From Cupriavidus respiraculi (lineage in GTDB: Bacteria; Pseudomonadota; Gammaproteobacteria; Burkholderiales; Burkholderiaceae): a DNA stretch of 64,000 nucleotides. The notes below the pieces were generated by a model. The model searched no databases. It was given only the letters and a program-made list of their open reading frames with translations, and had not been told where the DNA came from. Positions within the stretch are counted from its first letter, which is position 1, and each line of letters starts with the position of its first letter. The position numbers and the translations under genes were made by a program. The stretch is from contig NZ_CAJZAH010000008.1 in NCBI RefSeq assembly GCF_914271545.1, forward strand, positions 1 through 64,000, read 5' to 3'. Shown one piece after another: positions 1-64,000 of this stretch.

Positions 1-60
1 ACGACTTCGCGCCGATGATAGTGCGGACTACCCGTGTGAAAGTAGGTCATCGCCAGGCTC
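1..60 (+). rRNA. rrf: 5S ribosomal RNA, 3' end (partial)
   Basis: The first 60 bases match the 3' half of a betaproteobacterial 5S rRNA, including the GCCGATGATAGTG stretch, GTGTGAAAGTAGGTCATCG and the terminal CCAGGCTC. The 5' half and the rest of the rRNA operon lie outside the window. The exact 3' end is estimated from the end of the conserved helix. An intrinsic terminator follows within 15 bases. Confidence 0.9.
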
Positions 61-70
61 TTATTCCCAG

Positions 71-104
71 AACACCCCAGCCCTCAAAGCTGGGGTGTTT
101 TGCT
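71..104 (+). terminator. rRNA operon intrinsic terminator
   Basis: A perfect 11-bp stem, AACACCCCAGC (71-81) against GCTGGGGTGTT (89-99), with a 7-base loop is followed by a short T-rich tail. It sits just after the 5S rRNA and should end the rRNA operon. From 105 to 295 I see no gene or clear signal. Confidence 0.85.
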
Positions 105-295
105 TTGGGCGGCCCGCCATCGCCGGGTGCTCCAAGCGCGGCTTGGATGGCGCCAGAGGCGCGCCAGGCGGCCCCTATAGGGTAGGAGGACATGTTTCGC
201 AATGTCCTGCGATATGGCGCATGGCGCGGTCCCTGGAGGCCGCGGAATGGCGCGGCAGCAAGGGGTTTCCGGTACAGAAGTAAGGCCGAAAATGC

Positions 296-324
296 TTGAC
301 CTGCCTAGCCAGTTGCCCCATAAT
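296..324 (+). promoter_or_regulatory. Promoter of the tRNA-tuf operon
   Basis: TTGACC (296-301) and CATAAT (319-324) are separated by 17 bases and closely match sigma-70 -35 and -10 elements. The predicted start is at about 331, a few bases before tRNA-Tyr. This promoter would drive tRNA-Tyr, tRNA-Gly, tRNA-Thr and tuf, as in the classical tufB operon. Confidence 0.8.
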
Positions 325-338
325 CGCAAGTTCTCTGC

Positions 339-424
339 GGAGAGGTGCCCGAGTGGCTAAAGGGGGCAGACTGTAAATCTGTTGGCTTACGCCTACGTTG
401 GTTCGAATCCAACCCTCTCCACCA
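339..424 (+). tRNA. tRNA-Tyr (GTA)
   Basis: The acceptor arm GGAGAGG pairs with CCTCTCC and CCA is encoded at 422-424. The T arm carries GGTTCGAATCC. The anticodon GTA is at 373-375 in a CTGTAAA loop. The long variable arm and 86-base length fit a class II tRNA-Tyr. It is first in the tRNA-tuf operon. Confidence 0.96.
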
Positions 425-476
425 GAATGCAAAAGCAGCAGTAATCCGGCGAGTGTCGGTGAAGTGAAGTAACCGG

Positions 477-550
477 GCGGGTGTAGCTCAATGGTAGAGC
501 AGAAGCCTTCCAAGCTTACGACGAGGGTTCGATTCCCTTCACCCGCTCCA
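477..550 (+). tRNA. tRNA-Gly (TCC)
   Basis: The acceptor arm GCGGGTG (477-483) pairs with CACCCGC (540-546), followed by discriminator T and encoded CCA. The anticodon loop CTTCCAA carries TCC at 509-511. The outer pair of the anticodon stem appears mismatched (G502-A518), the only oddity in a 74-base tRNA. Confidence 0.95.
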
Positions 551-589
551 GAGCACGGATTGCTGTTCAAGTCGTACACATCAAGTTTC

Positions 590-664
<75 letters not shown>

Positions 665-707
665 AATACCGCACTGGCAATATCGCTACCGAGACAGGAG
701 TCGCGAA

Positions 708-1898
<1,191 letters not shown>

Positions 1899-1914
1899 TC
1901 CGGATCGATAGCGG

Positions 1915-1936
1915 GCGCAACACCAACCGGTTGCGC
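1915..1936 (+). other. Hairpin between tuf and tRNA-Trp
   Basis: GCGCAAC (1915-1921) pairs perfectly with GTTGCGC (1930-1936) across an 8-base loop. There is no T tract, so RNA processing or 3'-end protection of the tuf message is likelier than termination. Confidence 0.5.
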
Positions 1937-1982
1937 TCGTTGCCAGAGGGGTTGGCGTCATCGCCGACCCCGAAGTTGTTTT

Positions 1983-2058
1983 AGGGGTATAGCTCAACTG
2001 GCAGAGCGTCGGTCTCCAAAACCGAAGGTTGGGGGTTCGATTCCCTCTGCCCCTGCCA
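1983..2058 (+). tRNA. tRNA-Trp (CCA)
   Basis: The acceptor arm AGGGGTA pairs with TGCCCCT with one T-G wobble, followed by G and CCA. The anticodon loop CTCCAAA (2014-2020) gives CCA at 2016-2018. The T arm GGGTTCGATTC is normal. It lies between tuf and secE, a conserved position in proteobacteria. Confidence 0.96.
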
Positions 2059-2066
2059 ATTCAATC

Positions 2067-2099
2067 AGCCGCGTCGCGAGAATCCATCGTGACGCGGCT
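2067..2099 (+). other. Inverted repeat between tRNA-Trp and secE
   Basis: AGCCGCGTC (2067-2075) pairs perfectly with GACGCGGCT (2091-2099) across a 15-base loop that can extend the stem partly. It begins 9 bases after the tRNA-Trp CCA end and stops 19 bases before secE. Without a T tract it looks like a tRNA processing structure or a weak attenuator. Confidence 0.5.
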
Positions 2100-2117
2100 T
2101 AGTCTCGTTTGCGAAAC

Positions 2118-2498
2118 ATGGCCAATCCCAATGTAGAAACCGTCAACGCTTCCAGTGGCAAGTGGCTGCTGGGCGTCGCCGTGCTGCTGGTGATTGCCGG
2201 TGTCGTCGGATTCTATGCCCTCGCCCAGCAGCCGTCCTACGTGCGTGGCGCGGCGCTGCTCGGTGGCATTGTGCTCGGTGTGATCGTCGCCCTGGTGTCT
2301 GCTCCGGGCAGGGAATTCGTAGGGTTCTCCAAGGAATCCTATCGGGAAGTCCGCAAGGTCGTTTGGCCGACCCGAAAAGAAGCCGGACAGATGACGGGCC
2401 TGGTGTTCGTCTTCGTCGTCGTGATGGCGCTCTTCCTGTGGTCGGCCGACAAGCTCATCGAGTGGGTGATTTTCTCGCTCGTGCTGGGCTGGAAATAA
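2118..2498 (+). CDS. secE: Preprotein translocase subunit SecE
   Basis: A 126-residue inner-membrane protein that clamps SecY in the SecYEG channel. Two hydrophobic segments lie near residues 15-35 and 43-62, then the conserved amphipathic SecE signature ([12 protein letters not shown]), then the C-terminal membrane span. This three-span form is the proteobacterial type. I chose the ATG at 2118; a TTG three codons upstream is possible but no Shine-Dalgarno sequence decides between them. nusG follows after 10 bases. Confidence 0.94.
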
Positions 2499-2508
2499 GG
2501 GGCAAGAC

Positions 2509-3090
2509 ATGACGGACAACGTACAGCAAGACACCGCGGCACCGCAGTCGCCTCCTTCGAAGAAGCGCTGGTATGTGGTTCATGCCTACTCCGGCATGGA
2601 GAAGAGCGTGCAGCGCGCGCTGCAGGAGCGCATCGAGCGCGCCGAGATGCAGGACAAGTTCGGACGCATCCTGGTGCCGTCCGAAGAAGTGGTGGAAATC
2701 AAGGGCGGCCAGAAGGCCGTTACCGAGCGTCGTTTCTTCCCCGGCTATGTGCTCGTGGAAATGGAAATGACCGACGAAACGTGGCACTTGGTGAAGAACA
2801 CCAGCAAGGTCACCGGTTTCGTGGGCGGTGCGCGTAACCGTCCGAGCCCGATTTCCCAGAAGGAAGTCGACAAGATCATGACGCAGATGCAGGAAGGCGT
2901 CGAGAAGCCGCGTCCGAAGACGCTGTTCGAAGTAGGCGAAATGGTGCGTGTCAAGGACGGCCCGTTCACCGACTTCAACGGCAATGTCGAGGAAGTGAAC
3001 TACGAGAAATCGCGCCTGCGCGTGTCGGTCACGATCTTCGGTCGTGCCACCCCGGTCGAGCTCGAGTTCGGCCAGGTCGAGAAGGTTTGA
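2509..3090 (+). CDS. nusG: Transcription termination/antitermination protein NusG
   Basis: A 193-residue RNA polymerase elongation factor that binds the beta' clamp helices and links transcription to Rho or to ribosomal protein S10. The N-terminal NGN domain starts at [18 protein letters not shown]; the C-terminal KOW domain contains [17 protein letters not shown]. Length and domain order are typical. It follows secE by 10 bases with GGGGCAAG as ribosome binding site, and precedes rplK as in nearly all proteobacteria. Confidence 0.97.
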
Positions 3091-3262
3091 GGTTGTAGCA
3101 GTTTCGTCCGGCCAGGCCCAGCGATGGGCGGGGTCGGCGACGGTTCTCCCGAAGGGGCGGACCACAAGAGGAGCGTGAGGTCGCCGCCGAGAGGCACGAC
3201 GCCAGCGCGTTACCACTCAACAGGATCGTCTCCGCGCAGGAGCGGTCTGGATTGGAGTCAAA
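3091..3262 (+). promoter_or_regulatory. nusG-rplK intergenic leader
   Basis: These 172 bases hold no gene. In Escherichia coli the L11-L1 operon leader carries its promoter and the L1 autoregulatory binding site; by position this is the equivalent region. It is GC-rich and can fold, but I could not identify the L1 site or a convincing promoter by eye. Confidence 0.35.
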
Positions 3263-3694
3263 ATGGCCAAGAAGATTATTGGCTTTATCAAGCTGCAAAT
3301 TCCGGCTGGTAAAGCAAATCCCTCCCCGCCCGTGGGCCCTGCACTGGGTCAGCGCGGTCTGAACATCATGGAGTTCTGCAAGGCGTTCAACGCGCAGACC
3401 CAAGGTATGGAACCCGGTCTGCCGGTGCCGGTGGTGATCACCGCCTTCGCCGACAAGAGCTTCACCTTCGTGATGAAGTCGCCGCCGGCAACCGTGCTGA
3501 TCAAGAAGGCCGCCGGTATCACCAAGGGTTCGGCGAAGCCCCACACCGACAAGGTCGGTTCGATCACCCGCGCCCAGGCTGAAGACATCGCCAAGGCAAA
3601 GAACGCCGATCTGACGGCTGCCGACCTGGACGCAGCAGTGCGCACCATCGCCGGTTCCGCACGTTCGATGGGCATCACCGTGGAGGGTGTGTAA
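3263..3694 (+). CDS. rplK: 50S ribosomal protein L11
   Basis: A 143-residue protein of the GTPase-associated centre that binds 23S rRNA helices 43-44 and is needed for RelA activation and release factor function. The N-terminal proline-rich region [20 protein letters not shown] is intact, and the C-terminal rRNA-binding domain ends in [12 protein letters not shown]. Its TAA stop directly abuts the rplA ATG, suggesting translational coupling. Confidence 0.98.
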
Positions 3695-4390
3695 ATGGCT
3701 AAGGTTTCCAAGCGCGTTGCCGCCAACAAGGCGAAGATCGAGCGCACCAAGTTCTACCCGATCGACGAGGCCCTGGGCCTGGTGAAGGAATGCGCGTCGG
3801 CCAAGTTCGACGAGTCGATCGACGTCGCCGTCCAACTGGGCATCGACGCCAAGAAGTCGGACCAGGTCGTTCGTGGCTCCGTGGTGCTGCCCGCCGGTAC
3901 CGGCAAGTCGGTCCGCGTGGCCGTGTTCGCCCAGGGCGACAAGGCCGAGGCTGCCAAGGCCGCCGGTGCCGACATCGTCGGCATGGAAGATCTGGCCGAG
4001 CAAGTGAAGGCCGGCAATCTGAACTTCGACGTGGTGATCGCCTCGCCGGACACGATGCGTATCGTCGGTACGCTGGGCCAGATCCTCGGCCCGCGCGGCC
4101 TGATGCCGAACCCGAAGGTTGGCACCGTGACCCCGGACGTGGCCCAGGCCGTGAAGAACGCCAAGGCCGGTCAGGTTCAGTTCCGTGTCGACAAGGCCGG
4201 TATCATCCACGCCACCATCGGCCGCCGCTCGTTCGATGACGCCGCGCTCAAGAGCAACCTGGCCGCGCTGATCGACGCGCTGGTCAAGTCGAAGCCGGCC
4301 ACCAGCAAGGGCGTGTACCTGCGCAAGGTCGCCGTGTCGTCGACCATGGGCGTTGGCGTCCGCGTGGACCAGACCTCGCTGTCGGCCTAA
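3695..4390 (+). CDS. rplA: 50S ribosomal protein L1
   Basis: A 231-residue protein of the L1 stalk that helps release deacylated tRNA; in many bacteria it also represses its own operon by binding the rplK leader. The family signature near [16 protein letters not shown] is present at about residues 129-144. It starts immediately after rplK. The next gene, rplJ, lies 418 bases downstream behind a structured leader. Confidence 0.98.
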
Positions 4391-4808
4391 GCCGCGGCGT
4401 ATCGCAATACGTTGGCCGGACCCGATAACGCCGGCCAGTGAAGAATTGAAGTCCTGAACAGTTTTCAGGATGGCTCCGGAACGTGGGCACATGCCAGAGC
4501 GGCAGTGGCGGCGTGACGAGAGACAAGGCTTTGGGCAGTGGTGCGAGGGAGACGACAGTCGCCGTGCACTGCTGGTTATCAAAGACCGCTGGCGGTCACG
4601 CGATCGAAACGAGATCGCGCGGCCTTAATCGGCGGGATGTCACGGCAACGTGGTGACGTGTCCCGGCGGCCAGCGCAGATGGCGAACCCGAAGGATTGAA
4701 GAATCCGGAGCGTGCTCCGGGTGATTCGGGCCGATCGGACGCCGTTCGTTTGGACTGATGCAGGGTCCCGGGATCAACCCGGAAACCGCATCGTTTTGGA
4801 GCTTAACC
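4391..4808 (+). promoter_or_regulatory. rplJ (L10) structured leader
   Basis: This 418-base region has no plausible gene but several stems: GACCGC (4585-4590) with GCGGTC (4593-4598), CGCGATC (4600-4606) with GATCGCG (4614-4620), and an imperfect CCGGAGC/GCTCCGG hairpin near 4699-4719. In other bacteria an L10-(L12)4 complex binds the rplJ leader and represses translation. Position and folding make this the likely site here. I did not identify the kink-turn or a clear promoter. A GGAG Shine-Dalgarno at 4798-4801 serves rplJ. Confidence 0.55.
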
Positions 4809-5330
4809 GTGCCACTGAATATTGAAGATAAGAAGGCCGTCGTTGCTGAGGTGTCGGCGCAAGTCGCTCAAGCCCAGACCATCGTCGTCGCCGAATATCG
4901 CGGCATCACGGTTGGCGATCTGACCAAGCTGCGTGCTACCGCCCGCCAGCAAGGCGTCTACCTGCGCGTTCTGAAGAACACGCTGGCTCGCCGCGCTGTG
5001 GAAGGTACCCCGTTTGCAGGCCTCGCGGAGCAAATGACTGGCCCGCTGATCTACGGTATTTCCGCAGATGCAGTGTCGCCCGCCAAGGTTCTGAACGACT
5101 TTGCCAAGACCAACGACAAGTTGGTTCTGCGTGCAGCGTCGTACGACGGCAAGGTGCTCGATGCTAACGCCGTCAAGGCGCTGGCCTCGATCCCGAGCCG
5201 CGACGAACTGATTGCTCAGCTGCTTGGCGTGATGCAGGCACCGGTGTCGGGCTTCGCCCGTCTGCTGGCCGCCCTGTCCGCCAAGAAGAGCGAAGGTGCC
5301 CCCGCTGAAAGCGAAGGCGCCGCGGCCTGA
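4809..5330 (+). CDS. rplJ: 50S ribosomal protein L10
   Basis: A 173-residue protein forming the base of the ribosomal stalk, where it anchors L7/L12 dimers through its C-terminal helix. I chose the GTG at 4809 (protein begins [12 protein letters not shown]) because a GGAG sits 7 bases upstream and this is the family's N-terminus; a longer reading frame from 4758 adds 17 residues without family character. The C-terminal helix ends in an alanine- and glutamate-rich tail. rplL follows after 57 bases. Confidence 0.96.
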
Positions 5331-5387
5331 CGGCCGGCTTGTACCGATCGCATTACCGATACCGAATCACATCTAGGAGTAATCCAA

Positions 5388-5762
5388 ATGGCAATCAGCA
5401 AAGACGACATCCTCGAAGCCGTAGGCTCGATGTCCGTGATGGAACTGAACGACCTGGTCAAGGCGTTCGAAGAGAAGTTTGGCGTGTCCGCCGCAGCGAT
5501 GGCCGTGGCCGCCGCTCCGGGCGCTGGCGGTGCTGCCGCTGCCGAAGAGCAAACCGAGTTCAACGTTGTGCTGGCTGAAGTCGGCGCGAACAAGGTTGGC
5601 GTCATCAAGGCAGTGCGCGAAATCACCGGCCTGGGCCTGAAGGAAGCCAAGGACCTGGTGGACGGCGCTCCGAAGGCTGTCAAGGAAGGCGTCGACAAGG
5701 CTGCCGCCGAGGAAGCCAAGAAGAAGCTGGAAGACGCCGGCGCGAAGGTCGAAGTCAAGTAA
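5388..5762 (+). CDS. rplL: 50S ribosomal protein L7/L12
   Basis: A 124-residue acidic stalk protein that recruits translation GTPases. The N-terminal dimerisation helices ([16 protein letters not shown]) are followed by an alanine-rich hinge at about residues 35-52 and the globular C-terminal domain with [19 protein letters not shown] and [18 protein letters not shown] lies 8 bases before ATG. An attenuator-like hairpin follows before rpoB. Confidence 0.98.
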
Positions 5763-5771
5763 GCAGGTTTC

Positions 5772-5832
5772 GCGTGCCCTCGCGGCACGCGGAGGGGGCT
5801 GGCAAAGGGGAAATCCCGGCGCCAGCCTTTTT
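5772..5832 (+). terminator. rplL-rpoB attenuator (tandem hairpins)
   Basis: GCGTGCC (5772-5778) pairs with GGCACGC (5784-5790). A second stem, GGCTGGC (5797-5803) with GCCAGCC (5821-5827), has internal GGG/CCC pairing and is followed by TTTTT (5828-5832). The second meets intrinsic terminator criteria. In Escherichia coli a partial terminator at this place lowers rpoBC transcription relative to rplJL; the same role is inferred. Confidence 0.75.
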
Positions 5833-6193
5833 GCGCTTTAGTGCGGTGTGTTTTAGAAAACACTCCGGCTCGCGCAAGTGGCGAGTAATATACGCGGACT
5901 ACCAGTATTTACGGTCGCCGCAGCAGAAGCTAAACATCAGTGGCACACTAAACGGTTGCTGATGTTTGTCTTCTGAACCGACTGCAGAAGACAAGTTTGG
6001 TCGGGTGTCCCCGAGCCGGGCGTGGCGCGAATGCGTGAGCATTCGCCGGACTGCGCAGGCTCGCACCGTGCGGGCACCGTCAGCCAGAGGTTGGTAGCGG
6101 CCAACCGCCAAATATCCTCCCCAGTCGCTGAACACCTCAGGCGCCGGCCGATTTTAGGCAGTCCAGCCAGCCCTGCGATGATTCGGAGATCCC
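5833..6193 (+). promoter_or_regulatory. rplL-rpoB structured spacer
   Basis: No gene is evident here. Perfect inverted repeats are GTGTTTT (5848-5854) with AAAACAC (5857-5863), AAACATCAG (5932-5940) with CTGATGTTT (5959-5967), and TTGTCTTCTG (5966-5975) with CAGAAGACAA (5985-5994). The last two abut and share bases 5966-5967, so they could form adjacent or alternative stems. Escherichia coli has an RNase III cleavage site here; these stems are candidates for the same. I found no convincing promoter. Confidence 0.5.
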
Positions 6194-10300
<4,107 letters not shown>

Positions 10301-10415
10301 TCGGCGTCGTGCGGCGGGCGGGGGCGTAGCGCCCGTCCGCGCCAGCGAAGGGTTTCCCACAGAATGAATGCCAGCGGCCGGAAATTCCCGGCCGGTGGCG
10401 AAACAAGGAGTTGCA

Positions 10416-14666
<4,251 letters not shown>

Positions 14667-14688
14667 GCCAGTCGTTGTCGTAAAAGTG

Positions 14689-14727
14689 AATGCCCGGAGC
14701 GGGGAACCGCTCCGGGCATTTTTTTTT
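14689..14727 (+). terminator. rpoBC operon terminator
   Basis: AATGCCCGGAGCGG (14689-14702) pairs perfectly with CCGCTCCGGGCATT (14707-14720) around a GGAA loop and runs into an uninterrupted T tract to 14727. A 14-bp stem with a long T run is a textbook intrinsic terminator and ends the rpoBC transcript. Confidence 0.95.
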
Positions 14728-14782
14728 GTGACTGCAATCCGGCCGCGGGGCTGACGCCGGCGGCGCGGGGCGCCGGCCCGAC

Positions 14783-15211
14783 TTACACGTAAGCGCGTGC
14801 ACCGACGGTCGCCGTGGCCGCCGGCTGCGGGAATGCCGTGCCGTCCAGGCTCGCCACCGCCTGCCTGTCGCGGGTCTTCAGGATCAGCTCGGCGAGCTGA
14901 CCGTACTCGCGCCAGCCCAGCTTTTCTCCATGCTGCTTCAGGAAGGCGTCGATCGGGACGCCGGCCGCCCGGAGAGACTTGATATCGGAATCGCTCAGCG
15001 TTTCCACTTCATAGCGTCCGGTCTGCTTCGACAGGGCCTCCAGCTCGCCCGACTTCTGGCGGTAGTACTTTTCGGCGGCAAACAGGTCGAGGTCGCCGGG
15101 GCCCTGCGCGGCGGCAGTCAGCGGGCTGGCCGCGTCGACGCACGGATGCTGCGGAGACTGTGCGAGCGGGTGGGCGTGATGGTCGTTATGGGATACGGGT
15201 GAGACGAACAT
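14783..15211 (-). CDS. Hypothetical protein
   Basis: An open frame of 142 residues on the minus strand, converging on rpoC. I chose the ATG at 15211 because GGAG lies 7 bases upstream. I do not recognise the family. The N-terminal 40 residues are rich in His, Pro and Ala and look disordered; residues about 42-120 are predicted helical (LDLFAAEKYYRQKSGELEAL, and KSLRAAGVPIDAFLKQHGEK); the tail is Ala/Thr-rich. There is no signal peptide, membrane segment or cysteine pair. It could be a small cytoplasmic regulatory or adaptor protein, but nothing establishes a role. Confidence 0.65.
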   Translation of the reverse strand: MFVSPVSHNDHHAHPLAQSPQHPCVDAASPLTAAAQGPGDLDLFAAEKYYRQKSGELEALSKQTGRYEVETLSDSDIKSLRAAGVPIDAFLKQHGEKLGWREYGQLAELILKTRDRQAVASLDGTAFPQPAATATVGARAYV

Positions 15212-15539
15212 GCAAAAACTCCAAGGATCTTGAATCGCGATTGATGGCGCAACGATTGCGCGGCGCCATCTTCGCCTTGGCATGGCGGACATGTCTTGCG
15301 GTTTCCTGGGCTGAGTTTTGATTCTCGAAGTAATCGATTCGGCGGCATGAAGCGATGGTCGAAATTCGCAAGTTCTCAATCCGCAGTCGTGATACGGCAA
15401 AGACCCGATGGCGCAACGGACGTGAACGTGTGAATCGGCGCGATCGGTAACGAATCGTCCTCGTGCGCAGTGGTATGGTTACGCCTTTCCCGGTACCCTG
15501 CCGTCCTTCGACACCTTCGTTGCCCTCGCTGTAACCCCT
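15212..15539. other. Intergenic region between hypothetical gene and recQ
   Basis: The 328 bases separate two divergent genes and should contain both promoters, but I could not fix either. Nested inverted repeats are present: GATGGCGC (15243-15250) with GCGCCATC (15263-15270), and GCGCAA (15247-15252) with TTGCGC (15256-15261). The 12-mer GATGGCGCAACG occurs at 15243-15254 and again at 15407-15418 in the same orientation. These could be protein-binding sites or chance in GC-rich DNA. Confidence 0.35.
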
Positions 15540-17387
<1,848 letters not shown>

Positions 17388-17441
17388 TGCGCTCGCCACC
17401 GCCCGCCGCCTCGCACCGGGCGGTTCTCCGTTCGGGGCGGC

Positions 17442-17470
17442 TTGACCGTTGCGTAAACCGCTGCTAGCAT
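17442..17470 (+). promoter_or_regulatory. str operon promoter
   Basis: TTGACC (17442-17447) and TAGCAT (17465-17470) with a 17-base spacer match sigma-70 elements well. The position, 55 bases after recQ and upstream of rpsL, makes it the likely main promoter of rpsL-rpsG-fusA-tuf. Confidence 0.75.
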
Positions 17471-17738
17471 GCCGGATTCGAGTTTTTGGCTTCGGATTCG
17501 CTCGCCTGTCGGTTTCGTGTGCCCTGGTGCCCCGATCGACATGACCCCGGCGGCCCCAGACAGGGTGCAAGATCGCCGCAGCGCATCCCAAGCGAGCTCT
17601 CGCTCTTTGGCAAGTCTGTCCGTCACAGGTCCGTCCCAGAGCGTCCGCTCACTACTCCCGCCCAAAATTCGTCGTTGCCTTTTCGGCTGTTATTGATGCC
17701 GAGGAGGTGTTTTTCTGTAAAACCAAGTGGATTGAACA
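17471..17738 (+). other. rpsL 5' leader
   Basis: If transcription starts near 17477, rpsL has an untranslated leader of about 260 bases. Small open frames here lack ribosome binding sites. GAGGAGGTG at 17701-17709 is a very strong Shine-Dalgarno sequence but lies about 29 bases from the rpsL ATG, too far to serve it directly; nothing obvious begins after it. Confidence 0.45.
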
Positions 17739-18116
17739 ATGCCAACTATCAACCAACTGGTTCGCAAGCCGCGCGTCTCTGAAGTCGTAAAGAGCAAGAG
17801 CCCCGCGCTTGAGAACTGCCCCCAGCGTCGCGGCGTGTGCACCCGTGTGTACACCACGACGCCGAAGAAGCCGAACTCGGCACTGCGTAAGGTCGCCAAG
17901 GTGCGTCTGACCAACGGTTTCGAGGTCATCTCGTATATCGGCGGTGAAGGCCACAACGTGCAGGAACACTCGGTCGTGCTGATCCGCGGCGGCCGTGTGA
18001 AGGACTTGCCGGGTGTGCGTTACCACATGGTGCGCGGCTCGCTTGACCTGCAAGGCGTCAAGGACCGTAAGCAAGCCCGTTCGAAGTACGGCGCGAAGCG
18101 CCCGAAGGCCGCCTAA
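17739..18116 (+). CDS. rpsL: 30S ribosomal protein S12
   Basis: A 125-residue decoding-centre protein. The streptomycin-interaction loop [19 protein letters not shown] carries Lys at the position where resistance changes occur, and [13 protein letters not shown] carries the second conserved Lys, so the sequence is of the streptomycin-sensitive type. It starts at ATG 17739 ([12 protein letters not shown]) and ends with [10 protein letters not shown]. First gene of the str operon; rpsG follows after 219 bases. Confidence 0.98.
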
Positions 18117-18806
<690 letters not shown>

Positions 18807-18922
18807 AGCGCGCGAGCTACGCAGTTGGTTGCCGGGCGGGCTGTGTTTTACACATCTCGCCCGTTTGTGTTAGGGGCGCGGCCGAAGAGCGGCCGGCGCC
18901 TCATGGACGATAGAGGATTAAA

Positions 18923-21031
<2,109 letters not shown>

Positions 21032-21110
21032 TTAGATGTATGCCGCCGGGCCCACGAGGGCGCGGCGGCGTGATGAATCGACAAGACTGCATTCCATTAG
21101 GAGCTGAAAA

Positions 21111-22301
<1,191 letters not shown>

Positions 22302-22311
22302 GGCAACCTGC

Positions 22312-22337
22312 GGGGACATGCGCATACGCATGTCCCC
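22312..22337 (+). other. tuf-rpsJ hairpin
   Basis: GGGGACATGCG (22312-22322) pairs perfectly with CGCATGTCCCC (22327-22337) around a CATA loop. Only TTACTTT follows, so it is a poor intrinsic terminator. It may be an attenuator or message-stabilising element, and it lies where the S10 leader of enterobacteria is regulated by L4. Confidence 0.5.
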
Positions 22338-22382
22338 TTACTTTCGGGCACGCGGTGCCCATCGCTCTTTTAAGGAAATATC

Positions 22383-22691
22383 ATGCAGAACCAGAAGATC
22401 CGTATCCGCCTGAAGGCTTTCGACTATCGCCTGATCGACCAGTCGGCCGCCGAAATCGTGGATACCGCCAAGCGCACCGGCGCGATCGTCAAGGGCCCGG
22501 TGCCCCTGCCGACCCGCATCGAGCGCTTCGACATCCTGCGTTCGCCGCACGTCAACAAGACGAGCCGCGACCAGTTCGAGATTCGCACGCACCAGCGCCT
22601 GCTGGACATCGTCGACCCGTCGGAAAAGACCGTCGACGCGCTGATGAAGCTCGACCTGCCGGCCGGCGTGGATGTCGAGATCAAGGTGTAA
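22383..22691 (+). CDS. rpsJ: 30S ribosomal protein S10 / NusE
   Basis: A 102-residue protein of the 30S head that also acts as NusE in transcription antitermination with NusB and NusG. The start [19 protein letters not shown] and the [20 protein letters not shown] loop are typical. TTAAGGA precedes ATG. Unusually for an S10 operon it is followed by an intrinsic terminator and a new promoter before rplC. Confidence 0.98.
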
Positions 22692-22732
22692 GACATGATG
22701 TGCCGGGCCCGGCGACGGGCCCGTTGCAGCGG

Positions 22733-22763
22733 AACGGCGAACGCGAGTTCGCCGTTTTTCTTT
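22733..22763 (+). terminator. Intrinsic terminator after rpsJ
   Basis: AACGGCGAAC (22733-22742) pairs perfectly with GTTCGCCGTT (22747-22756) around GCGA, followed by TTTTTCTTT. It stands 41 bases after the rpsJ stop codon and meets all intrinsic terminator criteria, separating rpsJ from the rest of the S10 genes. Confidence 0.88.
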
Positions 22764-22854
22764 GGTAGCAACGCACCGCGGCCACCGCGTGCGGCGTGCA
22801 AACCACGTCGCCACAATTTTCCCCAATTCGCAAGCAGAAAGCGCAGCGATGCAG

Positions 22855-22883
22855 TTGCTCTTTGGATATTGCTGCGATATAGT
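22855..22883 (+). promoter_or_regulatory. Promoter for rplC and downstream S10 genes
   Basis: TTGCTC (22855-22860) and TATAGT (22878-22883) are 17 bases apart. The start would be near 22890, leaving a leader of about 134 bases before rplC. Together with the upstream terminator it indicates separate transcription of rplC onward. The rest of the 22692-23023 spacer holds no gene. Confidence 0.7.
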
Positions 22884-23023
22884 GTGCGGCTACCCGTTTA
22901 CCTACGGGTATTGGGCTGGCCGCTTTGGCCGCGCGCGACTTTCAGCGCAAGCCCTCACACTGCAAACACAGTTTTCGTGTATCAATCAGCCCCGGCCAAT
23001 CGCAGCTGGGAATGGAGCAAACC

Positions 23024-23680
23024 ATGAGCCTTGGCCTTGTAGGTCGCAAGGTTGGCATGACCCGTATTTTCACGGACGACGGTGATTCGATTCCCGTTAC
23101 CGTGATCGAGGTCGGCGACAACCGCGTGACGCAAATCAAGACGGACGACACCGACGGTTACACCGCGGTGCAAGTCACCTTCGGCGCCCGGCGCGCAAGC
23201 CGCGTCACCAAGCCGCTGGCGGGTCATCTCGCCAAAGCCGGCGTGGAAGCGGGCGAAGTCATCAAAGAATTCCGCGTGGATGCAGCCAAGGCTGCCGAAC
23301 TGCAAGCTGGCGGTTCGCTCTCGGTCGACCTGTTCGAAGTCGGTCAGAAGATCGACGTCCAGGGCGTCACGATCGGTAAGGGCTACGCCGGTACCATCAA
23401 GCGCTACCACTTCGCATCGGGTCGTGCCACCCACGGTAACTCGCGTTCGCACAACGTGCCGGGTTCGATCGGTATGGCGCAGGATCCGGGCCGTGTGTTC
23501 CCCGGCAAGCGCATGACCGGCCACCTCGGTGATGTCACCCGTACCGTCCAGAACCTGGTGATCGCCAAGATCGACGCGGAGCGCAAGCTGCTGCTGGTCA
23601 AGGGTGCCATCCCCGGCTCCAAGGGCGGCAAGGTCATCGTTACCCCGGCCGTCAAGGCCAAAGTTGCCAAAGCGGCTTAA
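23024..23680 (+). CDS. rplC: 50S ribosomal protein L3
   Basis: A 218-residue early assembly protein reaching toward the peptidyl transferase centre. I chose ATG 23024 ([20 protein letters not shown]), which has GGAG 6 bases upstream; an ATG four codons earlier overlaps that site and is less likely. The central loop contains [19 protein letters not shown], and the GQDP-type Gln region reads [14 protein letters not shown]. rplD follows after 12 bases. Confidence 0.97.
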
Positions 23681-23692
23681 GGAGCGGAATCA

Positions 23693-24313
23693 ATGGAACT
23701 CAAGCTCCTCCAGGACAATGGCCAGATCGGTGCAGGCGTAGCCGCCTCGCCCGAAGTCTTCGGCCGTGACTACAACGAAGCCCTCGTTCACCAGATCGTC
23801 GTCGCTTACCAGGCCAACGCGCGCAGCGGTAACCGTAAGCAGAAGGATCGTGAAGAGGTCAAGCACACCACGAAGAAGCCGTGGCGCCAGAAGGGTACGG
23901 GCCGTGCTCGTGCCGGTATGTCTTCCTCGCCGCTGTGGCGCGGGGGCGGCCGTATCTTCCCGAATTCGCCGGAAGAGAACTTCAGCCAGAAGGTCAACAA
24001 GAAGATGTTCCGTGCCGGCATGCGCTCGATCTACTCGCAGCTCGCACGTGAAGGTCGTATCAACGTGGTGGACGGTTTCACTGTCGACGCGCCCAAGACC
24101 AAGCTGCTGGCCGAGAAGTTCAAGGCCATGGGTCTGGATTCGGTGCTGATCATCACCGACAACCTCGACGAAAACCTCTACCTGGCTTCGCGCAACCTGC
24201 CGCACGTGTCGGTTGTCGAGCCGCGCCACGCTGACCCGCTGTCGCTCGTGCACTACAAGAAGGTGCTCGTGACCAAGGCGGCCGTCGCGCAGATTGAGGA
24301 GTTGCTCAAATGA
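23693..24313 (+). CDS. rplD: 50S ribosomal protein L4
   Basis: A 206-residue protein with a loop lining the exit tunnel; in enterobacteria it represses the S10 operon through its leader. The loop reads [20 protein letters not shown], the macrolide-relevant region, and is of wild-type form. Its stop codon overlaps the rplW start by 4 bases, implying coupled translation. Confidence 0.97.
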
Positions 24314-24624
24314 CGCAAGTAGCCAAGAACGATCATCGTTTGATGCAGGTGCTGCTCGCGCCCGTGGTTTCCGAAAAGGCAACCCTGGTCGCCGACAAGA
24401 ACGAACAAGTCGTGTTCGAAGTCGCTCGCGACGCCAACAAGGCGGAAGTGAAGCAGGCTGTCGAGCTGCTGTTCAAGGTCGAGGTGCAGTCCGTTCAGAT
24501 CCTGAACCAGAAGGGCAAGCAAAAGCGTTTTGGTCGCTTCATGGGTCGTCGTAACCATGTGAAGAAGGCCTACGTTTCGCTCAAGCCGGGTCAGGAAATC
24601 AATTTTGAAGCGGAGGCCAAGTAA
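24310..24624 (+). CDS. rplW: 50S ribosomal protein L23
   Basis: A 104-residue protein at the tunnel exit that docks trigger factor and SRP. The conserved core [20 protein letters not shown] is at about residues 18-37. It begins within the rplD stop (ATGA overlap) and ends 2 bases before rplB. Confidence 0.97.
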
Positions 24625-24626
24625 TC

Positions 24627-25457
24627 ATGGCACTCGTCAAGACCAAACCGACTTCCCCGGGCCGCCGCTCGATGGTGAAGGTCGTCAACAAAGACCTTCA
24701 CAAGGGCGAGGCATACGCGCCGCTGCTGGAAAAGCAATTCCAGAAGTCCGGCCGTAACAACAACGGTCACATCACCACCCGTCACAAGGGCGGTGGTCAC
24801 AAGCACCACTACCGCGTGGTCGATTTCAAGCGCAACGACAAGGACGGCATCCCGGCCAAGGTCGAGCGCCTGGAATACGATCCGAACCGCAGCGCCAACA
24901 TCGCCCTGGTGCTGTTCGCCGACGGCGAGCGTCGCTACATCATCGCTACCCGCGGCATGGCCGCCGGCCAGGTGCTGATGAACGGCCCGGAAGCGCCGAT
25001 CAAGGCTGGCAACAACCTGCCGATCCGCAACATCCCGGTCGGTACCACGATCAACAACGTGGAAATGCTGCCGGGCAAGGGTGCACAGATCGCGCGCGCC
25101 GCCGGCGGTTCCGCCGTGCTGCTGGCTCGCGAAGGCATCTACGCCCAGGTTCGCCTGCGCTCCGGCGAAGTGCGCCGCGTGCATATCGAATGCCGCGCCA
25201 CCGTTGGTGAAGTTGGCAACGAAGAGCACAGCCTGCGCGTGATCGGCAAGGCCGGCGCGACGCGCTGGCGCGGTATTCGCCCCACCGTCCGCGGTGTGGT
25301 GATGAACCCGGTGGATCACCCGCACGGTGGTGGTGAAGGCAAGACCGCTGCTGGTCGCGACCCCGTGTCGCCGTGGGGTACCCCGGCCAAGGGTTACCGT
25401 ACCCGCAGCAACAAGCGCACTGCCAGCATGATCGTGCAGCGCCGCCACAAGCGTTAA
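24627..25457 (+). CDS. rplB: 50S ribosomal protein L2
   Basis: A 276-residue protein required for peptidyl transferase activity and subunit joining. The conserved C-terminal segment [19 protein letters not shown] carries the functionally important His. The basic tail ends in [12 protein letters not shown]. Starts 2 bases after rplW with a CGGAGG ribosome binding site inside the rplW end. Confidence 0.98.
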
Positions 25458-25478
25458 TCGGTAGGTAGGAGCCTAGAC

Positions 25479-25754
25479 ATGACACGTTCCGCAAAGAAGG
25501 GTCCGTTCTGTGACGCCCACCTGCTGAAAAAGGTGGAAGCGGCCACGGGCGGCAAGGACAAGAAACCCATCAAGACATGGTCGCGTCGCTCGACCATTCT
25601 GCCGGAGTTCATCGGCCTGACGATCGCCGTTCATAACGGTCGCCAGCACGTGCCGGTGTACGTTACGGAAAACATGGTTGGCCACAAGCTCGGTGAATTT
25701 GCGCTGACGCGCACGTTCAAGGGCCATGCGGCTGACAAGAAAGCGAAGAGGTAA
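25479..25754 (+). CDS. rpsS: 30S ribosomal protein S19
   Basis: A 91-residue 30S head protein that forms a complex with S13 near the A-site finger. The start [20 protein letters not shown] and the signature [19 protein letters not shown] are typical. GGTAGGAG precedes ATG; 9 bases separate it from rplV. Confidence 0.98.
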
Positions 25755-25763
25755 GGTGCCATC

Positions 25764-26093
25764 ATGGAAGTGAAAGCGATTCATCGCGGTGCCCGCATCT
25801 CCGCCCAGAAGACGCGCCTGGTCGCTGACCAGATCCGCGGTCTGCCGATCGAGCGCGCGCTCAACATCCTGACGTTCAGCCCGAAAAAGGCTGCCGGGAT
25901 CGTGAAGAAGGTGGTCGAATCGGCCATCGCCAACGCCGAGCACAACGAAGGCGCCGACATCGACGAACTGAAGGTCACTTCGATCTACGTCGACAAGGCA
26001 ACCTCGCTCAAGCGCTTCACGGCACGGGCAAAGGGCCGCGGCAACCGCATCGAGAAACAAACCTGTCACATCACTGTGACGCTCGGCAACTAA
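25764..26093 (+). CDS. rplV: 50S ribosomal protein L22
   Basis: A 109-residue protein whose beta-hairpin lines the exit tunnel. The sequence [20 protein letters not shown] begins the fold, and the hairpin tip [20 protein letters not shown] shows no macrolide-resistance type deletion. AACTAAGGAGTC overlaps its end and serves rpsC. Confidence 0.98.
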
Positions 26094-26102
26094 GGAGTCA
26101 CG

Positions 26103-26903
26103 ATGGGACAGAAGATTCATCCGACTGGCTTCCGTCTGGCCGTCAGCCGTAACTGGGCTTCGCGTTGGTACGCCAACAACACGAAGTTCCCGGGCATGCT
26201 GAAGGAAGACATCGAGGTTCGCGACTTCCTGAAGAAGAAGCTGAAGAACGCCTCGGTTGGCCGCGTCGTCATCGAGCGCCCCGCCCGCAATGCACGCCTG
26301 ACCATTTACAGCTCGCGTCCGGGCGTGGTCATCGGCAAGAAGGGTGAGGACATCGAACTGCTGAAGGCTGAGCTGCAGCGTCGCATGGGCGTGCCCGTGC
26401 ACGTGAACATCGAAGAAATCCGCAAGCCGGAAATCGATGCGCAGCTGATCGCCGACTCGATCACCCAGCAGCTCGAGCGCCGCATCATGTTCCGTCGCGC
26501 CATGAAGCGCGCGATGCAGAACGCGATGCGCCTCGGTGCCCAGGGCATCAAGATCATGAGCGCCGGTCGTCTGAACGGTATCGAAATCGCTCGTACCGAG
26601 TGGTATCGCGAAGGTCGCGTGCCCCTCCACACGCTGCGCGCCGATATCGAGTACGGCTTCTCCGAAGCGAAGACCACCTACGGCATCATCGGTGTCAAGG
26701 TGTGGGTCTACAAGGGGGATCACCTCGGCCGCAACGAAGCGCCGGTGGTGGAAGAGCCGCAAGACGACCGCCGTCGTCGCCCGGGTCGTCCGGAAGGTCG
26801 CCGCCGTGAAGGCGAAGGCCGCCCGGCTGGCAACCGCCGTGGTGCGGGTGCCGGTGCAGGTCGCCGCGGTGCGCCTGGCGCAGACGCGAAGAGTGGAGAA
26901 TAA
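26103..26903 (+). CDS. rpsC: 30S ribosomal protein S3
   Basis: A 266-residue protein of the mRNA entry tunnel with helicase-like activity. The KH domain motif [15 protein letters not shown] is near residues 75-89. Compared with the 233 residues of Escherichia coli it has a C-terminal tail of about 45 residues rich in Arg and Gly (from about 215 onward), probably disordered and RNA-binding; such tails occur in Burkholderiales. rplP begins 2 bases later. Confidence 0.97.
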
Positions 26904-26905
26904 CG

Positions 26906-27322
26906 ATGCTGCAACCTAAGCGCAGAAAATACCGCAAGGAGCAGAAAGGCCGCAACACGGGTAAGGCTACCCGTGGCAACGCCGTGTCTTTCGGCGAATT
27001 CGGCCTGAAGGCAATGGGCCGTGGCCGTCTGACGGCTCGCCAGATCGAGTCGGCACGTCGTGCGATGACCCGCCACATCAAGCGTGGCGGCCGCATCTGG
27101 ATCCGGATCTTCCCGGACAAGCCGATCTCGAAGAAGCCCGCCGAAGTCCGTATGGGTAACGGTAAGGGCAATCCGGAATACTACGTGGCTGAAATTCAGC
27201 CGGGCAAGATGCTGTACGAAATGGATGGCGTGAGCGAAGAGCTGGCGCGTGAGGCGTTCCGCCTCGCCGCGGCGAAGCTGCCGATCGCCACCAATTTCGT
27301 GGTGCGTCAGGTCGGGACGTAA
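26906..27322 (+). CDS. rplP: 50S ribosomal protein L16
   Basis: A 138-residue protein that positions A-site tRNA. The start [19 protein letters not shown] and the [20 protein letters not shown] segment are characteristic. It ends 11 bases before rpmC, with GTAAGGAGAGC between. Confidence 0.98.
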
Positions 27323-27333
27323 GGAGAGCAGGG

Positions 27334-27528
27334 ATGAAAGCATCCGAACTTCGCGGCAAAGACGCCGCCGGGCTGAACAACGAGCTCTCCGAGCTCCTGA
27401 AGGCCCAATTTAGCCTGCGCATGCAAAAGGCCACCCAACAGCTGCAGAACACCAGCCAGCTGAAGAAGGTGCGCAAGGACATCGCGCGGGTGCATACCGT
27501 GCTGAATGAGAAGGCGAGCTCGAAATGA
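27334..27528 (+). CDS. rpmC: 50S ribosomal protein L29
   Basis: A 64-residue helical protein at the tunnel exit. It starts [20 protein letters not shown] and contains [20 protein letters not shown] and the KVRKDIARV signature. It overlaps rpsQ by 4 bases (ATGA). Confidence 0.97.
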
Positions 27529-27803
27529 CAGAAACTGCACAAACGGAATCGTCGCTTCGCCGCACGCTGGTCGGTCGGGTAGTTAGCGACAAGATGGACA
27601 AGACCGTTACGGTCCTGGTGGAAAACCGCGTCAAGCACCCGCTGTATGGCAAGTACGTGCTGCGTTCGAAGAAGTACCACGCACACGACGAAGCCAACCA
27701 GTACAAGGAAGGCGACAAGGTGGAGATTCAGGAAGGCCGTCCGCTGTCGCGGACCAAGTCCTGGGTCGTTTCCCGCCTGCTTGAAGCTGCACGCGTCATT
27801 TAA
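27525..27803 (+). CDS. rpsQ: 30S ribosomal protein S17
   Basis: A 92-residue primary rRNA-binding protein. The core [20 protein letters not shown] and [19 protein letters not shown] fit the family. It is the last S10-operon gene; a 273-base spacer with its own promoter follows. Confidence 0.97.
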
Positions 27804-27826
27804 GAACCACAGCGTTCTTTCTTGAC

Positions 27827-27855
27827 TTGCGAGTCCAGGGTTATGTGTCTATAAT
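27827..27855 (+). promoter_or_regulatory. spc operon (rplN) promoter
   Basis: TTGCGA (27827-27832) is 17 bases before a perfect TATAAT (27850-27855). A better -35 hexamer, TTGACT (27822-27827), lies 5 bases upstream but would give a 22-base spacer. The promoter region is overlaid by an inverted repeat, 27833-27844 with 27851-27862. The start is predicted near 27862, giving a leader of about 215 bases to rplN. Confidence 0.75.
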
Positions 27856-27862
27856 CCTGGAC
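27833..27862 (+). promoter_or_regulatory. Dyad over the rplN promoter (possible operator)
   Basis: GTCCAGGGTTAT (27833-27844) and ATAATCCTGGAC (27851-27862) are inverted repeats with 11 of 12 positions matching and a 6-base spacer. The right arm contains most of the -10 element. This could be a repressor site or a hairpin at the very start of the transcript; no regulator is known to me for it. Confidence 0.4.
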
Positions 27863-28076
27863 TTCCGCTTTATTGCGTCCGCCCTAGCACCACCACCCCG
27901 GCGAGCCCTTAAGGCGAATACAGGCCGAGCGGTACCTGATAAACATTGGGCCGCCTGGCAACAACCGACTTCAAAGTTGCTCAACCCAAACGGTAGCTGG
28001 CGCAAAGCCAGAGGCCGACGGGACCAAGACTGACCGGCGGGCGTTGCCCGGTGGATTAAGTTGGGAAGATAACACC

Positions 28077-28445
28077 ATGATTCAGACAGAAAGCCGGCTC
28101 GAAGTGGCCGATAACACTGGTGCGCGCGAAGTTTTGTGCATCAAAGTGCTGGGTGGGTCCAAGCGCCGCTACGCGAGCGTGGGCGACATCATCAAGGTGA
28201 CCGTCAAGGACGCAGCGCCGCGCGGTCGCGTGAAGAAGGGCGACATCTATAACGCCGTCGTCGTGCGCACCGCCAAGGGCGTGCGTCGCGCTGACGGTTC
28301 GCTCGTCAAGTTCGACGGCAATGCCGCTGTCCTGCTGAACAACAAGCTCGAGCCGATCGGCACCCGCATTTTCGGGCCGGTGACTCGTGAACTCCGCACC
28401 GAGCGCTTCATGAAGATCGTGTCGCTCGCACCGGAAGTGCTGTAA
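28077..28445 (+). CDS. rplN: 50S ribosomal protein L14
   Basis: A 122-residue protein at the subunit interface. ATG 28077 ([20 protein letters not shown]) is the family start; 11 upstream codons are open but not conserved in character. The signature [20 protein letters not shown] is present. First gene of the spc group, 9 bases before rplX. Confidence 0.97.
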
Positions 28446-28454
28446 GGAGCCGCC

Positions 28455-28763
28455 ATGAACAAGATTCGCAAAGGCGACGAGGTCATCGTCCTGACCGGCA
28501 AGGACAAGGGCAAGCGCGGTACGGTCCAGGCCGTGCTGGGCGACAAGGTCGCGGTTGAGGGCGTGAACGTTGCCAAGAAGCACGCTCGCCCGAACCCCAT
28601 GCTGGGTACGACGGGTGGTGTGGTCGACAAGGTCATGCCCCTGCATATTTCCAACGTTGCGCTCGTGGATGCCAATGGCAAGCCGTCGCGCGTCGGCATC
28701 AAGGAAGTGGACGGCAAGCGTGTGCGCGTGCTGAAGACGACCGGCGCCGTCGTGGCCGCTTGA
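28455..28763 (+). CDS. rplX: 50S ribosomal protein L24
   Basis: A 102-residue assembly initiator with a KOW motif near the N-terminus ([20 protein letters not shown], residues 6-25). TAAGGAG precedes ATG. It is 25 bases ahead of rplE. Confidence 0.97.
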
Positions 28764-28788
28764 TTCTGGGCACGGATAGGAGTTGAGC

Positions 28789-29331
28789 ATGACAGCACGT
28801 CTGCAAGAGTTTTACAAAGAACAAGTCGTCCCGAAGCTGATCGAGCAGTTCGGCTACAAGTCGGTCATGGAAGTGCCGCGCATCACCAAGATCACCCTGA
28901 ACATGGGTCTTGGCGAAGCCATCAATGACAAGAAGGTCATTGAGCTGGCCGTGGGCGACCTGACGAAGATTGCCGGCCAGAAGCCGGTCGTGACCAAGGC
29001 TCGCAAGGCTATCGCAGGTTTCAAGATCCGCCAGGGTTATCCCATCGGCGCGATGGTGACGCTGCGCGGCGAGCGCATGTTCGAATTCCTGGATCGTTTC
29101 GTGACCGTGGCCCTGCCGCGTGTGCGTGACTTCCGTGGTGTGTCCGGCAAGTCGTTCGATGGCCGCGGCAACTACAACATCGGGGTGAAAGAGCAGATCA
29201 TTTTCCCCGAAATCGAATACGACAAGATCGACGCGCTGCGCGGTCTGAACATCAGCATCACGACGACGGCTAAGAATGACGAGGAAGCCAAGGCTCTCCT
29301 CGGTGCATTCAAGTTCCCGTTCCGTAATTAA
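28789..29331 (+). CDS. rplE: 50S ribosomal protein L5
   Basis: A 180-residue 5S rRNA-binding protein of the central protuberance. I chose ATG 28789 ([17 protein letters not shown]), 6 bases after AGGAG; a TTG two codons upstream overlaps the spacer. Signature [20 protein letters not shown] is present, and the end [13 protein letters not shown] is typical. Confidence 0.97.
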
Positions 29332-29340
29332 GGGGTAACC

Positions 29341-29646
29341 GTGGCTAAACTGGCTCTGATTGAACGTGAGAAGAAGCGCGCCAAGCTCGTGGCGAAGTAT
29401 GCCGAGAAGCGCGCTGCCCTCAAGGCCATTATCGACGACCAAGAGAAGTCGGAAGAAGAGCGTTACAGCGCGCGTCTCGAGCTGCAACAGCTCCCGCGCA
29501 ACGCGAACCCGACTCGCCAACGCAATCGTTGCGCGATCACCGGTCGTCCCCGCGGTACCTTCCGCAAGTTTGGCCTGGCGCGTAACAAGATCCGCGAGAT
29601 CGCCTTCAAGGGCGAGATTCCGGGTCTGACGAAAGCCAGCTGGTAA
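29341..29646 (+). CDS. rpsN: 30S ribosomal protein S14, zinc-free form
   Basis: A 101-residue 30S head protein starting with GTG. It is the long form lacking the paired CxxC zinc ligands; only one Cys is present in the conserved [20 protein letters not shown] segment. AAGGGGTAACC precedes the start codon. It is 27 bases before rpsH. Confidence 0.97.
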
Positions 29647-29673
29647 TTACGCACAGGCTACAGGAGAAACAGT

Positions 29674-30069
29674 ATGAGCATGAGCGATCCTATCGCCGAT
29701 ATGCTGACGCGCATCCGCAACGCCCAGGGCGTGCAGAAGGCGTCGGTTGTCATGCCGTCGTCGAAGCTGAAAGTGGCGATCGCCAAGGTCCTGAAGGACG
29801 AAGGCTATATCGACGACTATGCCGTGACTGAAGAAGGCGGCAAGGCACAACTGAACATCGGTCTGAAGTACTACGCCGGCCGTCCCGTGATCGAGCGCAT
29901 CGAACGCGTGTCGAAGCCCGGTCTGCGCGTGTACAAGGGCCGCAGCGAGATCCCGCAAGTGATGAACGGCCTGGGCGTCGCGATCATCTCGACCCCGCAG
30001 GGTCTGATGACCGACCGCAAGGCGCGCGCCACCGGCGTGGGCGGCGAAGTTCTCTGCTACGTCGCTTAA
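29674..30069 (+). CDS. rpsH: 30S ribosomal protein S8
   Basis: A 131-residue protein that nucleates the 30S platform; in enterobacteria it represses the spc operon. It begins [20 protein letters not shown], and the second Met is also possible, but AGGAG is best spaced for the first ATG. The signature [16 protein letters not shown] ends the protein. Confidence 0.97.
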
Positions 30070-30079
30070 GGAGTAAACC

Positions 30080-30613
30080 ATGTCCCGTGTAGGTAAGGCT
30101 CCCATCAAGCTGCCGAAAGGCGCAAAGATCAGCGTGGCAGCTGGCGTGCTCTCCGTGGAAGGCCCGCTGGGTAAGCTGTCGCAGCCGGTCCATCCGCTGG
30201 TCAAGGTCAATGTCGAAGACGACGTGCTGACCTTCGCCCCGGCCGATGAGTCCCGCGAAGCAAACGCGCTGCAGGGCACGATGCGTGCCCTGGCGAACAA
30301 TATGGTCAACGGCGTGACCACCGGTTTCCAGCGCAAGCTGAACCTTGTCGGCGTGGGCTATCGTGCCCAGCTGCAAGGTAACGCGCTGAAACTCCAGCTT
30401 GGTTTCTCGCACGACGTGATCCATGAGATGCCGGAAGGCGTGAAGGCGGAAACGCCGACGCAGACCGAGATCATCATCAAGGGTGCGGACAAGCAGAAAG
30501 TCGGTCAGGTTGCCGCGGAAGTGCGCGCGTACCGTCCGCCCGAGCCCTACAAGGGCAAGGGCGTGCGCTACAGCGACGAGCGCGTCATCCTGAAGGAAAC
30601 CAAGAAGAAGTAA
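30080..30613 (+). CDS. rplF: 50S ribosomal protein L6
   Basis: A 177-residue protein near the sarcin-ricin loop. It begins [19 protein letters not shown]; the C-terminal signature [19 protein letters not shown] is present. TTAAGGAG precedes ATG, and 11 bases separate it from rplR. Confidence 0.98.
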
Positions 30614-30624
30614 GGGGTGCAATG

Positions 30625-30981
30625 ATGAACAAGAAAGACGCTCGTTTGCGCCGTGCACGTCAGACCCGCAGCAAGATTGCCGAGCTGAAGGTCAATCGTC
30701 TGACTGTGTTCCGTACGAATACGCATATTTACGCTCAGGTCTATTCGCCGTGCGGCACCCAAGTGGTTGCCTCGGCGTCGACGGTCGAAGCAGAAGTGCG
30801 CAAGGAACTGACCGGCAGCGGCGCTACCGCTGCGGCCGCTACCCTGATCGGCAAGCGCATCGCCGAGAAGGCGAAGGCAGCTGGCGTGGAAACCGTCGCG
30901 TTCGATCGCGCTGGCTTCCGCTTCCACGGTCGCGTGAAGGCCCTGGCTGACGCTGCGCGCGAAGCCGGCCTCAAGTTCTAA
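30625..30981 (+). CDS. rplR: 50S ribosomal protein L18
   Basis: A 118-residue 5S rRNA-binding protein ([15 protein letters not shown]). Two adjacent ATG codons are available; the second at 30625 is 7 bases from AAGGGG and is preferred over the one at 30622. The signature [13 protein letters not shown] and the ending [15 protein letters not shown] are typical. Confidence 0.95.
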
Positions 30982-31002
30982 GCGCACACAGAGAGATACG
31001 TC

Positions 31003-31521
31003 ATGGCAAAAATGCAAGCAAAAGTCCAACAGGACGAACGCGACGACGGCCTCCGCGAGAAGATGATCTCGGTCAACCGTGTCACCAAGGTGGTGAAGGG
31101 TGGCCGGATTCTCGGTTTCGCTGCGCTGACCGTGGTTGGTGACGGCGACGGCCGCGTCGGCATGGGCAAGGGCAAGGCGAAGGAAGTGCCCGTGGCCGTG
31201 CAGAAGGCAATGGACGAAGCCCGTCGCAAGATGGTCAAGGTCCCGCTGAAGAACGGCACGCTGCAACACGAAGTCGTTGGCAAGCACGGCGCCGCCAAGG
31301 TGCTGATGATGCCGGCCAAGGAAGGTACCGGCGTGATCGCCGGCGGCCCGATGCGCGCCATCTTCGAAGTGATGGGCGTGACGAACGTCGTGACCAAGTC
31401 GCACGGCTCGACCAACCCGTACAACATGGTTCGCGCCACGCTGGACGGTCTGACGAAGATGAGCACGCCGAGCGAGATCGCTGCGAAGCGTGGCAAGTCG
31501 ATCGAAGACATCCTCGGTTAA
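31003..31521 (+). CDS. rpsE: 30S ribosomal protein S5
   Basis: A 172-residue protein involved in decoding accuracy. The loop [20 protein letters not shown] is the conserved double-stranded RNA-binding segment and appears intact. Fourteen bases separate it from rpmD. Confidence 0.98.
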
Positions 31522-31535
31522 GGCAGGTGAACGAA

Positions 31536-31718
31536 ATGTCGCAGAAAACCGTAAAAGTGCAACTCGTGCGCAGCCTGATCGGCACGCGCGAGGATCATCG
31601 CGCCACCGTTCGTGGTCTTGGCCTGCGCCGCATCAACTCGGTGTCGGAGCTGCAGGACACGCCCGCCGTGCGCGGCATGATCAACAAGGTCTCGTACCTG
31701 GTCAAGGTTCTGGCCTGA
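31536..31718 (+). CDS. rpmD: 50S ribosomal protein L30
   Basis: A 60-residue protein ([20 protein letters not shown]). I chose ATG 31536; a GTG three codons earlier at 31527 lies within the AGGCAGG ribosome binding region. The signature [20 protein letters not shown] is present. Confidence 0.96.
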
Positions 31719-31740
31719 TACCGGGGACTCGGAGAGCAAC

Positions 31741-32175
31741 ATGCAACTGAACAACCTGAAACCGGCCGCCGGTTCGAAGCACGCCAAGCGTCGCGTCGGC
31801 CGCGGTATCGGCTCCGGCCTGGGCAAGACCGCCGGTCGCGGGCACAAGGGCCAGAAGTCGCGTTCGGGCGGCTTTCACAAGGTGGGCTTCGAAGGCGGTC
31901 AAATGCCGCTGTATCGTCGTCTGCCGAAGCGTGGCTTCACCTCGCTGACGAAGGAATTCACCGCCGAGGTGACCCTGCGTGACATCGAGCGTCTGGAAGC
32001 TGCCGAAGTGGATCTGCTCGTTCTGAAGCAGGCTGGCCTGGTGGGCGAGCTGGTCAAGAGCGCCAAGGTCATCAAGGCCGGCGAGCTGACCCGCAAGGTA
32101 ACGATCAAGGGTCTGGGCGCCACCGCTGGCGCCAAGGCAGCGATCGAGGCCGCCGGTGGTCAGATCGCGGCGTAA
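31741..32175 (+). CDS. rplO: 50S ribosomal protein L15
   Basis: A 144-residue late assembly protein with a basic, Gly-rich N-terminal arm ([20 protein letters not shown]) and the C-terminal signature near [28 protein letters not shown] precedes ATG. secY follows after 48 bases. Confidence 0.98.
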
Positions 32176-32223
32176 TTCAGCAGCAGATTTCGCAGCATAG
32201 GCGAGTCACAGTCGGAGCATCGT

Positions 32224-33567
32224 TTGGCCACGGCGAAACCCAATGCAAGCGCACAAGCCAAGAACACGGCGAAGTATGGCGACCTCAAGCGCCGGCTGAT
32301 GTTCTTGGTGCTGGCCCTGATCGTCTACCGCATCGGTGCGCATATTCCGGTGCCGGGAATCGATCCGGAGCAGCTCGCGAAGCTATTCCAGAGTCAGTCG
32401 GGTGGCATCCTCGGGATGTTCAACCTGTTCTCGGGCGGCGCCTTGTCGCGCTTTACCGTCTTCGCGCTCGGCATCATGCCGTACATCTCGGCGTCGATCA
32501 TCATGCAGTTGCTGACGATCGTGCTGCCGCAGCTGGAGCTGCTGAAGAAGGAAGGGCAGGCAGGACAACGCAAGATCACCCAGTACACGCGCTACGGCAC
32601 GGTGTTGCTGGCCACCTTCCAGGCTTTCTCGATCGCGGTCGCGCTCGAGTCCCAGCCTGGCCTGGTGATCGATCCGGGCATGATGTTCCGGGCGACCGCG
32701 GTGATCACGCTGGTCACGGGAACGATGTTCCTGATGTGGCTGGGTGAGCAGATCACCGAACGGGGCCTGGGCAACGGCATCTCGATCATCATCTTCGGTG
32801 GTATCGCGGCGGGCTTGCCCAATGCGATCGGTGGCCTGTTCGAGTTGGTGCGTACCGGTTCGATGAGCATCATCGCGGCGATCCTGATCGTGGCGATCGT
32901 CATCGGCGTCACGTTCGCGGTGGTGTTCGTGGAGCGTGGCCAGCGCAAGATCCTGGTGAACTATGCCAAGCGTCAGGTCGGCAACAAGGTGTACGGCGGT
33001 CAGTCGTCGCACCTGCCGCTGAAGCTGAACATGGCCGGGGTGATTCCGCCGATCTTCGCATCGTCGATCATCCTGTTCCCGGCGACCATCGCGGGCTGGT
33101 TCACGTCGGATGCGACGGGGTCGGTGGGTCGGGTGATCAAGGATCTGGCGGCGACGCTGTCCCCTGGTCAGCCGGTGTACATCCTGCTCTATGCTGCGGC
33201 GATTGTATTTTTCTGCTTCTTCTACACGGCGCTGGTCTACAACAGCCGCGAAGTGGCAGACAACCTGAAGAAAAGCGGTGCCTTCATTCCGGGCATCCGT
33301 CCGGGCGAGCAGACGACGCGCTATATCGACAAGATTCTGGTGCGACTGACGCTGGCTGGCGCGATCTACATCACGCTGGTGTGCCTGCTGCCGGAATTCC
33401 TGGTGCTGCGCTGGAACGTTCCGTTCTACTTCGGCGGAACCTCGTTGCTGATCATCGTGGTCGTCACGATGGACTTCATGGCCCAGGTCCAGTCCTATGT
33501 CATGTCGCAGCAGTACGAGTCGCTGCTCAAGAAGGCGAATTTCAAGGGCAATCTGACCTTGCGTTGA
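32224..33567 (+). CDS. secY: Preprotein translocase subunit SecY
   Basis: A 447-residue channel-forming protein of the SecYEG translocon with ten predicted membrane spans, the first near [20 protein letters not shown]. The plug region and the signature [20 protein letters not shown] are present. It starts with TTG at 32224, 6 bases after GGAG; no in-frame ATG gives the family N-terminus ([20 protein letters not shown]). A rare TTG start on an essential translocon gene may limit its translation relative to the ribosomal proteins around it. Confidence 0.96.
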
Positions 33568-33605
33568 AGTAGTAGGGTTGGTTCGGACCGGTTCGGACTC
33601 TCGGT

Positions 33606-33824
33606 ATGGCAAAGGACGATGTCATCCAGATGCAGGGGGAGGTACTGGAAAACCTCCCGAACGCAACGTTCCGCGTCAGGCTCGAGAATGGCCATATCGT
33701 GCTGGGGCACATCTCCGGCAAGATGAGAATGAACTACATCCGGATTCTTCCGGGTGACAGGGTGACGGTTGAACTGACCCCATATGATCTGTCACGAGCG
33801 CGCATCGTCTTCCGGACGAAGTGA
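33606..33824 (+). CDS. infA: Translation initiation factor IF-1
   Basis: A 72-residue OB-fold factor binding the ribosomal A site during initiation. It starts [20 protein letters not shown] and contains [20 protein letters not shown]. The position between secY and rpmJ is normal for betaproteobacteria, unlike Escherichia coli where infA is elsewhere. Confidence 0.97.
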
Positions 33825-33855
33825 GCCGAACAGGAATTGAAGGAAGAGGAAAATC

Positions 33856-33972
33856 ATGAAAGTGCTGGCTTCTGTTAAGCGCATTTGCCGCAACTGCAAA
33901 GTTATCAAGCGCAACGGTGTCGTGCGCGTGATCTGCTCGTCGGATCCCCGCCACAAGCAACGCCAAGGCTAA
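33856..33972 (+). CDS. rpmJ: 50S ribosomal protein L36, zinc form
   Basis: A 38-residue zinc-ribbon protein, [20 protein letters not shown] followed by a basic tail. Zinc ligands are Cys11, Cys14, Cys27 and His33, so this is the zinc-containing form. AGGAAGAGGAAAATC precedes ATG. It lies 31 bases after infA and 19 before rpsM. Confidence 0.96.
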
Positions 33973-33991
33973 TCGTAAAGAGGATTGACGA

Positions 33992-34357
33992 ATGGCACGT
34001 ATCGCAGGGGTTAACATCCCGAACCACAAGCATACCGAGATCGGCCTGACGGCTATTTACGGTATCGGCCGCTCGCGCGCCCGCAAGATCTGCGAGGCCA
34101 CCGGCGTTCCCTTTGATAAGAAGGTCAAGGACCTGACTGACGCCGACCTGGAAAAGCTTCGTGACGAAGTTGGCAAGGTCACGGTCGAGGGTGACCTGCG
34201 TCGTGAAACCACGATGAACATCAAGCGTCTGATGGACCTTGGTTGCTATCGTGGCCTCCGTCACCGCAGGGGCCTGCCGATGCGCGGTCAGCGCACCCGT
34301 ACCAACGCCCGTACCCGCAAGGGTCCGCGTAAGGCCGGCGTGGCTCTGAAGAAGTAA
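33992..34357 (+). CDS. rpsM: 30S ribosomal protein S13
   Basis: A 121-residue 30S head protein contacting P-site tRNA. It begins [20 protein letters not shown], and the C-terminal [20 protein letters not shown] arm is typical. First gene of the alpha group, with no strong promoter of its own seen. Confidence 0.98.
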
Positions 34358-34381
34358 AGCCCAAGGCAGAGGAAGAAACTA

Positions 34382-34783
34382 ATGGCAAAAGGTCCGAACA
34401 ACGCAGCCCAGCGCGCGCGTAAGAAGGTGAAGAAGAACGTCGCGGACGGCATCGCGCACGTCCACGCCTCGTTCAACAACACCATCATCACGATCACCGA
34501 CCGTCAGGGCAATGCCCTGTCGTGGGCGACGGCAGGCGGCCAGGGCTTCAAGGGCTCGCGCAAGTCGACCCCGTTCGCAGCCCAGGTGGCCGCGGAGAAC
34601 GCCGGTCGTGTGGCGCAAGATCAAGGCATCAAGAATCTGGAAGTTCGCATCAAGGGCCCGGGCCCGGGTCGCGAGTCCGCCGTCCGTGCGCTGAACGCGC
34701 TGGGCATCAAGATCGCCATCATCGAAGACGTGACGCCGGTTCCGCACAACGGCTGCCGTCCGCCGAAGCGCCGCCGCATCTAA
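34382..34783 (+). CDS. rpsK: 30S ribosomal protein S11
   Basis: A 133-residue protein of the 30S platform near the E site. The signature [20 protein letters not shown] and the ending [18 protein letters not shown] are present. A 309-base spacer separates it from rpsD. Confidence 0.98.
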
Positions 34784-35092
34784 GGGCGCTGCATAGCTGG
34801 ATTCCGCAGGGGTGTCCCTAACGCGGTTTCCAGTTGTGATAGAATCTCGCGTTTTCCTGCTGCAGAAGTTCGCGGCAGGATTTCGCGTTTTATATGGCAA
34901 CGTCGCCAGGGCGCTCGAGGCGTCCGTGTGTCGTTTGCCCGCATCGCTGATTTGCGGGCTCTCATGCCGGGAGCCCGTTGGATAAGCCCACCGTTCGCCC
35001 AATACGCTGTTTCGCGGCTCTTGCCCGAAGCACGTCTGGCGGACTCGCGGCGCGTCATGATGGCGCCGTGATCGATCAGGAAGGAAGATAAA
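34784..35092 (+). promoter_or_regulatory. rpsK-rpsD spacer with extended -10 promoter
   Basis: An extended -10 element, TG at 34837-34838 then TAGAAT at 34840-34845, lies in this 309-base spacer without a good -35. A stem TCCTGC (34855-34860) with GCAGGA near 34876 follows the predicted start. In enterobacteria S4 (rpsD product) represses the alpha operon at the rpsM leader; an internal promoter plus leader directly before rpsD suggests control may sit here instead. No gene is seen. Confidence 0.5.
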
Positions 35093-35716
35093 GTGGCACG
35101 TTATACCGGCCCGAAGGCCAAACTCTCCCGCCGTGAAGGTACTGACCTGTTCCTGAAGAGCGCACGTCGCTCGCTCGCGGACAAGTGCAAGCTCGACAGC
35201 AAGCCCGGCCAACATGGCCGCACGTCGGGTGCCCGCACCTCGGACTACGGCACGCAGCTGCGTGAAAAGCAGAAGGTCAAGCGCATCTACGGCGTACTCG
35301 AGCGCCAGTTCCGCCGCTACTTCGCGGAAGCCGACCGCCGCAAGGGCAACACCGGCGAGAACCTGCTGCAACTGCTGGAAACGCGTCTGGACAACGTCGT
35401 GTACCGCATGGGCTTCGGTTCGACCCGTGCTGAAGCGCGTCAGCTGGTGTCGCACAAGGCGATCCTGGTCAATGGCCAGACGCTGAACGTGCCGTCGGCC
35501 CAGATCAAGGCTGGCGACGTGGTTGCCATCCGCGAGCAGTCGAAGAAGCAAGTGCGTATCGCCGAATCGCTGTCGCTGGCCGAGCAGTCGGGCTTCCCGA
35601 CCTGGGTCGCCGTGGACGCGAAGAAGTTCGAAGGCACGTTCAAGCAAGTGCCGGATCGCGCCGATATCTCGGGCGACATCAACGAAAGCCTGATCGTCGA
35701 ATTGTATTCGCGCTAA
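35093..35716 (+). CDS. rpsD: 30S ribosomal protein S4
   Basis: A 207-residue primary assembly protein and, in enterobacteria, translational repressor of the alpha operon. It starts with GTG ([19 protein letters not shown]) after GGAAGGAAG. The S4 RNA-binding domain with [20 protein letters not shown] is at about residues 98-117. Confidence 0.98.
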
Positions 35717-35774
35717 TCGCCTGATCCCTGTCCGAACGGTCAAGGCTTGCGCTTTTCGTCGAGCTCAATTTTTC

Positions 35775-35802
35775 AGCCCGGCGCGCTCATGCGCGCCGGG
35801 CT
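35775..35802 (+). other. rpsD-rpoA hairpin
   Basis: AGCCCGGCGCGC (35775-35786) pairs perfectly with GCGCGCCGGGCT (35791-35802) around TCAT. Only TATTG follows, so termination would be weak; partial attenuation or protection of the rpsD message is likelier. Confidence 0.55.
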
Positions 35803-35888
35803 TATTGCCCATCGTAGGATGGGTTTTCAGGTTCCAAACGTCAGCCTTATCGGTGTAACGAGCCGAGGGTATTGAAAAGGACAACCTA

Positions 35889-36869
35889 ATGCCAACAGCA
35901 CTTCTCAAGCCTAAAATCATCGCCGTCGAGCCGCAAGGCGATCATCACGCCAAGGTCGTGATGGAGCCGTTCGAGCGGGGCTACGGCCATACGCTCGGCA
36001 ATGCCTTGCGTCGCGTGCTGCTGTCGTCGATGGTCGGCTATGCTCCGACCGAAGTGACAATCGCCGGGGTGGTCCACGAGTATTCCACCATTGATGGCGT
36101 GCAGGAAGACGTCGTCAACCTGCTGCTCAACCTGAAGGGCGTCGTCTTCAAGCTGCATAACCGCGACGAAGTCACGGTATCGCTGCGCAAGGAAGGCGAA
36201 GGCGTGGTGACGGCCGCTGATATCGAGCTGCCGCACGACGTCGAGATCATCAACCCGGGCCACGTGATCGCCCACCTGTCCGCCGGCGGCAAGCTGGACA
36301 TGCAGGTGAAGGTCGAGCAGGGCCGCGGCTATGTGCCCGGCAACGTGCGCAAGTTCGGCGACGAGTCGAGCAAGGTGATCGGCCGCATCGTGCTGGACGC
36401 CTCGTTCTCGCCGGTTCGCCGCGTGTCGTATGCGGTCGAGTCCGCCCGTGTGGAACAGCGTACCGACCTGGACAAGCTGGTGATGAACATCGAAACCGAC
36501 GGCGTGATCTCGCCCGAGGAAGCGATTCGTCAGTCGGCCCGTATCCTGGTGGACCAGCTGTCGGTGTTCGCCGCGCTGGAAGGCACCGAGTCGTCGGCGG
36601 AAGCCGCGTCGAGCCGCGCGCCGCAGATCGATCCGATCCTGCTGCGTCCGGTGGACGATCTGGAGCTGACGGTGCGTTCGGCCAACTGCCTGAAGGCCGA
36701 AAACATCTACTACATCGGCGACCTGATCCAGCGTACCGAGAACGAGCTGCTGAAGACCCCGAACCTGGGTCGCAAGTCGCTCAACGAAATCAAGGAAGTC
36801 CTCGCTTCGCGTGGCCTGACGCTCGGCATGAAGCTCGAGAACTGGCCGCCCGCTGGCCTGGAAAAGTAA
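35889..36869 (+). CDS. rpoA: DNA-directed RNA polymerase subunit alpha
   Basis: A 326-residue subunit that nucleates polymerase assembly and contacts UP elements and activators. The N-terminal domain (1 to about 235) includes [20 protein letters not shown]. The C-terminal domain holds [20 protein letters not shown] with the Arg needed for UP-element binding. It lies between rpsD and rplQ, the standard alpha operon order. Confidence 0.99.
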
Positions 36870-36875
36870 TCTGCG

Positions 36876-36901
36876 TGGCCGGGCGGTTCGCCGCCCGGCC
36901 A
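36876..36901 (+). other. rpoA-rplQ UUCG hairpin
   Basis: TGGCCGGGCGG (36876-36886) pairs perfectly with CCGCCCGGCCA (36891-36901) around a TTCG tetraloop, an exceptionally stable RNA hairpin 6 bases after the rpoA stop codon. There is no T tract. It probably protects the upstream message 3' end or sets rplQ levels. Confidence 0.6.
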
Positions 36902-37032
36902 TCAGGACCCGCCGCTGACTCCGGTTCGCGGCACCGACCGACTACCGGCCCGCGCCGGGCGGAACGACCCGAAGGGATCGCGCCGCTGGCGATAGAAGAG
37001 CTGGTCAAACACTGTAATCAAAAGGAATCATC

Positions 37033-37428
37033 ATGCGTCACCGTCATGGCTTGCGGAAACTGAACCGCACCTCGTCGCACCGTCTCGCGATGCTGCGCAA
37101 CATGTCCAACTCGCTGTTCCAGCACGAGCTGATCAAGACCACCCTGCCGAAGGCGAAAGAGCTGCGCAAGGTCGTCGAGCCGCTGATCACGCTGGCCAAG
37201 AAGGACACCGTGGCAAACCGCCGCCTGGCCTTCGCCCGTCTGCGCGACCGCGACATGGTCACCAAGCTGTTCAACGAACTGGGCCCGCGCTACGCCACCC
37301 GTCCGGGCGGCTACACCCGCGTGCTGAAGTTCGGCTTCCGTCAGGGCGACAACGCGCCGATGGCGCTGGTCGAGCTGGTGGATCGTCCGGAAATCACCGA
37401 AGCCCCGGCCGAAGAAGCCGCGGAATAA
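37033..37428 (+). CDS. rplQ: 50S ribosomal protein L17
   Basis: A 131-residue protein near the tunnel exit. It begins [20 protein letters not shown] after AAAGGAA and contains [20 protein letters not shown]. Its Glu/Ala-rich C-terminal tail is slightly longer than in Escherichia coli. Last gene of the ribosomal cluster. Confidence 0.98.
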
Positions 37429-37484
37429 GGTTGCATCCGCCGCCCATCGCTCGTCGATGGGTCTACCGGACAACGCTTACAATC

Positions 37485-37516
37485 GAGCCAGGCAATGCCT
37501 GGCTCTTTTGTTTTTT
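37485..37516 (+). terminator. alpha operon terminator
   Basis: GAGCCAGG (37485-37492) pairs with CCTGGCTC (37498-37505) around a 5-base loop and is followed by TTTTGTTTTTT. It ends the ribosomal cluster 57 bases after rplQ and only 14-23 bases before the candidate cutA start codons. Confidence 0.9.
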
Positions 37517-37538
37517 GGCGCCCGAGGCGATGGATGCG

Positions 37539-37916
37539 ATGAGCGAGAACGGAACCGACAAGCAGGCCGGTAGCGACGTCATCGTCGTGATGACCAATCT
37601 TCCGGACGCGCAGAGCGCGGCGAGCCTGTCGCGCTCGGTGCTGCAGGCGCGGCTGGCCGCCTGCGTGAACCGGCTTGGTCCATGCCAGTCGGAGTACTGG
37701 TGGCAGGGCGGGCTGGAACAGGCCGAGGAATGGCCGGTGCTGATCAAGACCACGCGCGCGCGTTATGCCGAACTCGAGGCGCTGATCTTGGCGGCGCATC
37801 CCTATGACGTGCCGGAGATCGTCGCGATGCCGCTGGTGGCAGGCTTCGCGCCCTATCTGGCGTGGGCCGCGGGCGAGACCGGCGCAGGCGCGAACATGGA
37901 AGAGGACAACGGATGA
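37539..37916 (+). CDS. cutA: Divalent cation tolerance protein CutA
   Basis: A 125-residue small trimeric periplasmic or cytoplasmic protein linked genetically to copper and other divalent-metal tolerance; its mechanism is unclear. Family motifs are VVMTNLPDAQSA, ARLAACVNRL, SEYWWQGGLEQAEEW, LIKTTRARYAEL and HPYDVPEIVAMPL. The start is uncertain between ATG 37530 and ATG 37539, since GAGG at 37524-37527 is poorly spaced for both. It overlaps dsbD by 4 bases, an arrangement common in proteobacteria and consistent with metal-thiol envelope functions. Confidence 0.92.
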   Translation: MSENGTDKQAGSDVIVVMTNLPDAQSAASLSRSVLQARLAACVNRLGPCQSEYWWQGGLEQAEEWPVLIKTTRARYAELEALILAAHPYDVPEIVAMPLVAGFAPYLAWAAGETGAGANMEEDNG

Positions 37917-39877
37917 GCAGCACGGTGTGGACGCGGACGGGCGCGGACGGTAGCAGGACGATGCGTCAAATCGCCGCGGCGGCGTGGGCGATCGTGACCA
38001 CGACGGTCCTGGTGCTGCTCGCGTTGGCGACCGTATCGCCCGCTCGCGCGGCGGGCCAGGACGATTTCCTGCCGCCCGAAAAGGCGTTCCGCTTCGCGGC
38101 GCGCGAGATCGATGGGCAGAACATCGAGGTGCGCTTCGATGTCGCCGACGGCTACTACATGTACCGCGAGCGCTTCGCGTTCACCGCGCAGCCGGCGGAT
38201 GCGGTCAAGCTGGGCCAACCTGAATTCCCGGCCGGCAAGGTCAAGTTCGACGAGACCTTCGGCAAGGAGATGGAGACCTACCGCGGCACCGTGACCATCC
38301 GCGTGCCGGTGGTCTCCGCGCCCGCCGACGGCAAGTGGTCGCTCGTGGTGACCTCGCAGGGCTGTGCGGACCAGGGGCTGTGCTATCCGCCGATGGAAAG
38401 CGTCCACCAGGTCGGCGGCGGTGCGCTGGCCGGCTGGTTCGGCAAGCGGGACAGCACGCCGGCCGTCACGGCGGCCCCTCTGCCCGCGCAGCGCCGGCAG
38501 GCGGCGACGGGCGCGGACGTGGGTGGCGGGCGCGCGGTGGACGACAGCGAGGGCATCGCAGGCACGCTGGCAACGGGCAATCTGGGACTCATCGTCGCGC
38601 TGTTCTTCGGGCTCGGCCTGTTGCTGACCTTCACGCCGTGCGTGTTGCCGATGGTGCCGATCCTGTCGTCCATCGTCGTCGGCGAGCACGTGCATCGCGG
38701 GCGGGCGCTGGCCGTTTCGCTGGCCTATGTGCTGGGCATGGCGGTGGTCTACACCGCGGTCGGCGTCGCCGCCGGGCTGCTCGGCGAAGGGCTGGCGGCG
38801 GCATTGCAGAATCCCTGGGTGCTCGGCGTCTTCGCGGCACTGATGGTGGCGCTGGCGCTGTCGATGTTCGGCGCCTACGAATTGCAGTTGCCGCAGCGCT
38901 GGCAGACCCGGCTGACGGAGTCGTCGAACCGCCGCCGCGGCGGCCAGGTTGCCGGCGCGGCGGCGATGGGCGCGATCTCGGCGCTGATCGTGGGTCCCTG
39001 CGTGACCGCGCCGCTGGCCGGGGCGCTCGCCTACATCGCGCAGACCGGCGATGCCGTGACCGGCGGCGCCGCGCTGTTCGCGATGGCCATCGGCATGGGC
39101 GTGCCGCTGGTGCTGGTGGGCGTCGGCGCCGGCAACCTGCTGCCGCGCGCGGGGCGCTGGATGGAGGCTACCAAGCGCTTTTTCGGCTTTCTGCTGATCG
39201 CGGTCGCGATCTGGATGGTGGGACCCGTGCTGCCGTCGTGGCTGCTGATGCTGGCGTGGGCGGCGTGGCTGCTGATCGCCGCGGTCTTTCTCGGCGCGCT
39301 GGACGGGCTTGGCGCCCAGCCGCACCCGCTGACCCGGCTGGGCAAGGGGGTGGGGGTGCTGGCGGCGCTGGGCGGCGCCATCCTGCTGGTGGGCCTCGCC
39401 TCGGGCGGACGCAATCCGCTGCAGCCGCTGGCGCATCTGGCGCTGGCGCCGGAGACGGTGGGATCCCCGCAGGGAGCGGCGAGCGCCAATGCGCATGCAG
39501 AGGTCCGCTTCGAGCGCGTGCGCTCGATCGCCGAACTCGACGCCCGGCTCGCCCAGGCGGCCGCCGCCGGGCAACCGGTGCTGCTCGACTTCTATGCCGA
39601 CTGGTGCGTGAGCTGCAAGGAGATGGAGCGCTTCACCTTCAGCGATCCCAAGGTGCGCGCGCGCCTGGCAGGCGTGGTGATGCTGCAGGCGGACGTGACG
39701 GCCAACAATGCCGACGACAAGGCCCTGCTGAAGCGCTTCGGGTTGTTCGGCCCTCCCGGCATCATCCTGTTCGGCGCCGATGGACGCGAGAGCACGGTGC
39801 GGGTGATCGGCTACCAGTCGGCCGGCCGTTTCCTGGCCAGCCTGCAGCGGGCGCTCGGACCCGCCACGGACGCCTGA
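37913..39877 (+). CDS. dsbD: Thiol:disulfide interchange protein DsbD
   Basis: A 654-residue inner-membrane protein that carries electrons from cytoplasmic thioredoxin to periplasmic DsbC, DsbG and cytochrome c maturation proteins. A signal sequence (hydrophobic about 22-40, ARA cleavage near 46) leads to the alpha domain with the Cys pair in GCADQGLCYPP near 149-158. The membrane domain has TFTPCVLPMVP near 242 and VGPCVTAPLAG near 362, the transmembrane Cys pair. The C-terminal thioredoxin-like domain has FYADWCVSCKEM near 560-571. All six redox Cys are present. ATG 37913 overlaps the cutA stop. The 3' end converges on a minus-strand gene with 12 bases between. Confidence 0.96.
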   Translation: MSSTVWTRTGADGSRTMRQIAAAAWAIVTTTVLVLLALATVSPARAAGQDDFLPPEKAFRFAAREIDGQNIEVRFDVADGYYMYRERFAFTAQPADAVKLGQPEFPAGKVKFDETFGKEMETYRGTVTIRVPVVSAPADGKWSLVVTSQGCADQGLCYPPMESVHQVGGGALAGWFGKRDSTPAVTAAPLPAQRRQAATGADVGGGRAVDDSEGIAGTLATGNLGLIVALFFGLGLLLTFTPCVLPMVPILSSIVVGEHVHRGRALAVSLAYVLGMAVVYTAVGVAAGLLGEGLAAALQNPWVLGVFAALMVALALSMFGAYELQLPQRWQTRLTESSNRRRGGQVAGAAAMGAISALIVGPCVTAPLAGALAYIAQTGDAVTGGAALFAMAIGMGVPLVLVGVGAGNLLPRAGRWMEATKRFFGFLLIAVAIWMVGPVLPSWLLMLAWAAWLLIAAVFLGALDGLGAQPHPLTRLGKGVGVLAALGGAILLVGLASGGRNPLQPLAHLALAPETVGSPQGAASANAHAEVRFERVRSIAELDARLAQAAAAGQPVLLDFYADWCVSCKEMERFTFSDPKVRARLAGVVMLQADVTANNADDKALLKRFGLFGPPGIILFGADGRESTVRVIGYQSAGRFLASLQRALGPATDA

Positions 39878-39889
39878 TTGCCGCGCGGC

Positions 39890-41239
39890 TCAGCCGCGCC
39901 GCAACCGCCTGCCCACGAACCACGCCACGGCCAGGCTGACGATGACGCCGCCCATCAGGCCGATCGACCACCAGAAACCGGTGGGCTCGCGCAGCCACGG
40001 CATGCGTTCGAAATTCATGCCGAAGATGCCTGTGATCAGCGTCAGCGGCATGAACAGCGCCGTGATCATGGTCAGCATGCGCATGGTGTTGTTGGTGCGG
40101 TGCGCCACGGCCGAGAAATGGATCTGCACCGCCGATTCGATCGAATCCTCCAGCCGCCGGGCGTGGGCCAGGACCCGCGAAATATGCTCCATGACGTCGT
40201 TGATGCGCACCAGCAGCACTTCGTCGCGGTCCGTCACGCCGCCGCCGGTCTGGCTGCTGTAGCTGTTGTCGAGCAGGCCATCGCGGAATTCCTGCAGCGC
40301 GTCGCGCTGCTCCTCACACAGATGCTCGAGCCGGCGCAGCTGGATACGGGCATCGAGCAATCCCTCCCAGCTCGAGAAACCGCTGTCGGCGTTCAGCAGC
40401 GCGCGCTGCCAGCGATCGAGCTGGCGTGTGAGCGGGGCTCGCAGGTCCAGGTAGCGGTCCACCATCGCGTTGAGCAGGCGCAGCATCAGGTCCTCCGGCC
40501 GCGTCGGTGGACGGATACCGTGCACCAGCGTCACCTGGCCATTGGTGCGGTTCGCGGGGCGGGAGGCCTGGCATAGCTCGATCAGGCGCTGCCGCACCTG
40601 CTCGATCGTGCGGGACTGGCTGGGCCGCACGGTGATCAGCACGTTGTCGAAGACGAAGAACGTGACAGGCTGGGTGTCGATGCGCGCCAGCGCCGGCAGA
40701 AAGCCGGGAGGGTGCCGCCGCGGCTTCACCGGGCCAGCGGTGGACGATACCGAAGTCATGGACGGCGGTGGGTGGGATGCGCCGTTGGCGGCCCCGTTGA
40801 CTGGCGCAAGCGGCGCTGCGGTGTGCGGTGCCGGCGGCGTATCGGATACCGGCCGGCCCTGCACGGTGGCGGCCGGCACCGCGACCGCGGCCGGTGCGGC
40901 GGCAAGCGCCGCCGTCGCGGCCGCTTCCCCGCCTTCGGCGATCAGCCGGCTGGTCTCGAAGGTCAGCTTGCGGAAGATCACCATGTCGTACGCGTGCGTC
41001 GTGTCGAAGTACGACGGATGCGCCGGATTGATGGCGTCGGTCAGGTGCAGATCCAGCACGGGCGCGCCTGCCACGGTCTGCATGGCTTCGCGCCATGCGG
41101 TGGGATTGGCGGTGACTTCCTCGATCGGGCAATCGATCCAGACGAAGCGCGCCGCGGCGTTGCCGACGAGGAATTCGCGGGCCGCCTCGAGCGTGGCGAG
41201 CGGATGGACCTGGCTGGCGGAGAACCCTAGCAGCTGCAT
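39890..41239 (-). CDS. CorA-family divalent cation transporter
   Basis: A 449-residue membrane protein. The two C-terminal spans (near MLTMITALFMPLTLITGIFG and WWSIGLMGGVIVSLAVAWFV) flank the GMN motif in FGMNFERMPW at about residue 400, the CorA selectivity signature, so magnesium or a related divalent cation is the probable substrate. The cytoplasmic N-terminal domain is interrupted by an Ala/Pro-rich stretch, residues about 115-195, unlike compact CorA proteins and probably disordered. I chose ATG 41239 (MQLLGFSASQVHP); no clear Shine-Dalgarno sequence is visible, but coupling to hemB 23 bases upstream is possible. It could also be assigned to the ZntB branch; the substrate is inferred only. 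Confidence 0.85.
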   Translation of the reverse strand: MQLLGFSASQVHPLATLEAAREFLVGNAAARFVWIDCPIEEVTANPTAWREAMQTVAGAPVLDLHLTDAINPAHPSYFDTTHAYDMVIFRKLTFETSRLIAEGGEAAATAALAAAPAAVAVPAATVQGRPVSDTPPAPHTAAPLAPVNGAANGASHPPPSMTSVSSTAGPVKPRRHPPGFLPALARIDTQPVTFFVFDNVLITVRPSQSRTIEQVRQRLIELCQASRPANRTNGQVTLVHGIRPPTRPEDLMLRLLNAMVDRYLDLRAPLTRQLDRWQRALLNADSGFSSWEGLLDARIQLRRLEHLCEEQRDALQEFRDGLLDNSYSSQTGGGVTDRDEVLLVRINDVMEHISRVLAHARRLEDSIESAVQIHFSAVAHRTNNTMRMLTMITALFMPLTLITGIFGMNFERMPWLREPTGFWWSIGLMGGVIVSLAVAWFVGRRLRRG

Positions 41240-41262
41240 GCGGTGCGGGGCGCGAGTCGTGC

Positions 41263-42345
<1,083 letters not shown>

Positions 42346-42379
42346 CTAAACTTTTGGGTGTGCCCGCTATCATACTCGC

Positions 42380-42496
42380 GGACACTCTGCGTTGCGCCTC
42401 GCGTGGCGCGGTGTCCCCCGCTACTCCTCCCTGAGCGGGTACCCGCCTTCAAAGCGGGAAAGTTCATCCCCGTTGCTTGCAGCGGGGTTTTTTTTT
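42380..42496 (+). ncRNA. Candidate small RNA with CTCCTCC loop
   Basis: The hemB-ysxC spacer holds four consecutive plus-strand stems: GGACAC (42380-42385) with GTGTCC (42411-42416) enclosing GCGCC/GGCGC; CCCGCT (42417-42422) with AGCGGG (42434-42439), whose loop ACTCCTCCCTG exposes CTCCTCC; CCCGC (42442-42446) with GCGGG (42454-42458); and a terminator stem CCCCGTTGC/GCAGCGGGG followed by nine T. A -10-like TATCAT at 42368-42373 lacks a good -35. Both flanking genes are on the minus strand, so the terminator serves neither. Loops complementary to Shine-Dalgarno sequences occur in known small RNAs, including a toxic small RNA family reported in betaproteobacteria; membership was not tested. 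The 5' end is estimated. Confidence 0.5.
42468..42496 (+). terminator. Intrinsic terminator of the candidate small RNA
   Basis: CCCCGTTGC (42468-42476) pairs with GCAGCGGGG (42479-42487) including one T-G pair, followed by nine consecutive T (42488-42496). The T tract is on the plus strand, against the direction of hemB and ysxC. Confidence 0.85.
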
Positions 42497-42503
42497 GCGC
42501 GCT

Positions 42504-43226
42504 TCAGTCCTGCGCGGGCGCGGCCGATCCGTCCTGCCCATCCGTGCCGTCCGTGCCGTCCGCGCCGTTTGCGGCATCGGCCGGCGGACTCGCTTCGGGC
42601 AGCGCCAGCCAGCCGGCGATACGCTGCTGGGCCTCTTCGATGCCGCGCCGTTTCAGGCTCGAGAACAGCTGCGCGGTCAGCGTCGCGGTGCCCGCGGCCT
42701 GCTTCGCATAGTCGGCCAGCACACGCCGCGTCTCGCGCAGCGCCAGCGCGTTCTCGCTGCTGGTCAGCTTGTCGGCCTTGGTCAGCAGCACGTGGATCGG
42801 CTTGCCGGTGGGCAAAAACCACTCGACCATCTGGCAATCGAGATCGGTGAACGGGCGGCGCGCGTCCATCATCAGCACCAGCCCGGCCAGCTGCGGACGC
42901 GACTGCACGTAATCGCCCAGCAAGGCCTGCCAGTGGTATTTGGCCGAGCCCGACACCTGGGCGTAGCCGTAGCCGGGCAGGTCGACGAGAAAGCCCAGCG
43001 CGTCGGGCGCCTTGACCGGGGCGATGGTGAAGAAGTTGATGTGCTGGGTGCGGCCCGGCGTCTTGGAGGAGAACGCAAGCCGCTTCTGGTTGCACAGCAC
43101 GTTGATGGCGGTGGACTTGCCCGCGTTGGAACGTCCGGCAAAGGCCACTTCCGGCACGGCCGTGGTCGGCAGGTCGCGCAGGTGATTGACGGTGGTGAAG
43201 AAGCGGGCCTGATGGAGAAGGGACAT
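42504..43226 (-). CDS. ysxC: Ribosome biogenesis GTP-binding protein YsxC/EngB
   Basis: A 240-residue essential GTPase involved in 50S assembly and needed for normal cell division. The P-loop GRSNAGKST is at residues 31-39, [11 protein letters not shown] follows, G3 is DLPGYGYA and G4 is TKAD. I chose ATG 43226 ([20 protein letters not shown]), the family start; the frame is open a further 38 codons upstream without family character. The C-terminus ends in an unusual Asp/Gly/Thr repeat ([11 protein letters not shown]) encoded by a short tandem repeat near 42540-42565, probably disordered and variable. Confidence 0.95.
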
Positions 43227-43680
43227 GCGGATCGGGGCAAGGAGCGGGTGGGCGGGGCGAGCCACTGGTGGCTCGGTCCACCTCGCGAAAACATTGGCTG
43301 CGGGTGGCAGGGGCGGCAAGGTTGCCGCCGTGGCCGGCAAGCCGCGCGGGGTGTCCGAAGCGGCTTTCCGGGAAGGGTTTTATTGTACAATAACCCGGTT
43401 TACGGCCTCCCGACCGGGTGGCGTGTGGCATTCACCGCCACCCGCCGCGGCCCCGCGGCAGGCCCGCATGTCGTTCCATCGTGGCAGCAGTGGCAACACA
43501 ATCCGGCGGTAATCCCGTTTCGGCCCGGTCAGGCCGGGACGGAGATCACGGCGGTTTCCCGGCCCTCGCGGCCTGCTGACTCTCCGATGTCCAAGTCTTC
43601 GCCCAGCGCGTCCTCACCGCGGGCGGGAGGCTGAACGGCAAGCATGACGGTATTCAAAAACAATCAGACAAGGTGTGCGA
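43227..43680. promoter_or_regulatory. Divergent ysxC / cytochrome c4 regulatory region
   Basis: This 454-base spacer separates divergent genes. Near ysxC, CGAGCCAC (43258-43265) faces GTGGCTCG (43268-43275). In the middle is a perfect 14-bp palindrome, TTATTGTACAATAA (43380-43393), the only AT-rich spot; it gives TACAAT on both strands and may hold overlapping divergent -10 elements. The cytochrome leader is structured: GGGTGGCG (43416-43423) with CGCCACCC (43436-43443), and GGCCGGGA (43532-43539) with TCCCGGCC (43557-43564). A 15-codon frame at 43587-43634 lacks a ribosome binding site. No gene is supported. Confidence 0.5.
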
Positions 43681-44340
43681 ATGAACCGCATTGCGAAACT
43701 TCTGGCTGTCGTGGCGCTGGCACTGCCGGCAACGGCCATGACCGGTCTGGCATCTGCCGCAGAGCAGGCCGCCGTCAAAGCTGATCCGGCCAAGGGCGAA
43801 ACGCTTTTCTCGCAAGGCGCGCCCGATCGCAATGTGGCCGCCTGCCTGAGCTGCCATGGCGCCGGCGGCAACAGCGGCGCGGCGGTCAACCCCAAGCTTG
43901 CCGCCCAGCACCCCGAATACATCGACAAGCAGTTGAAGGACTTCAAGACCAAGGTCCGCAACAACCCCATCATGACGCCCATCGCCGCGCAGCTGACCGA
44001 CCAGGAAATGCGCGACCTGGGCGCCTATCTCGGCAAGCAGGCCCTCAAGCCGGCCACCGCGAAGAACAAGGACACCATCGAGCAGGGCCAGAAGATCTAT
44101 CGTGGTGGTATCGCCGCGAAGGGCGTGCCGGCCTGCGCCGCCTGCCACGGCCCGACCGGCGCTGGCATCCCGGCCCAGTATCCGCGCATCGGCGGCCAGT
44201 TCTCCGAATACACCGAAGCGCAACTGGTCGCCTTCCGCCAGGGCAACCGCAAGAACAACCCTGTGATGACCGCCATCGCGGCCAAGATGTCGGACGCCGA
44301 GATCAAGGCAGTGGCCGACTACGTCGCCGGCGTTCGCTAA
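43681..44340 (+). CDS. Cytochrome c4, dihaem
   Basis: A 219-residue periplasmic dihaem cytochrome c that passes electrons toward terminal oxidases. A signal peptide (hydrophobic about 6-20, cleavage after ASA near 27) is followed by two class I domains with haem motifs CLSCH at 55-59 and CAACH at 152-156. Axial Met candidates are in NNPIMTPIA and NNPVMTAIA. I chose ATG 43681, 7 bases after AAGG. It stands just before resB-ccsB, which mature c-type cytochromes, though a terminator lies between. Confidence 0.95.
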   Translation: MNRIAKLLAVVALALPATAMTGLASAAEQAAVKADPAKGETLFSQGAPDRNVAACLSCHGAGGNSGAAVNPKLAAQHPEYIDKQLKDFKTKVRNNPIMTPIAAQLTDQEMRDLGAYLGKQALKPATAKNKDTIEQGQKIYRGGIAAKGVPACAACHGPTGAGIPAQYPRIGGQFSEYTEAQLVAFRQGNRKNNPVMTAIAAKMSDAEIKAVADYVAGVR

Positions 44341-44429
44341 GTCGTTCCGCGTCGGGGCGTCCCTCGGGGACGCCCGGGCCTTGCTTCGGCGGGGTACCGG
44401 ACCGCAACCAAGCGGCCCGACAACAATCG

Positions 44430-44470
44430 AAAAGGGTGGCCTGCGCGAGCATGTCCACCCTTTTTTATTT
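44430..44470 (+). terminator. Terminator after cytochrome c4
   Basis: AAAAGGGTGG (44430-44439) pairs perfectly with CCACCCTTTT (44455-44464) and is followed by further T (TTTTTTATTTC). An additional GC-rich dyad lies just after the stop codon. It separates the cytochrome gene from resB, whose ATG is 24 bases further on, leaving little room for a separate resB promoter. Confidence 0.85.
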
Positions 44471-44493
44471 CACCGCCTCGGCCTCATCCGCAC

Positions 44494-46701
44494 ATGTCGA
44501 CCGTTTCCACTTCGGGCCTGCACCTGAAGACATCCCACCGCCTGCTGCGTGACGTCGTCGAGCTGCTGTCGTCGATGCGTTTTGCCATCGCGCTGCTGAC
44601 GGTCATCTCGATCGCCAGCGTGATCGGCACGGTGCTCAAGCAGAACGAGCCGTATCCGAACTACGTCAACCAGTTCGGTCCCTTCTGGGCCGACCTGTTC
44701 CACGCGCTGTCGCTGCAGAAGGTGTACAGCTCGTGGTGGTTCCTGCTGATCCTGGCCTTCCTGGTCGTGTCGACCTCGCTGTGCATCGCGCGCAATGCGC
44801 CGAAGATGATCGCGGACATGCGCTCGTGGAAGGACCATGTGCGCGAGCGCAGCCTGCGCGCGTTCCACCACCGGGGCGAGTTCGACAGCGGCAACGGCCG
44901 GGCCGACACGGTGGCGCGGCTGGCGGCACTGCTGGTCAACCGGCGCTACCGGGTCAAGCGGGTCGAGCACGAGGGCGCGACGCTGATCGCGGCCAAGGCC
45001 GGGGCCTTCAACAAGCTGGGCTATATCTTCGCGCACGTGGCCATCGTCGTGATCTGCATCGGCGGCCTGCTCGACGGCGACATGCTGATCCGCGCGCAGA
45101 TGTGGTTCGGCGGCAAGACGCCGGTCAGCGGCAACGCGGTCATCAACGAGATTCCGCCGCAGCACCGCCTGCCGGCCAGCAACCCGGGCTTTCGGGGCAA
45201 TGCCTTCGTGCCGGAGGGCGCCACCGTCTCCACCGCCATCCTGAATGTCGCCGACGGCGCGCTGGTGCAGGATCTGCCTTTCAGCCTGACGCTGAAGAAG
45301 TTCACGGTCGAGCATTACTCCACCGGCATGCCCAAGCTGTTCGCCTCCGACGTGATCGTGACGGACCGCGCCACCGGCAAGCAGACGGAGGCCACGGTCA
45401 AGGTCAACGAGCCGCTGATCGTGGACGGCATCGCCATCTACCAGTCCTCGTTCGAGGACGGGGGCTCGCGCCTGAAGTTCGTCGGCTATCCGATGCAGGG
45501 CGCGCAGACCGGCACGTTCCCGCTGGCCGGCACGGTGGGCGGGCAGTTGCCGCTCAAGGGTACCGGCACGGCCGCGGACGACGCGGGGCTGACGGTCGAG
45601 TTCGCCGACTTCCGGCTGATGAATATCGAGAACGTCACCGACGCCTCCGGCAAGCCGGACGCGCGCGGCGTCGCCCGCAAGTCCTTCAACGAGCAGCTCG
45701 AGGCCCGGCTCGGCTCGGCGGCCAATCCCGAGCGCGGCAAGGAGCTGCGCAACGTCGGCCCGTCGGTGCAGTACAAGCTGCGCGACCGCAACGGCCAGGC
45801 GCGCGAGTTCAACAACTACATGGTGCCCGTGGCGCTGGACGGCCAGCTGGTCTTCCTTGCCGGCATGCGCGACTCGCCGAGCGAGGCCTTCCGCTACCTG
45901 CGCATCCCGGCCGACGACCAGAACACGGTGGCCGACTGGATGCGCCTGCGCGCGGCGCTGCAGGACCGCGCGCTGCGCGGCGAGGCGGCACGGCGTTTCG
46001 CGCAGGCCTCGATGCCTGGCGACGACAAGGCGCCGCTGCGGGCGCAGCTGGGCGAGAGCGCACAGCGCGCGCTGGACCTGTTTGCCGGCGCCTCGCGCGG
46101 CGACGGCGAGGCGCCGCCGGGCGGCTTCACGGCCATTGCCGCCTTCCTGGAAAAGTCGGTGCCACCGGCCGAGCAGCAAAAGGCCGCCGACGTGCTGCTC
46201 AAGATCCTGAACGGCACCATGTGGGAGCTGTGGCAGCTCGCGCGCGAGCGCGACAAGCTGCCCGTGGTGCCCAACAGCGCGCAAAGCGGCGCGTTCCTGC
46301 AGCAGGCGATCAACGCGCTGTCGGACAGTTTCTTCTACGCCGCGCCGGTCTTCCTGCAGCTCGACGACTTCCAGGAAGTGAAGGCCAGCGTGTTCCAGAT
46401 GACCCGTGCGCCGGGCAAGAACATCGTGTATCTTGGCTGCCTGCTGCTGGTACTGGGCGTGTTCTCCATGCTCTATATCCGCGAGCGCCGCGTCTGGATC
46501 TGGGTGAAGGACCGGGCCGACGACCGCACGAGCGGCGGCGCCGCCGACGCGGGCGCGGCCGATGCCGATGCCACCGGCAGCCATGTGCTGATGGCCATGT
46601 CGACCCAGCGTCGCACCCTCGATTTCGAGAAGGAATTCGCGGCCCTGCGCGACGACGTGCGGCGGGCCGCGGGCGGCACCGCGGTGCCGGACGCCGACTA
46701 G
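44494..46701 (+). CDS. resB: Cytochrome c biogenesis protein ResB
   Basis: A 735-residue membrane protein of the system II cytochrome c synthetase, which with CcsB/ResC exports haem and attaches it to apocytochrome c. Three N-terminal hydrophobic segments (near MRFAIALLTVISIASVIGTV, SSWWFLLILAFLVVST and LGYIFAHVAIVVICIGGLL) precede a large periplasmic domain, and a fourth span (NIVYLGCLLLVLGVFSMLYI) is near 645-665. ResB proteins of this length are normal. ccsB follows after 47 bases. Confidence 0.95.
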   Translation: MSTVSTSGLHLKTSHRLLRDVVELLSSMRFAIALLTVISIASVIGTVLKQNEPYPNYVNQFGPFWADLFHALSLQKVYSSWWFLLILAFLVVSTSLCIARNAPKMIADMRSWKDHVRERSLRAFHHRGEFDSGNGRADTVARLAALLVNRRYRVKRVEHEGATLIAAKAGAFNKLGYIFAHVAIVVICIGGLLDGDMLIRAQMWFGGKTPVSGNAVINEIPPQHRLPASNPGFRGNAFVPEGATVSTAILNVADGALVQDLPFSLTLKKFTVEHYSTGMPKLFASDVIVTDRATGKQTEATVKVNEPLIVDGIAIYQSSFEDGGSRLKFVGYPMQGAQTGTFPLAGTVGGQLPLKGTGTAADDAGLTVEFADFRLMNIENVTDASGKPDARGVARKSFNEQLEARLGSAANPERGKELRNVGPSVQYKLRDRNGQAREFNNYMVPVALDGQLVFLAGMRDSPSEAFRYLRIPADDQNTVADWMRLRAALQDRALRGEAARRFAQASMPGDDKAPLRAQLGESAQRALDLFAGASRGDGEAPPGGFTAIAAFLEKSVPPAEQQKAADVLLKILNGTMWELWQLARERDKLPVVPNSAQSGAFLQQAINALSDSFFYAAPVFLQLDDFQEVKASVFQMTRAPGKNIVYLGCLLLVLGVFSMLYIRERRVWIWVKDRADDRTSGGAADAGAADADATGSHVLMAMSTQRRTLDFEKEFAALRDDVRRAAGGTAVPDAD

Positions 46702-46748
46702 CGCGGCCGGGTCCACCCGCCGCTCCCCACTTAAGAGCAGGTAAGGAT

Positions 46749-47942
46749 ATGTCCTCCAACGCTACCAACATCAATCCGCCGGCGGCGGCCCGGGACGCCG
46801 CGGCGCCCGAGGGCGTCTACATGCAGCCGCCGCTGCTGCGCCGGCTGTCCTGGGTCGACTGGGTCTACGCAGTGCTGCTGGCGGTCGGCGCCGGCTTCGC
46901 GCTGACGCGCTACGGCCAGTGGATGGATGGCTACGACAAGGGCGTGCTGGTGGCCTCGGTGCCCACCTTCGCCTTGATGGGCTGGTACTGGAAGCCGGTG
47001 CGGCCGCTGATGGCCGGGCTGACGGTGCTGTCGCTGCTCGCCATCCAGCTTTATCAGGGCGATCTCGCCCGCGCCGAACAGGCGTTCTTCCTGAAGTATT
47101 TCCTGTCGAGCCAGTCGGCCATCCTGTGGATGTCGGCGCTGGTGTTCCTCGGCACGCTGTTCTACTGGGGCGGCCTGCTGGGCCGCTCGGAGGCCGGTTA
47201 CAGCATCGGCAGCAAGATGGTGTGGGCCGCGGTGGTGCTGGGCTTTACCGGCATGCTGGTGCGCTGGTACGAGTCGTACCTGATCGGCACCGATATCGGC
47301 CATATCCCCATCTCGAACCTGTACGAAGTCTTCGTGCTGTTCACGCTGATCACCTCGCTGTTCTACCTGTACTACGAGGGCCGCTACCAGACGCGCGCGC
47401 TGGGCCCCTTCGTGATGCTGGTGGTGTCGGCGGCGGTGGCCTTCCTGCTGTGGTACACGGTGAGCCGCGACGCGCACGAGATCCAGCCGCTGGTGCCGGC
47501 GCTGCAAAGCTGGTGGATGAAGATCCATGTACCGGCCAACTTCGTCGGCTACGGCACCTTTGCGCTGGCGGCCATGGTCGCGGTGGCCTACCTGCTGAAG
47601 CAGCGTGGCATCCTGGCCGAGCGGCTGCCCTCGCTCGACCTGCTGGACGACGTGATGTACAAGGCCATTGCAGTTGGCTTTGCATTCTTCACCATCGCCA
47701 CCATCCTGGGCGCGCTGTGGGCGGCGGAGGCTTGGGGCGGCTACTGGAGCTGGGACCCCAAGGAGACCTGGGCGCTGATCGTTTGGCTGAACTACGCGGC
47801 CTGGCTGCACATGCGGCTGATGAAGGGCCTGCGCGGCACCATGGCGGCCTGGTGGGCCGTGGTCGGCCTGCTGGTGACGACCTTCGCCTTCCTCGGCGTC
47901 AATATGTTCCTGTCGGGGCTGCACAGCTACGGCGAGCTCTGA
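46749..47942 (+). CDS. ccsB: Cytochrome c biogenesis protein CcsB/ResC
   Basis: A 397-residue polytopic membrane protein, the haem-handling half of the system II synthetase. The WWD signature AWGGYWSWDPKETWALIVW is near residues 328-346, and conserved His residues occur in the flanking loops (for example DAHEIQPL and MKIHVPANF). I chose ATG 46749, preceded by AAGGA, giving a protein that begins MSSNATNINPPAAARDAA; upstream in-frame codons are only the resB shadow. With DsbD at 37913 supplying reductant, the window holds the main parts of periplasmic cytochrome c assembly. Confidence 0.95.
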   Translation: MSSNATNINPPAAARDAAAPEGVYMQPPLLRRLSWVDWVYAVLLAVGAGFALTRYGQWMDGYDKGVLVASVPTFALMGWYWKPVRPLMAGLTVLSLLAIQLYQGDLARAEQAFFLKYFLSSQSAILWMSALVFLGTLFYWGGLLGRSEAGYSIGSKMVWAAVVLGFTGMLVRWYESYLIGTDIGHIPISNLYEVFVLFTLITSLFYLYYEGRYQTRALGPFVMLVVSAAVAFLLWYTVSRDAHEIQPLVPALQSWWMKIHVPANFVGYGTFALAAMVAVAYLLKQRGILAERLPSLDLLDDVMYKAIAVGFAFFTIATILGALWAAEAWGGYWSWDPKETWALIVWLNYAAWLHMRLMKGLRGTMAAWWAVVGLLVTTFAFLGVNMFLSGLHSYGEL

Positions 47943-47974
47943 TCCGCGGGCCCGCCGGCCCGCTCCCGGACGAC

Positions 47975-48003
47975 AAACCTGCCCCTCGGGGCAGGTTTTT
48001 TTT
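47975..48003 (+). terminator. Terminator after ccsB
   Basis: AAACCTGCCCC (47975-47985) pairs with GGGGCAGGTTT (47988-47998), followed by an unbroken T run to 48003. It ends resB-ccsB and isolates the following ECF sigma factor operon. Confidence 0.92.
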
Positions 48004-48012
48004 CGCCGGCAT

Positions 48013-48040
48013 GGAATAAATGCATCACATCGGGTGTTTA
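48013..48040 (+). promoter_or_regulatory. Candidate ECF-sigma promoter
   Basis: GGAATAAA at 48013-48020 resembles -35 elements of several ECF sigma factors, with TGTTTA (48035-48040) at -10 distance (16-base gap from GGAATA). It lies right after the ccsB terminator and 52 bases before the lipoprotein start, where an autoregulated promoter of the sigma operon is expected. Another GGAATA (50106-50111) lies upstream of msrP. Assignment is inference. Confidence 0.4.
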
Positions 48041-48091
48041 CTGAGGGGCAGGGCGCCGGCTGGCGGCGCCCCCAGACCAGGAGACCGCATC

Positions 48092-48550
48092 ATGGCCCTT
48101 TCCCGCCGTTTCGCTTCCGGAACCGCGTCCCTGTCCCGCACGACGCTCCGCTCGGCCTTGCTGGCCACCACCTGCGCGGCCGTTCTGCTGTCCGGCTGTT
48201 CGACCCTGGCCGGCGATGGCGGCGGCGCGAAGGCCGGCATGCCCGCCGCCGTCAAGGTGGCCGACGGCGTGCTGACCGATCCGCAGGGGCTGACGCTCTA
48301 CACGTTCGATCGCGACACCGCCAACAGCGGCAAGAGCGTCTGCAACGGGCCCTGCGCCACCAACTGGCCGCCGCTGCTGGCGCAGCCGGGCACCGCGCCG
48401 ACCGGCGGCTACACCGTCGTCACCCGCGATGACGGCACGCGCCAGTGGGCCTACAAGGGCAAGCCGCTGTACCGCTTCGCCAAGGACGCCAAGCCGGGCG
48501 ACCGCACCGGCGACAACCTCAACAACGTGTGGCACGTCGCCAAGCCCTGA
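48092..48550 (+). CDS. Lipoprotein with Yx(F/W/Y)xxD repeats (COG4315-like)
   Basis: A 152-residue predicted outer-membrane or periplasmic lipoprotein of unknown function. The lipobox LLSGC places the lipidated Cys at residue 36 after a long signal region. The mature part has two repeat motifs, LYTFDRD and LYRFAKD, plus a CNGPCATNWPP segment with two Cys, all typical of the secreted repeat family often found beside ECF sigma factors. AGGAG is 8 bases before ATG 48092. It is first in the sigma/anti-sigma operon, so it is probably a regulon member. Confidence 0.85.
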   Translation: MALSRRFASGTASLSRTTLRSALLATTCAAVLLSGCSTLAGDGGGAKAGMPAAVKVADGVLTDPQGLTLYTFDRDTANSGKSVCNGPCATNWPPLLAQPGTAPTGGYTVVTRDDGTRQWAYKGKPLYRFAKDAKPGDRTGDNLNNVWHVAKP

Positions 48551-48601
48551 CGGCCTGGACTGCGGCGCACGCAGGACCGGATCATCGCCACGGCCCCGGG
48601 C

Positions 48602-49165
48602 ATGGACGGGTTTGACCGCCAACTGATCGCGCTGGCGCCGCGCCTGCGGCGCCATGCGCGCGGCCTGACTCGCGACGTGGCGGCGGCCGACGACCTGGTG
48701 CAGGACACCCTGGAGCGGGCGCTGCGCTATCGCTGGCGTTTCCGCCTGCGCACGGGCGCGCGCTGGGGCGACGGCGGCGACGGCCTGCTGTCGTGGCTGC
48801 TGACGCTGATGCACCGGCTGCGCCTGAACGGCGTGCGCCGCGCGGATCTGGTGGTCGCGGCCGATGTCCTGCCCGACGTTGCCGCACCCGGCGCCGATCC
48901 CGGCCTGCGCCGCGATCTCGCGCGTGCGCTGGAGGCGCTGCCCGAGGCCCAGCGGGCGGTGCTGCTGCTGGTCAGCCTGGAGCAGTTCTCCTACCAGGAG
49001 GCGGCGCGCGTGCTGGACGTGCCGGTCGGCACCGTGATGTCCCGGCTGGCGCGGGCCCGCGAGCGCATGCGCCAGTTGCTCGACGGCGAGACGGCACCCG
49101 ATGCGGCGACGACCGCCGGCGCACCGCGGCCGGCCACCCGACCCGGCCTGCAAAGAATCAAATGA
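48602..49165 (+). CDS. ECF-family RNA polymerase sigma factor
   Basis: A 187-residue sigma-70 family protein with only regions 2 and 4. Region 2 includes DDLVQDTLERALRYRWRF and region 4 includes LPEAQRAVLLLVSLEQFSYQ then EAARVLDVPVGTVMSRLARA with the helix-turn-helix. Its stop overlaps the start of the anti-sigma gene by 4 bases, which usually ensures stoichiometric synthesis. No good Shine-Dalgarno sequence is visible before ATG 48602. Target genes probably include its own operon and possibly msrPQ. Confidence 0.93.
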   Translation: MDGFDRQLIALAPRLRRHARGLTRDVAAADDLVQDTLERALRYRWRFRLRTGARWGDGGDGLLSWLLTLMHRLRLNGVRRADLVVAADVLPDVAAPGADPGLRRDLARALEALPEAQRAVLLLVSLEQFSYQEAARVLDVPVGTVMSRLARARERMRQLLDGETAPDAATTAGAPRPATRPGLQRIK

Positions 49166-50019
49166 CGCCCCCACCGATCCCGGACGAAGACGAACTGCAT
49201 GCCTATGCCGACGGCCGGCTGGCGTCCGCCCGCCGCGCCGAGGTGGATGCCTATCTGGCCGCCCACCCGCAGGCCGCGGCGCGCGTCGCGTCGTGGCAGC
49301 GGCAGGCGCGCGAACTGCATGCCGCGCTGGACGGCGTGCTCAACGAACCGGTGCCGGGCCGGGCCCTGCCGGCCGGGCTGCGCGGGCAGGACGGCGCGCG
49401 CGCGCCCTCGCCGGGGCGCCGCACGGCATGGACGGTGGGACTGGCGGCCAGCGTCGCGTCGCTGGCGCTGGGCGCCGCCATCGGCTGGATGGCGCACGGC
49501 AGCATGGCCGCGGGCGGCGCGGGCGGCGGCCTGATCGCCACCGCGCCGGCGGTGGAGCGCTTCGCGCGCCAGGCGCTGGCCAGCCACGTGGTCTACGCAC
49601 CGGAGGTGCGGCATCCGGTCGAGGTGACGGCCGACGACGAGGCGCATTTGGTGGCATGGTTGTCCAAGCGCCTCGGCGCGCCGCTGCAGGTGCCCGACCT
49701 CTACCCGCTGGGCTTCCGGCTGATGGGGGGGCGTCTGGGGGTCGCCGAGGGCGGACCGTCCGCCATCCTGATGTACGAGGGCCAGGACGGTACCCGCCTG
49801 TCGCTGCAGCTGCGCCGGATGGCGCAGGGCACGCCGGACACCGGTTTCCGGATGGAAAGAATGGGCCGCGGCCCGAGCGACCGGCCTGCCGATGCGGCCC
49901 GCACGATGGCCTTTTACTGGGTCGACCGGGATGTCGGGTTTGCGCTGGCCGGCCCGCTGGAGCGCGACCGGCTGCTGGCGCTGGCCCAGAGCGTATATCG
50001 CCAGTACCGCAGCGGTTGA
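49162..50019 (+). CDS. Transmembrane anti-sigma factor
   Basis: A 285-residue protein with an acidic N-terminal domain (DEDELHAYADGRLASARRAE) like the RskA/COG5662 class, one membrane span near residues 89-110 (VGLAASVASLALGAAIGWMA) and a periplasmic domain of about 175 residues. It lacks the HxxxCxxC zinc motif and has no Cys, so thiol-based sensing is unlikely; regulated proteolysis or ligand sensing are alternatives. It starts in the stop of the sigma gene (ATGA). Confidence 0.9.
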   Translation: MTPPPIPDEDELHAYADGRLASARRAEVDAYLAAHPQAAARVASWQRQARELHAALDGVLNEPVPGRALPAGLRGQDGARAPSPGRRTAWTVGLAASVASLALGAAIGWMAHGSMAAGGAGGGLIATAPAVERFARQALASHVVYAPEVRHPVEVTADDEAHLVAWLSKRLGAPLQVPDLYPLGFRLMGGRLGVAEGGPSAILMYEGQDGTRLSLQLRRMAQGTPDTGFRMERMGRGPSDRPADAARTMAFYWVDRDVGFALAGPLERDRLLALAQSVYRQYRSG

Positions 50020-50105
50020 GACCGCGCGGGGCGCGACCGAACGCCGCAGGTGGCGTTGCCGGCGGGCCGCGCACCCTGGACCGCTGCACCGGTCCAACGC
50101 AGTAA

Positions 50106-50111
50106 GGAATA
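50106..50111 (+). promoter_or_regulatory. GGAATA element upstream of msrP
   Basis: The hexamer GGAATA recurs here, 80 bases before the msrP start, matching the element before the lipoprotein gene. The -10 region does not resemble the other site, so a shared ECF promoter is only suggested. Confidence 0.25.
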
Positions 50112-50190
50112 CCCCGGTCGCGCCGTGCCGGCCCGGCCGGGAAGTCGCAACGCAGGCAGGTCCGCCCGCTTTACACGCAAAGGAATGACG

Positions 50191-51192
50191 ATGCTGATCC
50201 CCTCACCAAAGTGGCTGCGTGGCGACGATGTCGCCGCCAGCGAAATCACGCCGCGCGAGGTGTTCGAGTCGCGGCGGCGCTGGCTGGCGCTGGCGGCGGC
50301 CGGCGCCGCTGGCGGCGCGCTGGGCCCGTGGTTCGCGCGCGAGGCGCTGGCGCAGAACCCCGCCGCGCAGAAGCTGCCCGCCACGCCCAACAACGCCTAC
50401 GTGCTGACCGACAAGGCCACGCCTTACGACGACGTCACCACGTACAACAACTTCTACGAGTTCGGCACCGACAAGTCCGACCCCGCGCGCAATGCGGGCA
50501 GCTTGCGCCCGCGCCCGTGGCAGGTCTCGGTCGAGGGTCTGGTCAAGCGGCCCAAGGTCTACGACATCGACGAGCTCACGCGGCTGGCGCCGCAGGAGCA
50601 GCGGGTCTACCGGCTGCGCTGCGTCGAAGGGTGGTCGATGGTGATTCCCTGGACCGGCTATTCGCTGGCCGAACTGATCCGCCGCGTCGAGCCGCAGGGC
50701 AGCGCGAAATTCGTGGAGTTCGTCACGCTGGCCGACAAGAAGCAGATGCCGGGGCTGGGCAGCCCCGTGCTGGACTGGCCCTACACGGAAGGGCTGCGGC
50801 TGGACGAGGCCATGCATCCGCTGACGCTGCTGACGTTCGGGCTGTATGGCGAGGTGCTGCCCAACCAGAACGGCGCGCCGGTGCGCCTCGTGGTGCCGTG
50901 GAAGTACGGCTTCAAGAGCGCCAAGTCGATCGTGAAGATCCGCTTCGTCGAGAAGCAGCCGCGCACCAGCTGGAACATCGCGGCCCCGCAGGAATACGGC
51001 TTCTATTCGAACGTGAATCCGGACGTCGACCATCCGCGCTGGAGCCAGGCCACCGAGCGCCGGATCGGCGAGAGCAAGGGGGGCGGCTTCGGTGCGCTGT
51101 TCGCGCCCAAGCGCAAGACCCTGCCGTTCAACGGCTATGCGCAGCAGGTGGCGTCGCTGTACCAGGGCATGGACCTGCGCAAGCAGTTCTAA
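50191..51192 (+). CDS. msrP: Protein-methionine-sulfoxide reductase catalytic subunit MsrP
   Basis: A 333-residue periplasmic molybdoenzyme that reduces methionine sulfoxide in envelope proteins, taking electrons from MsrQ. A twin-arginine signal ([17 protein letters not shown], residues 27-43) ends near ALAQN. The molybdenum-ligand Cys is in [10 protein letters not shown] at about residue 144. I chose ATG 50191, 6 bases after AGGA; the ATG at 50185 touches that site. msrQ follows after 32 bases. Formerly called YedY. Confidence 0.95.
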
Positions 51193-51224
51193 GCGCCGCC
51201 GCGACCATCACGGGACCGATATCG

Positions 51225-51935
51225 ATGAGGACCGACTCTTCCGCCCGCAACGCGCCAGCCAATGTTGCGGGCCTCGACCGGCCGGCGCCAGGCGCGGCCC
51301 GCGCCGCCGCCAAGGGAGGGCTGGCCGGCCTGGCCCCGGCGCAGGTACGGCTGGTCAAGGCCGCGCTGTGGCTGCTGGCGCTGCTGCCGTTCGCGCGTCT
51401 GCTGTATCTGGGCGCGACGGGGCAATTCGGCGCCAACCCGCTGGAGTTCGTCACGCGCTCCACCGGAACCTGGACGCTGGTGATGCTGTGCGCCACGCTC
51501 GCCGTCACGCCGCTGCGGCGGCTGACCGGCTGGAACTGGCTGCTTCGCCTGCGCCGCATGCTGGGCCTGTTCGCCTTCTTCTACGGCCTGATGCATTTCC
51601 TGCTGTGGCTGGGCGTCGATCGCGGCTTCGACCTGGCCTATATGGCCAAGGACGTGGTCAAGCGACCCTTCATCACGGTGGGCTTCGCCGCGTTCGTGCT
51701 GATGGTGCCGCTGGCGCTGACCTCGACCAACGGCATGGTGCGGCGCCTGGGCGGCAAGCGCTGGCAGGCGCTGCACAAGTCGATCTACGCGATCGCGGTG
51801 CTCGCCATCCTGCACTACTGGTGGCACAAGGCGGGCAAGAACGATTTCACCGAGGTGTCGATCTATGCCGCGGTGGTCTTCGTGCTGCTGGGGGTGCGGG
51901 TCTGGTGGTGGCGGCGCAACGCAGCCGGCCGCTGA
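51225..51935 (+). CDS. msrQ: Haem-binding membrane subunit MsrQ
   Basis: A 236-residue inner-membrane ferric-reductase-like b-haem protein that passes quinol or flavin electrons to MsrP. After a 45-residue Ala-rich N-terminus, six spans follow (for example AALWLLALLPFARLLYLGA, MLGLFAFFYGLMHFLLWLGV). Candidate haem His residues are in YGLMHFLLW, QALHKSIYA and LAILHYWWH. Start ATG 51225 (MRTDSSARNAPANVAG) is the first reasonable codon after msrP. Formerly called YedZ. Confidence 0.92.
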   Translation: MRTDSSARNAPANVAGLDRPAPGAARAAAKGGLAGLAPAQVRLVKAALWLLALLPFARLLYLGATGQFGANPLEFVTRSTGTWTLVMLCATLAVTPLRRLTGWNWLLRLRRMLGLFAFFYGLMHFLLWLGVDRGFDLAYMAKDVVKRPFITVGFAAFVLMVPLALTSTNGMVRRLGGKRWQALHKSIYAIAVLAILHYWWHKAGKNDFTEVSIYAAVVFVLLGVRVWWWRRNAAGR

Positions 51936-51978
51936 GGCAAGCGGCCGGCGGAGGGCGGGGTCGCCGGACGGCGGCGCC

Positions 51979-53250
51979 TCAGCGGGGCAGCAGCCGCTCG
52001 TCGCGGAACAGGTCCTCGGCGCGCTCGCGGGCGCGCACCAGATGGACGGCATCGCCGTCGACCATGACTTCGGCGGCGCGGCCCCGCGTGTTGTAGTTCG
52101 AGCTCATCACGAAGCCATAGGCGCCCGCCGACATCACGGCCAGCAGATCGCCCGGCGCCACGGCCAGCGAGCGGTCGCGGCCCAGCCAGTCGCCCGATTC
52201 GCACACCGGACCCACCACGTCGTAGACCACGGCGGCGGGGTCGGATGACGAGCCGGCGGCGGCCACCGGCTCGATGCGGTGGTAGGCCTCGTACATGGCA
52301 GGCCGCGCCAGATCGTTCATGGCGGCATCGACGATGCAGAAGTTCTTGGCGACGCCGGGCTTGAGGAATTCCACGCGCGTGAGCAGCACGCCGGCGTTGC
52401 CCACCAGCGAGCGGCCCGGTTCGAACAGCACCTCGCGATGGCCGTGGCCGCGCTCGGCCACCCGGTCCAGCAGGGTGGTGGCGAAGGCGGTGATGTCGGG
52501 CGGCGTCTCGTCGTCGTAGGTAATGCCCAGGCCGCCGCCCACGTCGATATGCTCGAGCCGGATGCCCTCGCGCTCCAGTGCCTCGACCACGTCGAGCACC
52601 TTGTCCAGCGCCTCGATGTAGGGCGCGACCTCGGTGATCTGCGAGCCGATATGGCAGTCGATGCCGGCCACTTCCAGATGCGGCAGCGCCGCGGCGGCGC
52701 GGTAGGTCGGCAGCACGTCGTCGAACGCGACGCCGAACTTGTTGCCCTTCAGGCCGGTGGAAATATAGGGATGGGTCTTGGCGTCGACGTCCGGATTGAT
52801 CCGCAGCGACACGCGCGCGCGCTTGCCGACGCGCCCGGCCACGGCGTTGAGCCGGTCCAGTTCGGGAATGGACTCGACGTTGAACGACATCACGTCGTGC
52901 GCGAGCGCCAGCTCCATCTCGGCCTCGGACTTGCCCACGCCGGAGAACACGACCTTGCGCGGATCGGCGCCGATGGCCAGCACCCGCTGCAGCTCGCCGC
53001 CCGACACGATGTCGAAGCCCGCGCCCAGCTCGGCGAAGACCTGCAGCACCGCCAGGTTCGAGTTCGCCTTCATCGCGTACTGCACGCGCGCGCGGCGGCC
53101 CTTGCAGGCCGCGGCGTAGGCCCGGTACGCGGCGGTCAGCGCCGCGCGGGAATACACATAGGTCGGCGTGCCGAACTCGGCGGCGATACGGGCAAGCGGT
53201 ACCTGTTCGACGGCGAGCGCGCCGTCGTGGCGATGGAAAAAGGCGGTCAT
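51979..53250 (-). CDS. lysA: Diaminopimelate decarboxylase
   Basis: A 423-residue PLP enzyme converting meso-diaminopimelate to L-lysine. The PLP lysine is Lys61 in YAMKANSN. Other family motifs are GVGKSEAEM, HIGSQ, GGGLGITY (phosphate binding) and CESGDWLG with the active-site Cys. It lies 3 bases after lptM on the same strand, so the two are cotranscribed. Confidence 0.97.
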   Translation of the reverse strand: MTAFFHRHDGALAVEQVPLARIAAEFGTPTYVYSRAALTAAYRAYAAACKGRRARVQYAMKANSNLAVLQVFAELGAGFDIVSGGELQRVLAIGADPRKVVFSGVGKSEAEMELALAHDVMSFNVESIPELDRLNAVAGRVGKRARVSLRINPDVDAKTHPYISTGLKGNKFGVAFDDVLPTYRAAAALPHLEVAGIDCHIGSQITEVAPYIEALDKVLDVVEALEREGIRLEHIDVGGGLGITYDDETPPDITAFATTLLDRVAERGHGHREVLFEPGRSLVGNAGVLLTRVEFLKPGVAKNFCIVDAAMNDLARPAMYEAYHRIEPVAAAGSSSDPAAVVYDVVGPVCESGDWLGRDRSLAVAPGDLLAVMSAGAYGFVMSSNYNTRGRAAEVMVDGDAVHLVRARERAEDLFRDERLLPR

Positions 53251-53253
53251 GTT

Positions 53254-53538
53254 CTACTTGGCGGGAGAGGCGGAGCCGGGTGCCGATTGCGGCGAACGGG
53301 GTGCGGACGAATCGGCCGGTGTGGACGTTGCGGACGGGGCGGCGCCGTTGGCGGGCGCGACGAACTCGCTTGGCGCCGGGGCGCCGGCCTTGCCGAGCCC
53401 CGGGTCCGGCACGGTCGGCGCGGTCGGTGCGGGCGGGCGCTTGGGCATCGTCAGCGGTCCGCGAATGCCGCATCCCGCCAGCAGGGACATCGCAAGGGTG
53501 GCGGCAAACGCCGATACAATCGCAACACGACGCAACAT
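53254..53538 (-). CDS. lptM: LPS assembly lipoprotein LptM
   Basis: A 94-residue lipoprotein (formerly YifL) that helps LptD mature in the outer membrane. The lipobox LLAGC puts the lipidated Cys at 23, followed by the conserved GIRGPLTMPK. The rest is Pro/Ala/Ser-rich and longer than in Escherichia coli, probably disordered. I chose ATG 53538 (MLRRVAIVSAFAATLAMSLL). Its position before lysA and opposite cyaY is conserved. Confidence 0.9.
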   Translation of the reverse strand: MLRRVAIVSAFAATLAMSLLAGCGIRGPLTMPKRPPAPTAPTVPDPGLGKAGAPAPSEFVAPANGAAPSATSTPADSSAPRSPQSAPGSASPAK

Positions 53539-53557
53539 CGGGTCGTCCTTAGAGTGC

Positions 53558-53572
53558 GGTCCCGGCGGGACC
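53558..53572. promoter_or_regulatory. Dyad in the lptM leader
   Basis: GGTCCCG (53558-53564) and CGGGACC (53566-53572) form a perfect 15-base dyad 20 bases upstream of lptM in the divergent lptM-cyaY spacer. It could be an operator or an RNA hairpin; no regulator is assigned. Confidence 0.3.
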
Positions 53573-53720
53573 AGAAGACAATAATCAACGCAGCGCCGGC
53601 AAGCGCGCGCCCGCATCGAAGGAGCGGGAAAACCGGGTGGTGGGGTTTGACGGCGGTTCGTGCCTGCGGACGCCGACCTCGCCGATCCCCGGCGGCGGCC
53701 CGGCGGTCTTGGAGTTTAGC

Positions 53721-54056
53721 ATGCCCCCCTTGAGCGAAAGCGAGTTCGTGACCCTGGCCAGCGCGGCGCTGGATCGGCTGGAAAGCGACATCGAAACGGC
53801 GGCCGACGCGGCCGATGCCGATATCGAGATCAACCGCACCGGCAACGTGATGGAACTGGAGTTCGAGGACGGCTCCAAGATCATCGTCAACAGCCAGGCG
53901 CCGATGCAGGAGCTGTGGGTGGCGGCGCGCGCGGGCGGCTTCCATTTCCGCCGCGATGGCGAACGGTGGGTCGATACGCGCAGCGGTGGCGAGCTGTACC
54001 AGGCGCTGTCGCAGTACCTGAGCCAGCAGGCGGGCACGACCATCACGCTGCGCTGA
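53721..54056 (+). CDS. cyaY: Iron-sulfur cluster assembly protein CyaY (frataxin)
   Basis: A 111-residue bacterial frataxin that binds iron and IscS and tunes Fe-S cluster assembly. The acidic first helix (SESEFVTLASAALDRLESDI then ETAADAADADIEI) and the beta-sheet GNVMELEFEDGSKIIVNSQ with PMQELWVAARAGGFHF are characteristic. I chose ATG 53721, 6 bases after GGAG; the longer frame upstream is not family-like. Confidence 0.95.
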   Translation: MPPLSESEFVTLASAALDRLESDIETAADAADADIEINRTGNVMELEFEDGSKIIVNSQAPMQELWVAARAGGFHFRRDGERWVDTRSGGELYQALSQYLSQQAGTTITLR

Positions 54057-54092
54057 GCCGGGCCCGCAAGGGCCCTTTGCATCGCCCAAAGA

Positions 54093-54119
54093 CAAAGCCG
54101 GCCACATGGGCCGGCTTTG
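54093..54119. terminator. Hairpin between convergent cyaY and mrcA
   Basis: CAAAGCCGGCC (54093-54103) pairs perfectly with GGCCGGCTTTG (54109-54119). On the minus strand it is followed by TCTTTGG and on the plus strand by CCGTTTCTC, so it probably terminates both genes, with modest T tails. Confidence 0.7.
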
Positions 54120-54147
54120 CCGTTTCTCGTGCGTCCCGCGGGCGGGC

Positions 54148-56526
54148 TCAGCCCCCGCCGCCGAACATCTCGAGGATGCGCCGCTTCTCGGCCTCGACGT
54201 CGACCTGCGGCGGCGCCGCGGGGTCGACCTTGCCCGGCCACGGATCGCCCAGGCCCACCGACGCCACGCCGCTGCCGCCGGCGTTCTCCTCCAGCGTCCA
54301 GTCTCCCGCTACCATCACCACGCCCTCCGGCGGCTGGCGCTCGGGCGCTTCCGGCATGCCCTTGAGCATCTTGCCCATGTAGCTGATCCAGATCGGCAGC
54401 GACAGCCCGCCACCGGTCTCGCGCACGCCCAGGCTCTTGGGCTGGTCGTAGCCCATCCAGGCAATGGCGACCAGCTTGGGCGTATAGCCGGCGAACCACG
54501 CGTCGACCGCGTCGTTGGTGGTGCCGGTCTTGCCCGCCAGGTCGTTGCGGCCCAGGCGCTGCTTGGCGCTGTATGCGGTGCCGGTGCGCACCACGTCGCG
54601 CAGCATGCTGTCGGCGATGAAGGCGACGCGCCCGTCGATCACGCGGACCGCATCCTGCCCGGCGCGCTGCGGCCGGGTTTCGGACACCACGTTGCCGCGC
54701 GCGTCGACCACGCGCTGGATCAGGTACGGATTCACGCGGTAGCCGCCGTTGGCGAACACCGAATACGCGGCCGCCATCTGCAGCGGCGTCACGCTGCCCG
54801 AGCCCAGCGCCATCGGCAGATAGGCCGCGTGCTTGTCGGCGTCGAAGCCGAAGCGCGTGATGTAGTCCTGCGCGTACTGCGTGCCGATGGCGCGCAGGAT
54901 CCGCACCGACACCAGGTTCTTGGACTTGGCCAGCGCGCGGCGCATGGACATGGGGCCCTCGAACTTGCCGTCGTAGTTCTTCGGCTCCCACACCTGGCCG
55001 CCGGTATCCGGGCCGATCGACAGCGGCGCGTCGTTGATCACGGTGGCCGGCGAAAAGCCCTTCTCCAGCGCGGCCGTGTAGATGAACGGCTTGAAGCTGG
55101 AGCCGGGCTGGCGCCAGGCCTGCGTGACGTGGTTGAACTTGTTGCGGTTGAAGTCGAAGCCGCCGACCATGGCGCGGATCTCGCCGTCCTCCGGGTTCAG
55201 CGACACGAAGGCCGAAGCCACTTCCGGCAGCTGGGTCACCGTCCACGCGCCCTTGGCGTCCTGGATCACGCGGATGATCGCGCCCGGCCGGATGCGGGTC
55301 TTCGGCTGCGCGTTGCTGGCGAGCGAGGGCGCGATGAAGCGCAGCGCCGCGCCTTCGATCGTGACCACCTCGCCCGACGGCAGCGTGGCCTTGACCTGCT
55401 TGGGCGAGGCGCTGGTGACCACCGCCGAGCGCAGGTCGTCGCTGGCGGGATGCTCGACCAGCGCGTCGTCGATGGCCTGCTCGCGCTCGGCCGGATCGTT
55501 GGGCAGGTCGATGAAGGCTTCCGGCCCGCGATAGCCGTGCTTGCGTTCGTAGCTCATCACGCCGTCGCGCACCGCTTCGTAGGCCGCGTCCTGGTCGGCC
55601 TTGGTCAGCGTGGTGTAGACGGTCAGGCCGCGCGTATAGGTCTCCTCGCGGTATTGCGCGTACATCAGCTGGCGCACGATCTCGGCCACGTACTCGGCGT
55701 GGGTCGAGAACTCGTTGCCCTCGCTGCGCACCTTCAGTTCCTCGTGAATCGCTTCCTCGTACTGCGCCGGCGTGATGTAGCCGAGGTCGCGCATGCGCAT
55801 CAGGATGTATTCCTGGCGGACCTTGGCGCGCTTGCGGTTGACCACCGGGTTGTAGGCGGACGGCGCCTTGGGGAGACCGGCGAGCATCGCGGCCTCGGCG
55901 ATCGTCACGTCCTTTACCGACTTGCCGAAGTACACGCGCGCGGCGCTCGAGAAGCCGTAGGCGCGCTGGCCCAGATAGATCTGGTTCATGTACAGCTCGA
56001 GGATCTGGTCCTTGGTCAGGTTGGCCTCGATCTTGTACGACAGCAGCATCTCGTAGATCTTGCGCGTATAGGTCTTCTCGCTCGAGAGGAAGAAGTTGCG
56101 CGCGACCTGCATGGTGATGGTCGACGCGCCCTGCGACAGGCCGCCGCGCATGTTCGCGATGCCGGCGCGCAGCACGCCGATGTAGTCCACGCCGCCGTGC
56201 TCGTAGAAGCGGTCGTCCTCGATCGCGAGCACCGCCTTCTTCATGACGTCCGGAATCTCGGCAATCGGCACGAAGTTGCGGCGCTCCTCGCCGAATTCGC
56301 CGATCAGCACGTTGTCCGCGGTGTAGATGCGCAGCGGAATCTTGGGACGGTAGTCGGTGATCGTATCGAGCGATGGCAGGTTGGGCGCCGCCACCAGCAG
56401 CGCATATCCGATCAGCAGCGCCACCGTGACGATACCCGCAGCCAGGAGGCCGAGCGCCCAGAAGGTGGCTCGCATCCAAAGCGGGCGGCGAGCCGGAAGG
56501 GCCGGCTTCTGTTGTGCTGTTGCCAT
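54148..56526 (-). CDS. mrcA: Penicillin-binding protein 1A
   Basis: A 792-residue bifunctional peptidoglycan synthase. A membrane anchor near residues 20-45 is followed by the GT51 glycosyltransferase domain with EDDRFYEHGGVD at 103-114 and GASTITMQVARN near 133-144. The transpeptidase domain has the active-site SSFK near 477, SKN in LAKSKNLVSVR, and KTGTT near 662. Homologues are called ponA or mrcA. It is divergent from pilMNOPQ, an order conserved across proteobacteria. Confidence 0.97.
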   Translation of the reverse strand: MATAQQKPALPARRPLWMRATFWALGLLAAGIVTVALLIGYALLVAAPNLPSLDTITDYRPKIPLRIYTADNVLIGEFGEERRNFVPIAEIPDVMKKAVLAIEDDRFYEHGGVDYIGVLRAGIANMRGGLSQGASTITMQVARNFFLSSEKTYTRKIYEMLLSYKIEANLTKDQILELYMNQIYLGQRAYGFSSAARVYFGKSVKDVTIAEAAMLAGLPKAPSAYNPVVNRKRAKVRQEYILMRMRDLGYITPAQYEEAIHEELKVRSEGNEFSTHAEYVAEIVRQLMYAQYREETYTRGLTVYTTLTKADQDAAYEAVRDGVMSYERKHGYRGPEAFIDLPNDPAEREQAIDDALVEHPASDDLRSAVVTSASPKQVKATLPSGEVVTIEGAALRFIAPSLASNAQPKTRIRPGAIIRVIQDAKGAWTVTQLPEVASAFVSLNPEDGEIRAMVGGFDFNRNKFNHVTQAWRQPGSSFKPFIYTAALEKGFSPATVINDAPLSIGPDTGGQVWEPKNYDGKFEGPMSMRRALAKSKNLVSVRILRAIGTQYAQDYITRFGFDADKHAAYLPMALGSGSVTPLQMAAAYSVFANGGYRVNPYLIQRVVDARGNVVSETRPQRAGQDAVRVIDGRVAFIADSMLRDVVRTGTAYSAKQRLGRNDLAGKTGTTNDAVDAWFAGYTPKLVAIAWMGYDQPKSLGVRETGGGLSLPIWISYMGKMLKGMPEAPERQPPEGVVMVAGDWTLEENAGGSGVASVGLGDPWPGKVDPAAPPQVDVEAEKRRILEMFGGGG

Positions 56527-56899
56527 AAGGGAAATACCTAGTAAGGAGTGCCGCGATTATATCGCCCGGCCCCCCGCGATCCCGCCATGCGGTGCCCTTC
56601 CCGCCGCAATGGCGCTGTTACAAGATGTAATGCAACTGAACACAGAATGAAGCGAAAGGAAGGTCGGAAGAGGCGCCCGGCGCGTCGCGGTAACGGTGCG
56701 GTCAGGGAGCGTCGGATTTTGGCAACGCTTTAATGAGGGGGCTCGCAAAAAGAAAGCGTGGTCAGACCGGCACATTGCCACGCCATACTTTCTTTGTGAG
56801 AATCCACCAACAGAAAAGACAAAAAACGTTTCATTCCAAGAAACAGCCGCCCGATTAGAGCATCCATGCCAGGGGCGAGTTCAATGTCAGGGGGTCACC
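56527..56899. other. Divergent mrcA/pilM intergenic region
   Basis: This 373-base spacer should hold promoters for both operons. I found TTACA (56618-56622) and TGTAA (56626-56630), a perfect dyad with a 3-base spacer, but no convincing -35/-10 pair and no sigma-54 site. From about 56740 to 56850 the sequence is AT-richer than its surroundings, consistent with a pilM promoter. No gene is supported. Confidence 0.35.
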
Positions 56900-57985
56900 T
56901 TGCGACGAGGCATCTTGTCGGGGTTTCTGCGCCGTTCTACGGTCGGCGTGGATATTGGGTCGTCCAGCATCAAGGTGGTAGAGCTGTCCGTCGGGGGCAA
57001 GCGCAACGACTACCGGCTGGAAAAATGTGCCAGTGAACTGCTGGACCGCAATGCCGTCGCCGACGGCAGCGTGGTCAATATCGAGGCGGTCGGCACCGCG
57101 CTGCGGCGCGCGCTCGGCAAGGCGGGAATCCGCGGCCGGGACGTCGTGCTCGGCGTGCCTTCCATGCTCACCGAATCGCAGACCGTCAGCCTGCCGGACA
57201 ACCTGTCCGACGACGAGCTGTACGTCCAGGTCGAGTCCGAGGCGCATCGCCTGTTTCCGCCTTCGCAGGCCGTCAATTTCGACTATGCCGTGATCGGCCC
57301 CAACGAGACCGAGGGCGGCATCGGCGTGCGCGTGACCGCCACCAACAGCGAACGGGTGCAGGAGCGCGTCACCGTGGCCGAGTTCGCCGGGCTCAAGGCG
57401 CAGGCGATGGATGTCGAGGAATACGCCGTCCACCGCTCGGTGGCGCAGATGCTCGCGGTGCCCGAGGCGCTGTCCGAGACCGATGCCAAGGACCTGCCGG
57501 TGGTGGCGGTCATCCATCTGGGCGGCAGCCGCTCCAAGGCCATCTTCTACCAGGGCTGGAAGGAACTGTACGAGCAGCCGCTGAACAGCTACGGCGACCA
57601 GCTCACGCAGAGCGCCGCGCGCATGTTTACGCTCGACGTGCTCAAGGCCGAGATCAAGAAGCGCAAGAACACGCTGCCGGACAACTGGCGCGCGCAGCTG
57701 CTCAAGCCCTCGCTCGAGGCGCTGGGCATCGAGGTGCAGGGCGCGGTGCGCAACTTCCTCGCGAGCTCGAGCCTGGGCCGCGTCGACGAGATCCTGCTCT
57801 GCGGCGGCCATGCGTCGCTGCTGGGCGTGCAGGCCGCGATCGAGCAGCACACCGGCATCGCGACCACGCTGGCCAATCCGTTCGCCAACATGGCGACCGC
57901 CGGCAAGGTGAACGCGCGCTACCTCCAGCGCGACCTGCCTGCCTACATCGTCGGCGCCGGCCTCGCCTTGCGCGGGCTGCAGTGA
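56900..57985 (+). CDS. pilM: Type IV pilus assembly protein PilM
   Basis: A 361-residue actin-like cytoplasmic ATPase that binds the PilN N-terminus and organises the alignment subcomplex. The nucleotide-binding motif GVDIGSSSIKVVELS is near residues 16-30. The start is uncertain: I chose TTG 56900, 5 bases after AGGGGG, giving MRRGILSGFLRRSTVGVD; TTG 56915 after GACGAGG is an alternative. No ATG gives a sensible N-terminus; the frame is open upstream to 56696 but without family character. Confidence 0.9.
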   Translation: MRRGILSGFLRRSTVGVDIGSSSIKVVELSVGGKRNDYRLEKCASELLDRNAVADGSVVNIEAVGTALRRALGKAGIRGRDVVLGVPSMLTESQTVSLPDNLSDDELYVQVESEAHRLFPPSQAVNFDYAVIGPNETEGGIGVRVTATNSERVQERVTVAEFAGLKAQAMDVEEYAVHRSVAQMLAVPEALSETDAKDLPVVAVIHLGGSRSKAIFYQGWKELYEQPLNSYGDQLTQSAARMFTLDVLKAEIKKRKNTLPDNWRAQLLKPSLEALGIEVQGAVRNFLASSSLGRVDEILLCGGHASLLGVQAAIEQHTGIATTLANPFANMATAGKVNARYLQRDLPAYIVGAGLALRGLQ

Positions 57986-58004
57986 TCCCGGGGAGGGAAT
58001 TCGT

Positions 58005-58640
58005 ATGGCAAACAACGCGATCCCGACCGTCAACCTGCTGCCTTACCACGAAGCCCGCAAGGCGGCGCGGCGCAGGCAGGCCTATGGCGGGCTCGGCGCG
58101 GCCGCGGGCAGCGGGCTGCTCGCGGTACTGCTCGGCGGCTGGTATATCGACCACCAGACCGCGTCCGTCGATGCGCTGAACCAGGTGCTGATCGCCGAGA
58201 ACAGCCGCATGGATGCGCAGATCCGCGAGGTCAATTCGCTGAAGAAGGATATCGACGCGCTGCTGCAGCGGCAGAGCGCGGTCGAGAGCCTGCAGCTGCA
58301 GCGCAACCGGCCGGTGCAGTTGCTGGAGGAACTGGTGCGCCAGGTGCCCGAAGGCGTCTACGTGACGAGCCTGAAGCAGACCGGCGAGGCTTTCACGCTG
58401 GCGGGCATCGCGCAGTCGAACGAGCGCGTGTCCGAGCTGCTGCGCAATCTCGGCGCGGTCGCGTGGCTGGACAAGGCCGAGCTGGTGGAGTCCAAGGCGG
58501 TGAGCATGACGAACAACCTGCGCGAGCATCGCCGGCTGTTCGACTTCTCGATGCGCTTCGCCTATCGCGCGCCCGAGGCGCCCGCCGCGGGCGCCAAGCC
58601 CGGGACGCCCGCCACCGGCGCCACCCAAGGGAAGGGCTGA
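58005..58640 (+). CDS. pilN: Type IV pilus assembly protein PilN
   Basis: A 211-residue bitopic inner-membrane protein. The conserved cytoplasmic NLLPYHEARK motif (residues 10-19) is the PilM-binding segment; a membrane span follows near 28-48, then a coiled coil (LIAENSRMDAQIREVNSLKK) and a ferredoxin-like periplasmic domain that pairs with PilO. The C-terminal tail is Pro/Ala-rich. GGGAGGG precedes ATG. Confidence 0.95.
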   Translation: MANNAIPTVNLLPYHEARKAARRRQAYGGLGAAAGSGLLAVLLGGWYIDHQTASVDALNQVLIAENSRMDAQIREVNSLKKDIDALLQRQSAVESLQLQRNRPVQLLEELVRQVPEGVYVTSLKQTGEAFTLAGIAQSNERVSELLRNLGAVAWLDKAELVESKAVSMTNNLREHRRLFDFSMRFAYRAPEAPAAGAKPGTPATGATQGKG

Positions 58641-58641
58641 C

Positions 58642-59319
58642 ATGAAGCTCAATAGCGAAATCTCGCTGTCGGACCTGACGGGCCAGTTCAGCGGCCTGAA
58701 CCTGAACGAGCCACAGACGTGGCCCGCCGCGCCGCGCGTGGTGTTCTCCGTGCTGGCAGCGGCGCTGGTGCTGGGCCTGGGCTGGCAGCTGTACTGGAGC
58801 GGCAAGCTCGAGGAGCGCGATCGCAAGCGCATGGAGCAGGAGTCGCTGAAGCAGTCCTACCAGGCCAAGGTGGCGCAGGTCGCCAATCTCGATGCGCTGC
58901 GCGCGCAGAAGCGCGAGGTAGAGCAGCGCGTGGCGCAGGTCGAGCGCCAGTTGCCGGACAAGGCCGAGATGGACGCGCTGCTGGCCGACGTCAACCACTC
59001 CGGCGTCGCGCGCGGATTGCAGTTCGAACTGTTCAAGCCGCAGCCGGCGGTGCTCAAGCCCTATTTCGCCGAGATGCCGGTCAACCTGCGCGTCACCGGG
59101 CGCTATCACGACGTGGCGCAGTTCAATGCCGATGTCGCGGGCCTCTCGCGCATCGTGTCGATCCAGGGCATGCAGCTGACCGCCGGCAAGGACGGCGCGG
59201 GCCTGGCGATGGAGGCGGTGGCCATGGCCTATCGCGCGCTCGATGCCGAGGAGCTCGCCGCGCAGCGCAAGGCCGCCGCCGCGGCGGCCGCGGCCAAGGC
59301 GCAGGGAGGCCAGAAATGA
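58642..59319 (+). CDS. pilO: Type IV pilus assembly protein PilO
   Basis: A 225-residue bitopic inner-membrane partner of PilN. A span near residues 32-52 (VVFSVLAAALVLGLGWQLYW) is followed by a coiled coil and the periplasmic domain containing LFKPQPAVLKPYFAEMPVNL then RVTGRYHDVAQF. It starts 1 base after pilN and overlaps pilP by 4 bases; the Ala-rich C-terminus is low complexity. Confidence 0.95.
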   Translation: MKLNSEISLSDLTGQFSGLNLNEPQTWPAAPRVVFSVLAAALVLGLGWQLYWSGKLEERDRKRMEQESLKQSYQAKVAQVANLDALRAQKREVEQRVAQVERQLPDKAEMDALLADVNHSGVARGLQFELFKPQPAVLKPYFAEMPVNLRVTGRYHDVAQFNADVAGLSRIVSIQGMQLTAGKDGAGLAMEAVAMAYRALDAEELAAQRKAAAAAAAAKAQGGQK

Positions 59320-59840
59320 GCCGCGCGCCGATACGCCGCGCGAGCGCGCTCGCCGTCGTCGCCGCCTGCCTGCTGGCCGGCTGCGGGCCCAGCGACGAAG
59401 ACATGCTGCGCCAGTGGATGGCCTCGGCGCGCAGCGCCAAGGTGCCGCCGCCCCCGCCGTTGCCCGAGCCCAAGCCCTATGCGGCGCGCGAGTACGCCGC
59501 GCGCAATGCGCCGGAGCCCTTCGCGCAGACCAAGATCGGCGAGCTGACGCGGGCACTGTCCGAGTCGCCGGAAGCGCACCGTCCGCGCGAGGCGCTCGAG
59601 GATTTCCCGCTGGAGAACTTCAGGATGATGGGGTCGATGCGCCGTGCTGGCGAGACCTACGCCATCGTGCAGGTTGATAACAAGGTCCACCATATCAGGG
59701 TGGGTCAATATCTCGGCCAGAGCTACGGCCGGGTGGTCCGCATCACCGATCGGGAGATCGTGCTGCGCGAATTGGTCCGGGAAGGGGTAGGCGAGTGGAA
59801 AGAGAAAATGACCAGCCTGAAGCTGGAGGTGCCGGCATGA
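59316..59840 (+). CDS. pilP: Type IV pilus lipoprotein PilP
   Basis: A 174-residue inner-membrane lipoprotein linking PilNO to the PilQ secretin. The lipobox LLAGC has Cys at 23. A Pro-rich linker (VPPPPPLPEPKPY) precedes the beta-sandwich domain with PLENFRMMGSMRRAGETYAI and VRVGQYLG-type residues (HHIRVGQYLGQSYGRV). It begins in the pilO stop (ATGA) and overlaps pilQ the same way. Confidence 0.94.
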   Translation: MSRAPIRRASALAVVAACLLAGCGPSDEDMLRQWMASARSAKVPPPPPLPEPKPYAAREYAARNAPEPFAQTKIGELTRALSESPEAHRPREALEDFPLENFRMMGSMRRAGETYAIVQVDNKVHHIRVGQYLGQSYGRVVRITDREIVLRELVREGVGEWKEKMTSLKLEVPA

Positions 59841-62014
59841 CGATCCGGCGCTGGCATCGGGCGCGCACGCATGCGTGCGCCACGTTGGCGTGGTTCGCGG
59901 TGGCCGCCGCGCTGGCGCTGCCGGGGGCGCAGCGGGCCCACGCGCAGGGCGGCGCGCCAGGCAGTGCGCCCGGCAATGCGATCCAGCAGGTCGAGGCCAC
60001 CACGGTCGGTGAGCAGACCGTGTTTACCGTCACGCTGCAGGGTCCGCTCGCGCAGCCGCCGGCCGACTTCACCACGCAGAATCCCCCCAAGATCGCGCTC
60101 GACTTCGTCGGCATGGGCTTCGCGCAGGGACGGGCGCAGTACGACTACGGCGGCAAGCTGCTCAAGGGCGCCAACGTGGTCCAGATCGGCGACCGTACCC
60201 GCGTGGTACTGGATCTCACACGGGCGGCGAGCTACCGCACGCAGTCCCGGGGCAATCAGTTCGTCGTGCTGATCGACAACGTGGCGCCGGCCTCGCGCTC
60301 GAGCGCGCCGACTTTCGCCGCCAACAACGCACAGGCGCAGTCGCAGCTGTCGTCGCGGCCGGCGCTTCGTCAGATCGATTTCCGCCGCGGGCCCGACGGT
60401 GCCGGTCGCATCGTGGTGGACCTGTCCTCGCGCGACGGCGGCGTCAACATCGCGCAGCAGGGCCAGAACGTGGTGGTGGACTTTCTCAACACCGCGCTGC
60501 CGGAACACCTGCGCCGCCGCTACGACGTAAGCGACTTCGGCACGCCGGTGCAGGGCATGCGCGCGACCGACACCAACGGCAATGCCCGCCTGACCATCGA
60601 GCCGCGCGGCAACTGGGAGTACAGCTCCTACCAGACCGACACGCAGTTCGTGGTCGAGGTGCGGCCGATCAAGGAGGATCCGGGCAAGCTGATCAGCGGT
60701 CCCGGCTATCGCGGCGAGCGGCTGTCGCTGAACTTCCAGAACATCGACATCCGGGCGCTGCTGCAGGTCTTCGCCGACTTCACCAACCTGAACATCATCA
60801 CCAGCGAGAACGTGCAGGGCAACCTGACGCTGCGCCTGAAGGACGTGCCGTGGGATCAGGCGCTGCAGATCGTGCTCGACGCCAAGGGCCTGGCATCGCG
60901 CCGCAACGGCAACGTGCTGTGGGTGGCGCCGCGCGCCGAACTGGCGACCAAGGAAAAACTGGAGCTGGAGTCGCAGCAGCAGATCACCGATCTCGAACCG
61001 ATCCGCAGCCAGGTGTTCCAGCTGAACTACCAGCGCGCGGAGGATGTGCGGCGCATGCTGATCGGCGGCGGCACGGTGGGCGGCACCACGGGCGCCGCCG
61101 GCGTCGGCGCGCAGGCGGGCGCGGCGGCCATGGGCGCCAACCGCATGCTGTCGCGGCGCGGGTCGCTGACCGCCGATGCGCGCACCAACCAGCTGTTCGT
61201 GTCGGACGTGGCGAGCAAGCTCGAAGAGGTGCAGAGCTTCCTGATGAAGATCGACATCCCGGTGCGCCAGGTCATCATCGAGGCGCGCATCGTGGAGGCG
61301 GACGACAAGTTCAGCCGCAACCTCGGCGTCAAGCTCGGGTTCGCCGGCTCGTTCAACAACGCGCGCGTGGGCAACACCTACAACAACGTGCTGCCCGGCG
61401 CCACGTCGGACAATGGCCCGTTCCTGAGCCTGCCCGCCGGCTCCATCAACGGGGCCAGTCCGGCCAACCTGGCGGTGAGCCTGTTCAACAGCGCCGCCAC
61501 CCGCTTTCTCGCGCTGGAGCTCTCGGCGCTGGAGGCCGACGGCAAGGGCAAGATCATCTCCAGCCCGCGCGTGGTCACCGCCAACAACATCAAGGCGCTG
61601 ATCGAGCAGGGCACCGAGCTGCCCTACCAGGCGGCCACGTCCAGCGGCGCGACCTCGGTGCAGTTCCGCAAGGCCAACCTCAAGCTGGAGGTGACGCCGC
61701 AGATCACGCCGGAAGGCAACGTGCTGCTCGATGTCGACGTCAACAAGGACAGCGTGGGCATTCAGACGACGCAGGGCTTCGCCATCGACACCAAGCACGT
61801 GCAGACGCAGGTGCTGGTCGAGAACGGCGGCACGGTGGTGATCGGGGGCATCTATACCCAGACCGAGCGCAACGACGTCAACAAGGTGCCGCTGCTGGGC
61901 GATATCCCGGTGGTGGGCTACCTGTTCAAGAACAATGCGCGCACCAACGATCGCACCGAGCTGCTGGTCTTCCTGACGCCGCGCATCCTGAACGACAGCG
62001 TCTCGCTGAAATAG
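59837..62014 (+). CDS. pilQ: Type IV pilus secretin PilQ
   Basis: A 725-residue outer-membrane secretin through which the pilus is extruded. A signal sequence ends near ARAHAQGG (about residue 38). Two AMIN-type peptidoglycan-binding regions fall within about 45-280, then the N0/N1 domains (LNFQNIDIRALLQVFADFTN) and the C-terminal secretin with VPLLGDIPVVGYLFKNN near 685-701. Last gene of the operon; two hairpins follow. Confidence 0.96.
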   Translation: MTIRRWHRARTHACATLAWFAVAAALALPGAQRAHAQGGAPGSAPGNAIQQVEATTVGEQTVFTVTLQGPLAQPPADFTTQNPPKIALDFVGMGFAQGRAQYDYGGKLLKGANVVQIGDRTRVVLDLTRAASYRTQSRGNQFVVLIDNVAPASRSSAPTFAANNAQAQSQLSSRPALRQIDFRRGPDGAGRIVVDLSSRDGGVNIAQQGQNVVVDFLNTALPEHLRRRYDVSDFGTPVQGMRATDTNGNARLTIEPRGNWEYSSYQTDTQFVVEVRPIKEDPGKLISGPGYRGERLSLNFQNIDIRALLQVFADFTNLNIITSENVQGNLTLRLKDVPWDQALQIVLDAKGLASRRNGNVLWVAPRAELATKEKLELESQQQITDLEPIRSQVFQLNYQRAEDVRRMLIGGGTVGGTTGAAGVGAQAGAAAMGANRMLSRRGSLTADARTNQLFVSDVASKLEEVQSFLMKIDIPVRQVIIEARIVEADDKFSRNLGVKLGFAGSFNNARVGNTYNNVLPGATSDNGPFLSLPAGSINGASPANLAVSLFNSAATRFLALELSALEADGKGKIISSPRVVTANNIKALIEQGTELPYQAATSSGATSVQFRKANLKLEVTPQITPEGNVLLDVDVNKDSVGIQTTQGFAIDTKHVQTQVLVENGGTVVIGGIYTQTERNDVNKVPLLGDIPVVGYLFKNNARTNDRTELLVFLTPRILNDSVSLK

Positions 62015-62056
62015 GCCCAAATCGCCCGGCGCGGGCGCGATGCAGTAGACTGGCAG

Positions 62057-62084
62057 GCCGCATCGCGCCGATGCGGCTTTTTTT
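62057..62084 (+). terminator. pilMNOPQ terminator
   Basis: GCCGCATCG (62057-62065) pairs perfectly with CGATGCGGC (62069-62077), followed by TTTTTTT. It lies 43 bases after pilQ. A second hairpin, GCGGCCG (62136-62142) with CGGCCGC (62146-62152) then TTTCTT, may act as backup. Confidence 0.88.
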
Positions 62085-62135
62085 ATGGCCCGTTGCGCCG
62101 CAGGCGTCGGAAGCCGCGCCGCGGACGTTGGCAGG

Positions 62136-62158
62136 GCGGCCGAAGCGGCCGCTTTCTT
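62136..62158 (+). terminator. Second hairpin before aroK
   Basis: A perfect 7-bp GC stem with an AAG loop and a TTTCTT tail. It may reinforce pilMNOPQ termination or be part of an aroK leader. Confidence 0.5.
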
Positions 62159-62254
62159 GCGTGGCCCGCCGCAAAATAAGAAGATGATGCCGTTCCTTAC
62201 CTGCGGGGACGAAGCCTGCGCCAATGCGCCTGCTGCCGTTCCCGCGACACGCCA

Positions 62255-62866
62255 GTGACAGCAACCCGTCCGAACCTTTTCTTCGTCGGCCTGATGGGCG
62301 CCGGCAAGACCACCGTCGGCCGCACCGTCGCCCGCCGGCTCGACTACCCGTTCTTCGACTCGGACCACGAGCTCGAGGCGCGCTGCGGCGTCCGCATCCC
62401 GGTCATCTTCGACCACGAGGGCGAAGCCGGCTTTCGCGACCGCGAGGCGCACATGATCGACGAGCTGACCCGGCGCCAGGGCGTGGTGCTGGCGACCGGT
62501 GGCGGCGCCGTGCTGCGTCCGGCCAATCGCCAGTGCCTGAAGGAGCGCGGCACCGTCGTCTATCTGCGCGCCAGCCCGCACGACCTGTGGCTGCGCACGC
62601 GTCACGACCGCAACCGGCCGCTGCTGCAGACCGAGGACCCCAAGGGCAAGCTGGAGTCGCTGTACGCCGAGCGCGATCCGCTGTACCGTGAGGTGGCCGA
62701 TTTCATCATCGAAACCGGCAAGCCCTCGGTGGCCCAGCTTGCTAACATGGTGCTGATGCAGTTGGAGATGGCCGGCTTCGTGGCCGCGGCCACCAGCATC
62801 GAACATGGCGACGACGACGGCACGCCGTCGCCGCAGGACAGTCTTCCCAACAAGCCCTCCCGATGA
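62255..62866 (+). CDS. aroK: Shikimate kinase
   Basis: A 203-residue enzyme that phosphorylates shikimate in aromatic amino acid synthesis. Walker A GAGKTTVG is at residues 15-22, the substrate-binding FFDSDHELE near 34-42, FRDREAHMI near 64, and the glycine-rich ATGGGAV near 86. It starts with GTG 62255 without a visible Shine-Dalgarno sequence; no internal ATG before Walker A fits. aroB overlaps its end by 4 bases. A C-terminal extension of about 20 residues is Asp/Ser-rich. Confidence 0.95.
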
Positions 62867-63969
62867 TTACCCTCGAAGTCGACCTCGGCTCGCGCAGCTA
62901 TCCCATCCATATCGGCACCGGCCTGCTCGACCGCGCCGACCTGCTGGCCCCGCACGTGCGCGGCCAGCATGCCGTCATCGTCACCAACGAGACCGTCGGT
63001 CCGCTCTATGCCGCGCGCGTCGAGGCGGTGCTGTCGGGCCTGGGCAAGAGCGTGCGCACCGTGACGCTGCCCGACGGCGAGTCGTTCAAGCACTGGGAAA
63101 CGCTGAACCTGATCTTCGACGCGCTGCTGTCGGCCGGTGCGGACCGCAAGACCACGCTGATCGCGCTGGGCGGTGGCGTGGTGGGCGACATGACGGGGTT
63201 TGCGGCCGCCTGCTACATGCGCGGGGTGCCCTTCGTGCAGATGCCGACCACGCTGCTGGCGCAGGTCGATTCGTCGGTCGGGGGCAAGACGGGCATCAAC
63301 CATCCGCTGGGCAAGAACATGATCGGCGCGTTCCACCAGCCCAATGCGGTGATCGCCGATATCGACACGCTGGCGACGTTGCCGCCGCGCGAGCTGGCCG
63401 CCGGCTTGGCCGAGGTGATCAAGCATGGCGCCATCGCCGACGCCGACTACTTCGCCTGGATCGAGCGCCATATCGCCGCCCTCAACGGCTGCGACGCCAC
63501 GCTGATGGCGCAGGCGGTGCAGCGTTCCTGCGAGATCAAGGCCGCGGTGGTCGCCCAGGACGAACGCGAGGGCGGCGTGCGCGCCACGCTGAACTTCGGC
63601 CATACCTTCGGCCATGCCATCGAGGCCGGCATGGGCTATGGCGCGTGGCTGCACGGCGAGGCCGTGGGCTGCGGCATGGTGATGGCCGCCGATCTGTCGC
63701 ACCGGCTGGGCTTTATCGACATCGAGACGCGCACCCGCATCCAGCGCCTGACCGCCGCGGCGATGCTGCCCGTGGTGGCCCCCGACCTGGGCGCCGACCG
63801 CTATATCGAGCTGATGAAGGTGGACAAGAAGGCCGAGGCCGGCCAGATCAAGTTCATCCTGCTCAAGAAGCTGGGCGAGGCCTTTGTCACCACGGTGCCC
63901 GATGCGGACCTGCGCGCGACGCTGGCCCACGCCGTGCTGCACCCTCCCGTCGAAGCGCCCGTCGCCTGA
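62863..63969 (+). CDS. aroB: 3-dehydroquinate synthase
   Basis: A 368-residue NAD- and metal-dependent enzyme, the second step of the shikimate pathway. The NAD-binding [16 protein letters not shown] is near residues 103-118, followed by [20 protein letters not shown]. Metal-ligand candidates are the Glu in GLAEVIKHG and the His residues in [10 protein letters not shown] and LHGEAV. ATG 62863 overlaps the aroK stop, so the two are coupled. From 63970 to 64000 no further gene is visible. Confidence 0.97.
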
Positions 63970-64000
63970 GCGGGCGGCCTGGCCTTGCAGCCCCGGCGAT

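Follow-up and report, generated by a model that had tools for sequence, protein, structure and literature searches.

A conserved small RNA of the anti-hemB family in Cupriavidus with an anti-Shine-Dalgarno loop and a probable sigma-E promoter

The element at positions 42380 to 42496 of the window (the whole stretch of 64,000 nucleotides of Cupriavidus respiraculi DNA that was analysed) is a real small regulatory RNA. It is conserved and structured, exposes an anti-Shine-Dalgarno loop and ends in a terminator of its own, and it adds a member to a known family, Rfam RF02837 (anti-hemB). Taking all the evidence jointly, we think it probable that this is an independently transcribed RF02837 RNA of about 115 nt, driven by sigma-E and acting in trans through its anti-Shine-Dalgarno loop, and that it represents the Burkholderiales branch of an RNA encoded in other proteobacteria next to polA and engB, with sX13 as a probable relative and ErsA as a possible one. 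An initial annotation of this DNA had proposed a small RNA whose anti-Shine-Dalgarno loop probably acts on ribosome-binding sites. The Rfam match and the conservation described below support that interpretation, which had overlooked both the membership in RF02837 and the tie to polA and engB. The features are as follows.

42347..42374, plus strand: proposed sigma-E-type promoter (-35 TAAACTT at 42347-42353, 16-nt spacer, -10 TCATA at 42370-42374)
42380 to about 42496, plus strand: small RNA, predicted length about 115 nt, start inferred from the promoter
42380..42416, plus strand: 5' hairpin P1, outside the Rfam model (42380-42386 with 42410-42416; fold and covariation)
42389-42397 with 42401-42409, plus strand: inner stem of P1 (fold)
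42417..42439, plus strand: hairpin P2, stem 42417-42422 with 42434-42439, loop ACUCCUCCCUG (fold)
42424-42430, plus strand: CTCCTCC anti-Shine-Dalgarno motif in the P2 loop
42442..42458, plus strand: hairpin P3 (42442-42446 with 42454-42458; fold and covariation)
42468..42496, plus strand: intrinsic terminator (8-bp stem 42468-42475 with 42480-42487, 4-nt loop, nine T)
41263..42255, minus strand: hemB (Pfam ALAD), divergent neighbour
42504..43226, minus strand: engB/ysxC (Pfam MMR_HSR1), convergent neighbour and recurring landmark

The plus strand of 42380-42496 folds into four hairpins, P1, P2, P3 and the terminator, with a free energy of -56.1 kcal/mol, as compared with -40.05 (s.d. 3.73) for 200 dinucleotide shuffles (z = -4.30), none of which matched its stability. 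The fold and the gene calls bear out the initial description of four consecutive plus-strand stems between minus-strand hemB and ysxC, with CTCCTCC in the loop of the second; one lone pair (42424-42433) forms inside that loop. The strong terminator with nine T is likewise present, being the single site returned by a terminator scan of the element, for which shuffles average 0.4. The stop codon of engB has its outer end at 42504, 8 bases past the end of the T run at 42496, and the RNA adjoins engB.

A covariance search against Rfam, proposed at the outset as a check, returned a known small RNA family and not the toxic one that had been suspected. RF02837 matches 42414-42495 on the plus strand over its full length with 70.8 bits (cut-off 49.5). 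This is the single above-cut-off match to RF02837 in the genome, and the other four above-cut-off Rfam matches in the window are tRNAs. The family was found above cut-off in 54 of 60 relatives searched, among them 34 of the 35 other Cupriavidus genomes (the exception is 54% complete), and at E <= 1e-5 it is present in 178 of 250 Burkholderiales genomes, 164 of them above cut-off. These covariance-model scores show that the RNA belongs to an already catalogued family. With RF02837, also called 'Burkholderia RNA 7', it has in common sequence and structure above cut-off, the terminator and a CU-rich loop; the Rfam model lacks the 5' hairpin P1 found here. One relative, ncS04 of Burkholderia cenocepacia, is listed as anti-hemB in the portion of PMC5688073 available to us, which describes it as 105 nt long with a 3' end confirmed by RACE, includes it in a table of small RNAs strongly expressed in biofilms, and reports that Hfq binds it. 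The transcript itself has been shown in this relative only (PMC5688073).

The initial annotation had likened the element to the betaproteobacterial toxic small RNA, RF02278. As a family assignment this fails: RF02278 scores 20.6 bits on the window RNA, far under its cut-off of 50, and the two true members of the genome, with 71.3 and 53.4 bits, are found at other loci. These members are L009 (C2:1203957) and L010 (C9:160821), and the same genome holds weaker double-hairpin candidates under the RF02278 cut-off (L011, L012, L014 and L016). In the reverse direction, the RF02837 model gives a weak cross-match of 25 bits on one RF02278 member. RF02278 RNAs (bdhR1, S17) resemble the window RNA in that a hairpin with a CUCCUCC-UGAG loop precedes a terminator, and the pairing with ribosome-binding sites that has been proposed for them (PMC5688073, PMC11722255, as far as these sources were available) is the one we propose here. 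They differ in having two hairpins rather than four, in carrying a second CU-rich stretch in an unpaired 5' end, and in occupying other loci. That both carry a CUCCUCC(C)UGAG loop suggests that they work alike; it does not make the window RNA a member. Matches to 6C, ylbH, suhB/mmgR and ar14 were under their own cut-offs and were treated as chance or as shared C-rich design; the ar14, 6C and Scr3202 models also cross-match relatives of the RNA. Since C-rich hairpins with a terminator attract foreign models, such cross-matches alone are no proof of homology.

The CTCCTCC 7-mer occurs five times in the window, where 8.6 copies are expected. It is not rare, so its meaning must rest on conservation. 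We collected 163 loci from Burkholderiales (56 from the search of relatives, 27 new ones from the search of 250 genomes of the order, and 80 further) and dropped three that are cut by a contig end (L073, L086 and L096). Several genomes contribute more than one of the remaining 160 loci, and 36 of the 160 are from Cupriavidus. CTCCTCCCTGAGCGGG is present in 35 of 35 Cupriavidus loci, and CTCCTCC has therefore not been lost in close relatives. Across the order, CCTCCCTGA is present in 156 of 160 loci; the full CTCCTCCCTGA occurs in only 100 of 160, indicating that its first two letters vary outside Cupriavidus. A further CU-rich stretch, CCCCTT, lies in the 3' part of 97 of the 124 loci outside Cupriavidus and of none of the 35 inside. 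Two paralogues with other stems (L071 and L072) retain TCCTCCCTGA in the loop. L072 (G032:C7:52157-52251) is a sub-threshold second copy in one Cupriavidus genome, with 35.6 bits; it has neither hemB nor engB within 1.5 kb and contains two TTCCTCCCTGA stretches in a single RNA.

For covariation we aligned (alignment A1) loci that are from Cupriavidus or have a promoter score, defined below, of at least 9 (137 sequences), with 5' ends set from the promoter, and thinned them to less than 86% similarity (49 sequences); removal of the paralogue L072 left 48 diverse sequences. The columns of the P2 loop are invariant or nearly so. Compensatory changes were found in all four helices, with double-sided changes in 20 of 24 pairs. 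Cells with double-sided changes numbered 110, as compared with 25.9 in shuffles, and none of 500 shuffles was as high on any of five measures; controls in which the helices were slid gave 8 to 14 pairs and 11 to 32 cells. In P1, all six counted pairs have double-sided changes and 95.2% of cells are paired. The consensus fold of the 48 rows, in which CCC of the loop pairs with GGG in P2, was set aside in favour of a longer P2 stem because rows such as L063, L132 and L169 support the latter. MAFFT misplaced the Cupriavidus P3 by about two columns in A1, as well as many gammaproteobacterial P3 rows in a second alignment (A2), so the P3 counts suffer. From this pattern of substitution, the four-helix structure and the loop appear to be under selection.

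The -35 region had been called poor at the outset. That judgement holds insofar as a promoter scan found no sigma-70-type promoter; what it missed is the sigma-E-type promoter behind it. From the stretches upstream of the loci we read a consensus, GGAACTT/TCTNA, and scored sites against it out of 11. Outside Cupriavidus, 101 of 124 loci carry GGAACTT-N16/17-TCTNA at the equivalent upstream position (score of at least 9), the other 23 scoring below 9; over all Burkholderiales loci, 110 of 160 score at least 9, where dinucleotide shuffles lead us to expect 4.6. One Burkholderiales genome (G268) has six anti-hemB matches, of which L110, L171, L175 and L176 score 6 or 7 of 11. The promoter in the window itself scores 8 of 11, a value reached by about 22% of shuffles. 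Within Cupriavidus the -35 is degenerate relative to GGAACTT, reading TAAACTT in 26 of 35 loci and AGAACTT in nine; AACTTTT together with ATCATACTCGCGGAC is present in all 35, as is the -10 TCATA at a spacing of 16. The poor -35 is thus probably that of a sigma-E promoter, from which the transcript is predicted to start near 42380.

The proposed promoter resembles a published type. The sigma-E motif of RybB and MicA consists of GGAACTTTT and GTCAAA, according to the part of PMC1804206 available to us, so that these RNAs share the GGAACTTTT type of -35; and SigE of Bordetella, a betaproteobacterial sigma-E, recognises the rpoHP3 promoter of E. coli (PMC3490749, also available in part). The genome encodes RpoE (323.1 bits), and by eye no such promoter was obvious upstream of rpoE. 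RybB and MicA are, to our knowledge, unrelated to the window RNA in sequence and structure; their role in envelope stress is one that we propose for it too, whereas their porin targets are not indicated for it. As a genome-wide marker of sigma-E, the pattern GGAACTTN{16,17}TCNNA was rejected, with four matches as compared with 14 in the reversed control. A looser pattern, AACTTTTN{13,15}TCNNA, has two matches in the genome, this RNA and a site before mdoG (its reversed control also has two). In the latter, GAACTTTT...TCTAA ends about 43 bases before the likely ATG of mdoG/opgG (L186:1500-1571; C1 near 1184050), and mdoG is a member of the E. coli sigma-E regulon (PMC2731931, in the part available). 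The looser pattern was picked after the RNA had been seen, so the mdoG match is suggestive and not a blind test.

We consider it unlikely that the same trans-acting anti-Shine-Dalgarno RNA is transcribed in Cupriavidus by the housekeeping sigma factor or by an ECF factor other than RpoE. The departure of the Cupriavidus promoter from GGAACTT would fit such a reading, as would TATCAT ending at 42373, which could be a sigma-70 -10, and the data on ncS04, which was found in biofilms and showed no significant change in the seven conditions of Table 2 of PMC5688073; in the portion of that paper available to us, stresses lasting 20 minutes, SDS among them, 'largely' failed to induce small RNAs in B. 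cenocepacia. Both findings weigh against our main reading as well. Against it stand the lack of any scored sigma-70-type promoter, the retention of AACTTTT and the -10 block throughout the 35 Cupriavidus loci, with GAACTTTT in nine of them, and the position of the second genomic match before mdoG. The window also contains an ECF sigma factor gene at 48602-49165 on the plus strand (Sigma70_r4_2, 65 bits), which ranks second, with a weaker score, among the genome's matches to the RpoE family; a reading frame that follows at 49123-50019 (plus strand; 49123-50016 without a Pfam match) overlaps it, and we take it that this frame may encode the anti-sigma partner.

Transcription by RpoE remains our preferred reading, and the same type of promoter recurs in the wider family. 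RF02837 was found at E <= 1e-4 in 106 of 274 sampled genomes of the class (two from Burkholderiales), 14 of them above cut-off. We examined 20 loci outside Burkholderiales, which hold 30 copies of the RNA; most share the layout, and 23 of the 30 copies have a promoter score of at least 9. polA is present in ten of these loci and engB in ten, with at least one of the two in 15 and both in five. Tandem arrays of two to four copies were seen at L325, L328, L334, L339, L340 and L341, where most copies have their own promoter-like site, and near L105 and L112. Spot 42, too, adjoins engB (yihA).

An extended covariance model, R1, was built from 66 sequences, 42 from Burkholderiales and 24 copies from outside; alignment A2 had dropped rows L064, L154, L170, L038, L160 and L147 from the order and six of the 30 gammaproteobacterial copies (L326, two of L328 and three of L340). 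R1 finds 113 of 252 genomes. Its score of 58.7 bits on the window RNA is no independent test, as the window sequence is among its training rows. We then considered 26 held-out loci, 20 picked by hand (E values of 5.1e-10 to 1.8e-5) and six others from the R1 search. They come from 24 families, one of which (that of G292) has a training member, so that 25 of the 26 loci are from untrained families; gene context was not seen by the model. polA is present at 21 of the 26 and engB at 19, with at least one of them at 25, and 20 of 26 have a promoter score of at least 9, where 0.5 is expected from mononucleotide shuffles. Since the held-out loci keep the polA/engB context, RF02837 is wider than its cut-off shows. 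We conclude from these gene calls and model matches that, outside Burkholderiales, the predicted RF02837 RNA sits beside polA and engB. The window RNA is most likely the branch, within Burkholderiales, of an old small RNA that sigma-E drives and that acts in trans.

Gene context within Burkholderiales bears on whether the RNA acts in trans or in cis. hemB lies upstream on the opposite strand in 124 of 160 loci, and in 112 it does so with engB downstream, also on the opposite strand, as in the window. No polA was found in any of the 160. The remaining 36 loci have no hemB within about 1.5 kb (two of these, L068 and L108, are cut by a contig end), yet all 36 retain CCTCCCTGA; 24 of them have a promoter score of at least 9 and 12 score below it. 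In 20 of the 36, engB lies upstream on the same strand as the RNA, and 16 of these 20 loci with inverted engB score at least 9 for the promoter. The loop does not pair with the start region of hemB (0.1 kcal/mol) or of engB (0.3 kcal/mol). The RNA most likely acts in trans, not as an antisense of hemB or engB. The Rfam name implies instead a cis-antisense RNA to the spacer of a co-transcribed engB-hemB mRNA, controlling hemB. The opposite-strand position between the two genes, in the window and in the majority of loci, agrees with that idea, but we judge it quite improbable given the hemB-less loci that keep the loop, the 20 in which engB is on the RNA's own strand, the failure of the loop to pair with the hemB start region and the situation outside Burkholderiales, where polA is the upstream gene whenever one was found (10 of 20 and 21 of 26 loci) and no hemB match was listed.

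Acting in trans, the RNA would probably be transcribed by RpoE polymerase under envelope stress, as the conservation of the promoter suggests. The P2 hairpin would then present the conserved loop CUCCUCCCUG, which may pair with the G-rich Shine-Dalgarno sequences of a set of mRNAs; such pairing would block ribosome binding and repress several mRNAs. Help from Hfq is likely, to judge from the binding reported for the B. cenocepacia relative. Repression of this kind has precedents in the parts of two reports available to us: sX13 represses mRNAs with G-rich motifs near their starts through C-rich loops (PMC3771888), and Bordetella S17S exerts repression through target sites located at ribosome-binding sites (PMC11722255). 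Of the 56 genes called in the window, whose starts were picked in part for Shine-Dalgarno strength, 13 have a start region that pairs with the loop at -10 kcal/mol or better; among random coding 25-mers the share is 3.6%. At these start regions the real loop has a median of -7.8 kcal/mol and composition-shuffled loops a mean of -6.97; since shuffled loops pair nearly as well, base order adds little. Porins are the classical targets of sigma-E small RNAs. The genome has 14 matches to PF13609 porins, and candidate starts, some of them unconvincing, were found for 12 of the 14 loci; only L193 (-12.6 kcal/mol) and L189 (-10.8 kcal/mol) reach -10, the others being weaker, and porins were set aside as preferred targets.

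That the RNA is instead a global, RF02278-like toxic inhibitor of translation, titrating the Shine-Dalgarno sites of most mRNAs, is very improbable: the common loop motif and the weak cross-matches between the two models favour it, but the score is far under the RF02278 cut-off, R1 finds neither RF02278 member of the genome (L009, L010) at E <= 1, just those 13 of 56 start regions pair at the -10 kcal/mol threshold, and S17S, which resembles RF02278, did no harm to exponential E. coli and caused only a modest defect in its entry into stationary phase (PMC11722255, in the part available).

The place that this family occupies outside Burkholderiales, next to polA and engB, invites comparison with two known small RNAs. 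The first, sX13 (RF02232), lies downstream of polA and has hairpins with C-rich loops, like the relatives of the window RNA. Its first C-rich loop is followed by UGGAGC, and its second reads CCCCAAG, as in many gammaproteobacterial relatives. In the portion of PMC3771888 available to us, sX13 is said to be exclusive to Xanthomonadaceae and Hfq is described as dispensable for it, whereas ncS04 is bound by Hfq; the authors ask there whether other polA loci encode such RNAs, and the paper names neither ErsA nor anti-hemB. The RF02837 and sX13 models match the same place in three of seven genomes with sX13-model matches (G365, G453 and G515). R1 scores 22.9 and 21.3 bits on two sX13 loci outside its training set; no GGAACTT-type promoter is seen at these two loci, and in the genomes that hold them R1 found nothing at E <= 1e-4 and RF02837 is not among the matches listed. 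RF02232 itself has no match in this stretch of the window at E <= 10 or in the genome at E <= 1e-4.

The second, ErsA (Pseudomon-1, RF01719) of Pseudomonas, is encoded between polA and engB (PMC8575079); it is strictly dependent on sigma-22, responds to envelope stress and represses algC and oprD post-transcriptionally (PMC7565897; both sources as available in part). At the one ErsA locus that we read, polA lies upstream and GAACTT...GTCATA precedes the gene, and no engB was found within 1.5 kb. ErsA resembles the RNA family in its C-rich terminator loop and differs in its 5' half, which lacks the P1 hairpin of the window RNA. R1 scores 17.8 bits on this locus, hardly above the 16.7 and 15.5 bits of other loci in the window's own genome, so R1 does not establish homology. 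RF01719 has no match in this stretch of the window at E <= 10 or in the genome at E <= 1e-4.

We regard a relationship of the window RNA to sX13 as likely and to ErsA as possible, because locus and C-rich loops agree in both cases and the promoter agrees for ErsA; we go no further because the sX13 loci read lack the promoter and C-rich models cross-react. An evenly balanced proposition, in our estimation, is that a single ancient envelope-stress RNA, common to beta- and gammaproteobacteria, has given rise to anti-hemB, sX13 and ErsA as its branches; this small RNA would be transcribed by sigma-E, lie beside engB (ancestrally between polA and engB) and carry one to three C-rich loops that block Shine-Dalgarno sequences, the Cupriavidus RNA being a reduced, one-loop version. 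Both this proposition and our overall explanation are tempered by the absence of R1 matches at E <= 1e-4 in the sampled sX13 and ErsA genomes and by the near-equal pairing of shuffled loops.

In the open-access literature we found no link of anti-hemB, RF02837 or ncS04 to sigma-E, nor the promoter, the 5' hairpin, the polA-engB context or the tie to sX13 and ErsA; hemB is not mentioned in PMC2864571, and PMC4175613, on sigma-E in B. pseudomallei, contains none of the terms looked for. The label anti-hemB may be misleading. These results give a catalogued RNA a regulator that can be tested, RpoE; they also correct its predicted 5' end and its structure and propose a mechanism. If the reading as one ancient RNA is true, it would answer the question of the sX13 authors about other polA loci (PMC3771888). 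Should the wider grouping stand, a single sigma-E small RNA next to engB would extend across the beta- and gammaproteobacteria, and the results obtained with ErsA and sX13 would become guides for work in Burkholderiales.
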